A DNA stretch of 64,000 nucleotides. Origin: Prochlorococcus sp. AG-412-P08. GTDB taxonomy: Bacteria; Cyanobacteriota; Cyanobacteriia; PCC-6307; Cyanobiaceae. The DNA is taken from NCBI GenBank assembly GCA_003214695.1, contig QCLI01000001.1:124001-188000 (forward strand). Reading direction: 5' to 3'. Numbering within the stretch: the first letter of the stretch is position 1; each line of letters begins with the position of its first letter. The notes below the pieces were generated by a model. It was not told where the DNA came from and did not search any database. It worked only from the letters and a program-made list of their open reading frames with translations. The translations under genes were made by a program, and so were the position numbers. This document shows positions 1-64,000 of the stretch, piece by piece.

Positions 1-564
1 TAAAATCGTAGTACCTTCAGCATGAAGTTCCCTTAATAAAGACCAAACTTTAGAACGGCTTTCAATATCTAAGCCAACAGTTGGTTCATCTAAAACCAAC
101 AATTCAGGTTCATGCAATAGACCACATGCAAGGTCAAGGCGCCTCTTCATACCGCCAGAGTAAGAACCAGATCGTCTGTCAATCCATTCAGTCATATCAA
201 GTCGATCAATCATCTTTTGAATTCGCTTATCACGATATTTTCTACGCAAATGGTAAAGCTCACCATGAAGCTGAAGTAATTCCCTTCCAGTGAGAATTTT
301 GTCTATTGCTACTTCCTGAGCTACATAACCGATCTTATCTCTGATATTTCTCGGATTTGTTAAAGCATTCTCTCCTCCTACAACAACTTTTCCAGAGTCA
401 GGTTCTAAAAGAGTACAAAGAATTCTAAGAGTTGTACTCTTACCCGAACCATTTGGCCCTAGAAGACCAAAAAGAGCCCCTTTTGGAATTGCAAGAGTCA
501 ATTTATTGAGAGCAAGTACAGATCCGTAAGACTTCTCTAGGTCATGAAGTTCAACCAAAAACAT
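1..564 (-). CDS. ABC transporter ATP-binding protein, DrrA/multidrug type (C-terminus beyond window)
   Basis: ATPase subunit of an ABC exporter; 188 residues are visible and the frame is still open at the window edge. Walker A (GPNGSGKST) lies at residues 36-44, the signature (YSGGMKRRLDLA) near 134-145 and Walker B (LLVLDEPTVGLD) near 155-166. The signature form and short N-terminus fit the DrrA/CcmA-type multidrug-efflux ATPases. It starts at ATG 564 and lies downstream of ctaB on the same strand with 85 bases between, so it may be co-transcribed with the heme genes. The permease partner, if any, is outside the window. The substrate cannot be read from the sequence. Confidence 0.9.
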   Translation of the reverse strand, partial: MFLVELHDLEKSYGSVLALNKLTLAIPKGALFGLLGPNGSGKSTTLRILCTLLEPDSGKVVVGGENALTNPRNIRDKIGYVAQEVAIDKILTGRELLQLHGELYHLRRKYRDKRIQKMIDRLDMTEWIDRRSGSYSGGMKRRLDLACGLLHEPELLVLDEPTVGLDIESRSKVWSLLRELHAEGTTIL

Positions 565-649
565 TAAAGAATGGATCAGTTAAGTAACTAATAGAAATCT
601 AGAGAAGAAATTGCAATTAGGTGCGCAAAATTTCCATCAAAAAAAATTT

Positions 650-1654
650 TCAAATTGTTATAGGAAGATTTGTCAAATTTGAAAGAAGGAAAATAGCTTG
701 ATGATGGAATTGATCAGCCAATGAGAAACGACTAATAACAAGCAAAAAGCAAATGCCAAACATATATAGTATGGACCATCGAAACAATCCTTTCGCCCGA
801 ATTAGATCTTCTGGATCAATTGCCAATCTTCGAACCATTTGAAATAATCTAACGTTAAACGGAAGTAACAGAACACCATATAATAGTCCCCCTTCAGGAA
901 GAGCAAAAACACCCAACCAACTCAGTAGAATAGTTGCCCAACCATATCGATAAATTGCCTTCGCGGTAAATACTGAACCTTTTACAACTGGCAACATAGG
1001 TATTCCTACAGATTGATAGTCATCTTTAAGAAGAATCGCCAAGGCCCAAAAATGTGCAGGAGTCCAAACCATTACTAAAGCAAACAGCCACCAACCACTG
1101 AGACCAATATGACCAGTTGCTGCTGCTGCTCCGACTAACGGAGGAATTGCTCCAGCTACTCCTCCAATGACAATATTTTGAGAAGTCCGTGGTTTTAAGA
1201 ATGCTGTATATAGGAGTACATAACTGCACAATCCAAGCAAAGAGAGTCCTGCTGCTAAACAATTAACACCACTAACTAACAAAGCAGACGCTGCCAATGT
1301 ACAAGAAATTGCTCCAGCAAAAACACTAGAAGGGGATAATCGTCCAGAAGGCAATGCTCTTGAACTTGTTCGCTGCATTCGACCATCAAGGTCCTGCTCC
1401 CAAAGACAATTCAGAGCACCTGCTGCAGCTGCGGCAAGTGCTCCACCTCCAAGAGTGCAAGCAAGTCTTGGTGAAGGTAATGGCCACCCTTCACTTAGGG
1501 CCATGCCCCCAAGAGTTGTTGCCAAAAGCAATGGAATAAGACGAGGTTTCGCAACTTCTAGCCAAGGAGGAAGCTTTACTTTTTTCCTCGAAGGAACAAC
1601 TTGGTCACGACTAGGAGAAGAAGAAAGTATCTGTGACGAAGCGGAACTAACCAT
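650..1654 (-). CDS. ctaB: Protoheme IX farnesyltransferase (heme O synthase)
   Basis: Membrane UbiA-type prenyltransferase that adds a farnesyl group to heme B, giving heme O for the aa3-type oxidase. The 334-residue length fits the family. The polyprenyl-diphosphate binding motif is present (N82, D88, D90, then RALPSGRLS at about 99-107), and about eight hydrophobic segments follow. The cytosolic N-terminus is Ser- and Lys-rich. It overlaps the 3' end of ctaA by 8 bases, which implies translational coupling. It sits back-to-back with ctaCDE, whose product uses the modified heme. Function is firm from motif plus context. Confidence 0.97.
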
Positions 1655-2585
1655 GACAAACCTCTAAAGAAGAATCTTCAAAAGCCAAACAAGTACTGGA
1701 AGAAGACAAAGCTGGAGTTCTACAACTAAGAGCGGCCAAGCAAGCAACTAACAAAGAAGCAAAGAGTTGGTGAAATACTCTTACAAAAGGTTCACTTAAA
1801 GAAAGGTGAACAGAGAGTAATCCAAGGGTCATTTGCATTATTAAAAAAAACAAAAGGGACAAAAGTAATGGCCATTGAGATCGAAACCAACCACCTAAGA
1901 GAAGGGAGACACAAACAAAAGAGATGATGATCAAAGCAACAGGGATTGCAGAAACCTTGTGCAAGCTAAGCCAATAGCAATCAGTTCCATTAGCAATACA
2001 TTTTTGTGCAGACCAAGTGGTTGCCATTCGACTTCCCAATAAACTCTGAAAAAGAATCAACAAAAGAGATCCTCCGCTACAAAGCTTCCACCAGAAAGGA
2101 GAATTAGTTCCATTCGATAAAAGTAACTTCTGAGACAAACCACTCATCAGAGCTACAAGAGTTAATGCCAAAAACAAATGTCCAATGACAACCGATGAGG
2201 GCAAAAGATTAATCACAGTTAAGGCCCCAAGAGCTCCTTGAAAAACAACTAATAAAAGAATGATCAAGTTCATCCATGGCAACCATCGAGGCAAAACTGA
2301 GCTGTAAATCAAAGAAAAAAGTAATTGAAGAGTAATTGCTATCCCAATAAAAAAGGCATCTAATCGGTGAAACCACTCAAGGAAAACCTTTGCATTCATT
2401 TCCCCTATCGGAAGGAATGATCCAAAACAAAGAGGCCAGTCAGGACAAGCTAGACCTGCCTCCATAACTCTAGTAGCACCACCAATAACAACCAAGGCTA
2501 TAAGAGCTACAACAATATGAGCAGACAACTTCCCAAGACGTCTCCTAATCAAATTTGGCGAAAAACTAGTAGGAGTCAAATCCAA
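1647..2585 (-). CDS. ctaA: Heme A synthase (COX15/CtaA family)
   Basis: Oxidises the C8 methyl of heme O to a formyl group, producing heme A for cytochrome c oxidase. About eight membrane helices are predicted over 312 residues. The four expected heme-ligand histidines can be seen at about H73 (EWFHRLD), H136 (IGHLFLA), H209 (SLHKVSA) and H272 (VFHQLFA), and there is a Cys pair in the first loop (ACPDWPLC). The given start is TTG at 2585; no ATG lies upstream before an in-frame stop, and no clear ribosome-binding site precedes it, so the exact start is uncertain. First gene of the ctaA-ctaB transcript. Confidence 0.96.
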
Positions 2586-2841
2586 TCGAAGGGAGGTAAT
2601 TCATGTATAGCAAGCTAGCTGTTCAAAAAATAACGGCACGGTATGTTTTCATACTTCAACTAAAAACATACTCTTAAAATCTCTCATTCCTGACAGAACT
2701 TACTCTCCCCAACCTTCCTAAGAATCAAAACCCCTTGAAAAGGGAGAAATTCTATCGAATTAATCTTGAACAGAGAATTCGTTCATGCGCGAAAGAGTGA
2801 TTCTATATAAGTTAGATAAAGATTAAAAATGGAGTTTCATA
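2586..2841. promoter_or_regulatory. Divergent intergenic region between ctaA and ctaC
   Basis: These 256 bases separate the two start codons of divergent respiratory-oxidase operons and must hold both promoters. A small stem (CCCTT-GAA-AAGGG, near 2731-2745) is visible, but no T-run follows it. A good ribosome-binding site GGAG at 2831-2834 lies seven bases before TTG 2842. No operator was recognised. Confidence 0.45.
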
Positions 2842-2902
2842 TTGCTGCAAAAAACAGCTATATATACTATTTCAATCAGTCTCCTAATAATTATTGGGGG
2901 GG
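2842..2902 (+). other. ctaC: Out-of-frame N-terminal segment of ctaC (signal/first helix)
   Basis: Read from TTG 2842, this frame encodes a basic residue followed by a hydrophobic helix (LLQKTAIYTISISLLIIIGG), the expected leader of a cyanobacterial subunit II. It is preceded by GGAG at 2831-2834 with seven-base spacing. The frame ends at TAA 2917, but at the G7 run 2896-2902 it is exactly one base out of register with the main ctaC frame. With six G the two parts would read through as one protein. This is either a base error, a real mutation, or a slippage site. Confidence 0.75.
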
Positions 2903-3667
2903 ATATGGGCTTTAGATAACTTAAACCTATTACCTGTTGTTGCAAGCTCAAATGCACCTATCTACGACGAATTGTTCAATGTGCTTTTTGTTATTGGAAT
3001 AATCCTTTTTGTTGGGATGACAGGACTTGTTATTTATAGTCTGATTCGTTTTAGAAAAAAACCAGGTCAAGTTGGAGATGGCATAGCACTAGAGGACAAC
3101 CTTCCTCTTGAGATTTTCTGGACAGCTGTACCAGCAATAGTTGTTCTATTTGTTGGCCTTTATAGCTATGACATATATGAACGAATGGGGGGGATGCAAT
3201 CACTGTCGACCAACTCACATGATCACCAGTCAATGAATTCAGAAGGGAGGGTCTGGGGGGGGATTGGACTGACATCTCAAGATGACATTGAGAAAAACTC
3301 CTTACCAATGATTAATGTTGATGTCACAGCTTTGCAATTTGCATTTCTTTTTAATTATCCAGAGGGAGAAATTGTTTCTGGTGAGCTCCATGTTCCGCGT
3401 GGTCAGCCTGTCAGTCTGACAATGGAATCAAAAGATGTTATTCATGCTTTTTGGGTTCCAGAATTTCGATTAAAACAAGATGTCATACCTGGTCAACCAA
3501 CTGTCATTAACTTCACTCCTACCAAAACTGGTAAGTATCCAATAATATGCGCAGAACTTTGTGGTCCATACCATGGGGGAATGCGTTCAACTGTTGTTGT
3601 CGAAGAGCCAGAGGAATATCAAGCATGGTTCAAACAAAATTCTAAGCAAAAGGAAATGGAACTATGA
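2894..3667 (+). CDS. ctaC: Cytochrome c oxidase subunit II
   Basis: CuA-bearing subunit that takes electrons from cytochrome c or plastocyanin to subunit I. Two membrane helices are seen (about 25-50 and 71-96), followed by a periplasmic cupredoxin domain. The CuA ligands are complete: a His in VIHAFWVPEF and the block CAELCGPYHGGM. The long in-frame ORF can only start at TTG 2894, directly inside a G7 run and without its own ribosome-binding site. The true N-terminus is probably the segment at 2842 in the adjacent frame. The insert at about 97-137 (Gly/Ser/His-rich) holds further G7 and G8 runs. The stop codon overlaps the ATG of ctaD (ATGA). Confidence 0.93.
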   Translation: MGGIWALDNLNLLPVVASSNAPIYDELFNVLFVIGIILFVGMTGLVIYSLIRFRKKPGQVGDGIALEDNLPLEIFWTAVPAIVVLFVGLYSYDIYERMGGMQSLSTNSHDHQSMNSEGRVWGGIGLTSQDDIEKNSLPMINVDVTALQFAFLFNYPEGEIVSGELHVPRGQPVSLTMESKDVIHAFWVPEFRLKQDVIPGQPTVINFTPTKTGKYPIICAELCGPYHGGMRSTVVVEEPEEYQAWFKQNSKQKEMEL

Positions 3668-5313
3668 GTATTTCTTTACCCCCAGCTACTGAAAACAATT
3701 CAAATAGTCTTCAACCTACTGGTTGGTTGCGCTTTATAAGTTTTAGCCTTGATCATAAAGTCATTGGACTTCAATATCTAGTTTGTGGTTTTATCTTTTA
3801 TCTTATTGGAGGAGTACTTGCAGGAGCCATAAGAATTGAATTGCTAAGTCCTATTTCTGACTTTCTAGCAAGAGATGTATATAACCAAGTTCTTACTCTT
3901 CATGGAACTATAATGATTTTCTTGTGGATCGTACCAGTTGTAAATGGAGCTTTTGGCAACTATCTAATACCTTTCTATGTGGGAGCTCGTGACATGGCAT
4001 TCCCACGTTTGAATGCCGTTGCATTTTGGATGATCCCCCCGGCAGGGTTAATGCTCATTACTAGTTATTTTATTAATGGTGCAGCCCAATCAGGATGGAC
4101 AGCCTATCCACCCTTAAGCATCACAACGCCTGCAGCAGGACAAATTGTATGGATAGTTAGTGTCCTTTTATTAGGTGGTAGCTCTATATTTGGAGGTATT
4201 AATTTCATAGCTACGATTCTCAAGCTTCGTAGACCTGGCCTAAAATTAATGCAATTACCCATGTATTGCTGGGCAATGCTGGGAACAAGCATTCTAGTTG
4301 TTTTATCAACCCCAGTTTTAGCTGGAACCCTCATACTTTTAAGTTTTGACATTGTTGCCCATACAGGGTTTTTCAATCCAGCTCTTGGCGGCAACGTAAT
4401 TGTTTACCAACATCTTTTCTGGTTCTACTCTCACCCTGCTGTTTACATAATGGTCTTACCCGCCTTTGGGTTGGTAAGTGAAATACTTCCTGTTCATTGT
4501 CGTAAGCCACTTTTTGGCTATATAACCATGGTCTATTCAATAATGGCGATTGTAGTTTTAGGTCTCGTTGTTTGGGCTCATCATATGTTTACGAGTGGAA
4601 CCCCCCCCTGGATGAGACTCTTCTTCACTATTGCTACTTCCTTTATTGCTGTACCAACAGGTATCAAGTTTTTTAACTGGGTTGCAACTCTTTGGGGAGG
4701 CCGGATCACTCTTAATAGTGCCATTCTCTTCTCTTGTGGTTTTATAGTTAATTTTGTATTAGGAGGAATTACAGGTGTAGCTCTAGCTCAAGTGCCTTTT
4801 GACATTCATGTCCATGACACCTACTTTGTAGTGGCTCACTTCCATTACATAGTCTATGGAGGATCTGTTTTTGTAATATTCTCCTCTATCTATCATTGGT
4901 ATCCAAAATTCACTGGCAAGATGCTTGATGAGAAGCTTGGTATAATCCATTTTGTTCTTACCTTTATTGGGTTTAATCTCTGTTTTGCACCTCAGCATTG
5001 GTTGGGACTCAATGGAATGCCAAGACGAGTCGCCGAATATGATCCTCAGTTTACTTTAATCAATCAAATTAGTAGCGTCGGAGCCCTACTAATGGCTATC
5101 AGCACTCTTCCCTTTCTTTGGAATATTCTCTATAGCTTTATAAAAGGGGAGAAAGCTGGAAACAATCCATGGCAAGCTCTTACACCAGAATGGTTAACCA
5201 CTTCTCCTCCACCAGTTGAAAACTGGTCTGGAGAAGCTCCTCTTGTAACTAAGCCTTATGGATATGGAGAGAAGAACTCGGATGAAGGGAGTTCACCCAT
5301 CACTCAAGCCTAA
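3664..5313 (+). CDS. ctaD: Cytochrome c oxidase subunit I
   Basis: Catalytic heme-copper subunit that reduces oxygen to water and pumps protons. It has 549 residues and about 12 membrane helices. Heme and CuB ligand regions are visible: LHGTIMIFLW, SHPAVYIMVLPAFG with the His-Tyr pair, WAHHMFTSG, and VHDTYFVVAHFHYI. It starts four bases inside the end of ctaC, and ctaE follows after six bases, so the three structural genes form one operon. A run of eight C (4601-4608) encodes a conserved Pro-Pro and is in frame here. Confidence 0.98.
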   Translation: MSISLPPATENNSNSLQPTGWLRFISFSLDHKVIGLQYLVCGFIFYLIGGVLAGAIRIELLSPISDFLARDVYNQVLTLHGTIMIFLWIVPVVNGAFGNYLIPFYVGARDMAFPRLNAVAFWMIPPAGLMLITSYFINGAAQSGWTAYPPLSITTPAAGQIVWIVSVLLLGGSSIFGGINFIATILKLRRPGLKLMQLPMYCWAMLGTSILVVLSTPVLAGTLILLSFDIVAHTGFFNPALGGNVIVYQHLFWFYSHPAVYIMVLPAFGLVSEILPVHCRKPLFGYITMVYSIMAIVVLGLVVWAHHMFTSGTPPWMRLFFTIATSFIAVPTGIKFFNWVATLWGGRITLNSAILFSCGFIVNFVLGGITGVALAQVPFDIHVHDTYFVVAHFHYIVYGGSVFVIFSSIYHWYPKFTGKMLDEKLGIIHFVLTFIGFNLCFAPQHWLGLNGMPRRVAEYDPQFTLINQISSVGALLMAISTLPFLWNILYSFIKGEKAGNNPWQALTPEWLTTSPPPVENWSGEAPLVTKPYGYGEKNSDEGSSPITQA

Positions 5314-5319
5314 AAGCTC

Positions 5320-5922
5320 ATGACAACAATTCCCTCAACAAAAGAAAAGTCTGAAGAATTGACTTCCAGTGAACACCAACACTCTGATCACAGATTATTT
5401 GGGCTAATAACTTTTCTAGTGGCAGATGGAATGACCTTTGCTGGATTCTTTGCTGCTTACCTAACTTACAAAGCCGTAAACCCTTTACTGCCAGACGCTA
5501 TATACGAATTGGAGCTACCGCTCCCTACTCTAAACACCATTTTGCTTCTTGTTAGCAGTGCAACTTTCCACAAAGCAGGCAAAGCATTAGAAGCAGCCAA
5601 CTCGAAACAATGTCAAAAATGGCTACTTATCACGGCTGGTCTTGGCATTGCGTTTCTTATTAGTCAAATGGTTGAATACTTTACGTTACCTTTTGGTCTA
5701 ACAGATAATCTTTACGCAAGCACTTTTTATGCCTTAACAGGCTTTCATGGCCTTCATGTAACTTTAGGATCAATAATGATACTAATTGTCTGGTGGCAAG
5801 CTCGTTCACCAGGTGGTCGGATAACACATGTAAACAAGTTCCCTTTAGAAGCAGCAGAGATCTATTGGCACTTTGTTGATGGTATCTGGGTGATTTTATT
5901 CATCATCCTTTATTTACTTTAA
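5320..5922 (+). CDS. ctaE: Cytochrome c oxidase subunit III
   Basis: Structural subunit of the aa3-type oxidase. It has 200 residues with five predicted helices, the short form usual in cyanobacteria. Family features include FLVADGMTFAGFFAAYLTYK near 32-51, the FHGLHVTLGS motif and the C-terminal EIYWHFVDGIWVILF block. The cytosolic N-terminus is Ser/His-rich (EHQHSDH). Last gene of ctaCDE. Confidence 0.97.
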   Translation: MTTIPSTKEKSEELTSSEHQHSDHRLFGLITFLVADGMTFAGFFAAYLTYKAVNPLLPDAIYELELPLPTLNTILLLVSSATFHKAGKALEAANSKQCQKWLLITAGLGIAFLISQMVEYFTLPFGLTDNLYASTFYALTGFHGLHVTLGSIMILIVWWQARSPGGRITHVNKFPLEAAEIYWHFVDGIWVILFIILYLL

Positions 5923-6018
5923 TCTTGAATTCTTGATACCAAAAACGATAATTTGAAGAGTTTCTTGCCACATTTGCAGTTATTCGTCAGAATTATTAGA
6001 AGTTAATAGATCTATTAA

Positions 6019-6396
6019 ATGCTGGTAGGCCAAGAACTACTCAACAAAGCCAGATCATTAAGCAAATGTTCTGAGGATGAGATCGCTAAGGGATGTGGAT
6101 ATGTAGGACCCAGTGGAAGGGTCTTACGTAAAAGCTTTTATAGAGCATTGGTACAAGCCAAAGGGATCAAGTTACGTTCCAACGGTCCTGGTAGACCTGG
6201 GAACAGGTCTTCAAGAGGTCGTCAAGCTGAGTTCAGGACAAAGGTCCATGGTAATGGCAACCTTTTAATTGGACATGCCTACACAAAGAAACTTGGGCTC
6301 GAACCTGGCCAAGAATTTAGAATCGATGTTAGGAAAGATTCTGGAGCAATATGCTTGCTGCCATTAGGGGGAAAGAGTCTTGAGCTAAAGCAGTAA
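6019..6396 (+). CDS. cyAbrB-family transcriptional regulator
   Basis: Small DNA-binding protein of the cyanobacterial AbrB group, whose members act in carbon/nitrogen balance and redox control. The N-terminus (MLVGQELLNKARSL, then CGYVGPSGRV) is the typical cyAbrB helical part. The basic middle (GRPGNRSSRGRQ) and the C-terminal swapped-hairpin AbrB fold (IGHAYTKKLGLEPGQEF) complete the 125 residues. Its own promoter must lie in the 96 bases after ctaE. Family assignment is firm; targets cannot be inferred. Confidence 0.88.
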   Translation: MLVGQELLNKARSLSKCSEDEIAKGCGYVGPSGRVLRKSFYRALVQAKGIKLRSNGPGRPGNRSSRGRQAEFRTKVHGNGNLLIGHAYTKKLGLEPGQEFRIDVRKDSGAICLLPLGGKSLELKQ

Positions 6397-6448
6397 ATAG
6401 TACTTAGATATTAAATAAGGCTAGGGATTTTTATTCTTTTTGAAAGTC

Positions 6449-7105
6449 CTAAGAAAATCCATTGTTTGCAAGCCAGTCTAATGATAAGTCTGGTGTTTTT
6501 TTTATCTTAGGCTCATTAACCATTTTTCTCAAAAGATTCTCGGCATACTTAGCCATTAGGTCAGCTTCAAGATTGATTCTTTCCCCTATTTTTAGATATC
6601 TTAAAGAAGTGTTTAACCAGGTATGTGGTATGACAGCTATCGAAAAGCTATCTCCTTCTTGAGCACTTTCTGAAATTGTAAGACTGATGCCATTTAGAGC
6701 AATGCTCGCTTTCTCGCAAGTGTATTTAGCAAATGCAATATCCTCCCAAGAGATTTTTAAATTCCAAGACTTATTTAAAGTTTCAATTGAATGAACTTTC
6801 CCTAAACCATCAACATGGCCACTTACCAGATGTCCCCCAAGACGGTCGGAAAGTCTCAAAGCAGGTTCCAAGTTAACAAATCCCTTTTCACAAGCCTTAG
6901 CACCCAAAGAAGTTCTGGCTAAGGTCTCTTCGCTTATATCAGCTAAGAATGCATTGTTTCTTATCGCAGATACTGTTAAGCAAACCCCATCAACCGAAAT
7001 ACTTTCACCAAGCTCCAAAGGGAAAAAAGAAGTTGGCGGCTCAACTAAAACACCCTCACCATGAAGATGAATAGTTCCGACACCTTGAATAAGACCTGTA
7101 AACAT
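6449..7105 (-). CDS. ribE: Riboflavin synthase alpha chain
   Basis: Dismutates two molecules of 6,7-dimethyl-8-ribityllumazine to riboflavin, the last step of riboflavin synthesis. The 218 residues show the diagnostic MFTGLIQGVG start and two lumazine-binding repeats: GESISVDGVCLTVS in the first and KASIALNGISLTIS in the second, each with a DGLGKV- or GTI-type entry. The SGHVDG motif is present between them. The protein is convergent with cyAbrB (52 bases apart) and divergent from the aldo/keto reductase gene. Confidence 0.97.
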   Translation of the reverse strand: MFTGLIQGVGTIHLHGEGVLVEPPTSFFPLELGESISVDGVCLTVSAIRNNAFLADISEETLARTSLGAKACEKGFVNLEPALRLSDRLGGHLVSGHVDGLGKVHSIETLNKSWNLKISWEDIAFAKYTCEKASIALNGISLTISESAQEGDSFSIAVIPHTWLNTSLRYLKIGERINLEADLMAKYAENLLRKMVNEPKIKKTPDLSLDWLANNGFS

Positions 7106-7221
7106 CTAAAGAAAGCTAAAAGCAAACTCCTTGGTCATAATCTGTTCCAAGATTTTACTTAAACAAAGGATTCTTATGATAAAGATAAAGCTTCCTTTGT
7201 TTAAAATCTCATAAAGAAATA

Positions 7222-8358
7222 ATGGCCCTAAAACGAAATCAATTTGGGACAGGCCCCAATGTCAGCCTCTTCACATTAGGGACAATGAGAGCAAATGAAT
7301 CTATAGAGCAAATGTATTCAGTTGTTAAAGAAGCATACTTAACGGGAATCAACCATCTTGAGACAGCTCCTGCATATGGGACAGCAGAGAATCTTCTTGG
7401 AACTACTATAAAAAAGTTAAATTCAGAGGGCTGTCGGCCAGAAGGTGGGTGGATAATAACTAGTAAAATTCTTCCAGGAACAGATATGAATAAAGGGAAG
7501 GATCAACTGCAAGGAATTCTTTCAAGGCTTGGTATATCAAAGATTCATAATCTTGCAATCCATGGGATAAATCTTCCGGAACACCTGGAATGGGCTCTTA
7601 ACGGTGACGGAGCTAAATTAATAAAATGGGCAACACAAAAAAGGTTAATTGGACAAGTAGGATTTAGCTCCCATGGAACTTTCTCGTTAATAAAGAAAGC
7701 AATTGAAAGTCATCGATTTCAATTTTGCAGCTTGCATCTACATTTATTGGACCAAGAGAGACTACCTCTTGCAAAAATGGCCTTAGAAAGAAAACTAGGA
7801 GTAATGGCTATTTCGCCTGCGGACAAGGGTGGGCATTTACATACGCCAAGTAAAACTCTCATTTCCGATTGCCACCCGATCTCCCCACTAGAACTTGCCT
7901 ATAGATTTCTGCTTTCTCAAGGGATTAGCACTCTTACTCTTGGTGCTTCTAAAATTACAGACTTCCAAATTGCAAAAAAACTCATTAACTCAAATTCTCC
8001 ACTTAGCAAATCTGAAGAAGATATCGTCGAAAAACTTACTCAACATAGCAAGGAGCGTTTAGGAAAAACTTTTTGTGGTCAATGTAGAGATTGTTTGCCA
8101 TGTCCTAACGAAGTTCCTATTCCAGAAATCTTACGCCTACGAAATCTTTGCATAGGGATGGATCTTAATAGCTTCACCAAAGAAAGATATAATTTAATAG
8201 GAAGAGCAGGGCATTGGTGGGAAAAGAATAATGCCACTGCCTGTCAAAACTGTGGTGAGTGCCTACCCAGATGTCCAAATAATCTAAACATTCCCGATCT
8301 CCTTAAAGACACACATCGAAAACTAGTTGATACTCCAAAAAAAAGATTATGGGGCTGA
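7222..8358 (+). CDS. Aldo/keto reductase with C-terminal [4Fe-4S] ferredoxin-like domain
   Basis: Predicted oxidoreductase. Residues 1-250 form an aldo/keto-reductase barrel (FGTGPNVSLFTLGTMR, LETAPAYGTAE with the catalytic-type Asp replaced in the usual YG context, QVGFSSHG, LGASK). The C-terminal part has two cysteine clusters, C285-C288-C291-C294 and C341-C344-C347-C351, each followed by Pro-Asn and an Ile-Pro segment, typical of iron-sulfur binding. This architecture occurs widely in anaerobes and cyanobacteria, but the substrate is unknown. The stop overlaps the end of the convergent gene by 12 bases. Confidence 0.88.
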   Translation: MALKRNQFGTGPNVSLFTLGTMRANESIEQMYSVVKEAYLTGINHLETAPAYGTAENLLGTTIKKLNSEGCRPEGGWIITSKILPGTDMNKGKDQLQGILSRLGISKIHNLAIHGINLPEHLEWALNGDGAKLIKWATQKRLIGQVGFSSHGTFSLIKKAIESHRFQFCSLHLHLLDQERLPLAKMALERKLGVMAISPADKGGHLHTPSKTLISDCHPISPLELAYRFLLSQGISTLTLGASKITDFQIAKKLINSNSPLSKSEEDIVEKLTQHSKERLGKTFCGQCRDCLPCPNEVPIPEILRLRNLCIGMDLNSFTKERYNLIGRAGHWWEKNNATACQNCGECLPRCPNNLNIPDLLKDTHRKLVDTPKKRLWG

Positions 8359-9348
8359 ACTAAGCCAGCGACTCTCAAGTCCTTTTCTCTCTAAGTTACT
8401 TAAAGGCTTAAATGACCAAGAATTTTCAAATGCTCCCTCAGATTGATAGATTAAACGATATTTTTCTGGCAATAAATCACTCACCTCCACTATCTGGGGG
8501 TAGGCGATAGGTGGTATTACGCCTTTTGCAAGCAATTTAACCAATAATGGCAAACTTCTGGCTTCCTGAATCCAATTCAATGGCAATGCTTCGAGTGATT
8601 TCTTTGGTCTTAATAAAACAGACCAATTTAATGGTGACCCCTCCTTTGGGAAAGCAATCCTTAAACGAGGATCACTTGCAAGTGCTCTTAAACAGACTTG
8701 AAGCGGTAGGACAGCAACTTTTGCCTGACCTGCAAGCAACCAATTCAATCCATTTTTGTCATCAAAACTTTTCGCTTGCGACCTCAAACGTTCTAATGAA
8801 TTAGATCCTTTCATGTGATCAGCCAAAGACATAATAACCCTTGGGCTACTCGGCAAAATCACATGTCCTTTCAGCTTAGGTTCCAATAAGACTTGCCATG
8901 ACTCTCGAGCTTGTAACCATAAATCCTCTTCCCCTCGAAAGATTAATACCCAAGGTGAAACTGCAATAGGTAAAAGTCGCGATGAAATTGCAGAGTTCAT
9001 GCTACTCAAAAAAAACTTTGCTTTGCTATTAAGTTGGGGGAAATTTTCATCAGCTTCAATTGATTGGAACTCCTCATATGGACAATCGTTAAGCCACCCA
9101 TCCCCCAAAACCAGTAGATCAATTCTTTTTTCTAAGGCAGATTTATAAAAATCTTTTTCAGATTTAACTTCTAAGAACTGATATTTCCATCTTGACGGTA
9201 GAGCCTGCAAGAACTCTCTGGGTAAAATACCTTTAGGCAATCCAAGAACTCCTCTCCCAGAAGGGAAGGCACAGCCAGACATAGTAAAGATTCCTGTCAA
9301 AATTCCTAAGCGAATAAAATCTCTCCTCCCGAGTGTCATGTCCCTCAT
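8347..9348 (-). CDS. Tat-signal lipoprotein, periplasmic binding-protein-like
   Basis: The N-terminus carries a twin-arginine motif (RRDFIRLG, residues 8-15) and a lipobox-like Ser-Gly-Cys (C26), so export as a folded lipoprotein is likely. The rest resembles type 2 periplasmic solute-binding proteins (spermidine/iron type): a LPKGILPREFLQALPSRWKY start, then PIAVSPWVLIFR and a WLLAGQAKVAVLPLQV segment. No permease or ATPase is adjacent, so the ligand is unknown. The alternative start is Met4. The last 12 bases overlap the convergent aldo/keto reductase gene. Confidence 0.75.
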   Translation of the reverse strand: MRDMTLGRRDFIRLGILTGIFTMSGCAFPSGRGVLGLPKGILPREFLQALPSRWKYQFLEVKSEKDFYKSALEKRIDLLVLGDGWLNDCPYEEFQSIEADENFPQLNSKAKFFLSSMNSAISSRLLPIAVSPWVLIFRGEEDLWLQARESWQVLLEPKLKGHVILPSSPRVIMSLADHMKGSNSLERLRSQAKSFDDKNGLNWLLAGQAKVAVLPLQVCLRALASDPRLRIAFPKEGSPLNWSVLLRPKKSLEALPLNWIQEARSLPLLVKLLAKGVIPPIAYPQIVEVSDLLPEKYRLIYQSEGAFENSWSFKPLSNLERKGLESRWLSSAP

Positions 9349-9379
9349 AATGACAACCCAAAAACTATACCTAACATAG

Positions 9380-10585
9380 CTAATAAATCTCGTTTAACTG
9401 GTCAACTGCAAGCTCGCAGCCTTGAAGCAATTCCTTACAACTACAGCCATTTAGTTGTGCTAACAGAGAAAATGCTCCTGCACCAACACCTTCTTTTACG
9501 AATCCATGTTCATAGTCTCTTAAAACTTTCTTGGAGCTTTCATAAAAACGCAACCCTGAGCACAATCCTAGAAGAGGAACACTAAAAAAGGATTCAACTT
9601 GTTCAATCAAAGAAAGGAAAGAACTCTTCTTTAACGATGAAGAAATGCACTCATCAACAAGCCATGATGTCGTTCCAATTGAGACATCTTGCACAAACTC
9701 TCTTCTTAAAGAAGGATCAAGAGTCGATAGTGCTAATGCCAAGACAGCCAACATCTGACTCCCTCCACCTAACAAGACTGGCTGCCCAACCTGCCTTGCT
9801 CCTAATAAAAGACCAACAGCTACTGGCTGAAATGGATCGCCAACTGCAGCCAACAATTGTGTAAGAGAAGGCGAGGCGCCTAACCCTGCAGCCCGCAATC
9901 CCTTCTCAACAGATCTTTTCTTTAATTCTTTGGGAGGGTTTCGGTTGCTACCACTAATCAATTCTTCTACTTCGAGACCTAATCCAGTTAGTACGGCAAG
10001 CGCAGTTGTCGTACCACCAGGAACACATTCTGACAACAATAGAGGTTTAACTAAGCTTAAACCAAGCTCAAGGCCCTTCTGCCTAAGAGACTCGACTCTC
10101 TTGGGATGCATTGCTTTACCAGTAGTCACGCATTCTGCAGGGCCCAGGGAGGGGGAATCAAGTGCTAGATAAGGGAAAGGTGGAATCTGAAGCAAGCCAG
10201 TGCCAAGAACTTCTGTTTCCAAACCAATCAAGCCAGAAGCAACATGACTAATCAAGGCTGGTGAGACACCTGCAGAGAGTGGAGGCAATGGCCATTTTCT
10301 TAACGTCAATGGTCCTTTTAAAAGCAGTTCTGCATCAGCAACAGCTGTATACCTCCTCGACTCTTTTGTTGACCCAGCTGCAGAAATACCTTCTATTTCG
10401 GCAGTCTTTGAGCCTGCTAAAACCAATAAGCTAACAACATTAGCCATCGAAGTCTTCCATGTTCTTTCCCATCGGTTCAAGAGAAAAGATGATGAGCCTG
10501 AACCAAAGGCTCTATATTTCCCATACAGCTCTCGAGAGAAAGGCCCCTTCTCCTTTTGATTAAATTGGTTCAAATGGGATCCCAC
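9380..10585 (-). CDS. CobT-like nicotinate-nucleotide phosphoribosyltransferase
   Basis: Belongs to the cyanobacterial CobT-related family (TIGR00303 type). CobT activates the lower-ligand base of cobalamin from nicotinate mononucleotide. Key stretches are [50 protein letters not shown] and [16 protein letters not shown]. Length 401 includes a 46-residue N-terminal part before Met47, where some homologues begin (ATG 10447). It overlaps the upstream DUF2232 gene by 16 bases, so coupled translation is likely. Marine picocyanobacteria are known to make pseudocobalamin with adenine, so the base used here may not be dimethylbenzimidazole. Confidence 0.85.
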
Positions 10586-11256
10586 AAGATCAAAGTATTT
10601 AAGACTCTTGGAGGTGGTGGAATGGAAGCATTAAGTTTTGGGAAAATCCAAAAAGCAATCGCATGCAAAGTAAGAACAAAAATCAATTCTTGAAACACTA
10701 CTAAAAACAAAGCAGTTAGCTGAACAAACAACAAGTCTGGAATAAGTGGCAAATTAAATAAATCTATAATTCTTTCGAGTAACAAAAAACCTGCTCTAGT
10801 AACAACAACCCACAGGTTCTCACCAACCAAAAAAGAAAGTAAGAAAACTCTACTAATAAAGCCTATTGTCCCAATGAAAACACCTACCGCCCAGCTCAAC
10901 CACCAACTAAAGCCCTTAAGCCAACTCCAGCCAAGCCAAAGCGCTAGAAAACCATACGGGAACAAAACCAATGGACCTCTAATGGGTCCCATCAGTGCCA
11001 TTAAAAGCATTACCAGAAGAGCAGTCCCTTCCAGTCCAGAAGACAAACCTCTTCTTACTTGCAAAAGCGCCAAAGGCAAAGGCAACGCAAGCCGGAAGAA
11101 AGCTGCACCTATTGGCAGATAATAAAGAGCTATCCAGATTAATGCTGAAGCGGCAGTCAAATAAGATGTTTCGACTAATTGAATCGCTTGCCTCGAAGTA
11201 AGAGGCTTCCTAGAGTTAGATTTTGGTGAAATGCGTGATTTCTTAAATTTCAGCAA
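10570..11256 (-). CDS. DUF2232-type integral membrane protein
   Basis: 228-residue membrane protein with a basic N-terminus ([15 protein letters not shown]) and about six or seven hydrophobic helices, including a paired Leu/Pro-rich helix at about 50-70 ([20 protein letters not shown]) typical of the YybS/DUF2232 family. Function is unknown; related proteins resemble small substrate-binding membrane subunits. It sits between the lipoprotein gene and the CobT-like gene in one run topA-lipoprotein-DUF2232-CobT-like, all on the minus strand with gaps of six bases or less or overlaps. Confidence 0.8.
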
Positions 11257-11261
11257 AATAT

Positions 11262-11711
11262 TTACCTGTTAGGTGAATTATTAAATGAAGGACTTCCGTC
11301 AAGACGTTCTATTTTCTCAATTTCAAAAACCACACCAGCATTCCTTAAAATTGTTGTAACTGCTTCTGCTGGAGCAGAAGGGTTTGTACCAGACAATTGA
11401 ATGATAATTCGATAAGGATGTGGAGTAAATTTCTTAGACCTTCTAAGAGAAGTTTTTAATTGTTTTTTAGGTTTAACCTCTCGAGCCTGCCGCACATCGG
11501 AATCCTTAATTTCTTCAATAGAAGAGGATGCATTAGATTTAGGATCCTCGGCTTTGTCTAAAGAAATATCTGCTTTCAAAGGAGTATCAAAACTATCAGC
11601 AAGTCTCTTCTCAAACTGAGAATCTGAACATGCTTGAAGCATGAAAAAGCAGATTGGTAATAATAGTATTTTCAAAAAGTCACCAACAAGTTGTGCCTTG
11701 AAAATATTCAT
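11262..11711 (-). CDS. Small putative lipoprotein, unknown function
   Basis: 149 residues. The N-terminus has a basic start, a hydrophobic core and a lipobox ending at C28 (FMLQAC), so it is probably a lipoprotein. The middle is charged and low in complexity (KAEDPKSNASSSIEEIKDSD), and the end contains a possible small domain (YRIIIQLSGTNPSAPAEAVT...). It begins three bases after the topA stop and ends five bases before DUF2232. No known family was recognised; it appears lineage-restricted. Confidence 0.75.
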   Translation of the reverse strand: MNIFKAQLVGDFLKILLLPICFFMLQACSDSQFEKRLADSFDTPLKADISLDKAEDPKSNASSSIEEIKDSDVRQAREVKPKKQLKTSLRRSKKFTPHPYRIIIQLSGTNPSAPAEAVTTILRNAGVVFEIEKIERLDGSPSFNNSPNR

Positions 11712-11714
11712 TAA

Positions 11715-14378
11715 TTAATCTTTAGTCTTAACAATTTTCACAGCGCTTGCCCGCAATCTGCCTGACTTTGTGGTTGAAGTAGTCTTCTTACTTGAAGCTG
11801 TTTTAGATTTCTTTTTCTTTGCTCGAGGAGCTTTCTTGCTTGATTTCTTTTCTTCTAATAATTTAACTGCCTCTTCAAGAGTGACATCATCAGCCTCCAT
11901 ACCTTTAGGTAAAGATGCATTTATCTTTCCTTGTTTCACATAAATCCCATATGGGCCATTATAAACATGTATATTTTCTTCCTCATCTTTTGGTCTTCCT
12001 AAATCTCTAAGTGCCATTCTCCCCCCTCTACCAAGCTTTGGAATGGCTAATAATTCAAGAGCTCTTTTTAAATCAATCTGATACACATCATCTTCTTTTT
12101 TCAAAGAACGATTATCTGGTTTTTCGCCATCCTCTTTGTCCCAAACAACATAAGGTCCGAATTGCCCAGTACGAGCTTCAACCTTTCCACCATCAGGGTG
12201 ACTACCCAGCAAGCGAGGCAAACTCAAAAGCTTAACAGCATCAGTCAATGATACTTCCTCTGTTTTTATGTCTTTAGGGATAGATGCTCTTCGAGGCTTT
12301 TGATCTTTATCAATTGCCTCACCTAACTGAACGAACGGTCCCCATGGACCAAAGCGAAGATACACTTTCTCTCCAGTCTCTGGATGTAAGCCTAGATCCG
12401 ATGGTCCATCGAGAATTTGTTTAACTTTCTCGCTATCAAGGTCTCCTGGAGTAATATCCATTGGCAAGTTGCCCTTAGCATCAACTTCTTCACCATCTTC
12501 ATTAATCCGCTTCCCCTCAAGCCAAGGTCCATTAGATCCAATTCGAACTGTGCAAGGTATTCCCTCTAGGTCAACCTTTCTATAAGCCTTTCCATCAATA
12601 TCCCCCTCTCTCTTATCTACCTGAGCTGCTAAACCTTTACTACCTTTATAAAAAGCTTCTAGATAGGGCAACCACTCAACTGAACCAGAAGAGATCTCAT
12701 CAAGAGAAGATTCCATTCTAGCTGTAAAAGTTGTATCAACCAAATCTGGGAAATGCTCTTCCAAGAGAGAGGTAACAGCGAATGCAGTAAAAGTAGGAGC
12801 TAGGGAATTGGTATTTAAAGATGCATAGCCTCTGTCAACAATCGTTCCAATGATGCTTGCATAAGTAGAAGGCCTACCAATTCCTTCCTTTTCCAGAGTT
12901 TTAACCAAAGAGGCTTCACTATACCTAGCCGGAGGTTTGGTCTCATGAGCAATGGCATCTACTGTCTTTGCAAAAAGTTCATCTCCAACTGAAACATTAG
13001 GCAATAGAACCTCTTGCCCTTCTAAAGCAGCTTCTGGATCATCACTGCCCTCAACATATGCTCGGAAAAAGCCTGGGAAGTCAATATTCTTTCCAGTTGC
13101 TCGAAAGATAGCATTACTGACTTTTATATCAACAGAAAGCATTGTCAAACGAGCTTCAGCCATTTGGCTAGCAACAGTTCGCTTCCAAATTAATTCGTAT
13201 AAAGCCAAGTCCCGGCCATTTAAGGTTGTATCCTTTGGAGCCTTGAAGGTTTCGCCTGCAGGTCTAATTGCCTCATGAGCTTCTTGCGCATTCCTAGCAC
13301 TAGACCTGAACTGTCTTGGAGATTCACTTAAGTACTCTTTCCCATACCGATTCTCAACACATTCTCGAGCTGCACTTATTGCTTGCTGAGAAAGACTCAC
13401 TGAGTCAGTTCTCATGTATGTAATAAAGCCTCGTTCATATAAGCCTTGAGCACATCGCATCGTTTCTCTAGCTGAAAGCCTTAACTTGCGATTAGCTTCT
13501 TGTTGCAGGGTACTTGTAGTGAATGGCGGTACAGGCTTTCTAAGAGTTGGTTTTTTATCTACTGACTTTACTGTCCACTTATCTTTTGCGACTTCTTTAG
13601 CAAGCTCTTTCGCTTCCATTTCTTTAAGCAAATTCGCTTTAGATGTTTTTTTAAGTTCTCCTGTCTTCTCATCAAAATCACTTCCATTAGCGATTTTCTT
13701 ATCTTTAAAACTAATTAAACGTGCTTCTATAGGGTTCTTTTCTTTTTCAAGAATAGTTTTCAAGTCCCAATAACTTGCTCTTTTGAAAGCCCTTCTTTCT
13801 CTTTCACGTTTAACCAAGAGTCTTACCGAGACTGATTGAACGCGGCCAGCGGATAGACCCCATGCAACTTTCTTCCATAACAAAGGTGACAAGGTATAAC
13901 CAACTAAACGATCAAGGATCCTTCTCGTTTCTTGAGCATGGACCAATTCCATATCTAAATCTCTTGGTTTTTCGAGGGCTTTTGTAATTGCTTGTTTAGT
14001 AATTTCATGAAAAACCATTCTTTTTGTAGGAATTTTTGGCTGCAAAAGTTCCAATAAATGCCAACTAATACTTTCTCCTTCTCGGTCTTCATCAGTTGCT
14101 AGCAAGAGTTCTTTCGCATCCTTTAACGCAGATTTAAGTTCTCTAACGACTTTCTTCTTATCTTTTGGAACCACGTATAAAGGTTCAAAATCTGCTGATG
14201 CATTCACACCAATCCTTGACCATTTTTCTTTTTTCTTAGAAGCCGGTATTTCACTGGCTCCCTTAGGCAGATCTCTAACATGCCCCATTGAGGCAATAAC
14301 TTGAAAGCCTTTAGGCAAGAAGCTTTTTATAGTTCTTGCCTTAGTAGGACTCTCTACGATGACCAATGTGTGCGCCAC
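11715..14378 (-). CDS. topA: DNA topoisomerase I
   Basis: Type IA topoisomerase that relaxes negative supercoils. The Toprim start (VESPTKARTIKSFLP, LATDEDREGESISWHL) and the active-site block GFITYMRTDSVSLS (catalytic Tyr) are intact. The C-terminus lacks the cysteine zinc fingers of E. coli TopA; instead it has repeated Gly-rich topoisomerase C-terminal repeats (LRFGPWGPFVQLG, ARTGQFGPYVVW, NGPYGIYVKQG) and a Lys/Ser/Thr-rich tail that ends in basic residues, as usual for cyanobacteria. 887 residues is normal. The promoter must lie in the 137 bases shared with the divergent ndhB. Confidence 0.98.
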   Translation of the reverse strand: MAHTLVIVESPTKARTIKSFLPKGFQVIASMGHVRDLPKGASEIPASKKKEKWSRIGVNASADFEPLYVVPKDKKKVVRELKSALKDAKELLLATDEDREGESISWHLLELLQPKIPTKRMVFHEITKQAITKALEKPRDLDMELVHAQETRRILDRLVGYTLSPLLWKKVAWGLSAGRVQSVSVRLLVKRERERRAFKRASYWDLKTILEKEKNPIEARLISFKDKKIANGSDFDEKTGELKKTSKANLLKEMEAKELAKEVAKDKWTVKSVDKKPTLRKPVPPFTTSTLQQEANRKLRLSARETMRCAQGLYERGFITYMRTDSVSLSQQAISAARECVENRYGKEYLSESPRQFRSSARNAQEAHEAIRPAGETFKAPKDTTLNGRDLALYELIWKRTVASQMAEARLTMLSVDIKVSNAIFRATGKNIDFPGFFRAYVEGSDDPEAALEGQEVLLPNVSVGDELFAKTVDAIAHETKPPARYSEASLVKTLEKEGIGRPSTYASIIGTIVDRGYASLNTNSLAPTFTAFAVTSLLEEHFPDLVDTTFTARMESSLDEISSGSVEWLPYLEAFYKGSKGLAAQVDKREGDIDGKAYRKVDLEGIPCTVRIGSNGPWLEGKRINEDGEEVDAKGNLPMDITPGDLDSEKVKQILDGPSDLGLHPETGEKVYLRFGPWGPFVQLGEAIDKDQKPRRASIPKDIKTEEVSLTDAVKLLSLPRLLGSHPDGGKVEARTGQFGPYVVWDKEDGEKPDNRSLKKEDDVYQIDLKRALELLAIPKLGRGGRMALRDLGRPKDEEENIHVYNGPYGIYVKQGKINASLPKGMEADDVTLEEAVKLLEEKKSSKKAPRAKKKKSKTASSKKTTSTTKSGRLRASAVKIVKTKD

Positions 14379-14515
14379 AGGCGAACAAATAACTCTATAC
14401 TCATCTTTATCTTTATCGCATCAACCACCAAAATGCATAGACCAAATTAATAACTGAGGCATAATTCATAACATGGCTAGAGTTAAAAAGTTAGGTCTTT
14501 TCTGGCAAAACCACT

Positions 14516-16093
14516 ATGCCCAACACGGGTAATCTTCTATTTTTAGCGAACCAGTCAATGCCTGTTCCTGAAGATTTACTAAACCTTTCTCTCAATGCAA
14601 AAGCAATTCTCCCTGAGGGTTTTGTGCTTTTAGCCTTAATTGGCACATTATTAGTTGATCTTGCCGGGGAAAAGACAGCAAAGAGATGGTCCCCCCCCAT
14701 TTGCTATGCAGGCCTAGGATCTGCATTATTAGTTCTCTCTTTCCAGTGGAATGGGATTCCAGAATCAGCATTTTTAGGTGCATTTATAGTTGATAATTTC
14801 TCAATTGCATTTAGAGGTGTTGTAGCACTCTCAACTCTCATCTCATTACTAATCAGTTGGAGATACGCTGACCAGAGTGGAAGTCCAATTGGAGAATATG
14901 CTGCAATCCTTCTAGCAGCGACTCTTGGGGCAATGCTTTTATGTGGATCTACAGACTTAATAAGCGTTTTCATATCACTTGAAACTCTGTCAGTAGCGAG
15001 TTATCTACTAGCTGGCTATTTAAAACGTGACGCTAAAAGTTCTGAAGCAGCTCTGAAATATTTACTTGTTGGTTCTGCTGCCGCTGCAGTTTTTCTGTAC
15101 GGAGCATCTTTGCTTTACGGAATAAGTGGTTCAACCAGTTTAGAAAGTATTGGGATTGCACTCCAAGTTAGTCCCAAACCTTTAGCCGCTTTAGCCCTTG
15201 TTTTCATTCTAGCCACAGTAGCTTTCAAGATAGCAGCAGTTCCTTTTCATCAATGGACTCCAGATGTTTATGAAGGGTCTCCCACTCCAGTAGTTGCATT
15301 TCTTTCAGTTGGATCTAAAGCTGCAGGTTTTGCCCTAGCAGTACGACTTTTAGTTGGCTGTTTTAATGTCTTCGATGTTCAATGGAAACTACTTTTTACT
15401 GTCTTGGCAGTTTTGAGCATGACGTTGGGGAATGTCGTTGCGCTTGCTCAAACATCAATGAAACGAATGCTTGCTTATAGCTCGATTGGGCAAGCTGGTT
15501 TTGTGATGATTGGGCTTGTTTGTGGTACTGAAGAAGGCTATGCAGCAATGATTCTTTATATGGCTGCCTACCTCTTTATGAATCTTGGTGCTTTTGCCTG
15601 TATTATTCTTTTCTCTCTGAGGACAGGTAGCGATAAAATTGCTGATTACGCTGGTTTATATCAAAAAGATCCATTAATAACCCTAGGCTTGAGCCTTTGC
15701 CTGCTTTCTTTAGGCGGTATCCCTCCGATGATTGGTTTCTTTGGAAAGATATATCTTTTCTTTGCTGGCTGGGCTGACGGACAGTATTTATTAGTGATAG
15801 TAGGGCTTGTGACCTCTGTGGTCTCCATTTATTACTATATTTCTGTTATCAAAATGATGGTAGTAAAAGAACCTCAAGAAGCATCAGAACTTGTAAAAGC
15901 TTATCCCTTAATTCAATGGACCTCTGTTGGCATGCCAACTCTTCGATTTGCTCTTTTAACTTGTTTGTTTGCTACTGCAATAGGTGGTGTTCTCTCAAAT
16001 CCATTATTCAAATGGGCAAATAACGCTGTGGCAGGAACTCCTATTTTTCAAGAGGCTCTAGCATTCGCATCCAACCAAGGAAGCTTAGGGTAA
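14516..16093 (+). CDS. ndhB: NAD(P)H-quinone oxidoreductase subunit 2
   Basis: Membrane subunit of cyanobacterial NDH-1, used in respiration and cyclic electron flow at the thylakoid. It has 525 residues and about 14 helices. The proton-channel family blocks are present: [15 protein letters not shown] with its Glu, [19 protein letters not shown], and FIPPM-like [16 protein letters not shown]. The sequence from [20 protein letters not shown] matches the conserved ndhB start, and the ATG at 14516 adds a short leader. Residues 59-60 (Pro-Pro) are encoded by a run of eight C at 14691-14698. The gene is close to a co-directional ABC ATPase. Confidence 0.98.
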
Positions 16094-16098
16094 ACGCT

Positions 16099-16779
16099 TT
16101 GAGTAATCTTATTGCAAAGCTTTCAAATGTAAGCAAGCTTTATGGGGAAGGTTCTTTAGAAGTAAAAGCACTAGATAATTTGAACCTAGAAGTACATCAA
16201 GGGGACTATTTGGCTGTGATGGGAGCAAGTGGTTCTGGGAAGAGTACTGCCATGAACATTATTGGTTGTCTGGATAGACCAACCTTTGGTAAATACGAAC
16301 TTAATGGTAATTCCGTTGAGAAACTAACAGATGATGCCCTTGCTGACCTTCGCAACCAAGAGCTTGGTTTTGTTTTTCAGCAATTTCACTTATTACAAGA
16401 CGCGACAGCTCTAGAGAATGTAATGCTCCCACTGCTTTATGCCTGCATTCCCCTTTCTGAAAGGAAAGAGTTAGCCGTGGCAGCTTTGAAGAGAGTAGGT
16501 TTAACAGACAGGATGAATAACCGTCCAAATCAACTTTCCGGTGGGCAACAACAGCGTGTTGCAATAGCTAGAGCAATCATTAATAAACCTTCCCTTCTTC
16601 TTGCAGACGAGCCTACGGGTGCTCTTGATTCAAACACTACTGAAGATGTCCTTAATTTGTTCGATGATTTACATACCCAAGGAATAACTCTAGTACTTGT
16701 TACACATGAGGATGAAGTGGCCGTCAGAGCAAAAAGAAGGGCTCTTTTCAAAGACGGGAGAATTATCAAAGTTTCCTAA
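16099..16779 (+). CDS. ABC transporter ATP-binding protein, LolD/MacB type
   Basis: ATPase of 226 residues with Walker [10 protein letters not shown] (about 42-50), Q-loop, signature [15 protein letters not shown] (about 144-158) and Walker [13 protein letters not shown] (about 164-175), then the H-switch (VTHEDEVA). The sequence resembles the LolD/MacB/DevA family, which acts with FtsX-like permeases in export or lipoprotein release. It starts at TTG 16099, five bases after the ndhB stop; no ribosome-binding site was clear. No permease is adjacent, and the 3' neighbour birA is convergent. Confidence 0.9.
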
Positions 16780-16792
16780 AAAGGACACTTAC

Positions 16793-17560
16793 TCAGATCC
16801 AGCGATTCCAAGTTTCCTCTCTAATTCCATTGCATACCTTTAGCTGTCCAGAAAGGTCTAAGCCTTGAATAGACCAAGTTTCCTCTGAATCAACCTTTTT
16901 GATTTGTTTTTTCCAAAGTAATCTCTCCCCCTCTTTGCAAAGATATTCAGGTCTCATCAAAAGGCATGAGGCTTTTTCAATAGCCATAAGGACTTCTAAA
17001 GACCATTGCAAACTTGAAGGTCTATGTAAAGGGAAGAGCTCAGACAAAGATGCGCCTTCTGGAGGTACTGGGTTACATACATTTAAACCAATCCCAATAC
17101 ACATCAAAATTGGCATTTGTCCTCGATAAGCAACACGGGGCAAGAATCCTGCTAGTTTTTTCCCATCCACCAACAAATCATTAGGCCACTTAATTCGAAC
17201 TGGAATGTTACTTTCCTCTAATCTATTAGCCAAAGCCACAGCAACGCCAAGTCCAAATAAACCTGCTGATTGATATTGATCCAAGTTTTTGCATGGAAGA
17301 GCAGCACTCAACCAAACCCCCCCCAAGGGAGAATCCCAGATACGTCCTCTTTGGCCTTTTCCATGAGACTGCCTTCCAGCAAAAAAAGCTTTTGGATTAT
17401 TCACTGCACTTCGCCGACTCTTCAGCCACCTTGCTAGTTCTAATTCAGTGCTCCCACAAACAGGCTTCCATCTAAAGTGCCATGATTCTTTTAATCCCTC
17501 AGTTTGCCTATTCAGCGATGCAATCGGAGCTGCACCAGTCCATGAAGAATGATTCCTCAT
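16793..17560 (-). CDS. birA: Biotin-[acetyl-CoA-carboxylase] ligase, monofunctional
   Basis: Attaches biotin to the biotin carboxyl carrier protein of acetyl-CoA carboxylase. The biotin/ATP-binding signature is present as GRQSHGKGQRGRIWDS, followed by IKWPNDLLVDGKKLAGFLP and MCIGIGLNV. The 255 residues lack the N-terminal helix-turn-helix of bifunctional BirA, so it is a group I ligase without repressor role. A run of eight G on the coding strand (17317-17324) encodes Gly-Gly. Convergent with the ABC ATPase; 204 bases separate it from the divergent gene at 17765. Confidence 0.93.
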   Translation of the reverse strand: MRNHSSWTGAAPIASLNRQTEGLKESWHFRWKPVCGSTELELARWLKSRRSAVNNPKAFFAGRQSHGKGQRGRIWDSPLGGVWLSAALPCKNLDQYQSAGLFGLGVAVALANRLEESNIPVRIKWPNDLLVDGKKLAGFLPRVAYRGQMPILMCIGIGLNVCNPVPPEGASLSELFPLHRPSSLQWSLEVLMAIEKASCLLMRPEYLCKEGERLLWKKQIKKVDSEETWSIQGLDLSGQLKVCNGIREETWNRWI

Positions 17561-17764
17561 CTTGGAAACTTTTAAGATTTTAAAGACTATTGAGCTATTA
17601 CTTTAAACATATTTTTTCCACTTCTCCCATACATATCATGCCTTTAATTAACAGGAAGACTTTTCTAATGTGAGCCCCTAAGATATTCACAAGATTAAAA
17701 AACTCAGGAAAACTTAAACTTAGACTTAGCAAGTTAGACATTCTGATTATCCCCCCTCTATAAA

Positions 17765-18229
17765 TTGGAAGAATCAAATAAAAAACCTTCTTCTTTATCA
17801 AATTGCCTTAATCAATTAAAAACTGAATGGAAACAAAACAAAAATGTTGCAGCATTATGGCAAGACTGGTCCAAGATAGCTGGAGACAAGCTTTCACCCC
17901 ACTGCAAGCCTTTAACTTTTCAAGGCGGAGTCCTAACTGTTGGAGCTCAACATCCCCAATGGAGACAAGCATTAATTTTCAACCGAAATCAATTAATAGC
18001 TGCACTTAGGGCACAAGGCCACATCATCAAGGATCTAAGAATCAAGCAATACTACCCGCAAAAAACACTTCTTAAGGAAGACGAAAAAGTTATATGGGCT
18101 AATCATCCAAGCAGATGGGACGTTCACGGGAAAACAATTTGTCCAATATGCAAGGCTCCTTCTCCTGCCGGTGAGATCTCTCTATGGAAAAAGTGCGGGC
18201 TGTGCCGAAGGAAAGATCTCTCCAGTTAG
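17765..18229 (+). CDS. DUF721/DciA-like protein with C-terminal zinc ribbon
   Basis: 154 residues. Residues 10-95 form the DUF721 domain (LWQDWSKIAGDKLSPHCKP, then VLTVGAQHPQWRQAL), the family that includes DciA, the ancestral loader of the replicative helicase DnaB. The C-terminus has C126-C129 and C144-C147, a probable zinc-binding ribbon. Start TTG 17765 is the only one consistent with the N-terminus; upstream is a CCCCCC run at 17751-17756. It is divergent from birA and convergent with menG. Confidence 0.8.
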   Translation: MEESNKKPSSLSNCLNQLKTEWKQNKNVAALWQDWSKIAGDKLSPHCKPLTFQGGVLTVGAQHPQWRQALIFNRNQLIAALRAQGHIIKDLRIKQYYPQKTLLKEDEKVIWANHPSRWDVHGKTICPICKAPSPAGEISLWKKCGLCRRKDLSS

Positions 18230-18253
18230 AGCAAACAACCGTATAACTTTCAT

Positions 18254-18955
18254 TTATGCAGTTAATAACAAAATCCCCATTTGTCCTCCTAGGAGAAGTT
18301 GGTAGCGAGCCTCCTTAAATCCTATTTTCATTGCAATTTTCATTTGAATATCTCCTTTTGGAAAATTCTTCAAGCTCTCCTCCAAATAAGCGTATTCATT
18401 CCTCAAACCCATCAATGAGGCAATCGGTACTACTACTCTACGTAAATAGAATTTTTGAAAATAAGAAGTTTTCGAACCTTCGGTTGGGTGATTAAAATCT
18501 AAAACCCCTGCTTGAGATCCAGGTTTCAAAAGTCTATGGATTTCTTTTAAGCCAGCCTCTGGATCTTCAAGATTGCGTAACCCATAGGCCATTATCACAC
18601 CATCAAAAGAAGCAGACGGCAGGCCTGTATTAAGTACGTCCTTTTTTAGCCAGGAAATCGATAAAGATGGATCTGCAAAAGAGCGTTTTCGAGCATGCTC
18701 AATTTGGGAATCAGAAAAATCAACACCCAAAACACTCCCAAATGGTTGCACTAATTTCGCCAAAGCGAAACTTAAGTCACCTGTTCCGCAGCAAAGATCT
18801 ATCCAGTCTTGACCTGAGGAAGGTTCTAGCAAGGACAACAATTGCTTTTTCCAAAGTCGATGAAGGCCGAAACTAAAAAGATCATTAAGGAAGTCATATT
18901 TATGAGAAATAGACTCAAATAATTTCTTAACTGATTTGGGATCTCGAGGTTTCAC
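18254..18955 (-). CDS. menG: Demethylphylloquinone/ubiquinone-type C-methyltransferase
   Basis: SAM-dependent methyltransferase of the UbiE/MenG family, which in cyanobacteria methylates the phylloquinone precursor. The 233 residues contain SAM motif I as WIDLCCGTGDLSFALA, motif Post-I (VLGVDFSDSQIEHAR), and the C-terminal YLEESLKNFP block typical of UbiE. The N-terminal signature VKKLFESISHKYDFLNDLFSFGLHR is clear (shorter form quoted: HKYDFLND). hisF lies upstream of it on the same strand with 75 bases between. Confidence 0.92.
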   Translation of the reverse strand: MKPRDPKSVKKLFESISHKYDFLNDLFSFGLHRLWKKQLLSLLEPSSGQDWIDLCCGTGDLSFALAKLVQPFGSVLGVDFSDSQIEHARKRSFADPSLSISWLKKDVLNTGLPSASFDGVIMAYGLRNLEDPEAGLKEIHRLLKPGSQAGVLDFNHPTEGSKTSYFQKFYLRRVVVPIASLMGLRNEYAYLEESLKNFPKGDIQMKIAMKIGFKEARYQLLLGGQMGILLLTA

Positions 18956-19030
18956 TTAAAGAAGTTCTATAAAAAGAAAAAGTTTGCTCAATATTTTTCA
19001 ATTCTCAATTGATTTGATCTTAAAAATTCT

Positions 19031-19804
19031 TCAATATTCAAGTGGTCTTATTAATAAATTCTTTTGTAAAAGGTAACTTTTTATTTGTTCAATGCTTAAA
19101 TCCTGATCATGTAAAAGAGAAGCTAATAAAGCCGCTGAAGCATTACCTTCATTAAAAGCTTGGTAAACATGCTCTAAACATCCTGCGCCTCCAGAAGCAA
19201 TTACTGGAATAGTTACTGAATCAGCAATAGTTCGTGTTAAGTCCAAGTCATAACCCTTTTGAGTTCCATCACCATCCATTGAAGTTAAAAGTATTTCTCC
19301 AGCACCTAAAGCACACACCTCATTAGCCCAAGACAAAGCATCTAAGCCAGTATTCTTTCTACCGCCATTCACATAAACATCCCAGCCAAGAGTCGACTGA
19401 GACCTACGCTTAGCATCAATTGCTACAACAATACACTGACTCCCAAATTGACTTGCTCCTTTACTTATCAGTTCAGGTTCCCTAACTGCAGATGAATTAA
19501 GGCTAATTTTGTCAGCTCCTGCTCTTAGGAGCTCTTTAATTCCTTCAATAGAGCTGATCCCACCCCCAACTGTAAACGGAATAGTTACTGACTCTGCAGT
19601 GCGCCGAACTATATCAAGTAATGTTGCTCTTGCTTCATGGCTAGCCGCTATATCTAAAAAAACCAACTCATCTGCCCCCTCATTGCTATACCGACAAGCC
19701 AGTTCTACAGGGTCTCCAGCATCCCTCAAGCCAACAAAATTAACACCTTTAACAACCCGTCCATTTGCAACATCAAGACAAGGTATTAAGCGAAGAGCGA
19801 CCAT
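19031..19804 (-). CDS. hisF: Imidazole glycerol phosphate synthase, cyclase subunit
   Basis: Cyclase half of the HisFH enzyme in histidine biosynthesis, producing IGP and AICAR. TIM-barrel motifs: [16 protein letters not shown] with the catalytic Asp, [19 protein letters not shown] with the second catalytic Asp, [16 protein letters not shown] and [11 protein letters not shown] chose the ATG at 19804, which gives the canonical [11 protein letters not shown] start; the ORF extends to an ATG at 19825 with an extra seven residues that homologues lack. Confidence 0.96.
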
Positions 19805-19865
19805 AAACTTCAAATTAATGTACAACGACTGTTAGGGTTGCCCCACAGCTCAAGCCTTGCAGATC

Positions 19866-20090
19866 ATGCCCCAGTCAGCAAACCTTACAAAAATAGGATC
19901 AAGGGTCAAGATTGATCTTAATAAAGTTAAAGATCGGATATCAGGTAATTTGGTCCAAAAGATTTCTTCTGATCCTCGTGCCACTGTAATGGATTACAAG
20001 ATGACCGACGGAGGTGGTGTGGGAGTTGTCTTGAAGCTTGCTGATGGAACTAAGAATTGGTTCTTTGAAAGTGAAGTCGGACGTGGGTGA
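19866..20090 (+). CDS. DUF2862 small conserved cyanobacterial protein
   Basis: 74 residues with an SH3-like barrel pattern: KIGSRVKIDLNKVKDRISG, then RATVMDYKMTDGGGVGVVLKL and WFFESEVGRG. The family is common next to chlG in cyanobacteria, and the function is not known to me. I prefer ATG 19866 over TTG 19857, which would only add three residues. The stop at 20088-20090 lies within the putative ribosome-binding site (GAGG, 20090-20093) of chlG, so the two genes are coupled. Confidence 0.82.
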   Translation: MPQSANLTKIGSRVKIDLNKVKDRISGNLVQKISSDPRATVMDYKMTDGGGVGVVLKLADGTKNWFFESEVGRG

Positions 20091-20101
20091 GGGATAGAAA
20101 A

Positions 20102-21052
20102 GTGAGTGATACCCGTCAGCTTCTAGGAATAAAAGGAGGCTCTGAAACAACCAACATCTGGAAACTGCGTCTGCAGTTAATGAAGCCCATTACATGGATA
20201 CCTTTGCTTTGGGGAGTTATTTGTGGTGCTGCGGCAAGTGGTAATTACCATTGGGATATAAGTAATGTTCTTGCATCCATAGCTTGTATGGTCATGAGTG
20301 GTCCTCTCCTAACGGGCTACACACAAACTATTAACGATTACTATGACAGGGAGATTGATGCTATCAATGAGCCTAGTCGTCCGATTCCCTCTGGCGCTAT
20401 ATCTCTAACACAAGTAAGATTACAAATCTGGGCTCTTTTAGGAGCAGGTCTTGCTTTTGCATATGGCCTTGATACTTGGGCAGGACATTCAACTCCAACA
20501 GTATTCTTACTAGCCCTTGGCGGTTCTTTTGTTAGCTATATATATTCTGCACCTCCATTAAAACTCAAACAAAATGGCTGGCTAGGTAATTATGCTCTTG
20601 GAGCAAGTTATATAGCTCTACCGTGGTGGGCTGGACAAGCTCTTTTTGGACAACTCACCTGGACAACAGCTTTATTAACTTTGGCTTACAGCCTGGCAGG
20701 CTTAGGGATAGCAGTAATTAATGATTTCAAGAGTGTCGAAGGAGACAGAGAATTAGGGTTGAACTCTCTCCCAGTAGTCTTTGGTATCAGGAATGCAAGT
20801 TTTATTAGTGCTGGAATGATTAATATCTTTCAATTAGCGATGGTAGGGGTACTAATAATCATTGGACAACATCTAGCTTCAGTCATTTTAGTCTTACTAA
20901 TTGTTCCACAAATCACTTTCCAAGACATCTGGTTACTAAGGGATCCTCTCGCATTTGATGTAAAATACCAGGCAAGTGCTCAACCTTTTCTTATACTAGG
21001 AATGCTTGTAACGGCCATAGCTATTGGGCATAGCTCACTTATCAATATTTAG
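20102..21052 (+). CDS. chlG: Chlorophyll synthase
   Basis: UbiA-type membrane prenyltransferase that esterifies (divinyl) chlorophyllide with geranylgeranyl or phytyl diphosphate, the last step of chlorophyll synthesis. Prenyl-diphosphate sites: NDYYDREIDAINEPSRPIP (about 86-104) and NDFKSVEGDRELG (about 205-217). About nine helices. Start: GTG 20102 gives the MSDTRQLLGIKGG N-terminus typical of the genus and is preceded by GAGG; the ORF itself opens at GTG 20087. The stop TAG shares its last base with the GTG start of the following gene. Confidence 0.96.
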   Translation: MSDTRQLLGIKGGSETTNIWKLRLQLMKPITWIPLLWGVICGAAASGNYHWDISNVLASIACMVMSGPLLTGYTQTINDYYDREIDAINEPSRPIPSGAISLTQVRLQIWALLGAGLAFAYGLDTWAGHSTPTVFLLALGGSFVSYIYSAPPLKLKQNGWLGNYALGASYIALPWWAGQALFGQLTWTTALLTLAYSLAGLGIAVINDFKSVEGDRELGLNSLPVVFGIRNASFISAGMINIFQLAMVGVLIIIGQHLASVILVLLIVPQITFQDIWLLRDPLAFDVKYQASAQPFLILGMLVTAIAIGHSSLINI

Positions 21053-22887
21053 TGCATTCAAAAGTTCAAAAATACTTATTGTTAGCAACAAGCGGATTCA
21101 TTTTGGGTTCAAGTATAGCGATAACAGAAAATATTATCAGTAAGTCAATAGACTCAAAGCTTCCTCCTGCCAGTAAGGTTAGTAGATTCAATAGGCCAGG
21201 AACAATCCAAATATTTGCATCTAAAGGAGAGATTATTCAAAAACTAGGACCAGCAACCCGTGAAAAAATGGCATCGGGAACAATCCCTGAAATTATCAAA
21301 AATGCTTTTATAGCATCAGAAGATAGACGTTTCTATAAGCACAACGGTGTTGACTTTTGGAGCATAAGCAGAGCAGTAATACGCAATGTTAAAGAAATGG
21401 CAATCGTTGAAGGTGGAAGCACTATCACACAACAGTTAGCAAGAATGGTCTTTCTAAATCAAAACAAGACTATTCAGAGAAAACTCAAAGAAATGGCTCT
21501 TGCTTTCAAGCTAGAAAGAAATCTAACGAAAGAAGAGATCATCGAACAATATCTAAACAATGTCTATCTTGGCTCTAATGCTTATGGTATTTCAGATGCA
21601 GCTTGGGTCTACTTTAAAAAAACACCTGCCTTGTTAACACTTGAAGAAATTGCTCTAATAGCTGGATTAGCACCAGCACCATCTTTATACTCCCCTTTAG
21701 TTAATAGTGACCTAGCACTCAAACGTAGGTCGGTTGTACTTTATAAAATGAGAATGGAGAACTTCATCTCAGACTCAGAACTATCGGAGGCGTTAGCTAA
21801 GCCATTAAAGCTACAACCAGCAATCCCTAAATATCTAAGAAGCAAGGCTCCTTTCTTTACAGACTTTGTAGAGCAAGTCCTTCCTCAACTTTTATCAAAA
21901 GAGGAGATAGAAGTAGGAGGGTTGAAAGTTAAAACTAGTCTCATTCTTGATTGGCAAGAAATAGCCAAAGAGGTCATCAGCAATCAAAGAGCAATCAATA
22001 CTGAAGTAGCAATTGTTTCGATTCAACCTAGTAGCGGACTAATCAGAGTACTTGTAGGCGGAAGAGACTATAGCAAAAATCAATTCAACAGAGCCTTCCA
22101 AGCTCTAAGGTCACCAGGGTCAACATTTAAGATTTTCCCTTATCTAGCAGCACTCACTGAAGGCTATTCGCCTGAAGATCTTCTCTTTGATACGCCTAGG
22201 TGTTGGTATGGGTATTGTCCTAAGAACTTTGGAAACTTATATTTTGGAGAAGTCTCCATAACTGAAGCATTCACCAATTCATTAAATACAATTGCCGTTG
22301 ACTTGCTAGCAAAGGTAGGGTTTGAGAAGGTAATAACTACTGCTAACAAGTTCGGTGTAGGGAAGGAAAGAGAACTTGAATACTATTATCCCTTAGCCAT
22401 TGGTGCATATGAGGAAACAGTCTTGAATATGACTGCTGCTTATGCTGGTATTACCAATAGAGGCTTATATAATCAACCATCCGCGATTGAAGAAATAAGA
22501 GGCCCCACTAACGATCTTCTATGGAGTCATAATGACGGGGAAGTTAGCAGAGCTATCTCCACCGAAATAGCCGATAGGATGAACTGGATGTTACAGCAAG
22601 TAGTTTTATACGGATCAGGTACAGCAGCTTCCCTCGAAGATAGACAAGTTGCTGGGAAAACAGGCACTTCGGAAGGAAATCGTGACCTTTGGTTCATTGG
22701 ATCTATCCCTCAGTTAACAACTGGGGTTTGGCTTGGGAATGACAATAACGAAGAAAGTAAAGTCAATAGTGGCGATGCTGCTTTTACCTGGAAACAATTT
22801 ATGAACAAGGTCAGCATTAATATGGAAATTAGAAGATTTCCTAAACGTCCCTCCCATTCTAATCTGAAAACTAATTCTCCTGAATGA
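21052..22887 (+). CDS. Class A penicillin-binding protein (bifunctional transglycosylase/transpeptidase)
   Basis: Peptidoglycan polymerase and cross-linker in the inner membrane and periplasm. N-terminal signal anchor (about 7-25), GT51 domain with EDRRFYKHNGVDFWSISRA and GGSTITQQLARMVFLNQ, then transpeptidase with SPGSTFKIFPYL (Ser-x-x-Lys), the SLN in TNSLNTIA and the KTGTSEG triad. 611 residues fits the PBP1a/1b class without extra domains. The start GTG 21052 overlaps the chlG stop by one base, so it is translationally coupled to chlG, a functional mismatch that may reflect genome compaction. Confidence 0.93.
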   Translation: MHSKVQKYLLLATSGFILGSSIAITENIISKSIDSKLPPASKVSRFNRPGTIQIFASKGEIIQKLGPATREKMASGTIPEIIKNAFIASEDRRFYKHNGVDFWSISRAVIRNVKEMAIVEGGSTITQQLARMVFLNQNKTIQRKLKEMALAFKLERNLTKEEIIEQYLNNVYLGSNAYGISDAAWVYFKKTPALLTLEEIALIAGLAPAPSLYSPLVNSDLALKRRSVVLYKMRMENFISDSELSEALAKPLKLQPAIPKYLRSKAPFFTDFVEQVLPQLLSKEEIEVGGLKVKTSLILDWQEIAKEVISNQRAINTEVAIVSIQPSSGLIRVLVGGRDYSKNQFNRAFQALRSPGSTFKIFPYLAALTEGYSPEDLLFDTPRCWYGYCPKNFGNLYFGEVSITEAFTNSLNTIAVDLLAKVGFEKVITTANKFGVGKERELEYYYPLAIGAYEETVLNMTAAYAGITNRGLYNQPSAIEEIRGPTNDLLWSHNDGEVSRAISTEIADRMNWMLQQVVLYGSGTAASLEDRQVAGKTGTSEGNRDLWFIGSIPQLTTGVWLGNDNNEESKVNSGDAAFTWKQFMNKVSINMEIRRFPKRPSHSNLKTNSPE

Positions 22888-22896
22888 TTTTTTTAG

Positions 22897-24231
22897 CTAC
22901 GCATGTAGATCGATGATTGCAGCATAAAAGCCATCGCCGCCATGTGCCTCACCTTGCCATAATTGTTTCTGATACCTAAGTCGTAAGCACTGTTGATTTG
23001 AAATGAAATTTTCAATTTGTTTAGAGTTCTCATCAGGGTTAATCGTACAAGTGGAATAAACAATCATTCCGCCAGGTCTTAACAAAGGCAACATTCCTTC
23101 CAACAGTTTGCTCTGGAGCCTCACTAATTCTTTTATTTTATCAGGCGTTATCCTCCACCTTAAATCAGGATTCCGCGCCAATGTTCCTAACCCAGAGCAT
23201 GGAGCATCCAACAAAATCTTTTGGAAGTAGCCTTTCCATGATGGCTTACGAGTTGAAAGAGTTGATGCGTCCGCAAAAAGAAAATTAACGCTATTCAAAC
23301 CAAGACGAGTAAGGTTTATCTTAGTTTTCTCTAATCGTTTAGAAGAGGAATCAACAGCCCAAATTTCACCTTCATCATTCACCAATTCTGACAGATGACT
23401 TGTTTTCCCTCCTGGAGCTGCACAAGCGTCAAGGATGCTCTCACCTGGTTTTGCTGATAAAAGAGGGGCGATCCATTGAGAAGAGCGATCTTGAACAGAC
23501 CATTCTCCTTCTTGATAGCCAGGCCAATTACGTAGATCACCTCCCCCAGATCGAATAGTTAGGCCATAAGGGCATCCTGCAATCAAGCTACTTTCTATCC
23601 CACCTTTTCTCAATTTCTCCTGAGCATTTTCAACACTTGAACGTTGGCAATTGATTCTTAAATCAATTGCAGGCGTCTTGTTTGATGCCTCAGCAATTGT
23701 CAATGCAGCCTCCTCACCCTTCCATCGAATCAACTCTTTGCCAAGCCAAAGAGGTATCGAATACTTTTGAGATAACTGCTCGTCAATAAATTTTGATATT
23801 GGAATTGTCTCACCTGTTATATGAGCCTTAGCTGCTTTTCTCAAAAGAGCATTAGCCACAGGAGCTAGACGTCCTAAATGATTCTCCTTTGCTATTTGCA
23901 CAGTGGTATTCACAGCCGCTGAGACAGGGACCCTATCCATGTAGAAAATTTGATAAAGTCCTACATGCAACAACCAACGAAGCAGGGGTGGCTGCTTAAG
24001 TGATGGAATGTTTGCGAGATAGTCAATCCAGTCATCCAATTGCTGACGATGACGGATCGAGCCACACACTAACTCAGTTGCCAATGCTCTATCAACTACG
24101 CTTAAGTCATATTTGCTAAAGGCATATTCTATAGCCACATCAGAGAAAGTACCACCAGCAACAGATCGAAGGGCCTTCCATGCTGCAGTTCTAGATAATA
24201 AACCTTTAGTAAATTTCTCTTCAGAAATAAT
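22897..24231 (-). CDS. rsmB: 16S rRNA (cytosine-967-C5)-methyltransferase
   Basis: NusB-like N-terminal RNA-binding part fused to a Rossmann methyltransferase (VQDRSSQWIAPLLSA, LDACAAPGGKTSHL, LLDAPCSGLGTLARNPD with the PC catalytic Cys, VYSTCTINPDEN). The first standard start is GTG 24138, but the open frame continues upstream with residues expected at the family N-terminus (SRTAAWKALRSVAGGTFSD). No ATG, GTG or TTG occurs there. An AGGAG at 24239-24243 sits seven bases before ATT 24231, so I place the start at this ATT, giving 444 residues, the usual length. The boundary is inferred; the enzyme is firm. Confidence 0.85.
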   Translation of the reverse strand: MISEEKFTKGLLSRTAAWKALRSVAGGTFSDVAIEYAFSKYDLSVVDRALATELVCGSIRHRQQLDDWIDYLANIPSLKQPPLLRWLLHVGLYQIFYMDRVPVSAAVNTTVQIAKENHLGRLAPVANALLRKAAKAHITGETIPISKFIDEQLSQKYSIPLWLGKELIRWKGEEAALTIAEASNKTPAIDLRINCQRSSVENAQEKLRKGGIESSLIAGCPYGLTIRSGGGDLRNWPGYQEGEWSVQDRSSQWIAPLLSAKPGESILDACAAPGGKTSHLSELVNDEGEIWAVDSSSKRLEKTKINLTRLGLNSVNFLFADASTLSTRKPSWKGYFQKILLDAPCSGLGTLARNPDLRWRITPDKIKELVRLQSKLLEGMLPLLRPGGMIVYSTCTINPDENSKQIENFISNQQCLRLRYQKQLWQGEAHGGDGFYAAIIDLHA

Positions 24232-24421
24232 TCCTGGACTCCTTTAGTAAAAGTCTATATACCAAGTTACTATTAAAGTAGTTAATTCAAGATTTTTCTT
24301 GGCGAATGAATAATTGTCACCAAGTTCGTACTAAAAAATAAGTCCTTCTTGATTTCAAGGTCTTCTCCCCTTAAAAGAATTGCTCTAAGTCAAATGTTCT
24401 TTAAAAAACGATTTTAATTTC

Positions 24422-25111
24422 ATGCCTTTACTCCCGCGGCGATTTAAGAGAATCAAATCGGTTTTGGAACGTCGAATGTCCAATCTAACAATCCTTACTG
24501 AAGAGATAGAAAAGCCTCACAACCTATCAGCAATTCTTAGGACCTGTGATGCTATTGGTGTTCTGGAAGCACATGCGGTTTTCAAGGAGAATAGAATACC
24601 TACCTTCAACAGCACTGCTCAAGGAAGTCAAAAATGGGTTAAGTTAAATAGGCATAAAAATATAGAAGTGGCAATCAAATATCTAAAAGGGATGGGATTC
24701 AAACTATATGGAACTAATCTTAATGAAAATGCGAAAGATTATCGCATGTTTGATTACAGAGGGCCAACAGCATTTGTAATGGGAGCCGAAAAGTGGGGGT
24801 TAAGCAAATCAGCATCCATGTTAGTAGATGAGTCTATTTTTATACCTATGAGAGGGATGGTTCAATCTCTTAATGTATCAGTAGCTTCCGCTGCATTACT
24901 ATTTGAAGCATTAAGGCAACGTGAACAAGAGGGAAGCCATTTAGATTCAAGAGAAAACATAAGTGAGGCTTTGTACAATAAAACTCTATTTGAATGGTGC
25001 TATCCTGAGGTGGCGAATTGGTGTAAAAGCCATGGTCGTGACTATCCAAAGTTGAATCCGGTTGGAGAAATCATGGAAAATCTTCCTAGGACAAAGAAAT
25101 TTCGTTGTTAA
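24422..25111 (+). CDS. trmH: tRNA (guanosine-18-2'-O)-methyltransferase
   Basis: SpoU-family ribose methyltransferase that modifies G18 in tRNA. Motif 1 is EIEKPHNLSAILRTCDAIG (about 28-46), motif 2 FVMGAEKWGLSKS and motif 3 IPMRGMVQSLNVSVASA with the knot. The length of 229 residues and the C-terminal helix (LFEALRQREQ) are typical of TrmH. It stands alone, divergent from rsmB across a gap of about 190 bases and convergent with the permease gene. Confidence 0.93.
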   Translation: MPLLPRRFKRIKSVLERRMSNLTILTEEIEKPHNLSAILRTCDAIGVLEAHAVFKENRIPTFNSTAQGSQKWVKLNRHKNIEVAIKYLKGMGFKLYGTNLNENAKDYRMFDYRGPTAFVMGAEKWGLSKSASMLVDESIFIPMRGMVQSLNVSVASAALLFEALRQREQEGSHLDSRENISEALYNKTLFEWCYPEVANWCKSHGRDYPKLNPVGEIMENLPRTKKFRC

Positions 25112-25161
25112 TTCATGCGTTCCAAAAGTCTCATAATGTCTAAGATCTTCTTCAATAACCT

Positions 25162-26043
25162 CTAACTATCACAAATTAAATCTTCTAAGGCTTCACCTAG
25201 CAAAGATAAAGAAAGAACTAATCCAAACATTGCCATCCCTGGGTAAAGGGCTGTCCACCAAATACCGACAGGGACAGCATCTAGAGCCATATTCAAATCG
25301 CTCCCCCATTCCGGAATAGTTTCAGGCAAGCCAAGGCCAAGGAATCCAAGTCCACCTAACACCAAAACTGCATCAGCAGCATTTAAGGTCAACAGTACAG
25401 GGACAGATGTGAGAACATTCTTGAAAAGATATCTTCTCATTACCCATAAAGGGCCTGCACCCATTGCTCTAGCAGCTTCAACATATAACTCTGTTTTTAC
25501 TTGCCCAGTTTGATTCCTAACAACACGAAAGTACTGAGGTATATATACAACACATAATGCAATTGCTGCATTTAAAATTCCACGTCCTAACACAAATGCA
25601 ATCACGACTGAAAGCAAAAGGACTGGAACTGTATATAAAGTCTCCATTATGAGGACCATGATGCGATCTACAACGCCACCTGCGTAACCACTGAAAAGTC
25701 CTACAGGGACGCCAATGAGAACAGCAAGCGAAACTGCTAAAAAAACGACTTGAAGTGCGACACCTGTACCCTGTAGTGTTCTCACACAAACATCTCTACC
25801 AAGACGATCAGTTCCACACCAATGGTCAAGAGAAGGTGGTGCATACATAGGACTATTCAAACCAAGCTGACCATCAGGTAAAAATCCTACCCTAATCAAA
25901 AGTGGTGTAAGCAAAGCAACCATTAGGTAAACCCCCAACAACCAACTTCCCCAAATAGCCATTCTGACTGAAAGCTTTCTAGAGTTTTGTTTTTTAAAAG
26001 CTGAAAAATATCTCAAATTAAAAAACTCAATTATAAAAATCAT
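25162..26043 (-). CDS. Peptide/nickel-type ABC transporter permease (DppC-like), lone subunit
   Basis: Inner-membrane permease of the BPD type. The 293 residues hold about six helices and the EAA coupling loop (TELYVEAARAMGAGPLWVMRRYLFKN). The early periplasmic block (PPSLDHWCGTDRLGRDVCVR) is diagnostic of DppC/OppC. The start may be ATG 26043 or, more like homologues, Met28 (25962). No DppB, ATPase or binding protein is adjacent, so its partners lie elsewhere or it is an orphan. Confidence 0.88.
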   Translation of the reverse strand: MIFIIEFFNLRYFSAFKKQNSRKLSVRMAIWGSWLLGVYLMVALLTPLLIRVGFLPDGQLGLNSPMYAPPSLDHWCGTDRLGRDVCVRTLQGTGVALQVVFLAVSLAVLIGVPVGLFSGYAGGVVDRIMVLIMETLYTVPVLLLSVVIAFVLGRGILNAAIALCVVYIPQYFRVVRNQTGQVKTELYVEAARAMGAGPLWVMRRYLFKNVLTSVPVLLTLNAADAVLVLGGLGFLGLGLPETIPEWGSDLNMALDAVPVGIWWTALYPGMAMFGLVLSLSLLGEALEDLICDS

Positions 26044-26102
26044 ACTAAAAGGTAGAAAATATTTTCCACTAGCGCTTAGATATATATGAAGAAAAAACCA
26101 AC

Positions 26103-26267
26103 ATGAATTACAAAAACCAAGGTCTAACAGTTGGAGAATTGACTATAGCTGTGGGGATAGTAATCCTTATATCCTTGATATGGTCAAATCTAGGCAACAA
26201 AGAAACTTCTAAACCTAGCGTTTCCCATTCACAATCCTCGACTCTTCTATTAACAAAGTCTTCATAA
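26103..26267 (+). CDS. Mini-protein with type IV prepilin-like N-terminus
   Basis: 54 codons-1 stop read as a 54-residue protein. The N-terminus has a short basic leader, Gly7, then LTVGELTIAVGIVILISLIW: the residue after Gly is hydrophobic, position +5 is Glu and a hydrophobic helix follows, just as in type IV prepilins and pseudopilins. The tail of about 27 residues is Ser/Thr-rich without a globular domain. No strong ribosome-binding site was seen. It lies between a permease gene (divergent) and lepA (convergent). The coding nature is moderately supported; pilin relationship is by motif only. Confidence 0.6.
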   Translation: MNYKNQGLTVGELTIAVGIVILISLIWSNLGNKETSKPSVSHSQSSTLLLTKSS

Positions 26268-26318
26268 GACTTCTACGTTCAACTCTCAATAAATAGAGAG
26301 CTCAAGATTTGAAGAATC

Positions 26319-28133
26319 TTATGTTTTTTGATTCAATTTAAGAACTGCCATAAAGGCCTCTTGCGGCACGTCTACTTTTCCCATTGATTTCATCCTTTTC
26401 TTACCCTTAGCTTGTTTCTTAAGTAATTTTTTCTTACGTGATATATCTCCTCCATAGCATTTCGCTAAAACATCCTTTCGCAAAGCACTAATACTTTCAC
26501 TTGCTATAACTCTACTCCCAATAGAAGCCTGCAAAGGTATTTTAAATTGCTGTTTTGGGATTAGTTCCTTTAGTTTTTCCACCAACCCTCTTCCTACGCT
26601 ATAAGCTTTATCCCGATGAACAATCGTTGTTAAGGGGTCAGCTCGTTCTGCATTAATTAATACGTCGAGTCGTACAAGATCATTCTTTCGATAACCAATT
26701 AAATGGTATTCCATAGAAGCATATCCTTTAGTACGGCTCTTCATTTGATCAAAGAAATCTGTAACAACCTCCGCTAAGGGAATCTCATAAATAAGAGTAA
26801 CTCGGTCAGTAGTTATAAATTTCATATCAACAAAGTCACCTCGTCGGTCTTGACATAAACCCATTAAGGTCCCGTTATAGTCATTAGGTGCATAGATCTC
26901 AATACGAACATATGGTTCTTCTATTGATTCACGCTTCTGTGGATCAGGCAAAGTTGCTGGGTTGTCAATTAGACGCATCTCTCCATCAATCATATTGACC
27001 TGATAAATAACGGATGGAGCCGTAACAATTAATTCAAGATCATATTCCCGCTCTAACCTTTCTTGAACTATTTCCATATGAAGCAGGCCAAGGAATCCAC
27101 AACGGAAACCAAAGCCCATTGCACTACTTGTTTCAGGTTCATACTTCAAAGCAGCATCTGAAAGTTGCAGCTTCTCTAATGCTTCTCTTAAGTCTGGATA
27201 TTGGTCTGCATCTATAGGAAACAAGCCACAAAAGACCATAGGCTTTGCTTCTGTATAGCCTGGCAAAGGCTCTTCAGCTGGTTGATTTAGCAATGTAATG
27301 GTGTCACCGACTCGAGCGTCTGAAACTGCCTTAATAGACGCTGCTAAATAACCCACTTCTCCTGCATGCAAGTCATCTACTTTAACTTGATCAGGCGCCA
27401 TTATTCCAATTTCATCAAGTTCATAGCTCTTCTTGCTAGCCATTAAAAGAACTTTGTCTCTGGTTGAGATGCTTCCTGTAAGCACACGGAAATAGACAAT
27501 AACACCTCTATATGGATCATAGTAAGAATCAAAGATCAAGGCTTGAGTAGGTTCAGACAAACGATCTTGAGGTGGTGGGATTCTATCAACTACAGCCTGC
27601 AGAATATCTACAATACCTGCACCTGTTTTCGCAGAGCATGCAATAGCATTAGACGTATCTAAACCAATAATTGATTCTATTTCTTTCTTAATTCGTTCAG
27701 GATCAGATCCTGGAAGGTCAACTTTATTTAAAACAGGAATGATCTCCAAATCATTTTCTAAGGCTAAATAAACATTTGCCAAAGTTTGAGCTTCAACACC
27801 TTGACTTGCATCAACAACTAACAAAGCTCCCTCACATGCTTGCAATGATCGGCTTACTTCATAAGAGAAATCAACATGACCGGGAGTATCAATTAAATTA
27901 AGAACATAATCTTCACCATCACTTGCAGAGTAATTCATTCTTGCAGCTTGGAGTTTAATGGTGATTCCCCGCTCTCTCTCAAGATCCATATTGTCTAAAA
28001 ACTGCTCCTGCATATCTCTAGAAGAAACAGTTCCTGTTTCCTGCAACAGTCGATCTGCCAAAGTTGATTTGCCATGATCAATATGAGCAATTATGCAGAA
28101 ATTTCTCAATTTTGAAACGGGTACATCAGTCAT
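26319..28133 (-). CDS. lepA: Elongation factor 4 (LepA)
   Basis: Ribosomal GTPase that back-translocates or rescues stalled ribosomes. G-domain motifs AHIDHGKST, the [12 protein letters not shown] block and NKVDLPG are intact, followed by the LepA-specific C-terminal region ([18 protein letters not shown]). 604 residues is the family norm. On the same strand as the mqo gene that ends 87 bases downstream of its start, transcribed separately. Confidence 0.97.
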
Positions 28134-28220
28134 TTGATTTCACTTCACTAAAATGGCTGCTCTGGCAGTTTGTGGAATAAGGGAACAAATATCCCGTTTA
28201 AGAAAGTCTTGGCTAATCAC

Positions 28221-29711
28221 CTATCTCAATCCAAGCAAAGAATTGCTCCGATGTCGAAGTTTACCCAATAAGGTTTCATCAGAGACAAGCTCCTTCCCAA
28301 AACTTGGCAAAAGTTTTTTTAATCTCTGTTGCCAAAGCTCAGTAGACATTTTCTCACTCCAGCAACTTTGTAAGACTTCTAACATAATTGACACCGCTGT
28401 GCTCGCACCCGGAGAGGCACCTAACAAGGCTGCCAGAGATCCATCTGAAGAGGCGACCACTTCAGTTCCCAATTTCAACGTTCCTCCGTCTTTTGTCATC
28501 TTAATAATCTGTACTCTCTGCCCAGCAATTGATAATGTCCAATCATCGGAATTGGCCTGAGGGAAGAACTCCTTTAATGCATTAATTCGATCAGAATGAT
28601 CTAGCTGAAGCTGGCCAAGAAGATAATTAATTAAATCAGTATTTTTAAATCCAGCTTGTATCAAAGGCAAAGCATTAGAAAGTTTAATGGTCCTAAAAAA
28701 ATCAAAACTTGAACCATTTTTTAAAAACTTAGTATTAAAGCCAGCAAATGGTCCAAATAACAGAGACCTCTTACCTTTTATCCATCGTGTATCCAAATGA
28801 GGAACTGACATTGGAGGAGCACCTATTGCACTTTTCCCGTAAACCTTTGCATTGTGCATTGCCGCAAGGCTTTGATCATTACAAACCAACCATTGCCCAC
28901 TAACAGGGAAACCTCCATAAGACTTCCCCTCGGGAATACCTGATCTCTGCAATAAAGACAATGCGCCTCCACCTGCTCCCAGGAAAACGAATGGCGTCTC
29001 TACGTAATACTCACTTCTATTACCGACCAAAGAAAGTCGCCATGATTTTCCATTAGGCCGATTAATATCAACAACTTCAGTAGACAATCTTAACTCTACG
29101 GCTCCTGAAAGCTGTAATTCCTTTAGATATGCAAGAGTTAAAGCACCAAAATCAACATCTGTTCCTCGACTAACACGTGTTGCTGCTACTTTTTGACCAG
29201 GGTCCCGACCGTTCATGACTAGGGGTATCCATTCCTTGATCTCCTCAACCTCTTCACTCCATTCCATACTCTGAAAAGCATTTTTCAAGCTTAGATTCCT
29301 GTAGCGTTGCCGCAAGAATGCAATATTGCTTTCACCCCAAACAAAGCTTATATGAGGCAAGCAATGCAAAAAGCTTTCTGGAGAGAGCTTCCCGAGCTCA
29401 GCCATTGAGGCCCAAAGTTCCAAACTTCTTTCAAACGCAGAATTAATTGCTACAGCCTTGGAAATATTTAAGCTTCCATCAGAGTTTGATGGAGTGTAAT
29501 TGAATTCACAATTAGCAGCATGTCCTGTGCCGGAATTATTAATAGCAGAACTACTTTCTAACGCAGGCGCCCCTAATCTCTCAATAATTAGGATTCTCAT
29601 TTCCGGATCTAATTCATGAAGGAAGAAAGCCAAAGTAGAGCTCATTATTCCAGCACCAACTAATACTGCATCAAATTGAGCTTCAGAACCTATAGCGTCA
29701 GATGCAACCAC
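28221..29711 (-). CDS. mqo: Malate:quinone oxidoreductase
   Basis: FAD enzyme that oxidises malate to oxaloacetate and passes electrons to the quinone pool at the membrane. N-terminal Rossmann FAD site [17 protein letters not shown], then the MQO-specific [18 protein letters not shown] block, and conserved FAGFNTKFL and [16 protein letters not shown] segments. 496 residues is normal. It stands in for an NAD-linked malate dehydrogenase in these cyanobacteria. Divergent from the nfuA-like gene with 69 bases between start codons. Confidence 0.96.
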
Positions 29712-29780
29712 AAATCTAGTTTTTTCTATGAGGTCAATATATGATTAGGCTAAACCCAATTCAATGAAAAAAACAATCTT

Positions 29781-30026
29781 ATGGAAAATGAAACCATGGC
29801 CCTTACTCATGAAAATGTTGACAAGGTCCTAGATGAATTAAGGCCCTTTCTCATGGCAGATGGAGGCAATGTAGAGATAGTAGAAATTGATGGTCCAATT
29901 ATAAAAGTAAGACTGCAAGGCGCTTGTGGGAGCTGTCCTAGTAGCACAATGACACTAAAAATGGGTATAGAAAGAAAGCTAAAGGAGATGATCCCTGAAG
30001 TAAGTGAAGTTGTTCAAGTACTTTGA
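29781..30026 (+). CDS. NifU-like iron-sulfur scaffold (Nfu domain)
   Basis: 81-residue single Nfu domain with the CxxC cluster-binding pair ([10 protein letters not shown]) near residues 53-58 and the leading [14 protein letters not shown] motif. It carries and delivers [4Fe-4S] clusters, in cyanobacteria notably to photosystem I. The start may also be ATG 29796, giving [12 protein letters not shown], which aligns better with homologues. Divergent from mqo. Confidence 0.93.
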
Positions 30027-30042
30027 TTAATTCAAGTAATAT

Positions 30043-30306
30043 TTAAAGTCCAGAGTCCCCGGTTTCTTTTTTGATTGCTGAATCAAAATCCAAACAGTCC
30101 AAAGGGAGTCCTCTATTAATTGCAATCAAGAATGGACTCAAGATTCCTACTATAAAAATTAAGCGGTAAAGATCTGAAGAACCCGATCTAGCAAAATAAG
30201 TAAATAAATATACACTCGCAAGATATAGGTGAAAATAAAGGAATCTACTTGGTTCTCTTCCCATCCATCGAATTGCTGATCCAAGAAAAAATAAAAAAGC
30301 TTTCAT
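30043..30306 (-). CDS. Small membrane protein, unknown function
   Basis: 87 residues with two hydrophobic segments (about 22-40 and 47-65) and aromatic-rich stretches such as RFLYFHLYLASVYLF. A Ser/Gly loop separates the helices, and the C-terminus is charged. It is convergent with the Nfu gene (17 bases). I do not recognise the family. The composition is compatible with a real small membrane protein, but no ribosome-binding site decides it. Confidence 0.6.
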   Translation of the reverse strand: MKAFLFFLGSAIRWMGREPSRFLYFHLYLASVYLFTYFARSGSSDLYRLIFIVGILSPFLIAINRGLPLDCLDFDSAIKKETGDSGL

Positions 30307-30393
30307 CTTCTAAAAGTTCTTGCGTAGGTAATCAAAACAACAATACTCACTCATCAGTCAACCTGAAAACAGATCACAGCGGTATAACAATAC

Positions 30394-30762
30394 TTGCACA
30401 AGCATTCGAGAAGCAAAACATTAACGAAACCCAAGGTTGACCTTACTTCTATCATCCTGAACTCCTACTCAACCTCAACACGACAAAAATATTTTTGTCG
30501 CAACAGTTACAAAACGTTTATTCTGAAGAACTTGAGGCGCAGCTCCAGTCAAGTCAAAGAACGGGGATCTGACAACTTATCCGACCTTGCAAATAGCAAC
30601 TCTTCCTTATCGTGGCAAAACTACATTCATCACAAGAAGTTAGTTGAAAAACATTTTATAGAATTTACCTATTGGAGAAATATTTATTTAAACAAGAGAG
30701 AAGATACCTCAACAAATCATTCTGTCTTAACTTCTCGAGGAGTAGCCTATCAAAAGCAATAA
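30394..30762 (+). CDS. Hypothetical protein, basic N-terminus (weak)
   Basis: 122 residues from a TTG start. The C-terminal half (SLSWQNYIHHKKLVEKHFIEF and WRNIYLNKRED) looks like a folded, conserved-type stretch, while the N-terminal half is Ser/Lys/Arg-rich and low in complexity. The frame is crossed by a perfect 20-base palindrome at 30481-30500. The start is uncertain; another TTG lies near 30528. No family recognised. Confidence 0.4.
   Translation: MHKHSRSKTLTKPKVDLTSIILNSYSTSTRQKYFCRNSYKTFILKNLRRSSSQVKERGSDNLSDLANSNSSLSWQNYIHHKKLVEKHFIEFTYWRNIYLNKREDTSTNHSVLTSRGVAYQKQ
30481..30500. repeat. Perfect 20-base palindrome
   Basis: The sequence CGACAAAAAT is followed directly by its reverse complement ATTTTTGTCG. 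There is no loop and no T-run after it on either strand, so it is not a classical terminator. It may be an operator or a fortuitous dyad inside the weak ORF at 30394-30762. Confidence 0.6.
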
Positions 30763-30828
30763 AGTATCCGATAAAAAACTCTTGATTTAGCAAAGCAACA
30801 AAAGGGATAGGGGTCTTTCGGCATATTC

Positions 30829-30902
30829 TTCCAATCTCTATCCAGCCTCATAAATTAAGAGCAGCAAAATTTTATATTTAAAAAATATATGAGAGATTGG
30901 GA
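30829..30902. repeat. Inverted repeat before small gene at 30915
   Basis: TTCCAATCTCT (30829-30839) can pair with AGAGATTGGGA (30892-30902), leaving a 52-base loop; one G-U pair is needed. The right arm ends 12 bases before the ATG at 30915 and abuts the ribosome-binding site (AGGA, 30904-30907), so a folded leader could affect its access. No other gene was seen in the 608 bases between 30306 and 30915 besides the weak ORF. Confidence 0.45.
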
Positions 30903-30914
30903 TAGGAAAGGATT

Positions 30915-31172
30915 ATGCTCATCTTGTTTCAAAGCAACTATTCAATGGTTGAACTAACATTAACTATACTTTTAAACACCGTTGGGGATCAGTTTTGCAA
31001 ATATCGTTCAGAAGGCAGTGATACTTATAAATCACTTCTTCTAGCCTATAGCGATGCAAGTGAAGAATATGGTGTTCAGGAAGTTAAAAAAGTTATAAAA
31101 GATGCTGATGCCTTGAATTTCTCAGCTGTTGCCACAGCACTTTTAAAATGCCCTCAGCTTCTAAAAAATTAG
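30915..31172 (+). CDS. Small conserved-type hypothetical protein
   Basis: 85 residues, mainly helical and hydrophobic at its start (MVELTLTILLNTVGDQF from Met11), with an acidic middle. An AGGA seven bases upstream of ATG 30915 supports that start, although ATG 30945 would give a cleaner N-terminus. No family recognised. Followed by the lyase gene after 64 bases on the same strand. Confidence 0.65.
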   Translation: MLILFQSNYSMVELTLTILLNTVGDQFCKYRSEGSDTYKSLLLAYSDASEEYGVQEVKKVIKDADALNFSAVATALLKCPQLLKN

Positions 31173-31236
31173 CTTTTAATTCTGCAGATTCAACATAAGA
31201 TTAATATTCACAAGGACTTTTAAATAGAAACTATTA

Positions 31237-32421
31237 ATGAACCGTTTTAGAAATGACCTTCCAGCATTAAGTAATAAAGACTATTTCAACTACGGTGGCC
31301 AAGGACCATTACCTAAATCCTCTCTACATGCCATTACAAGTAGCTGGGAAAAGATACAAGAACTAGGTCCTTTTACAAACGATGTTTGGCCATTTATATC
31401 TAATGAGATTAAAGGAACAAAAAGTCTGATCGCAGAGTTCTGTGGTGTGACCAGTCATCGCATTGCCCTAACCGAGAATGTTACGAGTGGATGTGTGTTA
31501 ACTCTTTGGGGACTCCCGTTTTCAAAGGGGGATCGACTCTTGATCAGCAACTGCGAACATCCTGGTGTTGTCTCAGCATGCAAAGAAGTTGCAAAGCGGA
31601 AAGATCTTCATATAGACATCTTGGATGTCCTAAGTCTGCGCAAAGGGATCGAAGGATCAAAAGAGAATCAAGATGAAGTAATCAAAACCATCGAAGGCGG
31701 CTTAACAGCAAGGACCAAGCTTGTAGTTTTATCTCATCTGCTCTGGAATACTGGGCAAATAATGCCTATAGAACTAATTGCAAATCTGCTTCTTAATCAA
31801 CCAAATCAACCATATTTCTTAGTTGACGCAGCTCAAAGTTTCGGCCAAATCCCAATAAGAGATAGTGCTTCAAAAGTAGACATCTATGCCTTCACTGGTC
31901 ACAAATGGGCTTTTGGGCCAGAGGGACTTGGAGCTGTAGTCCTATCAGAAAGAGTTCTCCTAGAAGCTAGACCAACATTAGTGGGATGGAAAGCTCTTAC
32001 CAATGAATCAAGTATTTACACTAACGAAATCGAGCCTTTCCACAAGGATGCCAGACGCTTTGAAATTGCAACCTCATGTACGCCCCTGCTAGCCGGTCTT
32101 CGTTGTTCACTTAACCTTCTTAATGAACAAGGAAGTGATTCGGAAAGAATTAATAGCATCAAATTACGCAGTAAAAGGCTATGGCTGGAGTTAAAGGGTG
32201 TCACTTCTATAAACCCTGTTCTACAAGATCCACCTCCAGCCGGACTTGTAAGTTTTACTGTTAACTCCAAGCTGTCTCCCAATCAAATTGTTAAGCTATT
32301 GGCGGAAGAATCTATTTACATAAGAGTGCTTGAAGATCCCATATGGCTACGAGCATGCGTTCATATCACTAGCACTGAGGAAGAAATAGAAAGGCTTATA
32401 AGTGCACTAAAAAAATTGTAG
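31237..32421 (+). CDS. Cysteine/cystine lyase-type class V aminotransferase (C-DES-like)
   Basis: PLP enzyme of the class V fold-type I group. The Schiff-base lysine is in FTGHKWAFGPEGLGAVVL (Lys about 224). Conserved features include NYGGQGPLP at the start and VDAAQSFGQIP. Length 394 and these blocks resemble the cyanobacterial L-cysteine/cystine C-S lyase (C-DES) more than SufS or NifS, whose mobile-loop Cys motif is not evident. It could supply sulfide for iron-sulfur assembly; the neighbour Nfu gene is about 1.2 kb upstream. Confidence 0.85.
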   Translation: MNRFRNDLPALSNKDYFNYGGQGPLPKSSLHAITSSWEKIQELGPFTNDVWPFISNEIKGTKSLIAEFCGVTSHRIALTENVTSGCVLTLWGLPFSKGDRLLISNCEHPGVVSACKEVAKRKDLHIDILDVLSLRKGIEGSKENQDEVIKTIEGGLTARTKLVVLSHLLWNTGQIMPIELIANLLLNQPNQPYFLVDAAQSFGQIPIRDSASKVDIYAFTGHKWAFGPEGLGAVVLSERVLLEARPTLVGWKALTNESSIYTNEIEPFHKDARRFEIATSCTPLLAGLRCSLNLLNEQGSDSERINSIKLRSKRLWLELKGVTSINPVLQDPPPAGLVSFTVNSKLSPNQIVKLLAEESIYIRVLEDPIWLRACVHITSTEEEIERLISALKKL

Positions 32422-32448
32422 TAAATTAAAAAAATCACCTCTAAATTC

Positions 32449-33969
32449 TCAACTATTTAATTTTAGAAGTAAAGCTTTCCTGGCAATTTCTCTATCATCA
32501 AATTTTATTGTCTCTTCCCCAAGGATTTGATAATCCTCGTGCCCCTTACCTGCAATCAAGACAATATCTTCTGGTAAAGCCAAGGAAATAGCCTCATGTA
32601 TAGCAATAGCTCTATCGTCCTCAATAGTCAGCGCATCCTCAGTAGTTATGCCATCCATAATGTCATCAAGAATTTGCCGTGGATCCTCTTTTCTAGGATT
32701 GTCGGAAGTAAGAATGATATTATCTGCATATTTTTGTGCAATATGTCCCATCTTGGCTCTCTTGCCTCTATCTCTATCACCTCCACAACCAAAAACACAA
32801 TAAAGACTTCCCGATACAAAAGAACGCAACGTCCTGAGAACATTCTCTAGACCATCTGGAGTATGCGCATAGTCGACTATTACCTTAGGTAAGTTAGGCA
32901 AGCAACCTTCTAAAGCAATCTGCTCCATTCGTCCTGGCACACCTGAGAAATCTCTTAAACTAGGCAAAAGAGTTTCTAATGGAATGCCTCTTTGAAGCAA
33001 TGCTCCAATAGCCTCAAGTAAATTCATCAAGTTAAACCTTCCAATCAAAGAAGTTTGAAATCTTCCATTACCCATAGGGCTATGCAAAACGCCCTCAACA
33101 CCACTAAGACTCATCTTAATATTAGAAATGAATAATTCAGGATTAATCGACTCAATAAAATCCTTCTTCAACGAAGCACGCCAACAAATCTCTTTTAAAT
33201 CTTTCGATAGCCTATAACCCCAAGGGTCATCAATATTAACAACAACCCTAGAATTTCCTTTTTTTAAAAGAGGCGACTGAAATAATAGCGACTTGGATTC
33301 AAAGTATGCCTCCATAGAATGGTGATAATCAAGATGATCTTGTGTGAGATTAGTGAAAACAGCTCCTGAAAAATTACATCCAGCTACACGACTTTGGGCC
33401 AATGCATGTGAACTAACTTCCATTGCTCCTAAACGCGTACCTGAAATCACTGCCTCCGATAGCTTCGATTGCAAAACGTCTCCAAAAGCAGTTGTATGAC
33501 TAGCAATTTCAGTATGGCCAGGCCAACGGTTTACTAAAGTGCCAAACAATGCGCAGCTCAAGCCGCACCGTGAACTAAGATGCTCAATTAGATAAGTAAC
33601 TGTTGTTTTACCATTCGTACCTGTAACACCTATCAAATCGATCTTCAATGAAGGTTTATCCCAAAAAACAGCCGCCATCTCACCCATCCAATAAGTCACT
33701 GGATCAGGAACAACAAAGACCATATCTTCGCTATTAGGCGGATCTACTGATGCAGCAGCTTTGCTAATTATTGCAGCAACTGCTCCATGAGATATTGCCT
33801 GACGCCAAAGACAACCTCCATCAACGTGCTCTCCTGGCAAGCCAAAAAACAACCCGCCCTTCTGAACAGAACGGGAATCACAACTAATGCTATTAACTGT
33901 TATATTCTCAAAAGCAGTAGGCACATCTAAGCCGGTTGCATTTAAAAGAAAATCAAGAGAGCACTTCAT
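32449..33969 (-). CDS. murE: UDP-N-acetylmuramoyl-tripeptide synthetase (meso-DAP adding)
   Basis: Adds the third amino acid to the peptidoglycan stem peptide in the cytoplasm. Mur ligase fold with ATP site VTGTNGKTTVTYLIE, the HTTAFGDVLQ region and the DYAHTPDGLENVLR block. The C-terminal motif TSDNPRKEDP is diagnostic of enzymes adding meso-diaminopimelate rather than lysine. 506 residues is normal. Convergent with the lyase gene (27 bases). Confidence 0.97.
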   Translation of the reverse strand: MKCSLDFLLNATGLDVPTAFENITVNSISCDSRSVQKGGLFFGLPGEHVDGGCLWRQAISHGAVAAIISKAAASVDPPNSEDMVFVVPDPVTYWMGEMAAVFWDKPSLKIDLIGVTGTNGKTTVTYLIEHLSSRCGLSCALFGTLVNRWPGHTEIASHTTAFGDVLQSKLSEAVISGTRLGAMEVSSHALAQSRVAGCNFSGAVFTNLTQDHLDYHHSMEAYFESKSLLFQSPLLKKGNSRVVVNIDDPWGYRLSKDLKEICWRASLKKDFIESINPELFISNIKMSLSGVEGVLHSPMGNGRFQTSLIGRFNLMNLLEAIGALLQRGIPLETLLPSLRDFSGVPGRMEQIALEGCLPNLPKVIVDYAHTPDGLENVLRTLRSFVSGSLYCVFGCGGDRDRGKRAKMGHIAQKYADNIILTSDNPRKEDPRQILDDIMDGITTEDALTIEDDRAIAIHEAISLALPEDIVLIAGKGHEDYQILGEETIKFDDREIARKALLLKLNS

Positions 33970-33993
33970 AGTTGCAAAGAAACATAAGGCCCT

Positions 33994-34305
33994 TTAACCT
34001 TTCCCAATTGTTTTTGAAATAATCTTTTGAAGCCAACTTAAAAGAGCTTCTTCATCAAGCCTAGGAGATACTCTGGGCAACTCAATCCTTCTTAATGGAG
34101 AGCTTAATTCCAGCAACAAAATGGGCACTTCCAATGAATAGCGTGCAGTCTCAGCTTTTGTAACATCTTTACTATCAATATCTCTGACACAAAGTTTAAG
34201 AGGAATCTCGAGCTGGTCTAAAGAAAGTTTCCATAACCGTTCTTCTAGACCTTCACATAAACAACAGCCCGATCTAGTTAAAAGGATTAATTTATATTCA
34301 ATCAT
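33994..34305 (-). CDS. Glutaredoxin-like (DUF836) protein
   Basis: 103 residues with a thioredoxin-fold start: LILLTRSGCCLCEGLEERL holds the active-site-like CCLC (C14-C15 and C17). The rest (VRDIDSKDV, VPILLLELS with the cis-Pro) follows the fold. Predicted small thiol-disulfide protein; the partner is unknown. Its ATG shares one base with the yidD stop (TAATG), so it is translationally coupled to it. Confidence 0.8.
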   Translation of the reverse strand: MIEYKLILLTRSGCCLCEGLEERLWKLSLDQLEIPLKLCVRDIDSKDVTKAETARYSLEVPILLLELSSPLRRIELPRVSPRLDEEALLSWLQKIISKTIGKG

Positions 34306-34541
34306 TAATCAGGCACAGGGTCACAACCACAAGGTGTCCAAGGATGGCATCGGCAAAGTCTGTTAAACGTAAGCCAACCTCCTTTCCAAGGTCCATGCCT
34401 GGCAATAGCTTCTAATCCATATTCACTACAACTTGGAATGAAGCGACATCTTGGTCCCCAAAGAGGAGAAAAAAACTGCCTATAAAAAGCAATTAAGACT
34501 AAAAAAAGCTTTCCAATAGATTTGTTCAACTTCTTCATCAT
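34305..34541 (-). CDS. yidD: Membrane protein insertion efficiency factor YidD
   Basis: 78-residue family member. The signature [22 protein letters not shown] and the [16 protein letters not shown] tail, rich in Cys, are clear. It is an inner-membrane-associated helper of YidC-mediated insertion. It lies upstream of and overlaps the glutaredoxin-like gene, and is divergent from rpsD (104 bases). Confidence 0.95.
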
Positions 34542-34644
34542 GTTTCAAGATAGAATATATAGCTGGTGAATGAATAAGTTCAAGCAGGAAGCAAATTCCA
34601 GCATTAACTCTTTCATCATCCATTGTCCCATTATTATTTGTTCT

Positions 34645-35253
34645 ATGTCTAGATACCGTGGACCTCGATTGAGGATCACGCGTCGCTTGGGAGATCTACC
34701 AGGTCTCACCCGGAAGGCTGCAAAGCGGTCAAATCCACCAGGTCAGCACGGCAATGCCCGTCGCAAGCGCTCTGAATACGCGATCCGTTTAGAAGAAAAG
34801 CAAAAACTAAGATTCAATTACGGAATTTCAGAACGACAACTTGTCCGGTATGTAAAGAAAGCCAGGGCAATGGAAGGTTCAACCGGAACTAATCTTCTCA
34901 AGTTGCTAGAAAGCAGACTAGACAATATTTGCTTCAGACTTGGTTTTGGTCCCACGATTCCAGGAGCACGTCAACTCGTTAATCATGGTCACATAACCGT
35001 CAATGGGAAACCACTTGATATAGCTAGCTATCAGTGCAAAACTGGTGATTTAATTGCTGTTCGTGAAAGGAAAGCAAGTAAGAAGCTAGCAGAAGCAAAT
35101 ATAGAATTCCCTGGTCTTGCAAATGTCCCTCCTCATCTTGAACTAGAGAAGTCAAAAATGACTGCAAAGGTTACAGGTAAGTGTGAAAGAGAGTGGGTTG
35201 CTATTGAGATCAATGAACTACTAGTTGTTGAATATTACTCACGTAAGGTCTAA
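34645..35253 (+). CDS. rpsD: 30S ribosomal protein S4
   Basis: Primary 16S-binding protein and part of the mRNA entry site. The start [22 protein letters not shown] (quoted in part: [10 protein letters not shown]) is canonical, so I chose ATG 34645 over ATG 34570; the extra 25 residues are absent from homologues. The S4 RNA-binding domain is [15 protein letters not shown] and [17 protein letters not shown]. 202 residues is normal. A terminator candidate follows at 35312-35338. Confidence 0.97.
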
Positions 35254-35633
35254 TTAAGCCTAAAGAGGTATTGCCTATTAAGCTTTTAAAGCTAATTGAT
35301 TATTATCAATAACCTTCTTCTAAAGAGGTGGGGTTTTTATAATAATCAACTAGGCAATATATCTCTTCTATCAAAAGTTCTTAGAATTAATTATTTGGCC
35401 TGATAAATGTACTTAAGAGAATATCAATAGGAACAACTTTCTACCTCAATTCATGCTTTCAGTTTTAATTCTAATTCAAATAGAACTAATCATTTGATTT
35501 GCATACCTTCAAGCAACCAACATTATCCCAAAAATCAGGAGATTTTTGAGGCATTCCTATCCAAAGATTCCCCTATTGCTGCTTTTTTTCAGATGAACTG
35601 TTAATTTAAATAATCATATATAAGAGAAACACT
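35254..35633. other. Gene-free stretch downstream of rpsD
   Basis: 380 bases without a credible coding frame. A likely terminator lies at 35312-35338. The word TAAAGAGGT occurs twice (near 35263 and 35321), and ATTGCCTA (near 35268) and TAGGCAAT (near 35351) form an 8-base inverted pair about 80 bases apart. The right part, from 35400, is plain AT-rich sequence that must hold the promoter of the gene at 35634. No small RNA was recognised. Confidence 0.4.
35312..35338 (+). terminator. Probable terminator after rpsD
   Basis: ACC and TCT pair with AGA and GGT around a five-base loop (one bulged T), followed by a G-rich base and a run of five T. The stem is short, so the call is tentative. Confidence 0.45.
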
Positions 35634-35939
35634 GTGGTTACTGACAAGGCTCTACTCAAAGAGGTGACAAAAGAGCTCTGGCATTCAGTCAAGAAACTTC
35701 GTCCTGATCTTGGGAAAGACCCAAGGATGCAACTTGTCCTCAAAGCTCTTATTACCATTGGGGACCTTCCCAATCCTATAGAAGCAGCTATGGTAGTTGG
35801 AACATGCCTTGATATGGAAGAAGATGATGCATCTTCTCAATCCAAGGAGAAAGCAAGCTCAGCCACTAAGGGAAACTCCGAATCAGAAGAAACTCAAGAA
35901 GGAAGGAGGACTGTTCGTAGAAGATCTGCTGCCTCTTAG
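35634..35939 (+). CDS. Conserved-type hypothetical protein with charged tail
   Basis: 101 residues from GTG 35634. Residues 1-65 are mainly helical (LLKEVTKELWHSVKKLRPDL, MQLVLKALITIGDLPNPIEAA) and look like a folded domain; the rest is a Ser/Glu/Lys-rich disordered tail ending in RRTVRRRSAAS. No known family is recognised. The start could also be a little downstream; no ribosome-binding site was decisive. Confidence 0.7.
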   Translation: MVTDKALLKEVTKELWHSVKKLRPDLGKDPRMQLVLKALITIGDLPNPIEAAMVVGTCLDMEEDDASSQSKEKASSATKGNSESEETQEGRRTVRRRSAAS

Positions 35940-36073
35940 GATTAGACTTAAATTCATCTTGAAGCGGAGACTTTTAGAAGAAAGGAAGAATGAAAAATAC
36001 TAACTCAGTACTCCAATGAATCTATAGAAGAAGCTTCCAGATATTTATCTAAATTTTCAAGTAGGAACTCACT

Positions 36074-36238
36074 TTACTTTTCAAGAGAAGGGGTTGAAAT
36101 ATTACAAGACAACTCACATTCAGTTAATTCTTTATTTGTTAATCTTTCAAGGATTCTAGCTTTATCTATGGCTGATAATTCTCCATCTGAAGTCCATTTC
36201 AACGTAGTTTTACGCTGACGAGGGGAATTTTGCCTCAT
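36074..36238 (-). CDS. Unannotated 54-residue hypothetical protein
   Basis: Small ORF (54 residues) with an Arg/Lys/Gln-rich start, a TLKWTSDGELSAIDKARIL core and a C-terminal C41/C45 pair. It is preceded on its strand by GAGGAG eight bases before ATG 36238, a strong ribosome-binding site. That site overlaps the stop of the upstream small ORF (36244-36393), so the two are probably co-translated. No known family. Confidence 0.6.
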   Translation of the reverse strand: MRQNSPRQRKTTLKWTSDGELSAIDKARILERLTNKELTECELSCNISTPSLEK

Positions 36239-36243
36239 AGCCA

Positions 36244-36393
36244 CTACTCCTCACTTTTCAAGTGAACTTCTACGCAGCGAGTGACGCACTCTACCCTGTC
36301 ACTATCCAAGCTGCATGCTGTAACGCACTCAAAGTATGAATCAATCGCATCTGTCTGATCTCTTTGTAATGAATCGCTCATCCCTTTAGTCAT
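36244..36393 (-). CDS. Unannotated twin-CX3C mini-protein
   Basis: 49 residues with two CX3C pairs (C23-C27 and C36-C40) nine residues apart: FECVTACSLDSDRVECVTRC. Spacing and helical flanks suggest a helical hairpin or a metal/disulfide site. The start is ATG 36393 or the internal ATG 36381 (MSDSLQRDQ), which resembles small cyanobacterial proteins. It precedes the 54-residue ORF on the same strand, and its stop overlaps that gene's ribosome-binding site. The function is unknown. Confidence 0.65.
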   Translation of the reverse strand: MTKGMSDSLQRDQTDAIDSYFECVTACSLDSDRVECVTRCVEVHLKSEE

Positions 36394-36584
36394 TTTCTTT
36401 AATCAACATGGATGACACTTTTAGCACAAATCCCCCTAATTCGAAGCAATTCATTAATGAACATAAAGTACCTAAGTAATAATTACTAATAGAGAAATCT
36501 GCCATTTTTAGCATGTAAGACATATTTAATTTTTTTTGCCAAAACTTAAATCAACGGCAAGATTAAGTAAAAGCCATAGACGTC

Positions 36585-37589
36585 TTGTCAAAAGAACTAA
36601 CAGAAACAGTAAAAGAGCTGATGATTCTTGGCTGGTCAGAAGAAGGGGCTCAAGGTTATACAGATTTAATTAAGAATAACGGCCTGGATTTTTTCTCATC
36701 CGATCAATATGACTTACCACTAATATTATTTTTATTATTTCTTATTCTTATAATATTCATATCAACAGTATTACACCTAAGTAAAGCAAGAAAAACATCT
36801 TTACCTAAAGAAAATCCTAAGTCTGTAGATAGTCTTGGCTCTAAATACAATCTTTCAGGAAAACCACCTTTTACTAATCAAAAGAAACCTGGCTTAAATC
36901 CCGTAGGGGAGGTGGGAGAAAAACTAAACTCACTCCCTATTGTCAACAGTAGCAATATAAAGCAGTTAATTAAAGCTATTGAACCTCTAAAGGAAAATCG
37001 GCAGAAGCTAGTTCAAGCTATTGAACCCCTAAGGGAAAATGGGCAGAAGTTAGTTCAAGCCATAGTACCTTTAAAAGAGAATGGAGCTATCACTCCCAAA
37101 ACTATTAGAAAAGTTTCCATCAGCAATCTAAACAGTAATTTAGGAAAACTTTTTAGAGAAACTTCTATAGACTTAGATAAGACTGCGGAAATCTTCATAC
37201 TTACGTTTATTATTATATATGATTTATCAATAGAGTTAATACAGGTATCTATTAAAAGCTTGCTAAAAAAAACGAATACAAGTATTAATCCAATTGAAAA
37301 GATAACCTCTAACAATCAAACTAGAAGTAATGATATTGAAGATGGAGGCAATGTTTCAGGAGAAGAACTCTTAAAAAGACTAAGCAGGCCTCAATTAATA
37401 AATTTAATTAATTCCAACCCATCAACATTAAAAAAGCTTAATTTCAAAGAAAGGGAGAAAGAATTAATGGGAAAAACTAATATTGAGCTTAAGGCTATGC
37501 TGAAAGGAGAGGTTAACATATCTAGACTAAAGAAGAAAGAACTTGTTATGAAGATTATGTCTATAGAAAAAAGTAAATTGATAGGGTAA
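36585..37589 (+). CDS. Membrane protein with 14-residue tandem repeats and SAP-like C-terminus
   Basis: 334 residues, TTG start, very AT-rich. A helix at about 44-65 (LILFLLFLILIIFIS) anchors it, a second hydrophobic stretch lies near 203-220, and three 14-residue repeats at 127-168 (QLIKAIEPLKENRQ, KLVQAIEPLRENGQ, KLVQAIVPLKENGA) form an amphipathic helical region. The C-terminus (LKAMLKGEVNISRLKKKELV) resembles SAP/HeH DNA-binding motifs. No known family; probably lineage-specific. The 191 bases upstream separate it from the divergent twin-CX3C gene. Confidence 0.7.
   Translation: MSKELTETVKELMILGWSEEGAQGYTDLIKNNGLDFFSSDQYDLPLILFLLFLILIIFISTVLHLSKARKTSLPKENPKSVDSLGSKYNLSGKPPFTNQKKPGLNPVGEVGEKLNSLPIVNSSNIKQLIKAIEPLKENRQKLVQAIEPLRENGQKLVQAIVPLKENGAITPKTIRKVSISNLNSNLGKLFRETSIDLDKTAEIFILTFIIIYDLSIELIQVSIKSLLKKTNTSINPIEKITSNNQTRSNDIEDGGNVSGEELLKRLSRPQLINLINSNPSTLKKLNFKEREKELMGKTNIELKAMLKGEVNISRLKKKELVMKIMSIEKSKLIG
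36963..37088 (+). repeat. Three tandem 42-base repeats in the membrane-protein gene
   Basis: Three consecutive units encode the 14-residue repeats of the gene at 36585-37589 (residues 127-168). The units differ at third positions and by single residues (Glu to Val, Lys to Arg), so the repeat is old rather than a recent slippage product. Confidence 0.75.
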
Positions 37590-37805
37590 AGTCTCAAGCA
37601 CACTTTATAAGTTCAAAGCCCAAAATTTTATTTAATGTCTCAGAAATAAATCAATCTAGAATAATTAATCTTGTGGTTGTATATTATAAGAACTAAACCC
37701 TATAGATAAAAAAGCTGTTTCCAATAATTTAGCTTTGTATTTTCAGAAGACTTTTATATAATTAGCGCTTAAGCTTCAAACTCGCTCTTTACCAAAGTGG
37801 CATAA

Positions 37806-38966
37806 ATGCAACCAGACAAGAGCTTTAACCCAGGCATTAGCACAAGGGTCATACATCACGGCAAAAGTTATGCAGATAATACTGGCACAGTTATGCCTCC
37901 TATTTTTCCAAGCTCGACCTTTAGCCATGGGAACCCTGAAGGTTTTGATTACACTCGATCTGGGAACCCAAACTTCAGAATACTAGAGTCTGTTTTAGCC
38001 TCTTTAGAAGAATGCAAATACTCAACAGTTTTTGCCTCGGGTGTAAGTGCAATTACAGCAATTGTTAGCTCTCTTCAATCAGGAGATCTTATATTATGTG
38101 AAGAAAATCTTTATGGATGTACCGTAAGGTTATTCGAACAAGTTTTTAGTAAATTTAGGCTGCAAACAAAATGGATAGATTTCTCAAGTGCAGATTCTAT
38201 TGAATTGATTGACAATTTAAATCCATCCATGATTTGGATAGAAAGTCCCACCAACCCTCTTTTGAAAATTATAGATCTAAAAAAAATTTGTGATAAAGCA
38301 AAAGAAAATCAGATACCTGTAGTAGTAGACAATACTTTTTCTACTGCGTTATTACAAAGGCCTCTTGATTTAGGGGCAACTCTATCGCTCACTAGCACTA
38401 CTAAATATATCAACGGACATTCTGATGCATTAGGCGGTGCGGTATGCACTCAAGATATTTGTTGGAAAGACCGAATGAATTTTGCGCAAAAGTCCCTTGG
38501 GCTGCAACCATCTCCTTTTGATTGTTGGCTTATTACTAGAGGAATAAAAACTCTTCCTCTTCGGCTATCAAGACAAGTTGAAAATGCATTGGCTCTTGCA
38601 AGTGAATTAGGGACACATCCAGCCGTAGCATGGACCCGTTATCCATTTAAGGCGGATCATCCACAATATGAACTTGCAAAAAAGCAGATGAAAAGTGGAG
38701 GAGCCATCATCACAGTTAAGCTAAAAGCAGATCAAAAACAAACATATGCCTTTTGCAAAAGTCTGAGATATTTCACTATGGCGGAAAGCTTAGGTGGAGT
38801 TGAAAGTCTTATTTGCCATCCTGCGACTATGACTCATGCATCCTTAAACACAGAAACAAAGTTAAAGTTAGGAATTGACGAATCATTAGTTCGACTTTCA
38901 GTTGGCTGTGAGGATTTTTCAGATCTAAAGGAAGACCTTAGTCAACATCTAAGTCGATTACTGTGA
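37806..38966 (+). CDS. Cystathionine gamma-synthase/lyase family PLP enzyme
   Basis: Cys/Met-metabolism PLP enzyme of 386 residues. The Schiff-base Lys is in LTSTTKYINGHSDALGGAV; the C-terminal SLGGVESLICHPATMTHASL is the family signature. It could be a cystathionine gamma-synthase (metB) or a lyase; sequence alone does not settle it. It ends in a GTGA overlap with the next PLP enzyme and precedes cysK, forming a trans-sulfuration cluster. Confidence 0.9.
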   Translation: MQPDKSFNPGISTRVIHHGKSYADNTGTVMPPIFPSSTFSHGNPEGFDYTRSGNPNFRILESVLASLEECKYSTVFASGVSAITAIVSSLQSGDLILCEENLYGCTVRLFEQVFSKFRLQTKWIDFSSADSIELIDNLNPSMIWIESPTNPLLKIIDLKKICDKAKENQIPVVVDNTFSTALLQRPLDLGATLSLTSTTKYINGHSDALGGAVCTQDICWKDRMNFAQKSLGLQPSPFDCWLITRGIKTLPLRLSRQVENALALASELGTHPAVAWTRYPFKADHPQYELAKKQMKSGGAIITVKLKADQKQTYAFCKSLRYFTMAESLGGVESLICHPATMTHASLNTETKLKLGIDESLVRLSVGCEDFSDLKEDLSQHLSRLL

Positions 38967-40435
38967 TTGAACGGAATCTATTAAAAGACCCTTGTTGTGA
39001 AGCCTTAGATCTCGGCCAGGCAATCCCACAAAGTCCTCATGCAGTATCTGTTGCCTTGCCACGATGGGAAGATGTACTTGCCTATGAAGAGAAAGATCCT
39101 GCCTGCCTAAATGCACTTCAATCAATTTATCCTCGTTTTGGTTTAAACCCTCTTGTCAAAGAAATTGCAGAAATGGCAAATGAGCTCAATAGTGAGATCC
39201 GCAATAGCGCATGGCCTTACCCAAACATCAAAACAGCCCAGAAAGCCCAAGAATTTTGCCAAAGGATACAGGCACAAAGTTACACAATCATCAAGGAAGT
39301 CTCAGGGCTTCAATGTTTAATTGTTGATGCTCAGGCTACTCCTGCCGCAAAGGCTTTTTGGCAACACACAGGATTAGGGGCATCTTCTCGCCAAGCTTCC
39401 ATAGCACTCAACAAAGAGAGTTCTCCATCTATTAATGCTGGAGAACAAGCAAGAAAAGCTATCCGAAGTCGACTTTCAAAGATTTATGGGTGTGAAAAAG
39501 ATTTAATTCAACTCCATCCCTCAGGGATGGCAGCTCTAACAACAGCGCTTGAGGCATTGAAGAAGTTAAAACCAAAAAAATCAATATTGCAATTGGGTTT
39601 CCCTTATGTCGATGTTTTGAAACTTCCCCAAGTTATTTATGAAGGGAGTGAATTACTTCTCAACCCTGATGCTACCAAACTTATAAATCAACTTAACAAG
39701 CAAAAGCCTGCTGCATTAATTGTTGAATTGCCCAGCAACCCAATGCTCCAGTGCCTTGACCTTCCACTTATTTCAAAATTAGCTCATGATCGTGGGATTC
39801 CTGTCATTGCAGATGACACTATTGGCTCAGCTATAAATATTGACCCACTTCCCTATGCCGATTTAGTGTTCACCTCACTCACAAAAAGCTTTGCTGGAAG
39901 AGGAGATATTCTGGCTGGATCTCTAGTAATTAGTCCAACATCAGCATGGAGAGAAGCCTTTAAAGAATTAATTCCAAGAGTATCTTCTGCGGACTTATTT
40001 GGTGCAGATGCAATTGCTCTACAAGAAGCATCTAAGGATGTGACTGATCGTATACATCAATTAAACAAATCCTGTCTTGAGCTGAAATTACGTTTAGAAA
40101 ACCACCCTAATGTTTCCAGAGTTCTACATCCTGAGCTATGTCCAAACTTTAAATCTCTTATGAAGCCTAAATCAGGTTTTGGCTGCTTGCTCTCCTTTGA
40201 ATTAAATGGAGGGTTAGCGAAAGCAAAAAGGTTTTACAACTCTTTAAAAGTTTGCAAAGGTCCAAGCTTGGGTACAAATTTCACATTGGCATGTCCATAC
40301 GTTCTCTTGGCTCATTACAACGAATTAGGGTGGGCCTCTAGATGTGGCGTCCCGACTGAATTAATAAGAGTTTCTGTTGGGCTGGAAGAACCTAAAGAAC
40401 TATGGGAACGATTTGAAAAAGCCTTAAAAAATTGA
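38963..40435 (+). CDS. Second, divergent gamma-family PLP enzyme
   Basis: 490 residues, about 100 longer than usual because of an N-terminal extension. The PLP Lys is in FTSLTKSFAGRGDILAG, with IADDTIGSAINIDPLPYADL before it; the gamma-family SLGGVESL block is replaced by SLGTNFTLACPYVLLAHYNE. It is likely a cystathionine gamma-synthase-like or lyase paralogue. It starts at GTG 38963 inside the upstream gene and is followed by cysK after 92 bases. Confidence 0.85.
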   Translation: MIERNLLKDPCCEALDLGQAIPQSPHAVSVALPRWEDVLAYEEKDPACLNALQSIYPRFGLNPLVKEIAEMANELNSEIRNSAWPYPNIKTAQKAQEFCQRIQAQSYTIIKEVSGLQCLIVDAQATPAAKAFWQHTGLGASSRQASIALNKESSPSINAGEQARKAIRSRLSKIYGCEKDLIQLHPSGMAALTTALEALKKLKPKKSILQLGFPYVDVLKLPQVIYEGSELLLNPDATKLINQLNKQKPAALIVELPSNPMLQCLDLPLISKLAHDRGIPVIADDTIGSAINIDPLPYADLVFTSLTKSFAGRGDILAGSLVISPTSAWREAFKELIPRVSSADLFGADAIALQEASKDVTDRIHQLNKSCLELKLRLENHPNVSRVLHPELCPNFKSLMKPKSGFGCLLSFELNGGLAKAKRFYNSLKVCKGPSLGTNFTLACPYVLLAHYNELGWASRCGVPTELIRVSVGLEEPKELWERFEKALKN

Positions 40436-40527
40436 GGAAAAAATCTCAATCGTTTTTAAATCAACAACAGAATTGTGCACAAAGCAATTTCCCTAGCTAA
40501 TTATTAACTGATTAAACAATTCTCAAA

Positions 40528-41514
40528 ATGGCTCCGATATACGAAGACAACAGCCTTGCAATAGGTAACACTCCCTTAGTAAAACTAAATTCTGTTACTA
40601 AAAACTGTAAAGCCACAGTCCTAGCAAAGATTGAGGGGCGGAACCCTGCCTACAGCGTTAAATGTAGAATTGGAGCAAATATGATTTGGGACGCTGAGAA
40701 AAAAGGACTCCTCACAAAAGAGAGAACTATTGTTGAGCCTACTTCAGGCAATACAGGTATCGCGCTTGCTTTTACAGCAGCAGCAAAAGGCTACAAGCTG
40801 ATCCTCACAATGCCTGAATCAATGTCTCTAGAAAGGCGAAGAGTTATGGCTGTATTAGGAGCAGAATTAATTCTTACTGAAGCCGCAAAAGGTATGCCTG
40901 GTGCCATTTCAAAAGCAAAGGAAATTGCAGAGAGTGATCCCAACAAATATTTCATGCCTGGGCAATTTGATAATCCTGCCAATCCTGAGATTCATTTCAA
41001 AACAACAGGTCCGGAAATATGGAATGACTGTGATGGAGAAATTGATGTATTAGTCGCAGGAGTAGGAACCGGAGGTACGATTACTGGAATTTCACAATAT
41101 GTAAAAAAAGAAAAAAACAAGCAAATACTTTCAGTTGCGGTCGAGCCATCACATAGCCCCGTGATTTCACAAACACTTAACGGCGAAGAAGTTAAACCAG
41201 GACCACACAAAATCCAAGGTATTGGAGCTGGATTTATCCCTAAAAACCTTGATCTATCTTTAGTTGATCAAGTGGAACAAGTAAGCAATGACGAATCAAT
41301 TGACATGGCCCTTCGTTTAGCAAAAGAAGAAGGGCTTCTTGTGGGAATATCCTGCGGTGCTGCTGCAACAGCTGCGATTAGACTTGCAGAGCAAGAACAA
41401 TTTGCAGGCAAAACAATTGTTGTTGTCTTACCAGACCTTGCAGAGCGCTATCTCTCATCAGTCATGTTCTCTAATGTTCAAACAGGGATTATCGAACAAC
41501 CATCTAACAGCTGA
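40528..41514 (+). CDS. cysK: Cysteine synthase A
   Basis: O-acetylserine sulfhydrylase, making cysteine from sulfide. PLP Lys in [16 protein letters not shown], substrate loop [11 protein letters not shown], and the phosphate loop [10 protein letters not shown]. 328 residues is normal. Convergent with queA (11 bases). It completes the sulfur amino-acid cluster with the two gamma-family PLP enzymes. Confidence 0.96.
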
Positions 41515-41525
41515 TGCAAAGTTAA

Positions 41526-42626
41526 TTAAGAGATAACTCCTTCAGGTAAAATAAACATTGCATCACCATAAGAGAAAAATCTATATTTTTTTTCTATAGC
41601 CTGTTTATAAAGTTCAAGTAAATTCTCTCGTCCGGTTAATGCACTTACAAGTAATAACAACGAGCTCTTGGGAAGATGAAAATTGGTCAACAATCCATCA
41701 ATAACGCCGAATTTAAAACCAGGTTTTATAACTAAATCAACTGAACCTCTCAATGGTTTTAATTGCCCACCTCCTTTAAGGAAAGCTGCTTCAAGTGATC
41801 TAACTGTTGTTGTCCCTACAGCAATCACTCGACCACCTCTAGAACGGCATTCCTCTATTGCAGAGACAACTTCTTCTTTTACCTCAACCCATTCATTATG
41901 TAAGTGTAAGTCATTTAAATCTTCTTTATCTAGTGGCCTAAAAGTACCAAGTCCAACATGGAGAGTTATATATGCATAGCAAATTCCACGCTCTGACAAT
42001 GCTCCCAACAACTGATCACTTAAATGCAATCCAGCAGTAGGGGCAGCTATAGCTCCAGGTGAAGAGGCATATCTTGTTTGATAACGATCAATATCGCTTG
42101 CGTCATGTTTATGAATATAAGGTGGTAATGGCATTTCTCCATATTTCTTAAGAAGGCCCTCTATTTTTTCTCTATCCTTAAATTCTGAGGGGAACTGTAT
42201 GATTCGTCCACCAGTTTTTTCGTCTAGATCAAGAACTTTTAAAAGGTAAGGTGCTTGCCCATGAGCCTCAACCCATAAAGCATCTCCAGGTCTCATCTTT
42301 TTTGCAGGTTTGGCTAAACACAACCATCGCCCATCTCCTTGTGGCTCTAAAAGCAACAATTCACCTAAAGAGCCTTGGGTCAACCTGACTCTTAATCTTG
42401 CCCTTAGAACCCTAGTATTATTCATTACCAGCAAGTCGCCTTCTTTCAGTTGATCCACTAAATCCCAAACCTTTAGGTGTAAGGGATTAGATGGAAGTCT
42501 TTTTTTGCTTTTGACAACCATCATTCTTGCTTGGTGTCTAGGCTCACAAGGCCTCTGAGCTATGAGAGACGGATCTAACTCATAGTTATAAGAGCTAAGT
42601 AAAAAGTCTTGTGAGTCAGTAAACAA
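41526..42626 (-). CDS. queA: S-adenosylmethionine:tRNA ribosyltransferase-isomerase
   Basis: Transfers and isomerises the ribosyl moiety of SAM onto preQ1-tRNA in queuosine biosynthesis. The family blocks [32 protein letters not shown] and [10 protein letters not shown] are intact, with the C-terminal [19 protein letters not shown]. 366 residues is normal. The promoter should lie in the 60 bases before pdhC's stop. Confidence 0.96.
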
Positions 42627-42686
42627 TTTGAATGACTACTTAATTAAGTAAAAGAAGCAAAAACTTTAACCAAAGTCGAAAGATAT

Positions 42687-44051
42687 CTAAGACGCAAGAT
42701 TTTCAGGCTCATTTTCAATCAAATTCGCAAGATCTTTTAAGAATGCAGCACCATCTGCTCCATAAACAACTCTATGATCAGCTGTAAGGTTTACTTGCAT
42801 TTGACGTTTAACTGAGATAGATCCATCTTTGCCTGCAACAACAGACGGCAAAGATGCGGCTACTGCCAGAATTGCTCCTGTGCCTGGAGGAAGAATTGCA
42901 TCAAAGCGATCTACCCCAAACATACCCAAGTTTGAGAGAGTAAAAGTTCCACTGCTATATTCATCAGGCTGCAGTTGCTTGGACCTAGAACGTTTCACTA
43001 AATCTACCCATCGTTTTGACAATTCAAATAAATCAGTAACATCTGCATTCTTTAAAACAGGCGTAATTAGACCTCCTTCTTCCATAGCTACAGCTACAGC
43101 TACATTTACTTCCTTGGGATATGTCATACCTTTAGAGGTGAAAGCAGCATTAATCTGCTGGTGACGTGCAAGTGTTTTCCCTACCGCCTTAGCCAATAAA
43201 GCAGTCATAGTAACGCCATTGGGTTTTACTTCCTTATAAAAACTATCAAGTTTATCTGTTGCAATGGAATAACCAACCCTAAAGCAAGGAACAGATAAAC
43301 TAGCCTCCATATTGCGATTAACAGCCTGCTGGAGGGTATTAAAAGAAATGGTTTGACCAGGAGACCCAAAACTCTTACCTTCTAAAACTTCCGCAGACTT
43401 TGAAACATTGGGGACAGAGCCAGAAGAAGCTAAAACAGCTGGTTGGCTTGTAGGCACCTTCGCAGGTGCATTGCTTTCAGCAATCCATGGGACTGTAATA
43501 GGTTGTCCTTGAGCTCTTTGAACATCTTCTGCCTGGATCCTTCCATGGGGGCCGGTTCCCGCAACAGTAGAAAGATCAACACCAAGTTGAGAAGCAAGCT
43601 TTTTAGCTCTTGGTGTTACAACAATACGGCCATCGTGTTTCACAGCCTGTACAGGGGCAGCTGCATTAACAACTTTCCTCGGAGGAAGTTCTTCAGCTTT
43701 AGCTGGAGAAGGTTCCTTAATAGCAGATGTTTCCAAAGGAAGGGATGATTCTGAAACAGCCGCGCTTGACTTGACAGGGTTCGCTGCTTGAACCGAAGCA
43801 ATTTCCTCTTCAGTCTCAACTATTAATCCAATCGTTTCCCCAACTGGGACGCTACTTCCTGATGGCATTAAGACTGCAGCAAGGTACCCATCTTGAAAGG
43901 ACTCAACATCCATATCAGCCTTATCAGATTCAACAACAAGAACTGACTCTCCTCGAGAGACCTTCGCTCCCGGCTCTTTAAGCCATTCAACAATCTTCCC
44001 CTCAGTCATAGTTGAACTAAGAGCTGGCATAAAAATGTCGTGACTAGCCAA
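42687..44051 (-). CDS. pdhC: Pyruvate dehydrogenase E2 (dihydrolipoamide acetyltransferase)
   Basis: Core of the pyruvate dehydrogenase complex. It has one lipoyl domain with the lipoylated Lys in ESDKADMDVES (about 40-50), an Ala/Pro/Glu linker, an E3/E1-binding domain (VTPRAKKLASQLGVDLSTV) and the acyltransferase with TADHRVVYGADGAAFL carrying the catalytic His and Asp. The ORF opens at 44099, but TTG 44051 (LASHDIFMPALSS) with GGGAG upstream is the better start; the first 16 residues match nothing in the family. Confidence 0.95.
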   Translation of the reverse strand: MASHDIFMPALSSTMTEGKIVEWLKEPGAKVSRGESVLVVESDKADMDVESFQDGYLAAVLMPSGSSVPVGETIGLIVETEEEIASVQAANPVKSSAAVSESSLPLETSAIKEPSPAKAEELPPRKVVNAAAPVQAVKHDGRIVVTPRAKKLASQLGVDLSTVAGTGPHGRIQAEDVQRAQGQPITVPWIAESNAPAKVPTSQPAVLASSGSVPNVSKSAEVLEGKSFGSPGQTISFNTLQQAVNRNMEASLSVPCFRVGYSIATDKLDSFYKEVKPNGVTMTALLAKAVGKTLARHQQINAAFTSKGMTYPKEVNVAVAVAMEEGGLITPVLKNADVTDLFELSKRWVDLVKRSRSKQLQPDEYSSGTFTLSNLGMFGVDRFDAILPPGTGAILAVAASLPSVVAGKDGSISVKRQMQVNLTADHRVVYGADGAAFLKDLANLIENEPENLAS

Positions 44052-44116
44052 TACCTTCTCCCTAAAGTCTTTCCCTAATCTTAAAGACCCATGGAGCAAA
44101 GAACCAAAACAAAAAA

Positions 44117-44560
44117 TTAGTTTTGATTAATAGATTCCACAACACCATCCCTAACAAGCAATGAAATCTGCATCTTACTAACTAAATTATCCCCAACTTT
44201 AAGGTCACAAAAGCTTTCAATTTGCCCCTGTTCAACAACCTGCTCCATCTCTAATTCCCTAACTTGAGCTTGTTGCTGGAGCAAGTTCCTTTTCTGCTCT
44301 TCTAATTCAGAACGCTTTGCAGCAACCTGTTGTTGCACTTGTGCAACTTGTTCTTGAATTCTTGGATCTAAAGGGTTTGCACTTTGTGTCCTTAAGCCAT
44401 CTACAACCTGCTGTCCCTCTTTTTCCAATTGAGCTAATTGCTCATCGCTTGTTGCGATAGCACTACTTATTTCTCTTTCAGCTTCTTCTTTCCAAGAAGG
44501 TGTAACAACAGCACGAATTGTGATGGAACGCTTAATTGTGATGGAGCTTTCTACAGTCAT
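44117..44560 (-). CDS. YlqD-like coiled-coil protein
   Basis: 147 residues, rich in Gln and Glu from about 40 to 110 (AQVQQQVAAKRSELEEQKRN), a likely coiled coil, with a small N-terminal beta part (ITIKRSITIRAVVTPSW) and C-terminal IESFCDLKVGDNLVSKMQ. It belongs to the YlqD family of unknown function and precedes pdhC on the same strand by 65 bases. Confidence 0.83.
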   Translation of the reverse strand: MTVESSITIKRSITIRAVVTPSWKEEAEREISSAIATSDEQLAQLEKEGQQVVDGLRTQSANPLDPRIQEQVAQVQQQVAAKRSELEEQKRNLLQQQAQVRELEMEQVVEQGQIESFCDLKVGDNLVSKMQISLLVRDGVVESINQN

Positions 44561-44630
44561 TTTTAAACAGTTAATACAGCAAGGTTCTCAGTGAATGCGT
44601 AATAGGTCAACAAATAAATACCAATAAAAA

Positions 44631-46622
44631 TCATCGCCCAAAAATATCTTCTATAGCTTTTTGGTCTCGTTCAGTAATCTTGTTCCTTTTTTGTTTAAGA
44701 GTCTGGGTCAATAAACCATTCTCTATTGAGAATGGTTTAACTAAAGCCACACCAACTACTCTTTCATTTGCACGAGAGTCTCTACGTAGAGCAAGTATGT
44801 CATTAATTTCTCTGCGTAAAAGAATCCTCAGTTGATCATCTCCCCAGGTGCCTCCAAGATCCTCATTTAAAAGAAGATTTCTATTAGCGGCCCAATCCAA
44901 AACATTTTCTATGTTAGGAACCAACAACACACCAAGTTGTTTTTCATCTTGGCCAACAATCATCGCCTGCTGAATAAGCGCACTGCTTAGCAATTCTTCT
45001 TCTAATGGAGCCGGTTCAATATTTTCGCCGCTACTTAAAACGATTGTATCCTTTGCTCGTCCTGTGAGAACAATTGAGCCATCTTCTAGCAGCATCCCAA
45101 TGTCCCCTGTATCAAACCATCCATTGGGGTCCAATACTTTTGCAGTCTCATTTGGCTTCCTTAAATATCCATTCATAACCTGAGGGCCTCTAACCAAAAC
45201 CCTCCCTTTTTCACCAAACTTCATAGCCATTCCATCTTCAAGATCAACAATTCGAAACTCTGTTTCAGGTAAAGGTAAACCTGAGCTTCCGCGAATATTG
45301 CGCCAAGTCCTTCTACAACTCAAGACAGGACTAGTTTCAGTCAGCCCATAACCCACCAACAATTCAACGCCTAACGCCTCAAAAAACTCATCAACATGTG
45401 GAGCTATTGCCCCCCCTCCATTGATAGGGAAAATTAATTTTCCACCAGAGAGTTGTTCCAGAACTTTTGGCCATAGTAAAAAAGATGCAAGTCTATGCAG
45501 TGGCCAGCGAATTATCACTTCTCCAAAAGCTATAAATCTTAAACGTTTTTTCACCTTACTCAAAAGAAGATTTTTAGATTTCCTTAGTGCCAGCTTGAAG
45601 GCTCGGCTATTACTAAGAGCAGCTTTTAAAATAATTTGCCGTGAATTAGGCATTTTCATCAACGCATCATCAAATCCAGTCTTAACCCCCTCCCAAAGTC
45701 GTGGGACAGTAGCCATAACAACAGGTTTAACTGTCTTTAAATCTTCTTTAAAATGTTTAATAGTAGTGTAATTTTGAGTACAACCACAGGAAAAGAAGTA
45801 ATACTCTGCGCTTCGTTCATATGAATGCCAAACAGGCAAAACACTTAACAAAGCAGTCCCTGGAGTTGGTTTAGCAACACAGGCCAATGATCTAATTTGA
45901 TGGAGAAGGTTTTCATGAGTAAGTGGAACACCTTTTGGCCGACCTGTAGTACCAGAGGTATAGAGAATAGTCGCGACAGAAGAGTTTGAAGAATGAACAG
46001 CTACATCATTAATTGAACCTTTCAAAATCTCACCTTCACCTCTCAAAAGGAAATCTTCCCATCCGATGAGACCATTCAATGGTTCACCATCAAGTTGCAA
46101 GACAAACTTAAACCGCTGCTTTTCTTCCTCATTTAAATCAAGATCATTCCATAGTTTTGCTGATTGAACTATTAAAGCAACAGATTGAGAATCACTCAAA
46201 ATATATTTAAGTTCTGAGGCTGGAGCAGTAGCTCCTCGTACTGCATTTGATGCTCCCACCCGCATTAACCCTTGATCAGCAATCAACCACCTTGGACTAT
46301 TTTCTGAAAACAATGAAACAACATCACCACTAACAATCCCAAAAGAATTAAACGCAGCAGCTGCAATGGAAATCTTATCCGCCAGCTCTTGATAATTATA
46401 GTTTTCTGGGCAAGCTGAATGAGGAGCCTTCACAGCCATGATCTGGCCATAATTGTTTTTCAACCATGGCCAGATTTGATCTACTCGATTAATTCCTTTT
46501 GGACATTGATGAGAATCCAAAGCATTTTGCTCTTTTTTAGTTGGAGTCCAAATTGCATGAGCCAAACCTTCATTAGTATCAGCACCTAATTTGTTGAGTC
46601 TGCCTGCAATGTGAAAGTCCAT
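44631..46622 (-). CDS. Long-chain fatty acid-CoA/ACP ligase (AMP-forming)
   Basis: Acyl-activating enzyme of the ANL superfamily, 663 residues. P-loop motif TILYTSGTTGRPKGVPLTHEN, A8-like GWFDTGDIGMLLEDGSIVLTGRAKD and the C-terminal hinge and Lys are clear. In cyanobacteria this gene usually encodes acyl-ACP synthetase (Aas), recycling free fatty acids; the CoA/ACP preference cannot be read here. C7 run at 45410-45416 is in frame. Alone on the strand with lipB upstream after 67 bases. Confidence 0.92.
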   Translation of the reverse strand: MDFHIAGRLNKLGADTNEGLAHAIWTPTKKEQNALDSHQCPKGINRVDQIWPWLKNNYGQIMAVKAPHSACPENYNYQELADKISIAAAAFNSFGIVSGDVVSLFSENSPRWLIADQGLMRVGASNAVRGATAPASELKYILSDSQSVALIVQSAKLWNDLDLNEEEKQRFKFVLQLDGEPLNGLIGWEDFLLRGEGEILKGSINDVAVHSSNSSVATILYTSGTTGRPKGVPLTHENLLHQIRSLACVAKPTPGTALLSVLPVWHSYERSAEYYFFSCGCTQNYTTIKHFKEDLKTVKPVVMATVPRLWEGVKTGFDDALMKMPNSRQIILKAALSNSRAFKLALRKSKNLLLSKVKKRLRFIAFGEVIIRWPLHRLASFLLWPKVLEQLSGGKLIFPINGGGAIAPHVDEFFEALGVELLVGYGLTETSPVLSCRRTWRNIRGSSGLPLPETEFRIVDLEDGMAMKFGEKGRVLVRGPQVMNGYLRKPNETAKVLDPNGWFDTGDIGMLLEDGSIVLTGRAKDTIVLSSGENIEPAPLEEELLSSALIQQAMIVGQDEKQLGVLLVPNIENVLDWAANRNLLLNEDLGGTWGDDQLRILLRREINDILALRRDSRANERVVGVALVKPFSIENGLLTQTLKQKRNKITERDQKAIEDIFGR

Positions 46623-46689
46623 ATCCCAAAATTTTAAGCAAGAAATTTCTTTTCCAATGACTAATTCTTATCGCTTCTGGAAGTTTTGT

Positions 46690-47367
46690 TTAATAGGTCC
46701 ATAACAATCCGAAACGCTTTGACAGGCATTTCTTCATTAAGAAACGAACTTCTTCCATTCTTAAATCAGGGCGCCATTTTTTAAGACATCCTGTTGGATA
46801 ACCCTTGAGTCCACAAGGGACAATATTATTAAAACCTGAGAGATCACAATCTACATTTAACGACAGGCCATGTTGAGTAATCCATCTTCGACAACTAATC
46901 CCAATGGACCCGACTTTCTCGTTATTGCACCAAACACCTGTCATGCCATTGATCCTATAACCAGAGAGTCCTATTTCATCCAAAACATCAATTAAAACAT
47001 CCTCTAGTTGCCTTAAATACCAGTTCAGATCTGTTTTATATCTGCCAAGATCCAAAACCAAGTAGACAACTAATTGGCCGGGGGCATGATAAGTAACTTC
47101 CCCCCCTCTATCAATTCGAAAAAGTTCAAACGGTGGATTTTCTATATCAAAATGCAAGTTTTCTTTGGTAGCACCCCTCCCAAGCGTATAGCAACTGAAA
47201 TGCTCTAGCATCCAAATAGCTTGGTCCTGAATTTGCTCTGTGAAAAGTTTCTTTTGCCAATCTTTCTGCCAATCCCAAGCAATCTGAAAATCAATTAATT
47301 CCTTTGGTTCAAAAAGAATAGTAGAGAAACCTCCTTCGCTTAAATCATTTTTGGCTAAATTATGCAT
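46690..47367 (-). CDS. lipB: Octanoyltransferase
   Basis: Transfers octanoyl from ACP to lipoyl domains, the first step of lipoate synthesis for pdhC and others. The motif HAPGQLVVYLVLDLG and the catalytic region GVWCNNEKVGSIGIS and NNIVPCGL (Cys) are present. 225 residues is normal. Its start lies only 26 bases from the divergent hpf start, so the promoter sits in or near the hpf coding region. Confidence 0.95.
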   Translation of the reverse strand: MHNLAKNDLSEGGFSTILFEPKELIDFQIAWDWQKDWQKKLFTEQIQDQAIWMLEHFSCYTLGRGATKENLHFDIENPPFELFRIDRGGEVTYHAPGQLVVYLVLDLGRYKTDLNWYLRQLEDVLIDVLDEIGLSGYRINGMTGVWCNNEKVGSIGISCRRWITQHGLSLNVDCDLSGFNNIVPCGLKGYPTGCLKKWRPDLRMEEVRFLMKKCLSKRFGLLWTY

Positions 47368-47393
47368 ATCTTCCTAGATTCTGATAAATAGAA

Positions 47394-47981
47394 ATGAAAT
47401 TGTTGATTCATGGGCGAAATCTTGAGCTAACTCCAGCATTGCGTGAATACACAAAGTCCAAACTTGAAAAAGCAATTCATCACTTTGGAGACTTGGTAAA
47501 AGAAGCTGATGTACACCTATCAGTAGCAAAAAATCCAAGGGTTCCACAACAAACTGCTGAGGTTACTGTTTTTGCTAATGGCACAGTCATTCGAGCACAA
47601 GAACGTAGTCAGAATCTTTATGCAAGCATTGACCTTGTGGCAAATAAACTTTGTAGGCAATTAAAAAGATACAAGGAAAGGCATAGCGACCACCATCACA
47701 GTCACGGTCATAGTGCATCATCCACTCCTACGACAGAAGAAGTCTTAGAAGAAAAATCTATTGATAGTTCTTTATTAGAGGGCAAAGAGGCTAAGTTACC
47801 TGATCCTGGAATTCGCCGTAAATACTTTCTAATGCCACCGATGAGTATTGATCAAGCACGACATCAACTTGATCTCATAGATCACGATTTTTATTTCTTT
47901 AAAGAAATGGCAAGCAACCAGTTACAAGTTATCTATAGACGAAAGCATGGCGGCTATGGTGTTATCCAGGCTAAGGACTAA
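47394..47981 (+). CDS. hpf: Ribosome hibernation promoting factor, long form (LrtA)
   Basis: Light-repressed protein A type factor that dimerises and silences 70S ribosomes. The N-terminal domain (MKLLIHGRNLELTPALREYTKSKL) binds the ribosome; a His-rich linker (SDHHHSHGHSASS) precedes the C-terminal dimerisation domain (MPPMSIDQARHQLDLIDHDFYFFK). 195 residues. The stop overlaps deoC by one base, so deoC may be translationally coupled. Confidence 0.95.
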   Translation: MKLLIHGRNLELTPALREYTKSKLEKAIHHFGDLVKEADVHLSVAKNPRVPQQTAEVTVFANGTVIRAQERSQNLYASIDLVANKLCRQLKRYKERHSDHHHSHGHSASSTPTTEEVLEEKSIDSSLLEGKEAKLPDPGIRRKYFLMPPMSIDQARHQLDLIDHDFYFFKEMASNQLQVIYRRKHGGYGVIQAKD

Positions 47982-48664
47982 TGCCCTGCGAAGCAATCAA
48001 AGATAATCCAAATGACATTTCTTCCTTTATTCATCAGGCGGCACTAGAACCCCATCTTAGATTGGATTCCTTAAATCAGATCTGCGATGCTTGCAATCAT
48101 TTTAATTTTGCAGGTTTGTGCACAAATCTCATACGTATCCCAGCAGCGAAAGAACGCCTTGGGAAAAATAAAATTACCAAGCTTATTGCTGTCATAGATT
48201 TCCCTTTCGGTAATAATCCTGGCTCAATAAAAAGATCTGAAGCAGAGTGGGCTGCTGAGAATGGTGCCGACGAGCTTGATTTAGTACCTAACTTTCTGAA
48301 ACTTCACGAAGGTGCAATAGAAGACTTTGCCGAAGAGCTATCAACAATAAATTCCATTGGTCTCCCTTTCAGAGTGATACTTGACACAATGAAGCTTCCC
48401 CAAGAAAAACTTCAAATTGCTATAGATGCGTGTATAGATTCTGGTGCAAGAGGTATTCAAACTGGTAATGGCTTTGGTCCAGCCATTACAGATAACCATA
48501 TCAAGCAAATAATGACACTAACAAGAAATCGATGTTCTATTAAAGCTGTGGGTGGAATAAAAGAGATTACTCAAGTGTTAGCCCTCATAGAGGCTGGAGT
48601 ATCTTCAATTGGCACATCACTAGGGACAACCCTAATGAAAGAGTTCAGGTTGTCCTCTAATTAA
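47981..48664 (+). CDS. DeoC-like deoxyribose-phosphate aldolase family protein
   Basis: 227-residue TIM-barrel DeoC family protein (NHFNFAGLCTNLIRIPAAKE, GADELDLVPNFLKL, RVILDTMKL). However the Schiff-base lysine of the STGK motif is replaced: the sequence here reads IQTGNGFG, with N163 at the catalytic place, while the second lysine (IKAVGG, K188) is kept. So canonical aldolase activity is doubtful. It overlaps hpf by one base and precedes recO by two. Confidence 0.8.
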   Translation: MPCEAIKDNPNDISSFIHQAALEPHLRLDSLNQICDACNHFNFAGLCTNLIRIPAAKERLGKNKITKLIAVIDFPFGNNPGSIKRSEAEWAAENGADELDLVPNFLKLHEGAIEDFAEELSTINSIGLPFRVILDTMKLPQEKLQIAIDACIDSGARGIQTGNGFGPAITDNHIKQIMTLTRNRCSIKAVGGIKEITQVLALIEAGVSSIGTSLGTTLMKEFRLSSN

Positions 48665-48666
48665 CA

Positions 48667-49464
48667 GTGAGTCTGAATAGGAGAATTAAAGGTCTTGCAT
48701 TAAAAGTAGGTCCGTTGGGAGAAAATGATCGACTTTTAACTGTTCTGAGCTATGAAGAAGGACTTATTCGTCTTGCAGTACCAGGAGCTAGACGTCCAAA
48801 AAGTAAACTTGCTGCCACCTCTGCACTAACTTTCCTAGAAATTCAACTGGGAGGAAATAGCAATTTTCCAAGAGCAAGGCAAATCAAGGTTCTTAAAAGC
48901 TTTAGCAACTTAGGAGAAAAGCTAGAAACTCTAGCAACAGCTCAGTCATTAATTGAGTTGTCCATGTTACTGGTAGGAGTAAATGATCCTCAACCTCAGA
49001 TACTTGAAGCCGTCTTAATCCACCTTGAGAGATTACAAAAAAACAAAATTGAAGCCTTAGAAATTCTTGCTAATTGTGTCCAAGCATGCATCCATTTACT
49101 TGCTCTTGGTGGCTATGGCTTACCTCTTCATAAATGTTGCCGAAGTGGTACAAGCCTAGAGCCTCCTATTGGAAACTGGGACTGGAACTGCAGCCTTATA
49201 GAAGATGAAGGTTTTGAAATCGGAAAAATCGACAACTCAAAAGTTACTTTAAATGCTTCAGAACTAGCACTTCTTCAACGTCTGCTGAAGCCATATTTAC
49301 CACGCAAAAAAGAATCAGGAGAAATTCTCGGTCCTCTACCAGTCTGGCTTAAATTACTTAAACTATTAGAAGTTTGGATCAATGCAAATCTCAAAAAAAA
49401 TGTCAACTCCTTTGGACTACTCAGAAACTCGTACTTAAACAACAATTCTTTAGGGTTGGAATAA
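48667..49464 (+). CDS. recO: DNA repair protein RecO
   Basis: RecF-pathway protein that loads RecA with RecR at gaps. The 265 residues start with an OB-like domain (VGPLGENDRLLTVLSYEEGLIRL), followed by GARRPKSKLAATSALT. The Cys residues of the usual C-terminal zinc finger are not evident (only C137, C138-like CCRSGT), so it may have lost or altered the zinc site. Start GTG 48667, two bases after the DeoC-like stop. Confidence 0.85.
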   Translation: MSLNRRIKGLALKVGPLGENDRLLTVLSYEEGLIRLAVPGARRPKSKLAATSALTFLEIQLGGNSNFPRARQIKVLKSFSNLGEKLETLATAQSLIELSMLLVGVNDPQPQILEAVLIHLERLQKNKIEALEILANCVQACIHLLALGGYGLPLHKCCRSGTSLEPPIGNWDWNCSLIEDEGFEIGKIDNSKVTLNASELALLQRLLKPYLPRKKESGEILGPLPVWLKLLKLLEVWINANLKKNVNSFGLLRNSYLNNNSLGLE

Positions 49465-49524
49465 CCATTAATTGATCGACTTAACACCTGCTAGCTTTCT
49501 AGAAGTTCAAGAAATAATCTTCAG

Positions 49525-50682
49525 GTGGCACATATAGCCTGGCTTGGTAAAAAATCACCATTTTGTGGAAATGTCAGCTATGGCATAAGCACTACTAGAG
49601 AATTGAAAGAAAGGGGTCATCAAGTAAGTTTTATTCATTTCGATAACCCAAGTGACTCGGATATTTCAAAAACATCCCTTCTAGCTAATGACCCTGATGT
49701 CAGTCTCCCATATCTCATCAAATCTCAGGTTTACACTATCCCTTCGCCAAGAGCCCAACGTGAACTGAGAGAATCTTTAGAAAGATTAAAACCAGATCTT
49801 GTTCATGCCAGTCTTACACTTTCGCCTCTTGACTTTAGACTTCCTGACCTGTGTCAGCAAATCCAGGTGCCCCTGCTAGCAACATTTCACCCACCTTTCG
49901 ATTCAAAAATTAGAAGTCTTTCAGCTAGTACTCAACAGCTTACTTACCAACTATATGCGCCGTCTCTCGGGCGCTTCGACAAAGTAATAGTTTTTTCAGA
50001 AATACAAGCTGATGTGCTTAACAAGCTAGGAGTAAAAGAGAAAAGGATAGAAATCATTCCTAATGGAGTTGACACAAGTCTCTGGACACCTAAGGCTGAA
50101 AAATCTATCGAATCAGAAGAGAGAGAAGTTCAGAAAAAGCTAGGTAAAAAAAGAGTTTTTCTCTACATGGGTAGGATTGCTACAGAGAAAAATGTAGAAG
50201 CTCTTTTAAAGGCGTGGAAACAGATCAATAGCAATGGATGTCAACTTGTTATTGTAGGAGATGGTCCTTTAAGGCCAACACTAGAAAACAATTTTTTATC
50301 AACCGATGAGTGTGAGATCCGCTGGTGGGGTTACGAAGCAGACTTAAAAACCAGATTAGCTCTTCTCAGATGCACTGAAGTTTTCATTCTTCCAAGCTTA
50401 GTTGAAGGACTTTCAATAGCCTTACTTGAAGCAATGTCTACAGGAACAGCATGTATAGCTACTGATGCTGGTGCAGATGGAGAAGTCCTCAAAGATGGAG
50501 CAGGAATCACTCTAAGCACAGAAAGTGTCACATCACAACTTAAGACTCTTCTGCCAGTTTTAAGAGAGCATCGATTCCTAACTTCTCATCTAGGCAGAAG
50601 GGCGAGGCTAAGAGTACTTGAACAATATACTCTTAAAAACAATATTAACTCCCTTGAGTGTCTTTACAAGAAACTGCTATAG
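49525..50682 (+). CDS. Glycosyltransferase, GT4 family
   Basis: 385-residue GT-B glycosyltransferase. The C-terminal donor-binding block IPSLVEGLSIALLEAMSTGT with the E-x7-E pattern and the preceding FLYMGRIATEKN region fit GT4. N-terminal acceptor domain starts KKSPFCGNVSYGIS. The GTG start at 49525 is 60 bases after recO. It is likely a polysaccharide or glycolipid transferase; the sugar is unknown. Confidence 0.88.
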   Translation: MAHIAWLGKKSPFCGNVSYGISTTRELKERGHQVSFIHFDNPSDSDISKTSLLANDPDVSLPYLIKSQVYTIPSPRAQRELRESLERLKPDLVHASLTLSPLDFRLPDLCQQIQVPLLATFHPPFDSKIRSLSASTQQLTYQLYAPSLGRFDKVIVFSEIQADVLNKLGVKEKRIEIIPNGVDTSLWTPKAEKSIESEEREVQKKLGKKRVFLYMGRIATEKNVEALLKAWKQINSNGCQLVIVGDGPLRPTLENNFLSTDECEIRWWGYEADLKTRLALLRCTEVFILPSLVEGLSIALLEAMSTGTACIATDAGADGEVLKDGAGITLSTESVTSQLKTLLPVLREHRFLTSHLGRRARLRVLEQYTLKNNINSLECLYKKLL

Positions 50683-50692
50683 TTTTTCAACT

Positions 50693-51520
50693 CTAAGAGA
50701 GCTCTCTACTCCTCTTCGCAGCCAGGACAACCGCCTCGATTAAAGCAGAGCGAACACCTTCTTTCTCCAGATGACGCAAGGCCCTAATAGTTGTTCCTGC
50801 AGGAGATGCAACCATGTCTTTCAACTGGCCAGGGTGTAGCTCTTTTTCCTTAAGCAATCGCACTGTCCCTTCTATAGTTGCATGCGTCAAGGTGTTAGAT
50901 AAATGACGTGGCAACCCTGCTGCTACAGCTCCATCAGCTAAGGCTTCTGAGACAAGTGCTAAATATGCCGGTCCAGAAGAAGTTAAAGCTAAAAAAGCAT
51001 CTAATTGATCTTCGGGTAATTCATATACCTTGCTAATTGGCTGAAAGAATTCAATAACTAATCTTTGTTGGGATACTGAGACATCATCTCCCCAAGACAA
51101 GCCTGTTACGCCTGAGTTTACAAGTGCAGGGGTATTAGGAACAGCTCTAACACAAGCATGAGAAGGGAACAATGTTTGCAATCTGTCCAACTTTACTCCA
51201 GCAAGAATAGAAATCAACAAAGGTTTTTGCACAGATGCTGAATTAATTGAAGAGGTGCAATTTTCTTTAATCTGAGTTAATTGTTGTGGCTTGACTGCTA
51301 ACAGCTTCACTGGTAAATCCCAAACTTGATTTCCCCTAGGGTCCTTAGCGTCAACAATATGAAAATCAGTTGAGAAGCATTTAGCTGCCCTTTGGACACT
51401 TCCAGGCTGTCCCACAACTCCAAGCACTTCTTCCGATTTAAATTTATCTGCCTCCAACAAACTCCTAAGAATAAGCTGAGCCATTTTCCCTAAACCAATC
51501 ACCCCAAAAGAAAAGGTCAC
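50693..51520 (-). CDS. proC: Pyrroline-5-carboxylate reductase
   Basis: Last step of proline synthesis (NADPH-dependent). Rossmann start FSFGVIGLGKMAQLI, and the C-terminal block LKDMVASPAGTTIRALRHLE, the family signature, intact. 275 residues. It is 10 bases downstream of sepF on the same strand. Confidence 0.96.
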   Translation of the reverse strand: MTFSFGVIGLGKMAQLILRSLLEADKFKSEEVLGVVGQPGSVQRAAKCFSTDFHIVDAKDPRGNQVWDLPVKLLAVKPQQLTQIKENCTSSINSASVQKPLLISILAGVKLDRLQTLFPSHACVRAVPNTPALVNSGVTGLSWGDDVSVSQQRLVIEFFQPISKVYELPEDQLDAFLALTSSGPAYLALVSEALADGAVAAGLPRHLSNTLTHATIEGTVRLLKEKELHPGQLKDMVASPAGTTIRALRHLEKEGVRSALIEAVVLAAKRSRELS

Positions 51521-51530
51521 TTGAAAAGAT

Positions 51531-52109
51531 TTAAATCACTGATGCCATAGAAGTATTAGCCGCACCCCATGCTGGTTCAGGTGCACTAACGGTTTCAGGG
51601 GTACTGGTTTCAGGATCTTTGTTCATAACACTAGAAGGAGAAGGCTCCTCTTGGAATGAATTTGTTACCGTGACACAACTAGGTGCAAAAAGGAAAATAC
51701 TTTCTCCTACACGTTCTTGATGACCATCAATTGCAAAAGTACCCCCGGCAACAAAATCAACTGCTCTTTGTGCTTGATCAGGTTCCATCATTGTTAAATT
51801 CAAAATGACAGTTTTCCTCTCTCTCAAAGCCTGAATCGCCTTGGGCATTTCATCAAAGCTTCTTGGCTCCATTAGGCTTACCTCCGCTATCGCATTTGCA
51901 ATCCCAGGCATTCCTATCACATTAGAAGAACCTCCTCTGTTACCAAAAGGATTGGAAGATGAACGCGATGCAAGCCCACTAGAATAATCGCCACCTGAGC
52001 CATTCCCAGCATCAAAATCATCTGCCATTTCATAGTCGAGCTCATCGAAGTCACCATCTAAATAATCATCACCAGCGACAACGGCTCTAAGACGTGAAAT
52101 AAGCGACAC
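51531..52109 (-). CDS. sepF: Cell division protein SepF
   Basis: FtsZ-associated protein that replaces FtsA in cyanobacteria and Gram-positives. The N-terminal membrane-binding helix ([17 protein letters not shown]) is followed by an acidic/Ser-rich linker and the conserved core ([29 protein letters not shown]). 192 residues. It is adjacent to proC and pipY, the classic ylmE-sepF neighbourhood. Confidence 0.94.
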
Positions 52110-52278
52110 CTGTTAAATCCTCTCTGAATGATTTTGAGCTGTTTCGGTTAAGACCGAACTTCAAGAGTCTCCCCCTTGAAAGAAGAATAAATATATTCCT
52201 TAAGTATTTAAATAGCGTTATTTTAAGATAGGGGCAAGGTTTTCAATTGGGTTTATTGATATCTCGCCGCAATTGAGA

Positions 52279-52905
52279 TCACAATCTTGATCCAAAAAGA
52301 GAAGTGCCCAATCTAATCCATGTAGCACCACTCTCTACAGCCTCCTTCCAATCTGCACTCATTCCCATGGAACAATCCTTTAGTTGCAACTTATCTGCGA
52401 AAAGTCTGCATTCTTTAAATAATACTTTTCTCTGACTTAAATCAAGCGAAAGAGGGGCCATAGTCATAAGACCCACTAAATCGATGTTTGGGAGTTGAAC
52501 AATTTCATTCCAATCATCTAAAAGCTCCTCAGAATTAAAACCACCTTTATTTGGATCATTCCGAAACTTAACTTGAAGCATCACAGTTATCTTCTTACAT
52601 TCTTCACCGGCAATTCTTGAAATTCTTCTAGCTAATTTTAAAGAGTCTACTGAATGTATAGCATCAAAGTTACGTACAACCTGTCTCACCTTATTGGCTT
52701 GCAAACTTCCAATAAAATGCCATCTAATACCTATTAAGTCTTTTAATGAATCCAACTTTATTAATGCCTCTTGCACTTTACTCTCTCCAAAATCAATTTG
52801 CCCACTAGAAGCAAGTAAACGAATTGCTCTAATATCCTGTCCCTTGCTAACTGCCAAAACCTTGACTCGGCTTGGTAGAGAATTTCGCAATTCTTTCAGG
52901 TTCAT
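52279..52905 (-). CDS. pipY: PLP homeostasis protein PipY (YggS/PLPBP family)
   Basis: PLP-binding TIM-barrel protein, non-enzymatic, involved in vitamin B6 and amino-acid homeostasis. 208 residues. PLP Lys in KVLAVSKGQDIRAI; FGESKVQEA and MGMSADWKEAVESGATWIRLGTSLFG are the signature ends. It is 18 bases after pipX on the same strand, matching the pipX-pipY pair. Confidence 0.95.
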   Translation of the reverse strand: MNLKELRNSLPSRVKVLAVSKGQDIRAIRLLASSGQIDFGESKVQEALIKLDSLKDLIGIRWHFIGSLQANKVRQVVRNFDAIHSVDSLKLARRISRIAGEECKKITVMLQVKFRNDPNKGGFNSEELLDDWNEIVQLPNIDLVGLMTMAPLSLDLSQRKVLFKECRLFADKLQLKDCSMGMSADWKEAVESGATWIRLGTSLFGSRL

Positions 52906-52923
52906 AAAAATTTTTAAAGCCTC

Positions 52924-53196
52924 TTAAATAAAAGTCTGCCTGAACAATTTTTGCCAAAACTCTAAATCCCTGGACCTATTTTTTCTACAGCGTGAAATAT
53001 TCATTTCTGCATAGTAACGAGCATCCATATAAGGAATGACCTCAAATTCAGCTCCATAAGACTCAAGAGTCACAAAGAAGAACATCTTCTGAGCATATAA
53101 TGTTGCATAAATATCTCTACCCTTCTCAGCCGGGGTTACCAAATAAAGCATACCAAAAGTGGGGTGATTAAGATAAGACTCAGATTTTGCAAGCAA
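52924..53196 (-). CDS. pipX: PII-interacting protein PipX
   Basis: Small adaptor linking PII (GlnB) with the nitrogen regulator NtcA. 90 residues with YLNHPTFGMLYLV and TLYAQKMFFFVT, the Tudor-like core that contacts PII and NtcA. Together with pipY it forms the known pair. Upstream 151 bases hold the promoter; I saw no clear GTA-N8-TAC NtcA box there. Confidence 0.94.
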   Translation of the reverse strand: MLAKSESYLNHPTFGMLYLVTPAEKGRDIYATLYAQKMFFFVTLESYGAEFEVIPYMDARYYAEMNISRCRKNRSRDLEFWQKLFRQTFI

Positions 53197-53347
53197 TTTT
53201 CAAACAAAAATCATAACTATCCAAATAGACTACTTCGAACCGATCAAAATATTAATTTATGATATTAATTCCTAATATTAAACCTTAGAGCAACCAATTA
53301 ACTTGAAAGTCAGGTGTGAGCACCGATGAAAATTAAAGTATTAATTA

Positions 53348-54235
53348 TCAAAATGCTCCGTATTCTTTCCGGAGAATTATAGTAATAAAAAGTACTGCGA
53401 TGGCAATTGAATTAAGCCAGGCAGAACTTTTCTTCATCAACCCTTTAGGCTTTAGTGAACTTGGGTGCAATATCATGCCATGATTTCTAATTAATAGAGA
53501 TTCTGCACCTTGTTCAGCTCTTAATAAAATATTGGACAAAAACCTTTCTCCTACAGAGAGTATTAAGCCAACAGATTTTTTAAGCCCGAGTTCTTTAAAG
53601 TTAATGGCTCTATTAATTATTGATCGCATAAGGTTCTGAAATTCCTCTTGAACCAAAGGAATAAAGCGTAATGCTAAAAGTAATTGAAAACTCATTCGAT
53701 CTAATGGGAAGCCTAATAGTGCAATAGGTTTCAAATACCATCTCAATGTCCACATCAAATCCTCCGGAGACGTAGTACATAACATCAAGTTGACGCTATG
53801 AACAACAGTAAAAATCAAGGTTGAAGTCTTGAGACCTAATTCAGCCGATCGTCTATCTATGACAAATGTCCCGATCTTGATTATTTCCCAATGACTGCCT
53901 GAGAGAAGCAAATTAGGGAGTTCTTGGGAAGAACGAACTGTTATTACTGAAGTAGTTTCATTGGTTGGCAAGAAAGTTGCTAATAAACCACACAAAATTG
54001 AAAAGATTATCAAAAAGGAGAAAGGCCGCCAAATAATTCGTAAAGGTAATGATCGAAACACTGTAATTAGAAGAAGGGCTAGGGCTAAAGCCACTCTCCA
54101 AAGCGGACCTGCAAGCACTGGCGAAACCAAAAACATTAGTACCCATGCGAATTTCAACCTTGGGTCCAAACTCCTCAGCCAACCTGATTTTCCAGCTACA
54201 TACTGTCCAATAGGGACATTTCTCAAAAGCTCCAT
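53348..54235 (-). CDS. ecfT: Energy-coupling factor transporter membrane protein EcfT
   Basis: Transmembrane coupling subunit (T) of ECF vitamin/metal transporters. It has 295 residues, five or six helices and two C-terminal coupling motifs (LRAEQGAESLLIRNHG). No ATPase or S subunit is adjacent, so it acts with partners encoded elsewhere. Its start overlaps the region just after der by four bases of gap. Confidence 0.9.
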   Translation of the reverse strand: MELLRNVPIGQYVAGKSGWLRSLDPRLKFAWVLMFLVSPVLAGPLWRVALALALLLITVFRSLPLRIIWRPFSFLIIFSILCGLLATFLPTNETTSVITVRSSQELPNLLLSGSHWEIIKIGTFVIDRRSAELGLKTSTLIFTVVHSVNLMLCTTSPEDLMWTLRWYLKPIALLGFPLDRMSFQLLLALRFIPLVQEEFQNLMRSIINRAINFKELGLKKSVGLILSVGERFLSNILLRAEQGAESLLIRNHGMILHPSSLKPKGLMKKSSAWLNSIAIAVLFITIILRKEYGAF

Positions 54236-54238
54236 CTC

Positions 54239-55609
54239 TTAAGTCGAAGAGTTATTTTGTTGACGGTGCAAATCTCTTTCTGCCGCTCGTTGTTGCTTCC
54301 CTCTCCAAAAAAGTTTTATAGGAGTACCTTGAAAACCAAGGCCATCTCGCAATTGACGCTCTAAATATCTTCTATATGAATCACCAAATAGCTTTGGGTC
54401 ATTTACAAAAAGAGTGAAGCTAGGAGGGGAGCTTGCTACTTGAGTTGCATAATAAAGACGCCCCTGTCTACCTCCTCTACTCGTAGGCGGGCTTCGCCAA
54501 CTTAAGGCATCGGTAACAACTTCATTAACAACGGAAGTAGAGACTCTTCTTCGATGCTGTTCTACAGCTAAAGAAGCAAACCGAAAAATTGGATTAATTC
54601 TTTGCTTCATCAATGCAGAAACGAATAGCATCTCAGCCCAGTCTAAAAAATAAAGTTTTGATCTCAGTTCGTTTTCCATTGCTGGCATCGTATATGTATC
54701 TTTTTCAATTGCATCCCACTTATTAACAACAACCAAACAAGCTCGGCCTTCTTCTTCAATTCTCCCTGCAAGGCGTTGATCTTGTTCAGTTACACCATCC
54801 AATGCATCTATAACCAGAATACAAACGTCACTCCGCTCAATTGCTTTAAAACTACGGTTAATTCCAAAAAACTCAGGGCCATAATTCACACTTTTACGTC
54901 TACGAATACCTGCAGTATCAATTAATTTCCATGATTGATTTTCTCTTATGATCGAAGTATCAATGGTGTCACGTGTAGTACCTCTAACAGGACTCACTAT
55001 TGCTCGATTCTCCCCACATATTGCATTCAAGAGACTTGACTTGCCTACATTTGGTCTCCCAATGATTGAAAGCTGAATGGGATTCTCTTCATTTTCAAAG
55101 CTATCCTTAGGAGGAAGTAATTTAATCAAGTGATCAAGAAGGTCACCAGTGCCAGCACCGTGAATAGCCGAAATTGGATAAGGCTCCCCAAGACCTAATT
55201 GCCAAAAATCTGCGGCCATCGCAAGTCCCAATTCAGGCGACTCACATTTGTTAACAGCCAAAAGAATCGAGCATTTGTAATTTCTAAGCCATTCGGCAAT
55301 CGCCTGATCTGAGGCAGTAATTCCTTGCTGCCCATCAACTATCACAAGCGCTATTGCAGCTTCTGACATCGCTAGATTTACTTGTTCTCTTATCTCAGGA
55401 AGAAATTCACTCTCGTCATCAAAAACAAGACCACCAGTATCAACTAATTTAAACTCTCTGTCTCCCCAAAAACCATCTTGATAACTGCGATCTCTAGTAA
55501 CGCCAGGTTTGTCAAAGACTATTGCATCCTTACTGCGACATAACCTATTAACGAGAGTCGACTTGCCAACATTAGGCCGACCAATTATGGCGACGATAGG
55601 TCGCGCCAT
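54239..55609 (-). CDS. der: Ribosome assembly GTPase Der (EngA)
   Basis: Two tandem GTPase domains followed by a KH-like domain. G1 loops are [14 protein letters not shown] and [18 protein letters not shown] and DTAG G3 loops and NKCE/NKWD are visible. 456 residues. Essential 50S maturation GTPase. Upstream of ecfT on the same strand. Confidence 0.97.
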
Positions 55610-55712
55610 TTTCTCCTCACATACTTCTTTTTTGAGAATACTTAGTTATAGAGAAATAAACCAACTTTTCTTTCACATGGGAAGAAAGACTATAAGCATC
55701 TCAAGCAAAAGT

Positions 55713-56174
55713 TCATTCGATAGATGGGTCTCCAGGGTGACCCAATACAGGGTCTTTAGGAGCATTACACAATGTGGGCAAAGGGCCTTTGCTGGGCAAA
55801 GCCTCTCCTCTGCTCAACGCCCATGCTAAGAGCCAATTCACGGCAGTAGCTCGGCGCGTTCTCCTAGGGAACAATTCATTAATCTTATAACCCTCAAAAT
55901 TCAAATAGGTTTTAAGAGCTTGCTTATATTCCTTTGGTATAGATCTAGTTAGATGTATAGAAGCTGATCGCTTAGAAATCACTTGTGGTGCTTCTGCAAA
56001 TTTTTCCCTCCAATATTCAGGGGTATTCAATCCAGCCAAAAAGATGGTCGACTCACTATCTACAAGCTTGTAATCAAGTCTTTCCCAAATAAGCTTGCAA
56101 ACGAAAGTATCACTTGTTCTATCAGAAAGAATTTCTACAAGCAACTCTCTACTCAGAGGCCAAGGCTTTATCAT
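55713..56174 (-). CDS. DUF1823 conserved cyanobacterial protein
   Basis: 153 residues: WPLSRELLVEILSDRTSDTF, then IFLAGLNTPEYWREKFAEAP and the basic LFPRRTRRATAVNWLLAWALSRG block, typical of the cyanobacterial DUF1823 family of unknown function. It stands alone between cobI and der with gaps of about 100 bases. Confidence 0.82.
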   Translation of the reverse strand: MIKPWPLSRELLVEILSDRTSDTFVCKLIWERLDYKLVDSESTIFLAGLNTPEYWREKFAEAPQVISKRSASIHLTRSIPKEYKQALKTYLNFEGYKINELFPRRTRRATAVNWLLAWALSRGEALPSKGPLPTLCNAPKDPVLGHPGDPSIE

Positions 56175-56298
56175 GGCAAATCATATAGCTTCAACTATTT
56201 ATGTTGATTTAATATTTATTTTAGCTAATCAATCGATAAGAACAAGAGATCATTCAAAGTGTTGGATTTTTAGAAAATTACTATATATCATGATTGAA

Positions 56299-57087
56299 CT
56301 AGTCAAATAATGTGGGCCTTTTTCTAATAATTAATAAAGAAAAATAAGGAACATTATGCCCTGGCATATCAGTTGCTTGAACAATTAGCTGATCAGGAAA
56401 GCCAACTCTTTGTACAAATAGTGTATTTCCCAACAACTTCTTTTCTTCCAAAATACTTCTAACCCATTTCCACCTCTTACCTAATTTTAGCAATACCAAA
56501 ACTTTACTTGAGCTCATAAAATCATCTAACATAAGCTCAAGAGCTTCATTGTCATTAGGGACACAGGAAACTGAGAGCTCCTCGTTTTGTAAAGACAAAG
56601 GCAATTTAGCAATTGCAGCTGCAGCATTAAATGAAGAGATTCCAGGAATAACTTTTAAAGGACACATTGGATAATTCACACTAATTTGAAGCAAAATATA
56701 CGAACTTGTTGCATATAGCGAAGGATCCCCTTGGCAAAGTAAAACGACATTTTCTCCGCGTCTAACTGCTTCTACTAACTGACTACTTCCCTCTTTCCAT
56801 GCATCCTTCAAAGCATCTATTTCGGTAATCATTGGGAATAATATTGGCATGCACTTTTTCCCTTTCAGGAATTCTGAAGCTATTTTTTGTGCCATTCCTT
56901 CTGACCCCATTTTTGCTACTGGGTATGCAATTAAACTGGCACCTTGAATAGCTGAGACTGCCGCAAAAGTTAAAAGCGAGGGATCACCAGGTCCAACTCC
57001 TACGAAAGTTAAGCCTGGTTCAGTTACTTTTTCTGTTCTTGAGTTTAAAAAAGAAAAATATTTCTTTAAATCCTTAAAGGGAAACAT
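56299..57087 (-). CDS. cobI: Precorrin-2 C20-methyltransferase
   Basis: Cobalamin-pathway SAM methyltransferase. FVGVGPGDPSLLTFAAVSAIQ and IPGISSFNAAAAI are the family motifs; LLCQGDPSLYATSSY is the SAM site. 262 residues. It fits the complete (pseudo)cobalamin pathway of the genus. Two bases separate it from miaE downstream-side neighbours on the same strand. Confidence 0.93.
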   Translation of the reverse strand: MFPFKDLKKYFSFLNSRTEKVTEPGLTFVGVGPGDPSLLTFAAVSAIQGASLIAYPVAKMGSEGMAQKIASEFLKGKKCMPILFPMITEIDALKDAWKEGSSQLVEAVRRGENVVLLCQGDPSLYATSSYILLQISVNYPMCPLKVIPGISSFNAAAAIAKLPLSLQNEELSVSCVPNDNEALELMLDDFMSSSKVLVLLKLGKRWKWVRSILEEKKLLGNTLFVQRVGFPDQLIVQATDMPGHNVPYFSLLIIRKRPTLFD

Positions 57088-57089
57088 CT

Positions 57090-57707
57090 CTAGCTATGCA
57101 TTCTGGGCTCGTGATGAATTTCAGAAAGAATCTTAGATTCAACTTCTGCGAGCTCATTTAATCGTGTAAGAGTTGCAGATTTATCAAAACGTTCTTCCGC
57201 CAAGGTCCAATAAAGACAAAAATGACGAGCCTCGCTATGAAGCAATTCAGCATATAAAGCTCTTAATTCTTGATCTGGGCTATGTAAGGAAAGTAAAGCC
57301 ATACGTTCATGGCTCCTCGCTTCGATCAAACCAGCCACTAAGAAACTATCCAGCATTCGTAATGGTTCTTCTTTTCGTATACTTTTGGCCAACAAAGATC
57401 CATAAGGTGGGGCCTCCAATGGTTCAAGATAGCGGCCTCTTGATTTCAGAATCTCAAGAACACGTTCAAAGTGTTCTAACTCCTCTCTTGCAAGAGGGCT
57501 AAGAACTTCTGCCAAGCCTGGTTCCCCTATATATCTAAACATCATTTGTATAGCCGCACCAGCAGCTTTTCGTTCACAGTTAGCATGATCTATCAGTATT
57601 TCTAAAGGATGAGCAATTGCCTGATCCAACCAGCTTTGGCTTGTTGAGGTCTTCAACCATTTAATCTTTTTAGAAGCCTTTGATTTCTCGAAAACTAATG
57701 CCATCAT
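57090..57707 (-). CDS. miaE: tRNA-(ms2io6A)-hydroxylase MiaE
   Basis: Diiron oxygenase that hydroxylates the modified A37. 205 residues. Carboxylate/His ligands in [25 protein letters not shown] and [15 protein letters not shown], typical of MiaE. Start overlaps the aroQ stop by four bases (57704-57707). Confidence 0.94.
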
Positions 57708-58153
57708 TTCCTATCTTGATGCTTCAAAAAAGACAGAATCCCTTCAAAAGCAAGTTGATAGCTCATTGGACCAAAACCACTAATTACACCAACTGCTCGA
57801 TCTGCCAATAAAGACCTGTGTCGAAAAGATTCCCTTGCGAGCGTATTGGTGAGATGCAACTCCACATAAGGAATCTCTGAACTTAGCAATGCATCTCTTA
57901 GAGCCACAGAAGTATGCGTATAAGCACCAGCATTGATCATAATGGCATCAACTCTACCTATGGATTTCTGAATTTTGTCTATCAAAGATCCTTCAGAATT
58001 ACTCTGAAAAGTTTCAAGCTTAATCTCTGCTTTCTCAGCTTTCTTATAAAGCTCAGATTCAATTGTTTCTAGAGTTTGAACTCCATAAAGAGAAGGCTCT
58101 CTTTGTCCAAGGAGATTAAGGTTAGGACCATTAATTAGCAATAAATTAATCAA
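57704..58153 (-). CDS. aroQ: 3-Dehydroquinate dehydratase, type II
   Basis: Dehydrates 3-dehydroquinate in the shikimate pathway. [17 protein letters not shown] with the active-site Tyr/Arg, [16 protein letters not shown] and [18 protein letters not shown] with the catalytic His. 149 residues. It leads a tight run aroQ-miaE-cobI. Confidence 0.97.
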
Positions 58154-58258
58154 TGCTTACAAGGCAAGTACTTCACAAATCGTATCCACCTCAGAATAAA
58201 ACGACCAACATATTTGAGATATTGCGTCGCTTTAACTGGTAATGTCCTTAGGTGGTTA

Positions 58259-58340
58259 GGGTCGGTGCCCGAGTGGTTAATGGGGGCGGACTGTAAATCC
58301 GCTGGCTCTGCCTACGTTGGTTCAAATCCAACCCGGCCCA
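58259..58340 (+). tRNA. tRNA-Tyr (GTA)
   Basis: Acceptor GGGTCGG pairs with CCGGCCC (one T-G pair), anticodon loop CTGTAAA carries GTA and the T-arm has GGTTCAAATCC. The long variable arm makes 82 bases, as expected for bacterial tRNA-Tyr. Discriminator A 58340, no encoded CCA. Confidence 0.95.
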
Positions 58341-58350
58341 CCTTCCACAA

Positions 58351-58422
<72 letters not shown>

Positions 58423-58479
58423 CTGTCCTCAACCTCTTCCAGGAGAATTAATCGCAGGCACTAAGAGTTGTTGATATCT

Positions 58480-58511
58480 AAAAGTGGATATCGATTTTTA
58501 TGTCCACTTTT
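58480..58511. repeat. Inverted repeat after the tRNA pair (possible terminator)
   Basis: AAAAGTGGA (58480-58488) and TCCACTTTT (58503-58511) form a 9-base stem with a 14-base loop, ending in four T. It could terminate the tRNA transcript or be a remnant of the att-flanking element. Confidence 0.5.
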
Positions 58512-58564
58512 GCTGAATAACTAATAATTCTGGGTTGGCGCATCTGTTCTGATGCATCAAAAAA

Positions 58565-58762
58565 ATGGCAACGATCCGCAAAGGTGGTAAAGGTTGGCAA
58601 GCTTTAATCCGAAAGAAAACTCACATCTGAGCAAAGTCCAAAATATTTGCAAGTAAAGCTCAAGCAGAGCTCTGGGCTCAAGCTATTGAACAGTCCATAA
58701 GAATTCCAGACTTACTTGATCAACAGTTACCTCAAATACATATGATTTCCAAGCCTGCTTAA
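58565..58762 (+). pseudogene. Tyrosine integrase N-terminal fragment, decayed
   Basis: In frame from ATG 58565 to TAA 58760-58762 runs a 65-codon stretch with one internal TGA (58628-58630). Reading: MATIRKGGKGWQALIRKKTH, stop, then SKIFASKAQAELWAQAIEQ. This is the arm-type DNA-binding N-terminal domain of phage/island integrases; the catalytic domain is gone. Its position 142 bases after tRNA-Thr is typical of island integrases. Confidence 0.8.
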
Positions 58763-59155
58763 GTTTGCTCCCTTGTTTATCTCCTGTAATTAGCAGATCG
58801 GTGTTTCTTCTTGCAGAATCTGTGAGCTGAGCTCCTGCTTACTCGATCAGCTCTTGTGCTTCTAGGAGAGTGAGAGTTTATAGACTTCCGTTGATGACAA
58901 AAGTTTTACCAAGCAAACCTTTTGGATCTACTTCAATGTTTGGTTAAATCATTTATTTATCCATTATTCCAACTTCCTATCTGTTCGCATCCTTCATCCT
59001 CTAAAGCTTTTCTATCAATTCCGTTGACCTTTAAGACATCGTCTTAATTACTTTCTGGGACGAATACTCCTTTATGATTAACCACTTCCCTTCCGGCAGC
59101 ATCAATCAGTGCTGAATATTTAAACCCTTTTCTAATAGATGCATGTACTAATAAT
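58720..59155 (-). pseudogene. Decayed BRCT-domain protein gene
   Basis: On the minus strand the region reads VDPKGLLGKTFVINGSL, stop, TLTLLEAQELIE, stop, AGAQLTDSARRNTDLLITGD, KQGSKLK, which is a BRCT domain like that of DNA ligase A (LGKTFVITG.. and NTDLLI..). Upstream of it lie KGFKYSALIDAAGREVVNHK, PESN, stop, and DDVLKVNGIDRKALEDEGC, probably the same broken gene. At least three in-frame stops. Bounds approximate; its C-terminal end overlaps the integrase relic antisense. Confidence 0.65.
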
Positions 59156-59299
59156 GATTCCTAGCTAAATATGTGACTTGTTATACAAAAGAGTGAGTCT
59201 AGAGGTAAATAAATCAATAAGATTCCAGTTAGCACATTATAGATCATCAATAGATATTATTCCATTGGGTGGTATATTAATAGGAATTAATTCAATCAA

Positions 59300-59980
59300 A
59301 TGGAACAAAAGATATTATATAAATTAAATGCATCAACAAAGGGATTTGCCAATGAATTTGAATTATTTCTAAAAAATAGCCTTGGTGTTGATAACATAAA
59401 TATGCTTCATGAACAATTAAGCGAAACAAAGCGATTAGAATATCTTAATGATCAAAATACCTTCATCCATCGATTAGTTTACAAGGATTTCGATAAAGAT
59501 ATTCAATCAAAATTAGTCATTTCTTATAGGAATCTTGCCGAGATACTTTGCAGAAAGAGTGGCATTGAGAATAAAATTAATGATTGGGCAATCCAGAGAT
59601 TTCCATCCGTAAGAGTTCAATTTCCAAATAATGTATCAGTCTTCGAGTTTCATAGAGATAGCGATTATCAGCATCCAATTGGTGAGATTAACAACTTTCT
59701 TGCAGTAACACCCTGTATTAACACTGCCGCGCTATTTGTAGAAAAAACCTTAGGATGGTCTAATTATTTTCCTTTAAATTTAAAAAAAGGTGAGCTCGCA
59801 CAGTTAAATACTTCAATCTTTAAGCATGGAGACAAAGTTAATCAAGAAGGCTATACAAGAATATCAATAGATTTCAGAATGATCCCAATAAAAGCAATCA
59901 ACGAGGATAAGGTAGGTGAAAGTATAACTTGTAAAAAGAAATTTGATACCACTAGCTACTATTACTCTTTCAGTACTTAG
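59300..59980 (+). CDS. 2-oxoglutarate/Fe(II) oxygenase-like protein (StrG-type)
   Basis: 226 residues. The iron-binding pattern is H118-x-D120 (EFHRDSDY), H176 (IFKHGD) and the 2OG arginine R187 (YTRISIDFRM), on a cupin-like core. Similar to streptomycin/nucleotide-sugar type hydroxylases in polysaccharide loci. It opens the AT-rich island set; the substrate is unknown. Strong codon bias toward AT relative to the core. Confidence 0.75.
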   Translation: MEQKILYKLNASTKGFANEFELFLKNSLGVDNINMLHEQLSETKRLEYLNDQNTFIHRLVYKDFDKDIQSKLVISYRNLAEILCRKSGIENKINDWAIQRFPSVRVQFPNNVSVFEFHRDSDYQHPIGEINNFLAVTPCINTAALFVEKTLGWSNYFPLNLKKGELAQLNTSIFKHGDKVNQEGYTRISIDFRMIPIKAINEDKVGESITCKKKFDTTSYYYSFST

Positions 59981-60025
59981 AGACTAATTGCTAGAATATA
60001 GTTAATGTCAAATTGAATTATAACA

Positions 60026-61039
60026 TTGGCCAAAATTGCTGTAATCCTCAAGGGTGGTTTTGGTAACCAATTATTTCAACTACTGGCTTGCTATAGCTTG
60101 GGGAAGGGAGCTAATCGAGATTCATTTTTCTATGACTTAGAGATTAATAAAGATAAATACAGAAGAAAGAACTGTGTAGAGGAGATAGCAGCCATATTAA
60201 ATATTCAGAAGGTGCAGGATATTAGGGATTTTATATATTTTGAGGAAAGTGAGATAGATCATCCAATCTTTTATACGAGGAATAGTCCCTTTAACAAATT
60301 GGGTAAAAAAGATATATTGATAGAAGGGTATTTCCAAAATTATCGAAGAATAGATAAAGAAAGTATTATTTTAGTAAGAAAGTTTTTACAAAAGAATTGC
60401 AAAGAATATACTGGGTTGAATGACAAACATATTGCAATCCATCTTAGAGAGCTTCATGGAGTTGGCGAAAGTGAAAAGAAAAGCAATTGTGACTTTATAA
60501 ATCCAATTTATTATCAGAGAGCAATTAATGAAATTTTACTAGAAAATGAATTAACAAAGCATGAATTCAAATTAGTTGTATTTATGGACTTATGGAAACA
60601 TCGTGAATGCTCTCAACTCTTACCACCTCTAATACAAGTAGCTCAGAAAAATAAAATAAAATTAATTTTGGGTGATGATATTTGTAAAACTCCACTTGAA
60701 ATAGTGTCTTTCATGGCCTCTGCGCAATATCTGATCATCTCGAATTCAACATTAAGCTGGTTTGGTGGTTTTTTAAATTCCTCAAAAGTATATTCACCTA
60801 TCATGTCATTATGGGAACCTCAACTTTATATACCAGATAGTTGGAAACAACTTTATGATGGAAATGCTTACCCATCAACTCATTCAGGCATGCGAATGAA
60901 ATCTAATATAATTAAACAATTAGATAACTATATGGAATATAACCTGATAAAAAAGAGTATTTTTAAATTTAAGAGATTTAGAAAGTGTAGGAAAATAATT
61001 TTAAAATTAAAAAAATTATTAGGGCTTATAGATGAGTAA
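60026..61039 (+). CDS. GT11 alpha-1,2-fucosyltransferase-like glycosyltransferase
   Basis: 337 residues. N-terminal GGFGNQLFQLLACYSLG and C-terminal ISNSTLSWFGGFLN are the GT11 signatures; the HxRR motif is relaxed to IHLREL. It probably transfers fucose (or a related sugar) onto a galactose-type acceptor in surface glycan. Start TTG 60026, 45 bases after the oxygenase. Confidence 0.85.
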   Translation: MAKIAVILKGGFGNQLFQLLACYSLGKGANRDSFFYDLEINKDKYRRKNCVEEIAAILNIQKVQDIRDFIYFEESEIDHPIFYTRNSPFNKLGKKDILIEGYFQNYRRIDKESIILVRKFLQKNCKEYTGLNDKHIAIHLRELHGVGESEKKSNCDFINPIYYQRAINEILLENELTKHEFKLVVFMDLWKHRECSQLLPPLIQVAQKNKIKLILGDDICKTPLEIVSFMASAQYLIISNSTLSWFGGFLNSSKVYSPIMSLWEPQLYIPDSWKQLYDGNAYPSTHSGMRMKSNIIKQLDNYMEYNLIKKSIFKFKRFRKCRKIILKLKKLLGLIDE

Positions 61040-61072
61040 TTACTTTATGATATATGGCTAAATAAAATTAAG

Positions 61073-61804
61073 TTAGATTTTTTTTCTCGTCAAAATATTA
61101 ATACATTTTTTAAGCTTTTGCCACACCCGACCAATTCTTTGCTGAAATCTAAAAACTACTAATGATTTCTCCCACTCTTTACTAACTACCGGTTGTAAAA
61201 TAGAAGAAAACCTTTCAGTAAAAGCTAAGGGAACAATATAAATAACATCCTGATAAACGAATGTACTGTAGCTAGAAGGGACAATTTTGATAATTTGATC
61301 TATGCGAGGCCAATCCTTAGGATTATGAGGGTATGGAGGGGGTGCCAAAAATTGCCTTGCATCATCTATTAACAGAACTGTCATAGCAGTACTGGCTGAG
61401 AAGATTAATTCTAATTCTTCAAGTAATGGGCAGGGATAATCTTCACCCGCTGTTTCTCCACATGACCAATGTGCATCAAGCCAAAATAAACAGCGATCCT
61501 TAGGGGCAACGTGGCTTACTATATGTTGAGTGGTACAACCATTAAATATTGCAATGTTCTTATAGTTTTGTAATCTAACCTGGGCTGAGAGAAATAAGGT
61601 CTCATCTTTCTCAACCGTTATTACTCTTGAGAAGAAATTTGAAGCAAAAATGGATGAATCTCCTCTAAAGGTTCCTCCCTCAACAAAGGTATCTAAACGC
61701 AATTCCCTTTGCAAAAGCTGAATAAAATTTGTTGGGATACCAAGAGTAAAGGAGCCCATGCAAAGTAAAGGATTTGGAACTTCAATATAATAAACTAAAA
61801 ACAT
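61073..61804 (-). CDS. Methyltransferase-like protein (class I fold)
   Basis: 243 residues. The glycine-rich motif VEGGTFRGDSSIFAS with VITVEKDETLF resembles SAM-dependent or FkbM-related class I methyltransferases; later DAHWSCG and LLIDDARQFL are conserved in this family. Homologues appear to start at MGSFTLGIPTNF, so ATG 61759 is an alternative start. It opposes the neighbouring transferases on the other strand. Confidence 0.7.
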   Translation of the reverse strand: MFLVYYIEVPNPLLCMGSFTLGIPTNFIQLLQRELRLDTFVEGGTFRGDSSIFASNFFSRVITVEKDETLFLSAQVRLQNYKNIAIFNGCTTQHIVSHVAPKDRCLFWLDAHWSCGETAGEDYPCPLLEELELIFSASTAMTVLLIDDARQFLAPPPYPHNPKDWPRIDQIIKIVPSSYSTFVYQDVIYIVPLAFTERFSSILQPVVSKEWEKSLVVFRFQQRIGRVWQKLKKCINILTRKKI

Positions 61805-61881
61805 TACTTCTTATATATATACGGAAATATATTTATGAAGTTGGTAAGTTATACTAATAAGAAATAATCATTTAAAAGTAG

Positions 61882-62796
61882 ATGAGAAATCTAACATATT
61901 TCAAGACATTCAGGAAAGATGAATTTTACATAGTTTATCATGGTCTAGGAGCTAAAGGTGGAGGTGAAATAGTTGCGCAGAAACTAAAAAACATACTAGG
62001 AATTCCTAAAAATTTGTTCTTAAGTCATAAGATTAGGGAAATAGATTTACTAAAAATTATTTTAAATTTAAGTAAAGCAAGGAAAGGACTATTCATATCT
62101 GGTCCTAGAGATATTCTCTCTATTATAATAAACTTTTTTTCTAGAAAAAAAACTGAGGTATATTTACTGGTTCCCTACTACAAAACCTTAAGCATAAATG
62201 ACCCAGTTCATATTATAATTATAATTTTATATTATATTATAATTAACCTATTTGCAGAGAATATATATGTGACAAGTAATAATACTGCTAAATGGATCTT
62301 TAGAGGTTATAAGGTAATCCTACCTATTGAAAATAGCGAAATAAGAAACCCCAGCCTAATGAAGAATAGTATCCTAAAAAGAGTCAATTTATCTTGCAGA
62401 CTTGAAAAAGAAAGAGGTAGAGGATCAAGAGATCTAAATTCAATTTACAAGTTGTGTGAAGAAATTGGATTATATAATCTTGAGAATGAAAGGAGTATTA
62501 AGATTGTTCATTACGGTGAATGTGATATAGATATAAAAAGGTGTTTAGAAGTTAAATCAAGAAATGCTATAGAGTTTAAAGGTTTTGATCCCAAGTGGAA
62601 AGAGAGTTTAGATGGTTCACTAATATTTCTATCCAATTTTGAGGGATTTGGCCTATCGGCATTTGAAGCTTCGCAAGAGGGTTTTCCTGTCTACGTTAAT
62701 GAAGCTTTCCCAGAAGAATTATTATGCGTTTGTAAGAATATTCAAAGAATTTACAGTAGGAGTAATCATGTTGGAATACTAGAGCAAATTCTTTAA
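61882..62796 (+). CDS. GT-B glycosyltransferase-like protein
   Basis: 304 residues. N-terminal VYHGLGAKGGGEIVAQKL resembles the acceptor domain of GT4-like enzymes; the donor block FLSNFEGFGLSAFEASQEG retains the Glu pattern. The hydrophobic patch at about 110-125 (HIIIIILYYIIINLF) may be a membrane segment. The middle is poorly conserved. Divergent from the methyltransferase-like gene. Confidence 0.68.
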   Translation: MRNLTYFKTFRKDEFYIVYHGLGAKGGGEIVAQKLKNILGIPKNLFLSHKIREIDLLKIILNLSKARKGLFISGPRDILSIIINFFSRKKTEVYLLVPYYKTLSINDPVHIIIIILYYIIINLFAENIYVTSNNTAKWIFRGYKVILPIENSEIRNPSLMKNSILKRVNLSCRLEKERGRGSRDLNSIYKLCEEIGLYNLENERSIKIVHYGECDIDIKRCLEVKSRNAIEFKGFDPKWKESLDGSLIFLSNFEGFGLSAFEASQEGFPVYVNEAFPEELLCVCKNIQRIYSRSNHVGILEQIL

Positions 62797-62851
62797 AGAT
62801 TGTAATTTAAACATCATACTTATAATATAATAGTAATGAATTTGTAATGGC

Positions 62852-63793
62852 ATGAGAAATATTAAAGAGGGTCCTTTAGTTTCTGTAATTATACCGACCC
62901 TTAACAGGGGTAGAACAATTAGGCGTGCTATAGATTCTGTTTTAATGCAAACTTATACAAATCTTGAGTTACTGGTAATAGATAATTACTCAGATGATAA
63001 TACTGATCAAATAATTTCTTCTTATCATGACAATAGGATTAAATACATAAAGAATCCAATCAGACATCTAAGTGTTTCAAGAAATATGGGAATTGATCAT
63101 TCGGATGGCAAATTAATAGCTCTCTTAGATTCAGACGATTGGTGGTTAAAAAGTAAATTAGCAGAATCTGTTAGAGCAATAAATCTTGGATACGATATTA
63201 TCTATCATGATTTAATAAAATACAATCCAAATCAAAGTTTAGTTCACAGATTAAATATAAATAATAAATTAAAGAGTAGGCAGTTAAAGGGCAAGGCATT
63301 TGATGACCTATATTTGAATTCTAATGCAATAAATGTTTCAAGTGTAGTCTTCAAAAAATCACTTTATGAGAAATGTAATGGATTTTCAGAGCTCAATGCA
63401 TACAGAAATTGTGAGGATTACGAATATTGGTTAAGGATATCGACATATACTGATAAATTTTTTAGGCTCAGTAAAGCACTAGGGTTTTATGAGATTGCTA
63501 ATGATAGTATGAGATCACATGATATGAGGATAATAGCTTATAAAAAAATACTCAGTCAATATAATAATTATTTAAAAACAAAAAAATCACCAGGTCACAT
63601 ATATAGTTCCATAGCGATAAGCTATTTCAGCCTAAAAGAGTATAAGAATGCTGGATTATGGTCTATATACTGTCTTAAGAAAACAACTAATTTGATCCCT
63701 AGAATTAAATCAATTATTGTGTTATTAACACTACAACTAGTTAAGCTAAAGTATTTTTTAATGGCAACTTATTCTAACAAATCTAGGCATTAG
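62852..63793 (+). CDS. GT2-family glycosyltransferase
   Basis: 313 residues. GT-A fold with the start PLVSVIIPTLNRGRTIRRAI, VIDNYSDDN and the DxD-like ALLDSDDWWL. Acceptor region has NCEDYEYWLRIST, the typical ED motif. It is a surface polysaccharide transferase candidate. 83 bases separate it from the partial ABC gene. Confidence 0.9.
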   Translation: MRNIKEGPLVSVIIPTLNRGRTIRRAIDSVLMQTYTNLELLVIDNYSDDNTDQIISSYHDNRIKYIKNPIRHLSVSRNMGIDHSDGKLIALLDSDDWWLKSKLAESVRAINLGYDIIYHDLIKYNPNQSLVHRLNINNKLKSRQLKGKAFDDLYLNSNAINVSSVVFKKSLYEKCNGFSELNAYRNCEDYEYWLRISTYTDKFFRLSKALGFYEIANDSMRSHDMRIIAYKKILSQYNNYLKTKKSPGHIYSSIAISYFSLKEYKNAGLWSIYCLKKTTNLIPRIKSIIVLLTLQLVKLKYFLMATYSNKSRH

Positions 63794-63875
63794 TTTATTA
63801 TGTATAGGAGCTCGTCAGCTAATAAACTGTCTGCTGTATATCGAACTTTAATGAATTGTGAAGTAAGTTGCTAAT

Positions 63876-64000
63876 ATGATTATAAGAAGCAAGGCATATA
63901 GACTATTTATACGTCTATTAAAAATATTACCCGTAAAAAGGAAAAGGGCCTTTATGTTACTTTTCCCTATTGCAGCGATAACGGGACTAGCTGATGTAAC
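63876..64000 (+). CDS. Exporter-type protein, start only (ABC transporter candidate)
   Basis: 41 codons from ATG 63876 to the window end: a basic start (IIRSKAYRLFIRLLKILPVKRKR) and a hydrophobic helix (AFMLLFPIAAITGLADV). This looks like the first helix of a lipid/polysaccharide ABC exporter, which would fit the island; the rest is cut off. Confidence 0.5.
   Translation, partial: MIIRSKAYRLFIRLLKILPVKRKRAFMLLFPIAAITGLADV

Follow-up and report, generated by a model that had tools for sequence, protein, structure and literature searches.

The window analysed here, a stretch of 64,000 nucleotides of Prochlorococcus sp. AG-412-P08, carries on its + strand the gene for subunit II of cytochrome c oxidase, ctaC, in two pieces that lie one base out of register. 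As the first-pass annotation had proposed, the offset falls at a run of seven G (positions 2896-2902, read directly; context CTAATAATTATT-GGGGGGG-ATATGGGC), with the leader in frame 1 and the main ctaC frame in frame 2. Read from the TTG at 2842, frame 1 gives MLQKTAIYTISISLLIIIGGDMGFR-stop; it encodes the leader, MLQKTAIYTISISLLIIIGG, and closes shortly 3' of the run (DMGFR-stop). The 20 leader codons (2842-2901, + strand), which in relatives are in frame with ctaC, specify an N-terminal hydrophobic segment (Kyte-Doolittle 19-residue mean of up to 2.17). The start assigned earlier to the leader, TTG 2842 with a GGAG ribosome-binding site (2831-2834, + strand) seven bases before it, can be read directly in the sequence and lines up with the TTG, GTG or ATG start of the homologues; the GGAG motif is also present before the start in three relatives (L003, L004 and L005). 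The main frame as assembled begins at the run and extends from 2894 to 3667 (257 amino acids; stop codon at 3665-3667), and no plausible start or Shine-Dalgarno site was seen for it upstream of the run, in agreement with the earlier statement that the long frame lacks a ribosome-binding site and starts at the run. Two other candidate starts were rejected: the ATG at 2829 lies in the third frame, which closes just after the run, and the TTG at 2894, at the run itself, is without a ribosome-binding site. Removal of one G produces an open frame of 279 codons, against 258 codons as assembled, and the earlier claim that the protein is whole with six G is borne out both by this reading and by an intact relative with six G (L004, below). 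Two more runs within ctaC (+ strand) are in frame, a G7 at 3187-3193 (ERM-GG-M), where relatives have identical codons or synonymous variants, and a G8 at 3255-3262 (RVW-GG-I), found by run listing and a frame check.

The main frame matches TIGR02866 at 154.5 bits (cutoff 147.7) and hence belongs to subunit II; translation and domain search also place in it the COX2_TM (PF02790, 45.1 bits) and COX2 (PF00116, 45.3 bits) families, the latter being the Cu-A cupredoxin domain. COX2_TM occupies residues 13-94 of the main frame, and both it and the Cu-A domain are whole. What is severed is the hydrophobic leader; the two canonical helices of subunit II lie 3' of it and remain intact. The prediction that the oxidase would lose its first helix therefore holds for the N-terminal hydrophobic segment, but not for the two canonical helices. 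In its two domains, its ctaC-ctaD-ctaE order and its hydrophobic leader the locus resembles the cytochrome c oxidase subunit II (CtaC/CoxB) genes of other marine picocyanobacteria, from which it differs only in the one-base offset between the leader and the main frame.

The comparison with relatives drew on 12 congeneric genomes and on 80 loci from a collection with one genome per species, seven being shared as judged by contig name and position, so that about 85 distinct genomes were covered. In the 12 congeneric genomes carrying the gene ctaC is a single open frame (274-285 amino acids, against 258 here), and in the fetched loci the start codon, the leader and a Gly-Gly turn align in one frame with ctaC. 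In none of the approximately 85 other picocyanobacterial genomes were the leader and ctaC found out of register, and no relative without the leader was found, although the first-pass annotation had considered that the homologues might all lack it. The relatives do differ in the length of the run. The closest (L003, 96% protein identity; ATTGGGGGAATA) reads ATT GGG GGA ATA TGG, a G5 followed by A, whereas L004 (91% protein identity; ATTGGGGGGATA) reads ATT GGG GGG ATA TGG, a G6 that is in frame, one G fewer than the window and in the closest comparable relative. Two others (L035 and L052) have a G7 at the same place and yet are in frame, the neighbouring codon beginning or ending in G, so a G7 by itself is not a break. 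Sequence comparison thus indicates that the window carries one inserted G relative to its nearest relatives, an indel confined to the homopolymer and absent from close relatives. The 20 leader codons show 3, 5 and 4 silent differences from those of L003, L004 and L005, respectively, and one amino-acid-changing difference from each; because the differences are almost only silent, the leader has evidently been constrained until very recently, and the gene was either broken a very short time ago or is not truly broken at all. At the in-frame G7 (3187) and G8 (3255) of ctaC, relatives vary by substitution and not by length wherever the site could be matched. A scan of ctaA, B, C, D and E for frame changes (84-99 loci) flagged only the ctaC of the window and one ctaA, the latter broken at a T run (L079, about 2535-2560, - strand) in the single-cell assembly AG-402-K14. 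An exact search of viral contigs for the G6 and G7 versions gave no match.

The window genome is in 52 contigs, the smallest of 2002 bp, is 82.8% complete, and has as its nearest named relatives the single cells Prochlorococcus AG-436-K22 and AG-402-G10; from its fragmentation, smallest contig and nearest relatives, it looks like a single amplified genome from a workflow in which MDA or WGA-X is followed by Illumina sequencing and SPAdes assembly, contigs of more than 2,000 bp being kept (PMC6122165, PMC5519541). The benchmark of this workflow gave 3.0 indels per 100 kb (PMC6122165), which predicts 1.92 indels for 64 kb and about 46 for the whole genome, although this rate may be too high here, since Prochlorococcus single-cell assemblies tended toward the fewest indels among the benchmark strains (PMC5519541). 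When further frame breaks were sought against the reading frames of relatives in 54.7 kb of the window, ctaC was the only convincing case, and a single convincing break in about 54.7 kb fits the published error rate. Phi29 polymerase is common to PTA and MDA. In PTA, another form of single-cell amplification, most indel artefacts are insertions of C or T at long homopolymers (PMC10504672), and a C insertion is an extra G when seen from the other strand, as fits the window. The break resembles a single-cell amplification artefact in that a homopolymer has gained one base and the assembly has the hallmarks of a single amplified genome; the cited signature is nevertheless from PTA and not from MDA or WGA-X, and the window is known from assembled sequence.

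As a control, we examined G/C runs of at least seven bases in six genomes and classified each ourselves according to whether it lay in one open frame or separated two that a one-base change would join. By this classification, 6 of the 94 runs in four fragmented genomes (G000, G005, G009 and G012) were frame-breaking, whereas none of the 63 in two near-complete genomes (G001 and G003) clearly was, a difference that is marginal and post hoc (one-sided Fisher p = 0.043). The six breaks are ctaC in the window, gmk, icd and a long repeat protein in G012, and priA and larB in G005; the repeat-protein break (L160, G012) is only probable. Three further cases were read as natural and not counted, namely one run each in G001 and G003, at the end of a gene, and one in G009 (L152), where one gene ends and another follows. 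The gene for guanylate kinase, gmk, is split at a C8 run (L158:2597-3173, - strand) and leaves an open frame of 135 amino acids in G012 against 185-255 elsewhere in an orthologue search; the other congeners with a gmk gene have it unbroken. Likewise, icd, for NADP-isocitrate dehydrogenase, is split at a G10 run (L168:870-2292, + strand), with an open frame of 369 against 474-499 in the others by the same search, and its orthologue in G005 (L131) has a G9 in frame. In gmk, as in icd, the two halves align to successive portions of a single Pfam family. In G005, the N-terminus of larB is split off at a G7 run (L117:602-1310, - strand; 207 against 221-231 in the others, orthologue search), and the C-terminus of priA is thrown out of frame by a G11 (L137:1197-1207, + strand), where the window genome has a G10 in frame (L104). 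With gmk, icd, larB and priA, and with the ctaA mentioned above, homopolymer breaks similar to that of ctaC do occur in like assemblies, and biology offers no easy explanation for a living cell whose guanylate kinase is broken.

The offset is present in the assembled sequence, but the extra G is very probably an insertion artefact that is absent from the DNA of the cell. We favour an error because the relative with G6 is intact, because no relative is without the leader, because like breaks occur in fragmented assemblies and because about two indels are predicted per 64 kb. The ctaC of the cell would then probably be an ordinary continuous frame from TTG 2842, encoding first the leader helix and then the two-helix and Cu-A portions. 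The additional G would have been inserted into a G6 homopolymer, during single-cell whole-genome amplification (by an early slip of a phi29-type polymerase that was then propagated), during library PCR or during assembly. Of the explanations that the first-pass annotation had left side by side, slippage, phase variation and sequencing error, it is thus the last that the comparisons favour, while the first two found no support.

A real and very recent insertion of one base, private to the sampled cell or to its close kin, seems unlikely. Such a mutation would be deleterious, leaving a leaderless CtaC that is probably inserted poorly into the membrane. Real slippage is likeliest in homopolymers, a single cell carries mutations that selection has not yet met, and the otherwise conserved leader codons are as expected of a new break. 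However, a cell taken at random should very seldom carry a recent loss within a core oxidase gene, whereas at the published error rate an assembly this large would contain tens of indels, and sister assemblies are broken in a similar manner in genes that a cell presumably needs to live, among them that for guanylate kinase. It is much less probable still that the G7 is real and tolerated, with RNA polymerase or the ribosome skipping one G to yield some full-length CtaC, and we think equally little of a G7 fixed in the species with CtaC made by one-base slippage at the run, an arrangement under which a core respiratory enzyme would, surprisingly, depend on slippage. Laboratory experiments have demonstrated that frameshifts can be bypassed at homopolymers 3-8 bases long, including those of G and C (PMC3812077), and the window shares with programmed or adventitious bypass the anatomy of a homopolymer joining two frames of one gene; it differs in that the out-of-frame state is kept in no relative among approximately 85 genomes. 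Moreover, recoding here needs one base to be dropped, but transcriptional deletions in E. coli and Buchnera are rarely in homopolymers, insertions prevailing in A/T runs (PMC5574713). No finding here calls for a mechanism of this kind. Least probable of all, and scarcely credible, is phase variation, with the run serving as a contingency switch that turns the oxidase on and off reversibly. A slipped-strand switch usually consists of a G run at the N-terminus of the gene, and the ctaC run has this anatomy. The run is short, however, and instead of the variation between in-frame and out-of-frame lengths expected of a contingency locus, the window stands alone in being out of frame in a between-species comparison with approximately 85 other genomes; every other genome tested keeps the site in frame, including the two with an in-frame G7 (L035 and L052), and the G8 and the other G7 of ctaC are in frame and vary by substitution and not by length. 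A literature search for phase variation at homopolymeric runs in Prochlorococcus found no relevant report. For homopolymer frame breaks in fragmented single-cell assemblies in general, a check against sister genomes and against the indel rate of the workflow should come before a pseudogene, phase variation or recoding is read into them.

The other candidate breaks in the window were rejected. Those at about 11.2, 14.4 and 28.1 kb lie outside real genes or antisense to them, and that at 17.75 kb sits at the start of a small gene, a start whose position is uncertain. At the latter place (window 17740-17770) there is a C6 at or just 5' of the start of the small gene, where G005 (L240) has a C9 followed by T5; this may be a variable non-coding run, the start of the gene being uncertain. 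The genome holds 19 G/C runs of at least seven bases, 11 of them on contig C1 and 8 in the window, so that a run of seven is in itself nothing unusual here. Long runs elsewhere in the genome may coincide with contig ends. The runs are clustered, 8 of the 19 lying within the 64 kb of the window, between 2896 and 47106 (binomial p = 4e-7).

Follow-up and report, generated by a model that had tools for sequence, protein, structure and literature searches.

We identified a two-gene minus-strand operon at 36074-36393 of the window, the 64,000-nt stretch of DNA analyzed here (C1:124001-188000 of a 1.55-Mb genome), whose first gene, ORF1, encodes a small twin-CX3C protein that is nearly universal in the window's bacterial family and appears to be homologous to a common protein of T4-like cyanophages. 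Tentatively, as it falls somewhat short of probable, we read ORF1 as a thiol/disulfide switch protein with a coupled partner, ORF2, and as a hijackable regulator that would work like CP12. The features of the locus are as follows:

36244..36393, minus strand: ORF1 (C module), 49-aa twin-CX3C protein
36074..36238, minus strand: ORF2 (B module only, short form), 54 aa, QRKTTLKW...DGELS.ID.ARIL.RL...LTECELSC
36247..36254, minus strand: ORF2 ribosome-binding site GTGAGGAG (GAGGAG), within the last ORF1 codons, ending 8 nt before the ATG
36463..36488, minus strand: conserved upstream element TAGTAATTATTACTTAGGTACTTTAT, common to ORF1 paralogues
36419..36428, minus strand: putative -10-like box TGTGCTAAAA, ~35 nt behind the element

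Among 11 genomes of the window's genus with window-type pairs (55 comparisons, conserved codons only), pN/pS was 0.147 for ORF1 (33 codons) and 0.086 for ORF2 (36 codons), and the other two forward frames gave 1.09 and 1.80 for ORF1 and 1.09 and 3.83 for ORF2 over the same codons. Purifying selection acts on ORF1 and ORF2 in their own frames only, confirming that both are real genes. Together with family-wide orthologues and an adjacent pair in 12 of the 14 genomes from this genus, this bears out the two-gene operon that the initial annotation had proposed. The GAGGAG site lies in the last ORF1 codons, and the ORF1 stop, a TAG at 36246-36244, shares a base with a GTG at 36244; ORF2 itself runs from an ATG at 36238 to a TAA stop at 36076-36074. 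The same ribosome-binding-site layout recurs in relatives, and we infer from the sequence that the two genes are translationally coupled. Pairing of the Yfr1 sRNA with GUGAGGAGU at the ORF2 start (36254-36246, minus strand), complementary to ACUCCUCAC, which we take to be the Yfr1 motif, was considered and dropped because some relatives do not keep this stretch. The text of PMC6778093, as far as it was available, did not contain that motif.

An Rfam scan of the window returned two tRNAs only, a search for an intrinsic terminator 3′ of ORF2 found none, and the folding of the stretch downstream of ORF2 was unremarkable (z 1.35). The operon is flanked by two frames on the plus strand: a divergent 334-aa frame (36585-37589) with tandem repeats of ~15 residues resembling QKLVQAIEPLREN and no Pfam match above the cut-off, and a convergent, conserved 101-aa frame (35634-35939) with a homologue at L085:3986-4291 and no Pfam family.

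Near relatives that carry a name are Prochlorococcus single-cell genomes (11 loci, best 94% identity). ORF1 orthologues were found in 48 of 79 relatives, comprising 48 of the 49 within the window's family and none of the 30 in other families. A 23-row ORF1 profile matched 381 of 400 genomes from the family; counting only those with at least 90% completeness, it matched 249 of 251. There were one to five copies per genome among the matches listed in this search, and three in the window's genome. When 386 genomes were drawn phylum-wide, the profile matched 60, of which 58 belong to the window's family; the two outside it (among at most 328 outside genomes) are short and marginal (E 0.005 and 0.007), so that, by profile search, the ORF1 family is convincingly present in no genome outside this family. 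ORF1 and ORF2 match no family in Pfam or NCBIfam at E ≤ 1, and searches of an open-access library of papers listed nothing on this family.

ORF2 matches 46 of the 79 relatives (45 of 49 in the family and one marginal match outside it, E 0.03), and the pair recurs across several genera. Among 68 ORF2 places (matches with E ≤ 3.5e-6, weaker rows dropped), ORF1 lies directly upstream on the same strand at 33, in 28 genomes, with gaps in two classes, 4-25 nt in 12 and 190-212 nt in 21. The other 35 places have no neighboring ORF1, and core-type ORF1 copies lack ORF2, which makes the partnership optional and counts against the switch reading. ORF2 carries its own CX3C, and its AlphaFold2 model is a single helix at 23-34 (pTM 0.46). 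In other genera, ORF2 is longer (109-130 aa), starts so as to overlap or abut the ORF1 stop, and consists of an N-terminal, cysteine-rich A module (GGSITCF..FRSCSR..C.YS.DLHSAK) joined to the B module that makes up the whole of the window's ORF2. Solitary B modules also occur, and one genome (L069) has the A module fused in frame to the twin-CX3C, or C, module. At locus L085, ORF1 and a long ORF2 lie near a homologue of the window's neighbor at 35634-35939, and the window's pair is therefore probably a short-form orthologue of that pair. A separate 70-76 aa protein lies ~700 nt behind ORF1 at six loci (L018, L020, L023, L024, L026, and L031), after the pair in several genomes; it ends in WDEECEEHPTNSHCKVYDD or similar, which resembles the CP12 C-terminus at a Pfam E of 0.075, below the cut-off.

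The cysteines of ORF1, at 23, 27, 36, and 40, are arranged as CX3C-X8-CX3C (CVTAC and CVTRC). Homologues that keep this spacing, which the initial annotation had called for as a check, do exist: none of the four cysteines varies among the 23 aligned ORF1 members, where D15, D18, Y20, F21, E22, H44, and L45 are invariant as well, and the cysteines are also kept in all 47 X8-type sequences, although that set had been selected by the motif. In 67 distinct host-side sequences, one of which comes from the viral contig L127, the loop has 8 residues in 47, 6 in 14, 9 in 3, and 10 in 3, and in 40 phage sequences it has 6 residues in 39 and 7 in one.

Using 12 orthologues, a shallow alignment, AlphaFold2 predicted a β-hairpin for ORF1 with strands 19-30 and 33-44 (pLDDT 76.9 overall, 94 and 92 in the strand blocks), in which C27 would face C36 and C23 would face C40. 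On the second strand, C, T, C, E, and H are kept across the 47 X8-type sequences and the intervening residues vary, a two-residue alternation that favors a β strand; the first strand, conserved along its whole length, says little either way. Foldseek returned 279 PDB matches for the model, a PDB profile search gave two matches at E ≤ 1 for ORF1, a venom peptide and desmoplakin (0.15 and 0.21), and PDB sequence searches gave no useful match. The shallow alignment, a pTM of 0.43, and the lack of any Foldseek PDB match at E ≤ 0.001 weigh against the switch reading.

The initial annotation had compared the protein with intermembrane-space-type folds, a comparison that is not supported; the redox or metal role that it also suggested may still hold. 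Mitochondrial small Tim and twin-CX3C proteins share the two CX3C motifs with ORF1, but they are α-hairpins with longer loops, whereas ORF1 is modeled as a β-hairpin with loops of 6-10 residues (6 or 8 in 61 of 67 sequences) and a second strand whose conservation alternates by two. Neither the modeled fold, its pTM being modest, nor the PDB profile search for solved members supports membership in this group. We also set ORF1 apart from NblD/NsiR6, a small cyanobacterial protein with two conserved cysteine pairs, by the motif as described in the part of PMC5126843 available to us, where the first pair is CPVC (CX2C) as against the CX3C pairs of ORF1.

ORF1, whose four cysteines and H44 do not vary among the 23 aligned copies, could instead be a small protein for zinc or another metal, bound by Cys4 and in some paralogues H44, that serves in storage, delivery, or sensing. 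H44, conserved in Prochlorococcus-type copies, thus also counts against the switch reading, as does the weak zinc hint given by HL genomes L071 and L074, where an ORF1 paralogue, in convergent orientation to a WD40 gene, lies behind a CobW/G3E GTPase gene. However, the histidine is missing from the core copies, no CobW gene was seen beside the other paralogues read, and the modeled cysteine pairs sit four residues apart along the strands, which would be too far for a single tetrahedral site, so we consider metal binding somewhat unlikely.

The core-type ORF1, which has a loop of 6 and neither the histidine nor an ORF2, lies directly behind a same-strand ABC-F gene, with an HtrA-like protease gene convergent, at 10 of 13 loci tested; both genes are absent beside it at the other three (L064, L067, and L098). 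This position hints at translation, again at the expense of the switch reading, and would suit a structural or adaptor peptide, for example of the translation or proteolysis machinery, in which disulfides stabilize only. Such a role is unlikely, as the linkage is missing in the window's genus, where the ABC-F and HtrA genes adjoin with no twin-CX3C frame between them (3 of 3 genomes), and phage copies are found among gp23, gp3, and uvsY. The ABC-F gene of the window's genome (G000:C9:3192-4904, L216) has one in-frame TGA, either a sequencing error or the mark of a broken gene.

The ORF1 paralogues share an upstream element, TAGGTACTTTA, which 29 of the 54 distinct ORF1-type sequences have ahead of them. 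It is flanked by a conserved TAGTAATTATTACT before it and a T-rich stretch with a TTAAY-like end behind it, and a TGCTAAA box follows ~35 nt past it in most; as the element was picked by its presence, it is only its flanks and spacing that count as independent evidence. A sigma-70 scan did not list the -10-like box TGTGCTAAAA. With up to two mismatches, TACTTAGGTACTTTAT occurs at two places in the window's genome, both exact and both before ORF1 copies, and since the reversed control also gave two, it is the exactness and position that carry weight and not the count. Across eight genomes, a 15-mer of the element (at most one mismatch) lay before ORF1-type genes at 12 of 14 places, with 7 for the reversed control, and within the 64-kb window a single match was found at up to two mismatches against 0.79 expected, which is not rarer than chance allows. 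LexA and NtcA were considered as identities of the element and dropped, as the spacing does not fit. Overlapping small genes, dispersed paralogues, and a private upstream element could also describe a multi-copy, toxin-antitoxin-like pair with its own operator. That is highly improbable, as ORF1 is near-universal and often without ORF2, solo ORF1 copies have the element upstream too, and no toxin or antitoxin family was matched in Pfam or NCBIfam (E ≤ 1).

Searches of phages with the single ORF1 sequence gave no match, a further point against the switch reading. The ORF1 family profile led to one viral contig, L127, whose protein matches phrog_665 at E 2e-5, as against 0.086 for the window's ORF1. 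This family (T4-GC 363, no assigned function) is a 50-aa cyanophage protein, D-Y-[YF]-E-C-x3-C-x6-C-x3-C-x-E-x-L, that is like ORF1 in this pattern and unlike it in its N-terminus (MHN...W.H) and in standing single; in the three phages viewed, its gene lies between gp23 and gp3, with uvsY also nearby and no ORF2 beside it. The main text of PMC3037559 does not take up T4-GC 363. The phrog_665 profile matches phage P-SSM7 at E 4.7e-23 and, in the window's genome, nothing but the three copies of ORF1 (E 0.003-0.087); it also weakly matches 2 of 14 control genomes. At E ≤ 10, the P-SSM7 protein PSSM7_131 (T4-GC 363) matched 370 phage records; 362 bear the name Synechococcus, Cyanophage, Prochlorococcus, or Marine, and the remaining 8 are probably due to chance. 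Of 181 stretches in viral contigs, 168 encode a relative, and 80 were kept.

Comparison of the host and phage ORF1 profiles gave 95.9% in hhalign with a score of 35.2, which none of 200 alignments with the cysteine columns fixed and the other columns shuffled could reach (largest 25.2). The top 16 matches of the phage profile were all ORF1-type, from 16,726 sequences (8363 host segments and their reversals) with 32 ORF1-type present. These profile comparisons indicate that phrog_665 is homologous to ORF1 beyond the cysteine columns and belongs to the same superfamily. Among 35 candidate stretches from T4-like viral contigs, 12 carry the B module of ORF2, and the phage and host modules align at hhalign 99.2% over 36 columns. 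In L117, the neighbors of the B module are gp32 and a DUF1825 gene, and in P-SSM7 (PSSM7_229) it lies near psbA and ferredoxin. An overlapping small ORF, MSGD...RWRxxSxxQE, follows the phage B-module gene in L115-L120, L124, and L125, and in the 91-aa PSSM7_229 the two parts are joined in one protein. The initial annotation had held both genes too short to be called normally; phage homologues of similar length do carry an annotation, as hypothetical proteins.

In manner, ORF1 comes closest to CP12, a small protein with two cysteine pairs, which the parts of PMC7760959 and PMC3037559 available to us describe in cyanobacteria and their T4-like phages, the former reporting that cyanophages express it in their hosts. 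Its pairs lie at the two ends of the protein, whereas those of ORF1 fall within one short hairpin, and ORF1 is not CP12 by the Pfam test, as neither it nor ORF2 matches PF02672 at E ≤ 1.

The switch reading draws on the invariant cysteines, the near-universal ORF1, the low pN/pS, and the ORF1-ORF2 adjacency in two gap classes, as well as on the A and C fusion, the predicted β-hairpin with its period-2 conservation and even loops, the private upstream element, and the phage homology of ORF1 and the B module. In the mechanism that we infer, which extends to the disulfide chemistry, the physical partnership, the target, and phage use, the hairpin strands would be joined by two cross-strand cysteine pairs, most likely C23-C40 and C27-C36 as modeled, reduced and oxidized ORF1 would bind a cellular target differently, ORF2 would act with ORF1, and the phage would use the switch to steer the host. 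A wider and more doubtful proposal is a modular signaling system confined to picocyanobacteria, with modules A (GGSITCF..CSR..C), B (LKW..GELS..D..RIL), and C (the twin-CX3C β-hairpin) and a promoter element dedicated to it. T4-like cyanophages would keep module C very widely, and some of them module B, in order to take over an uncharacterized host thiol switch.

In conclusion, the most abundant photosynthetic lineage keeps, in 249 of 251 good genomes, a protein that has relatives in ~360 records of its phages and is unnamed in Pfam and NCBIfam, and the shared upstream element (TTATTACTTAGGTACTTTAT) offers a direct route to the regulator of ORF1. If ORF1 is a thiol switch, it would join CP12 as a second small cysteine regulator exploited by phages in their hosts.
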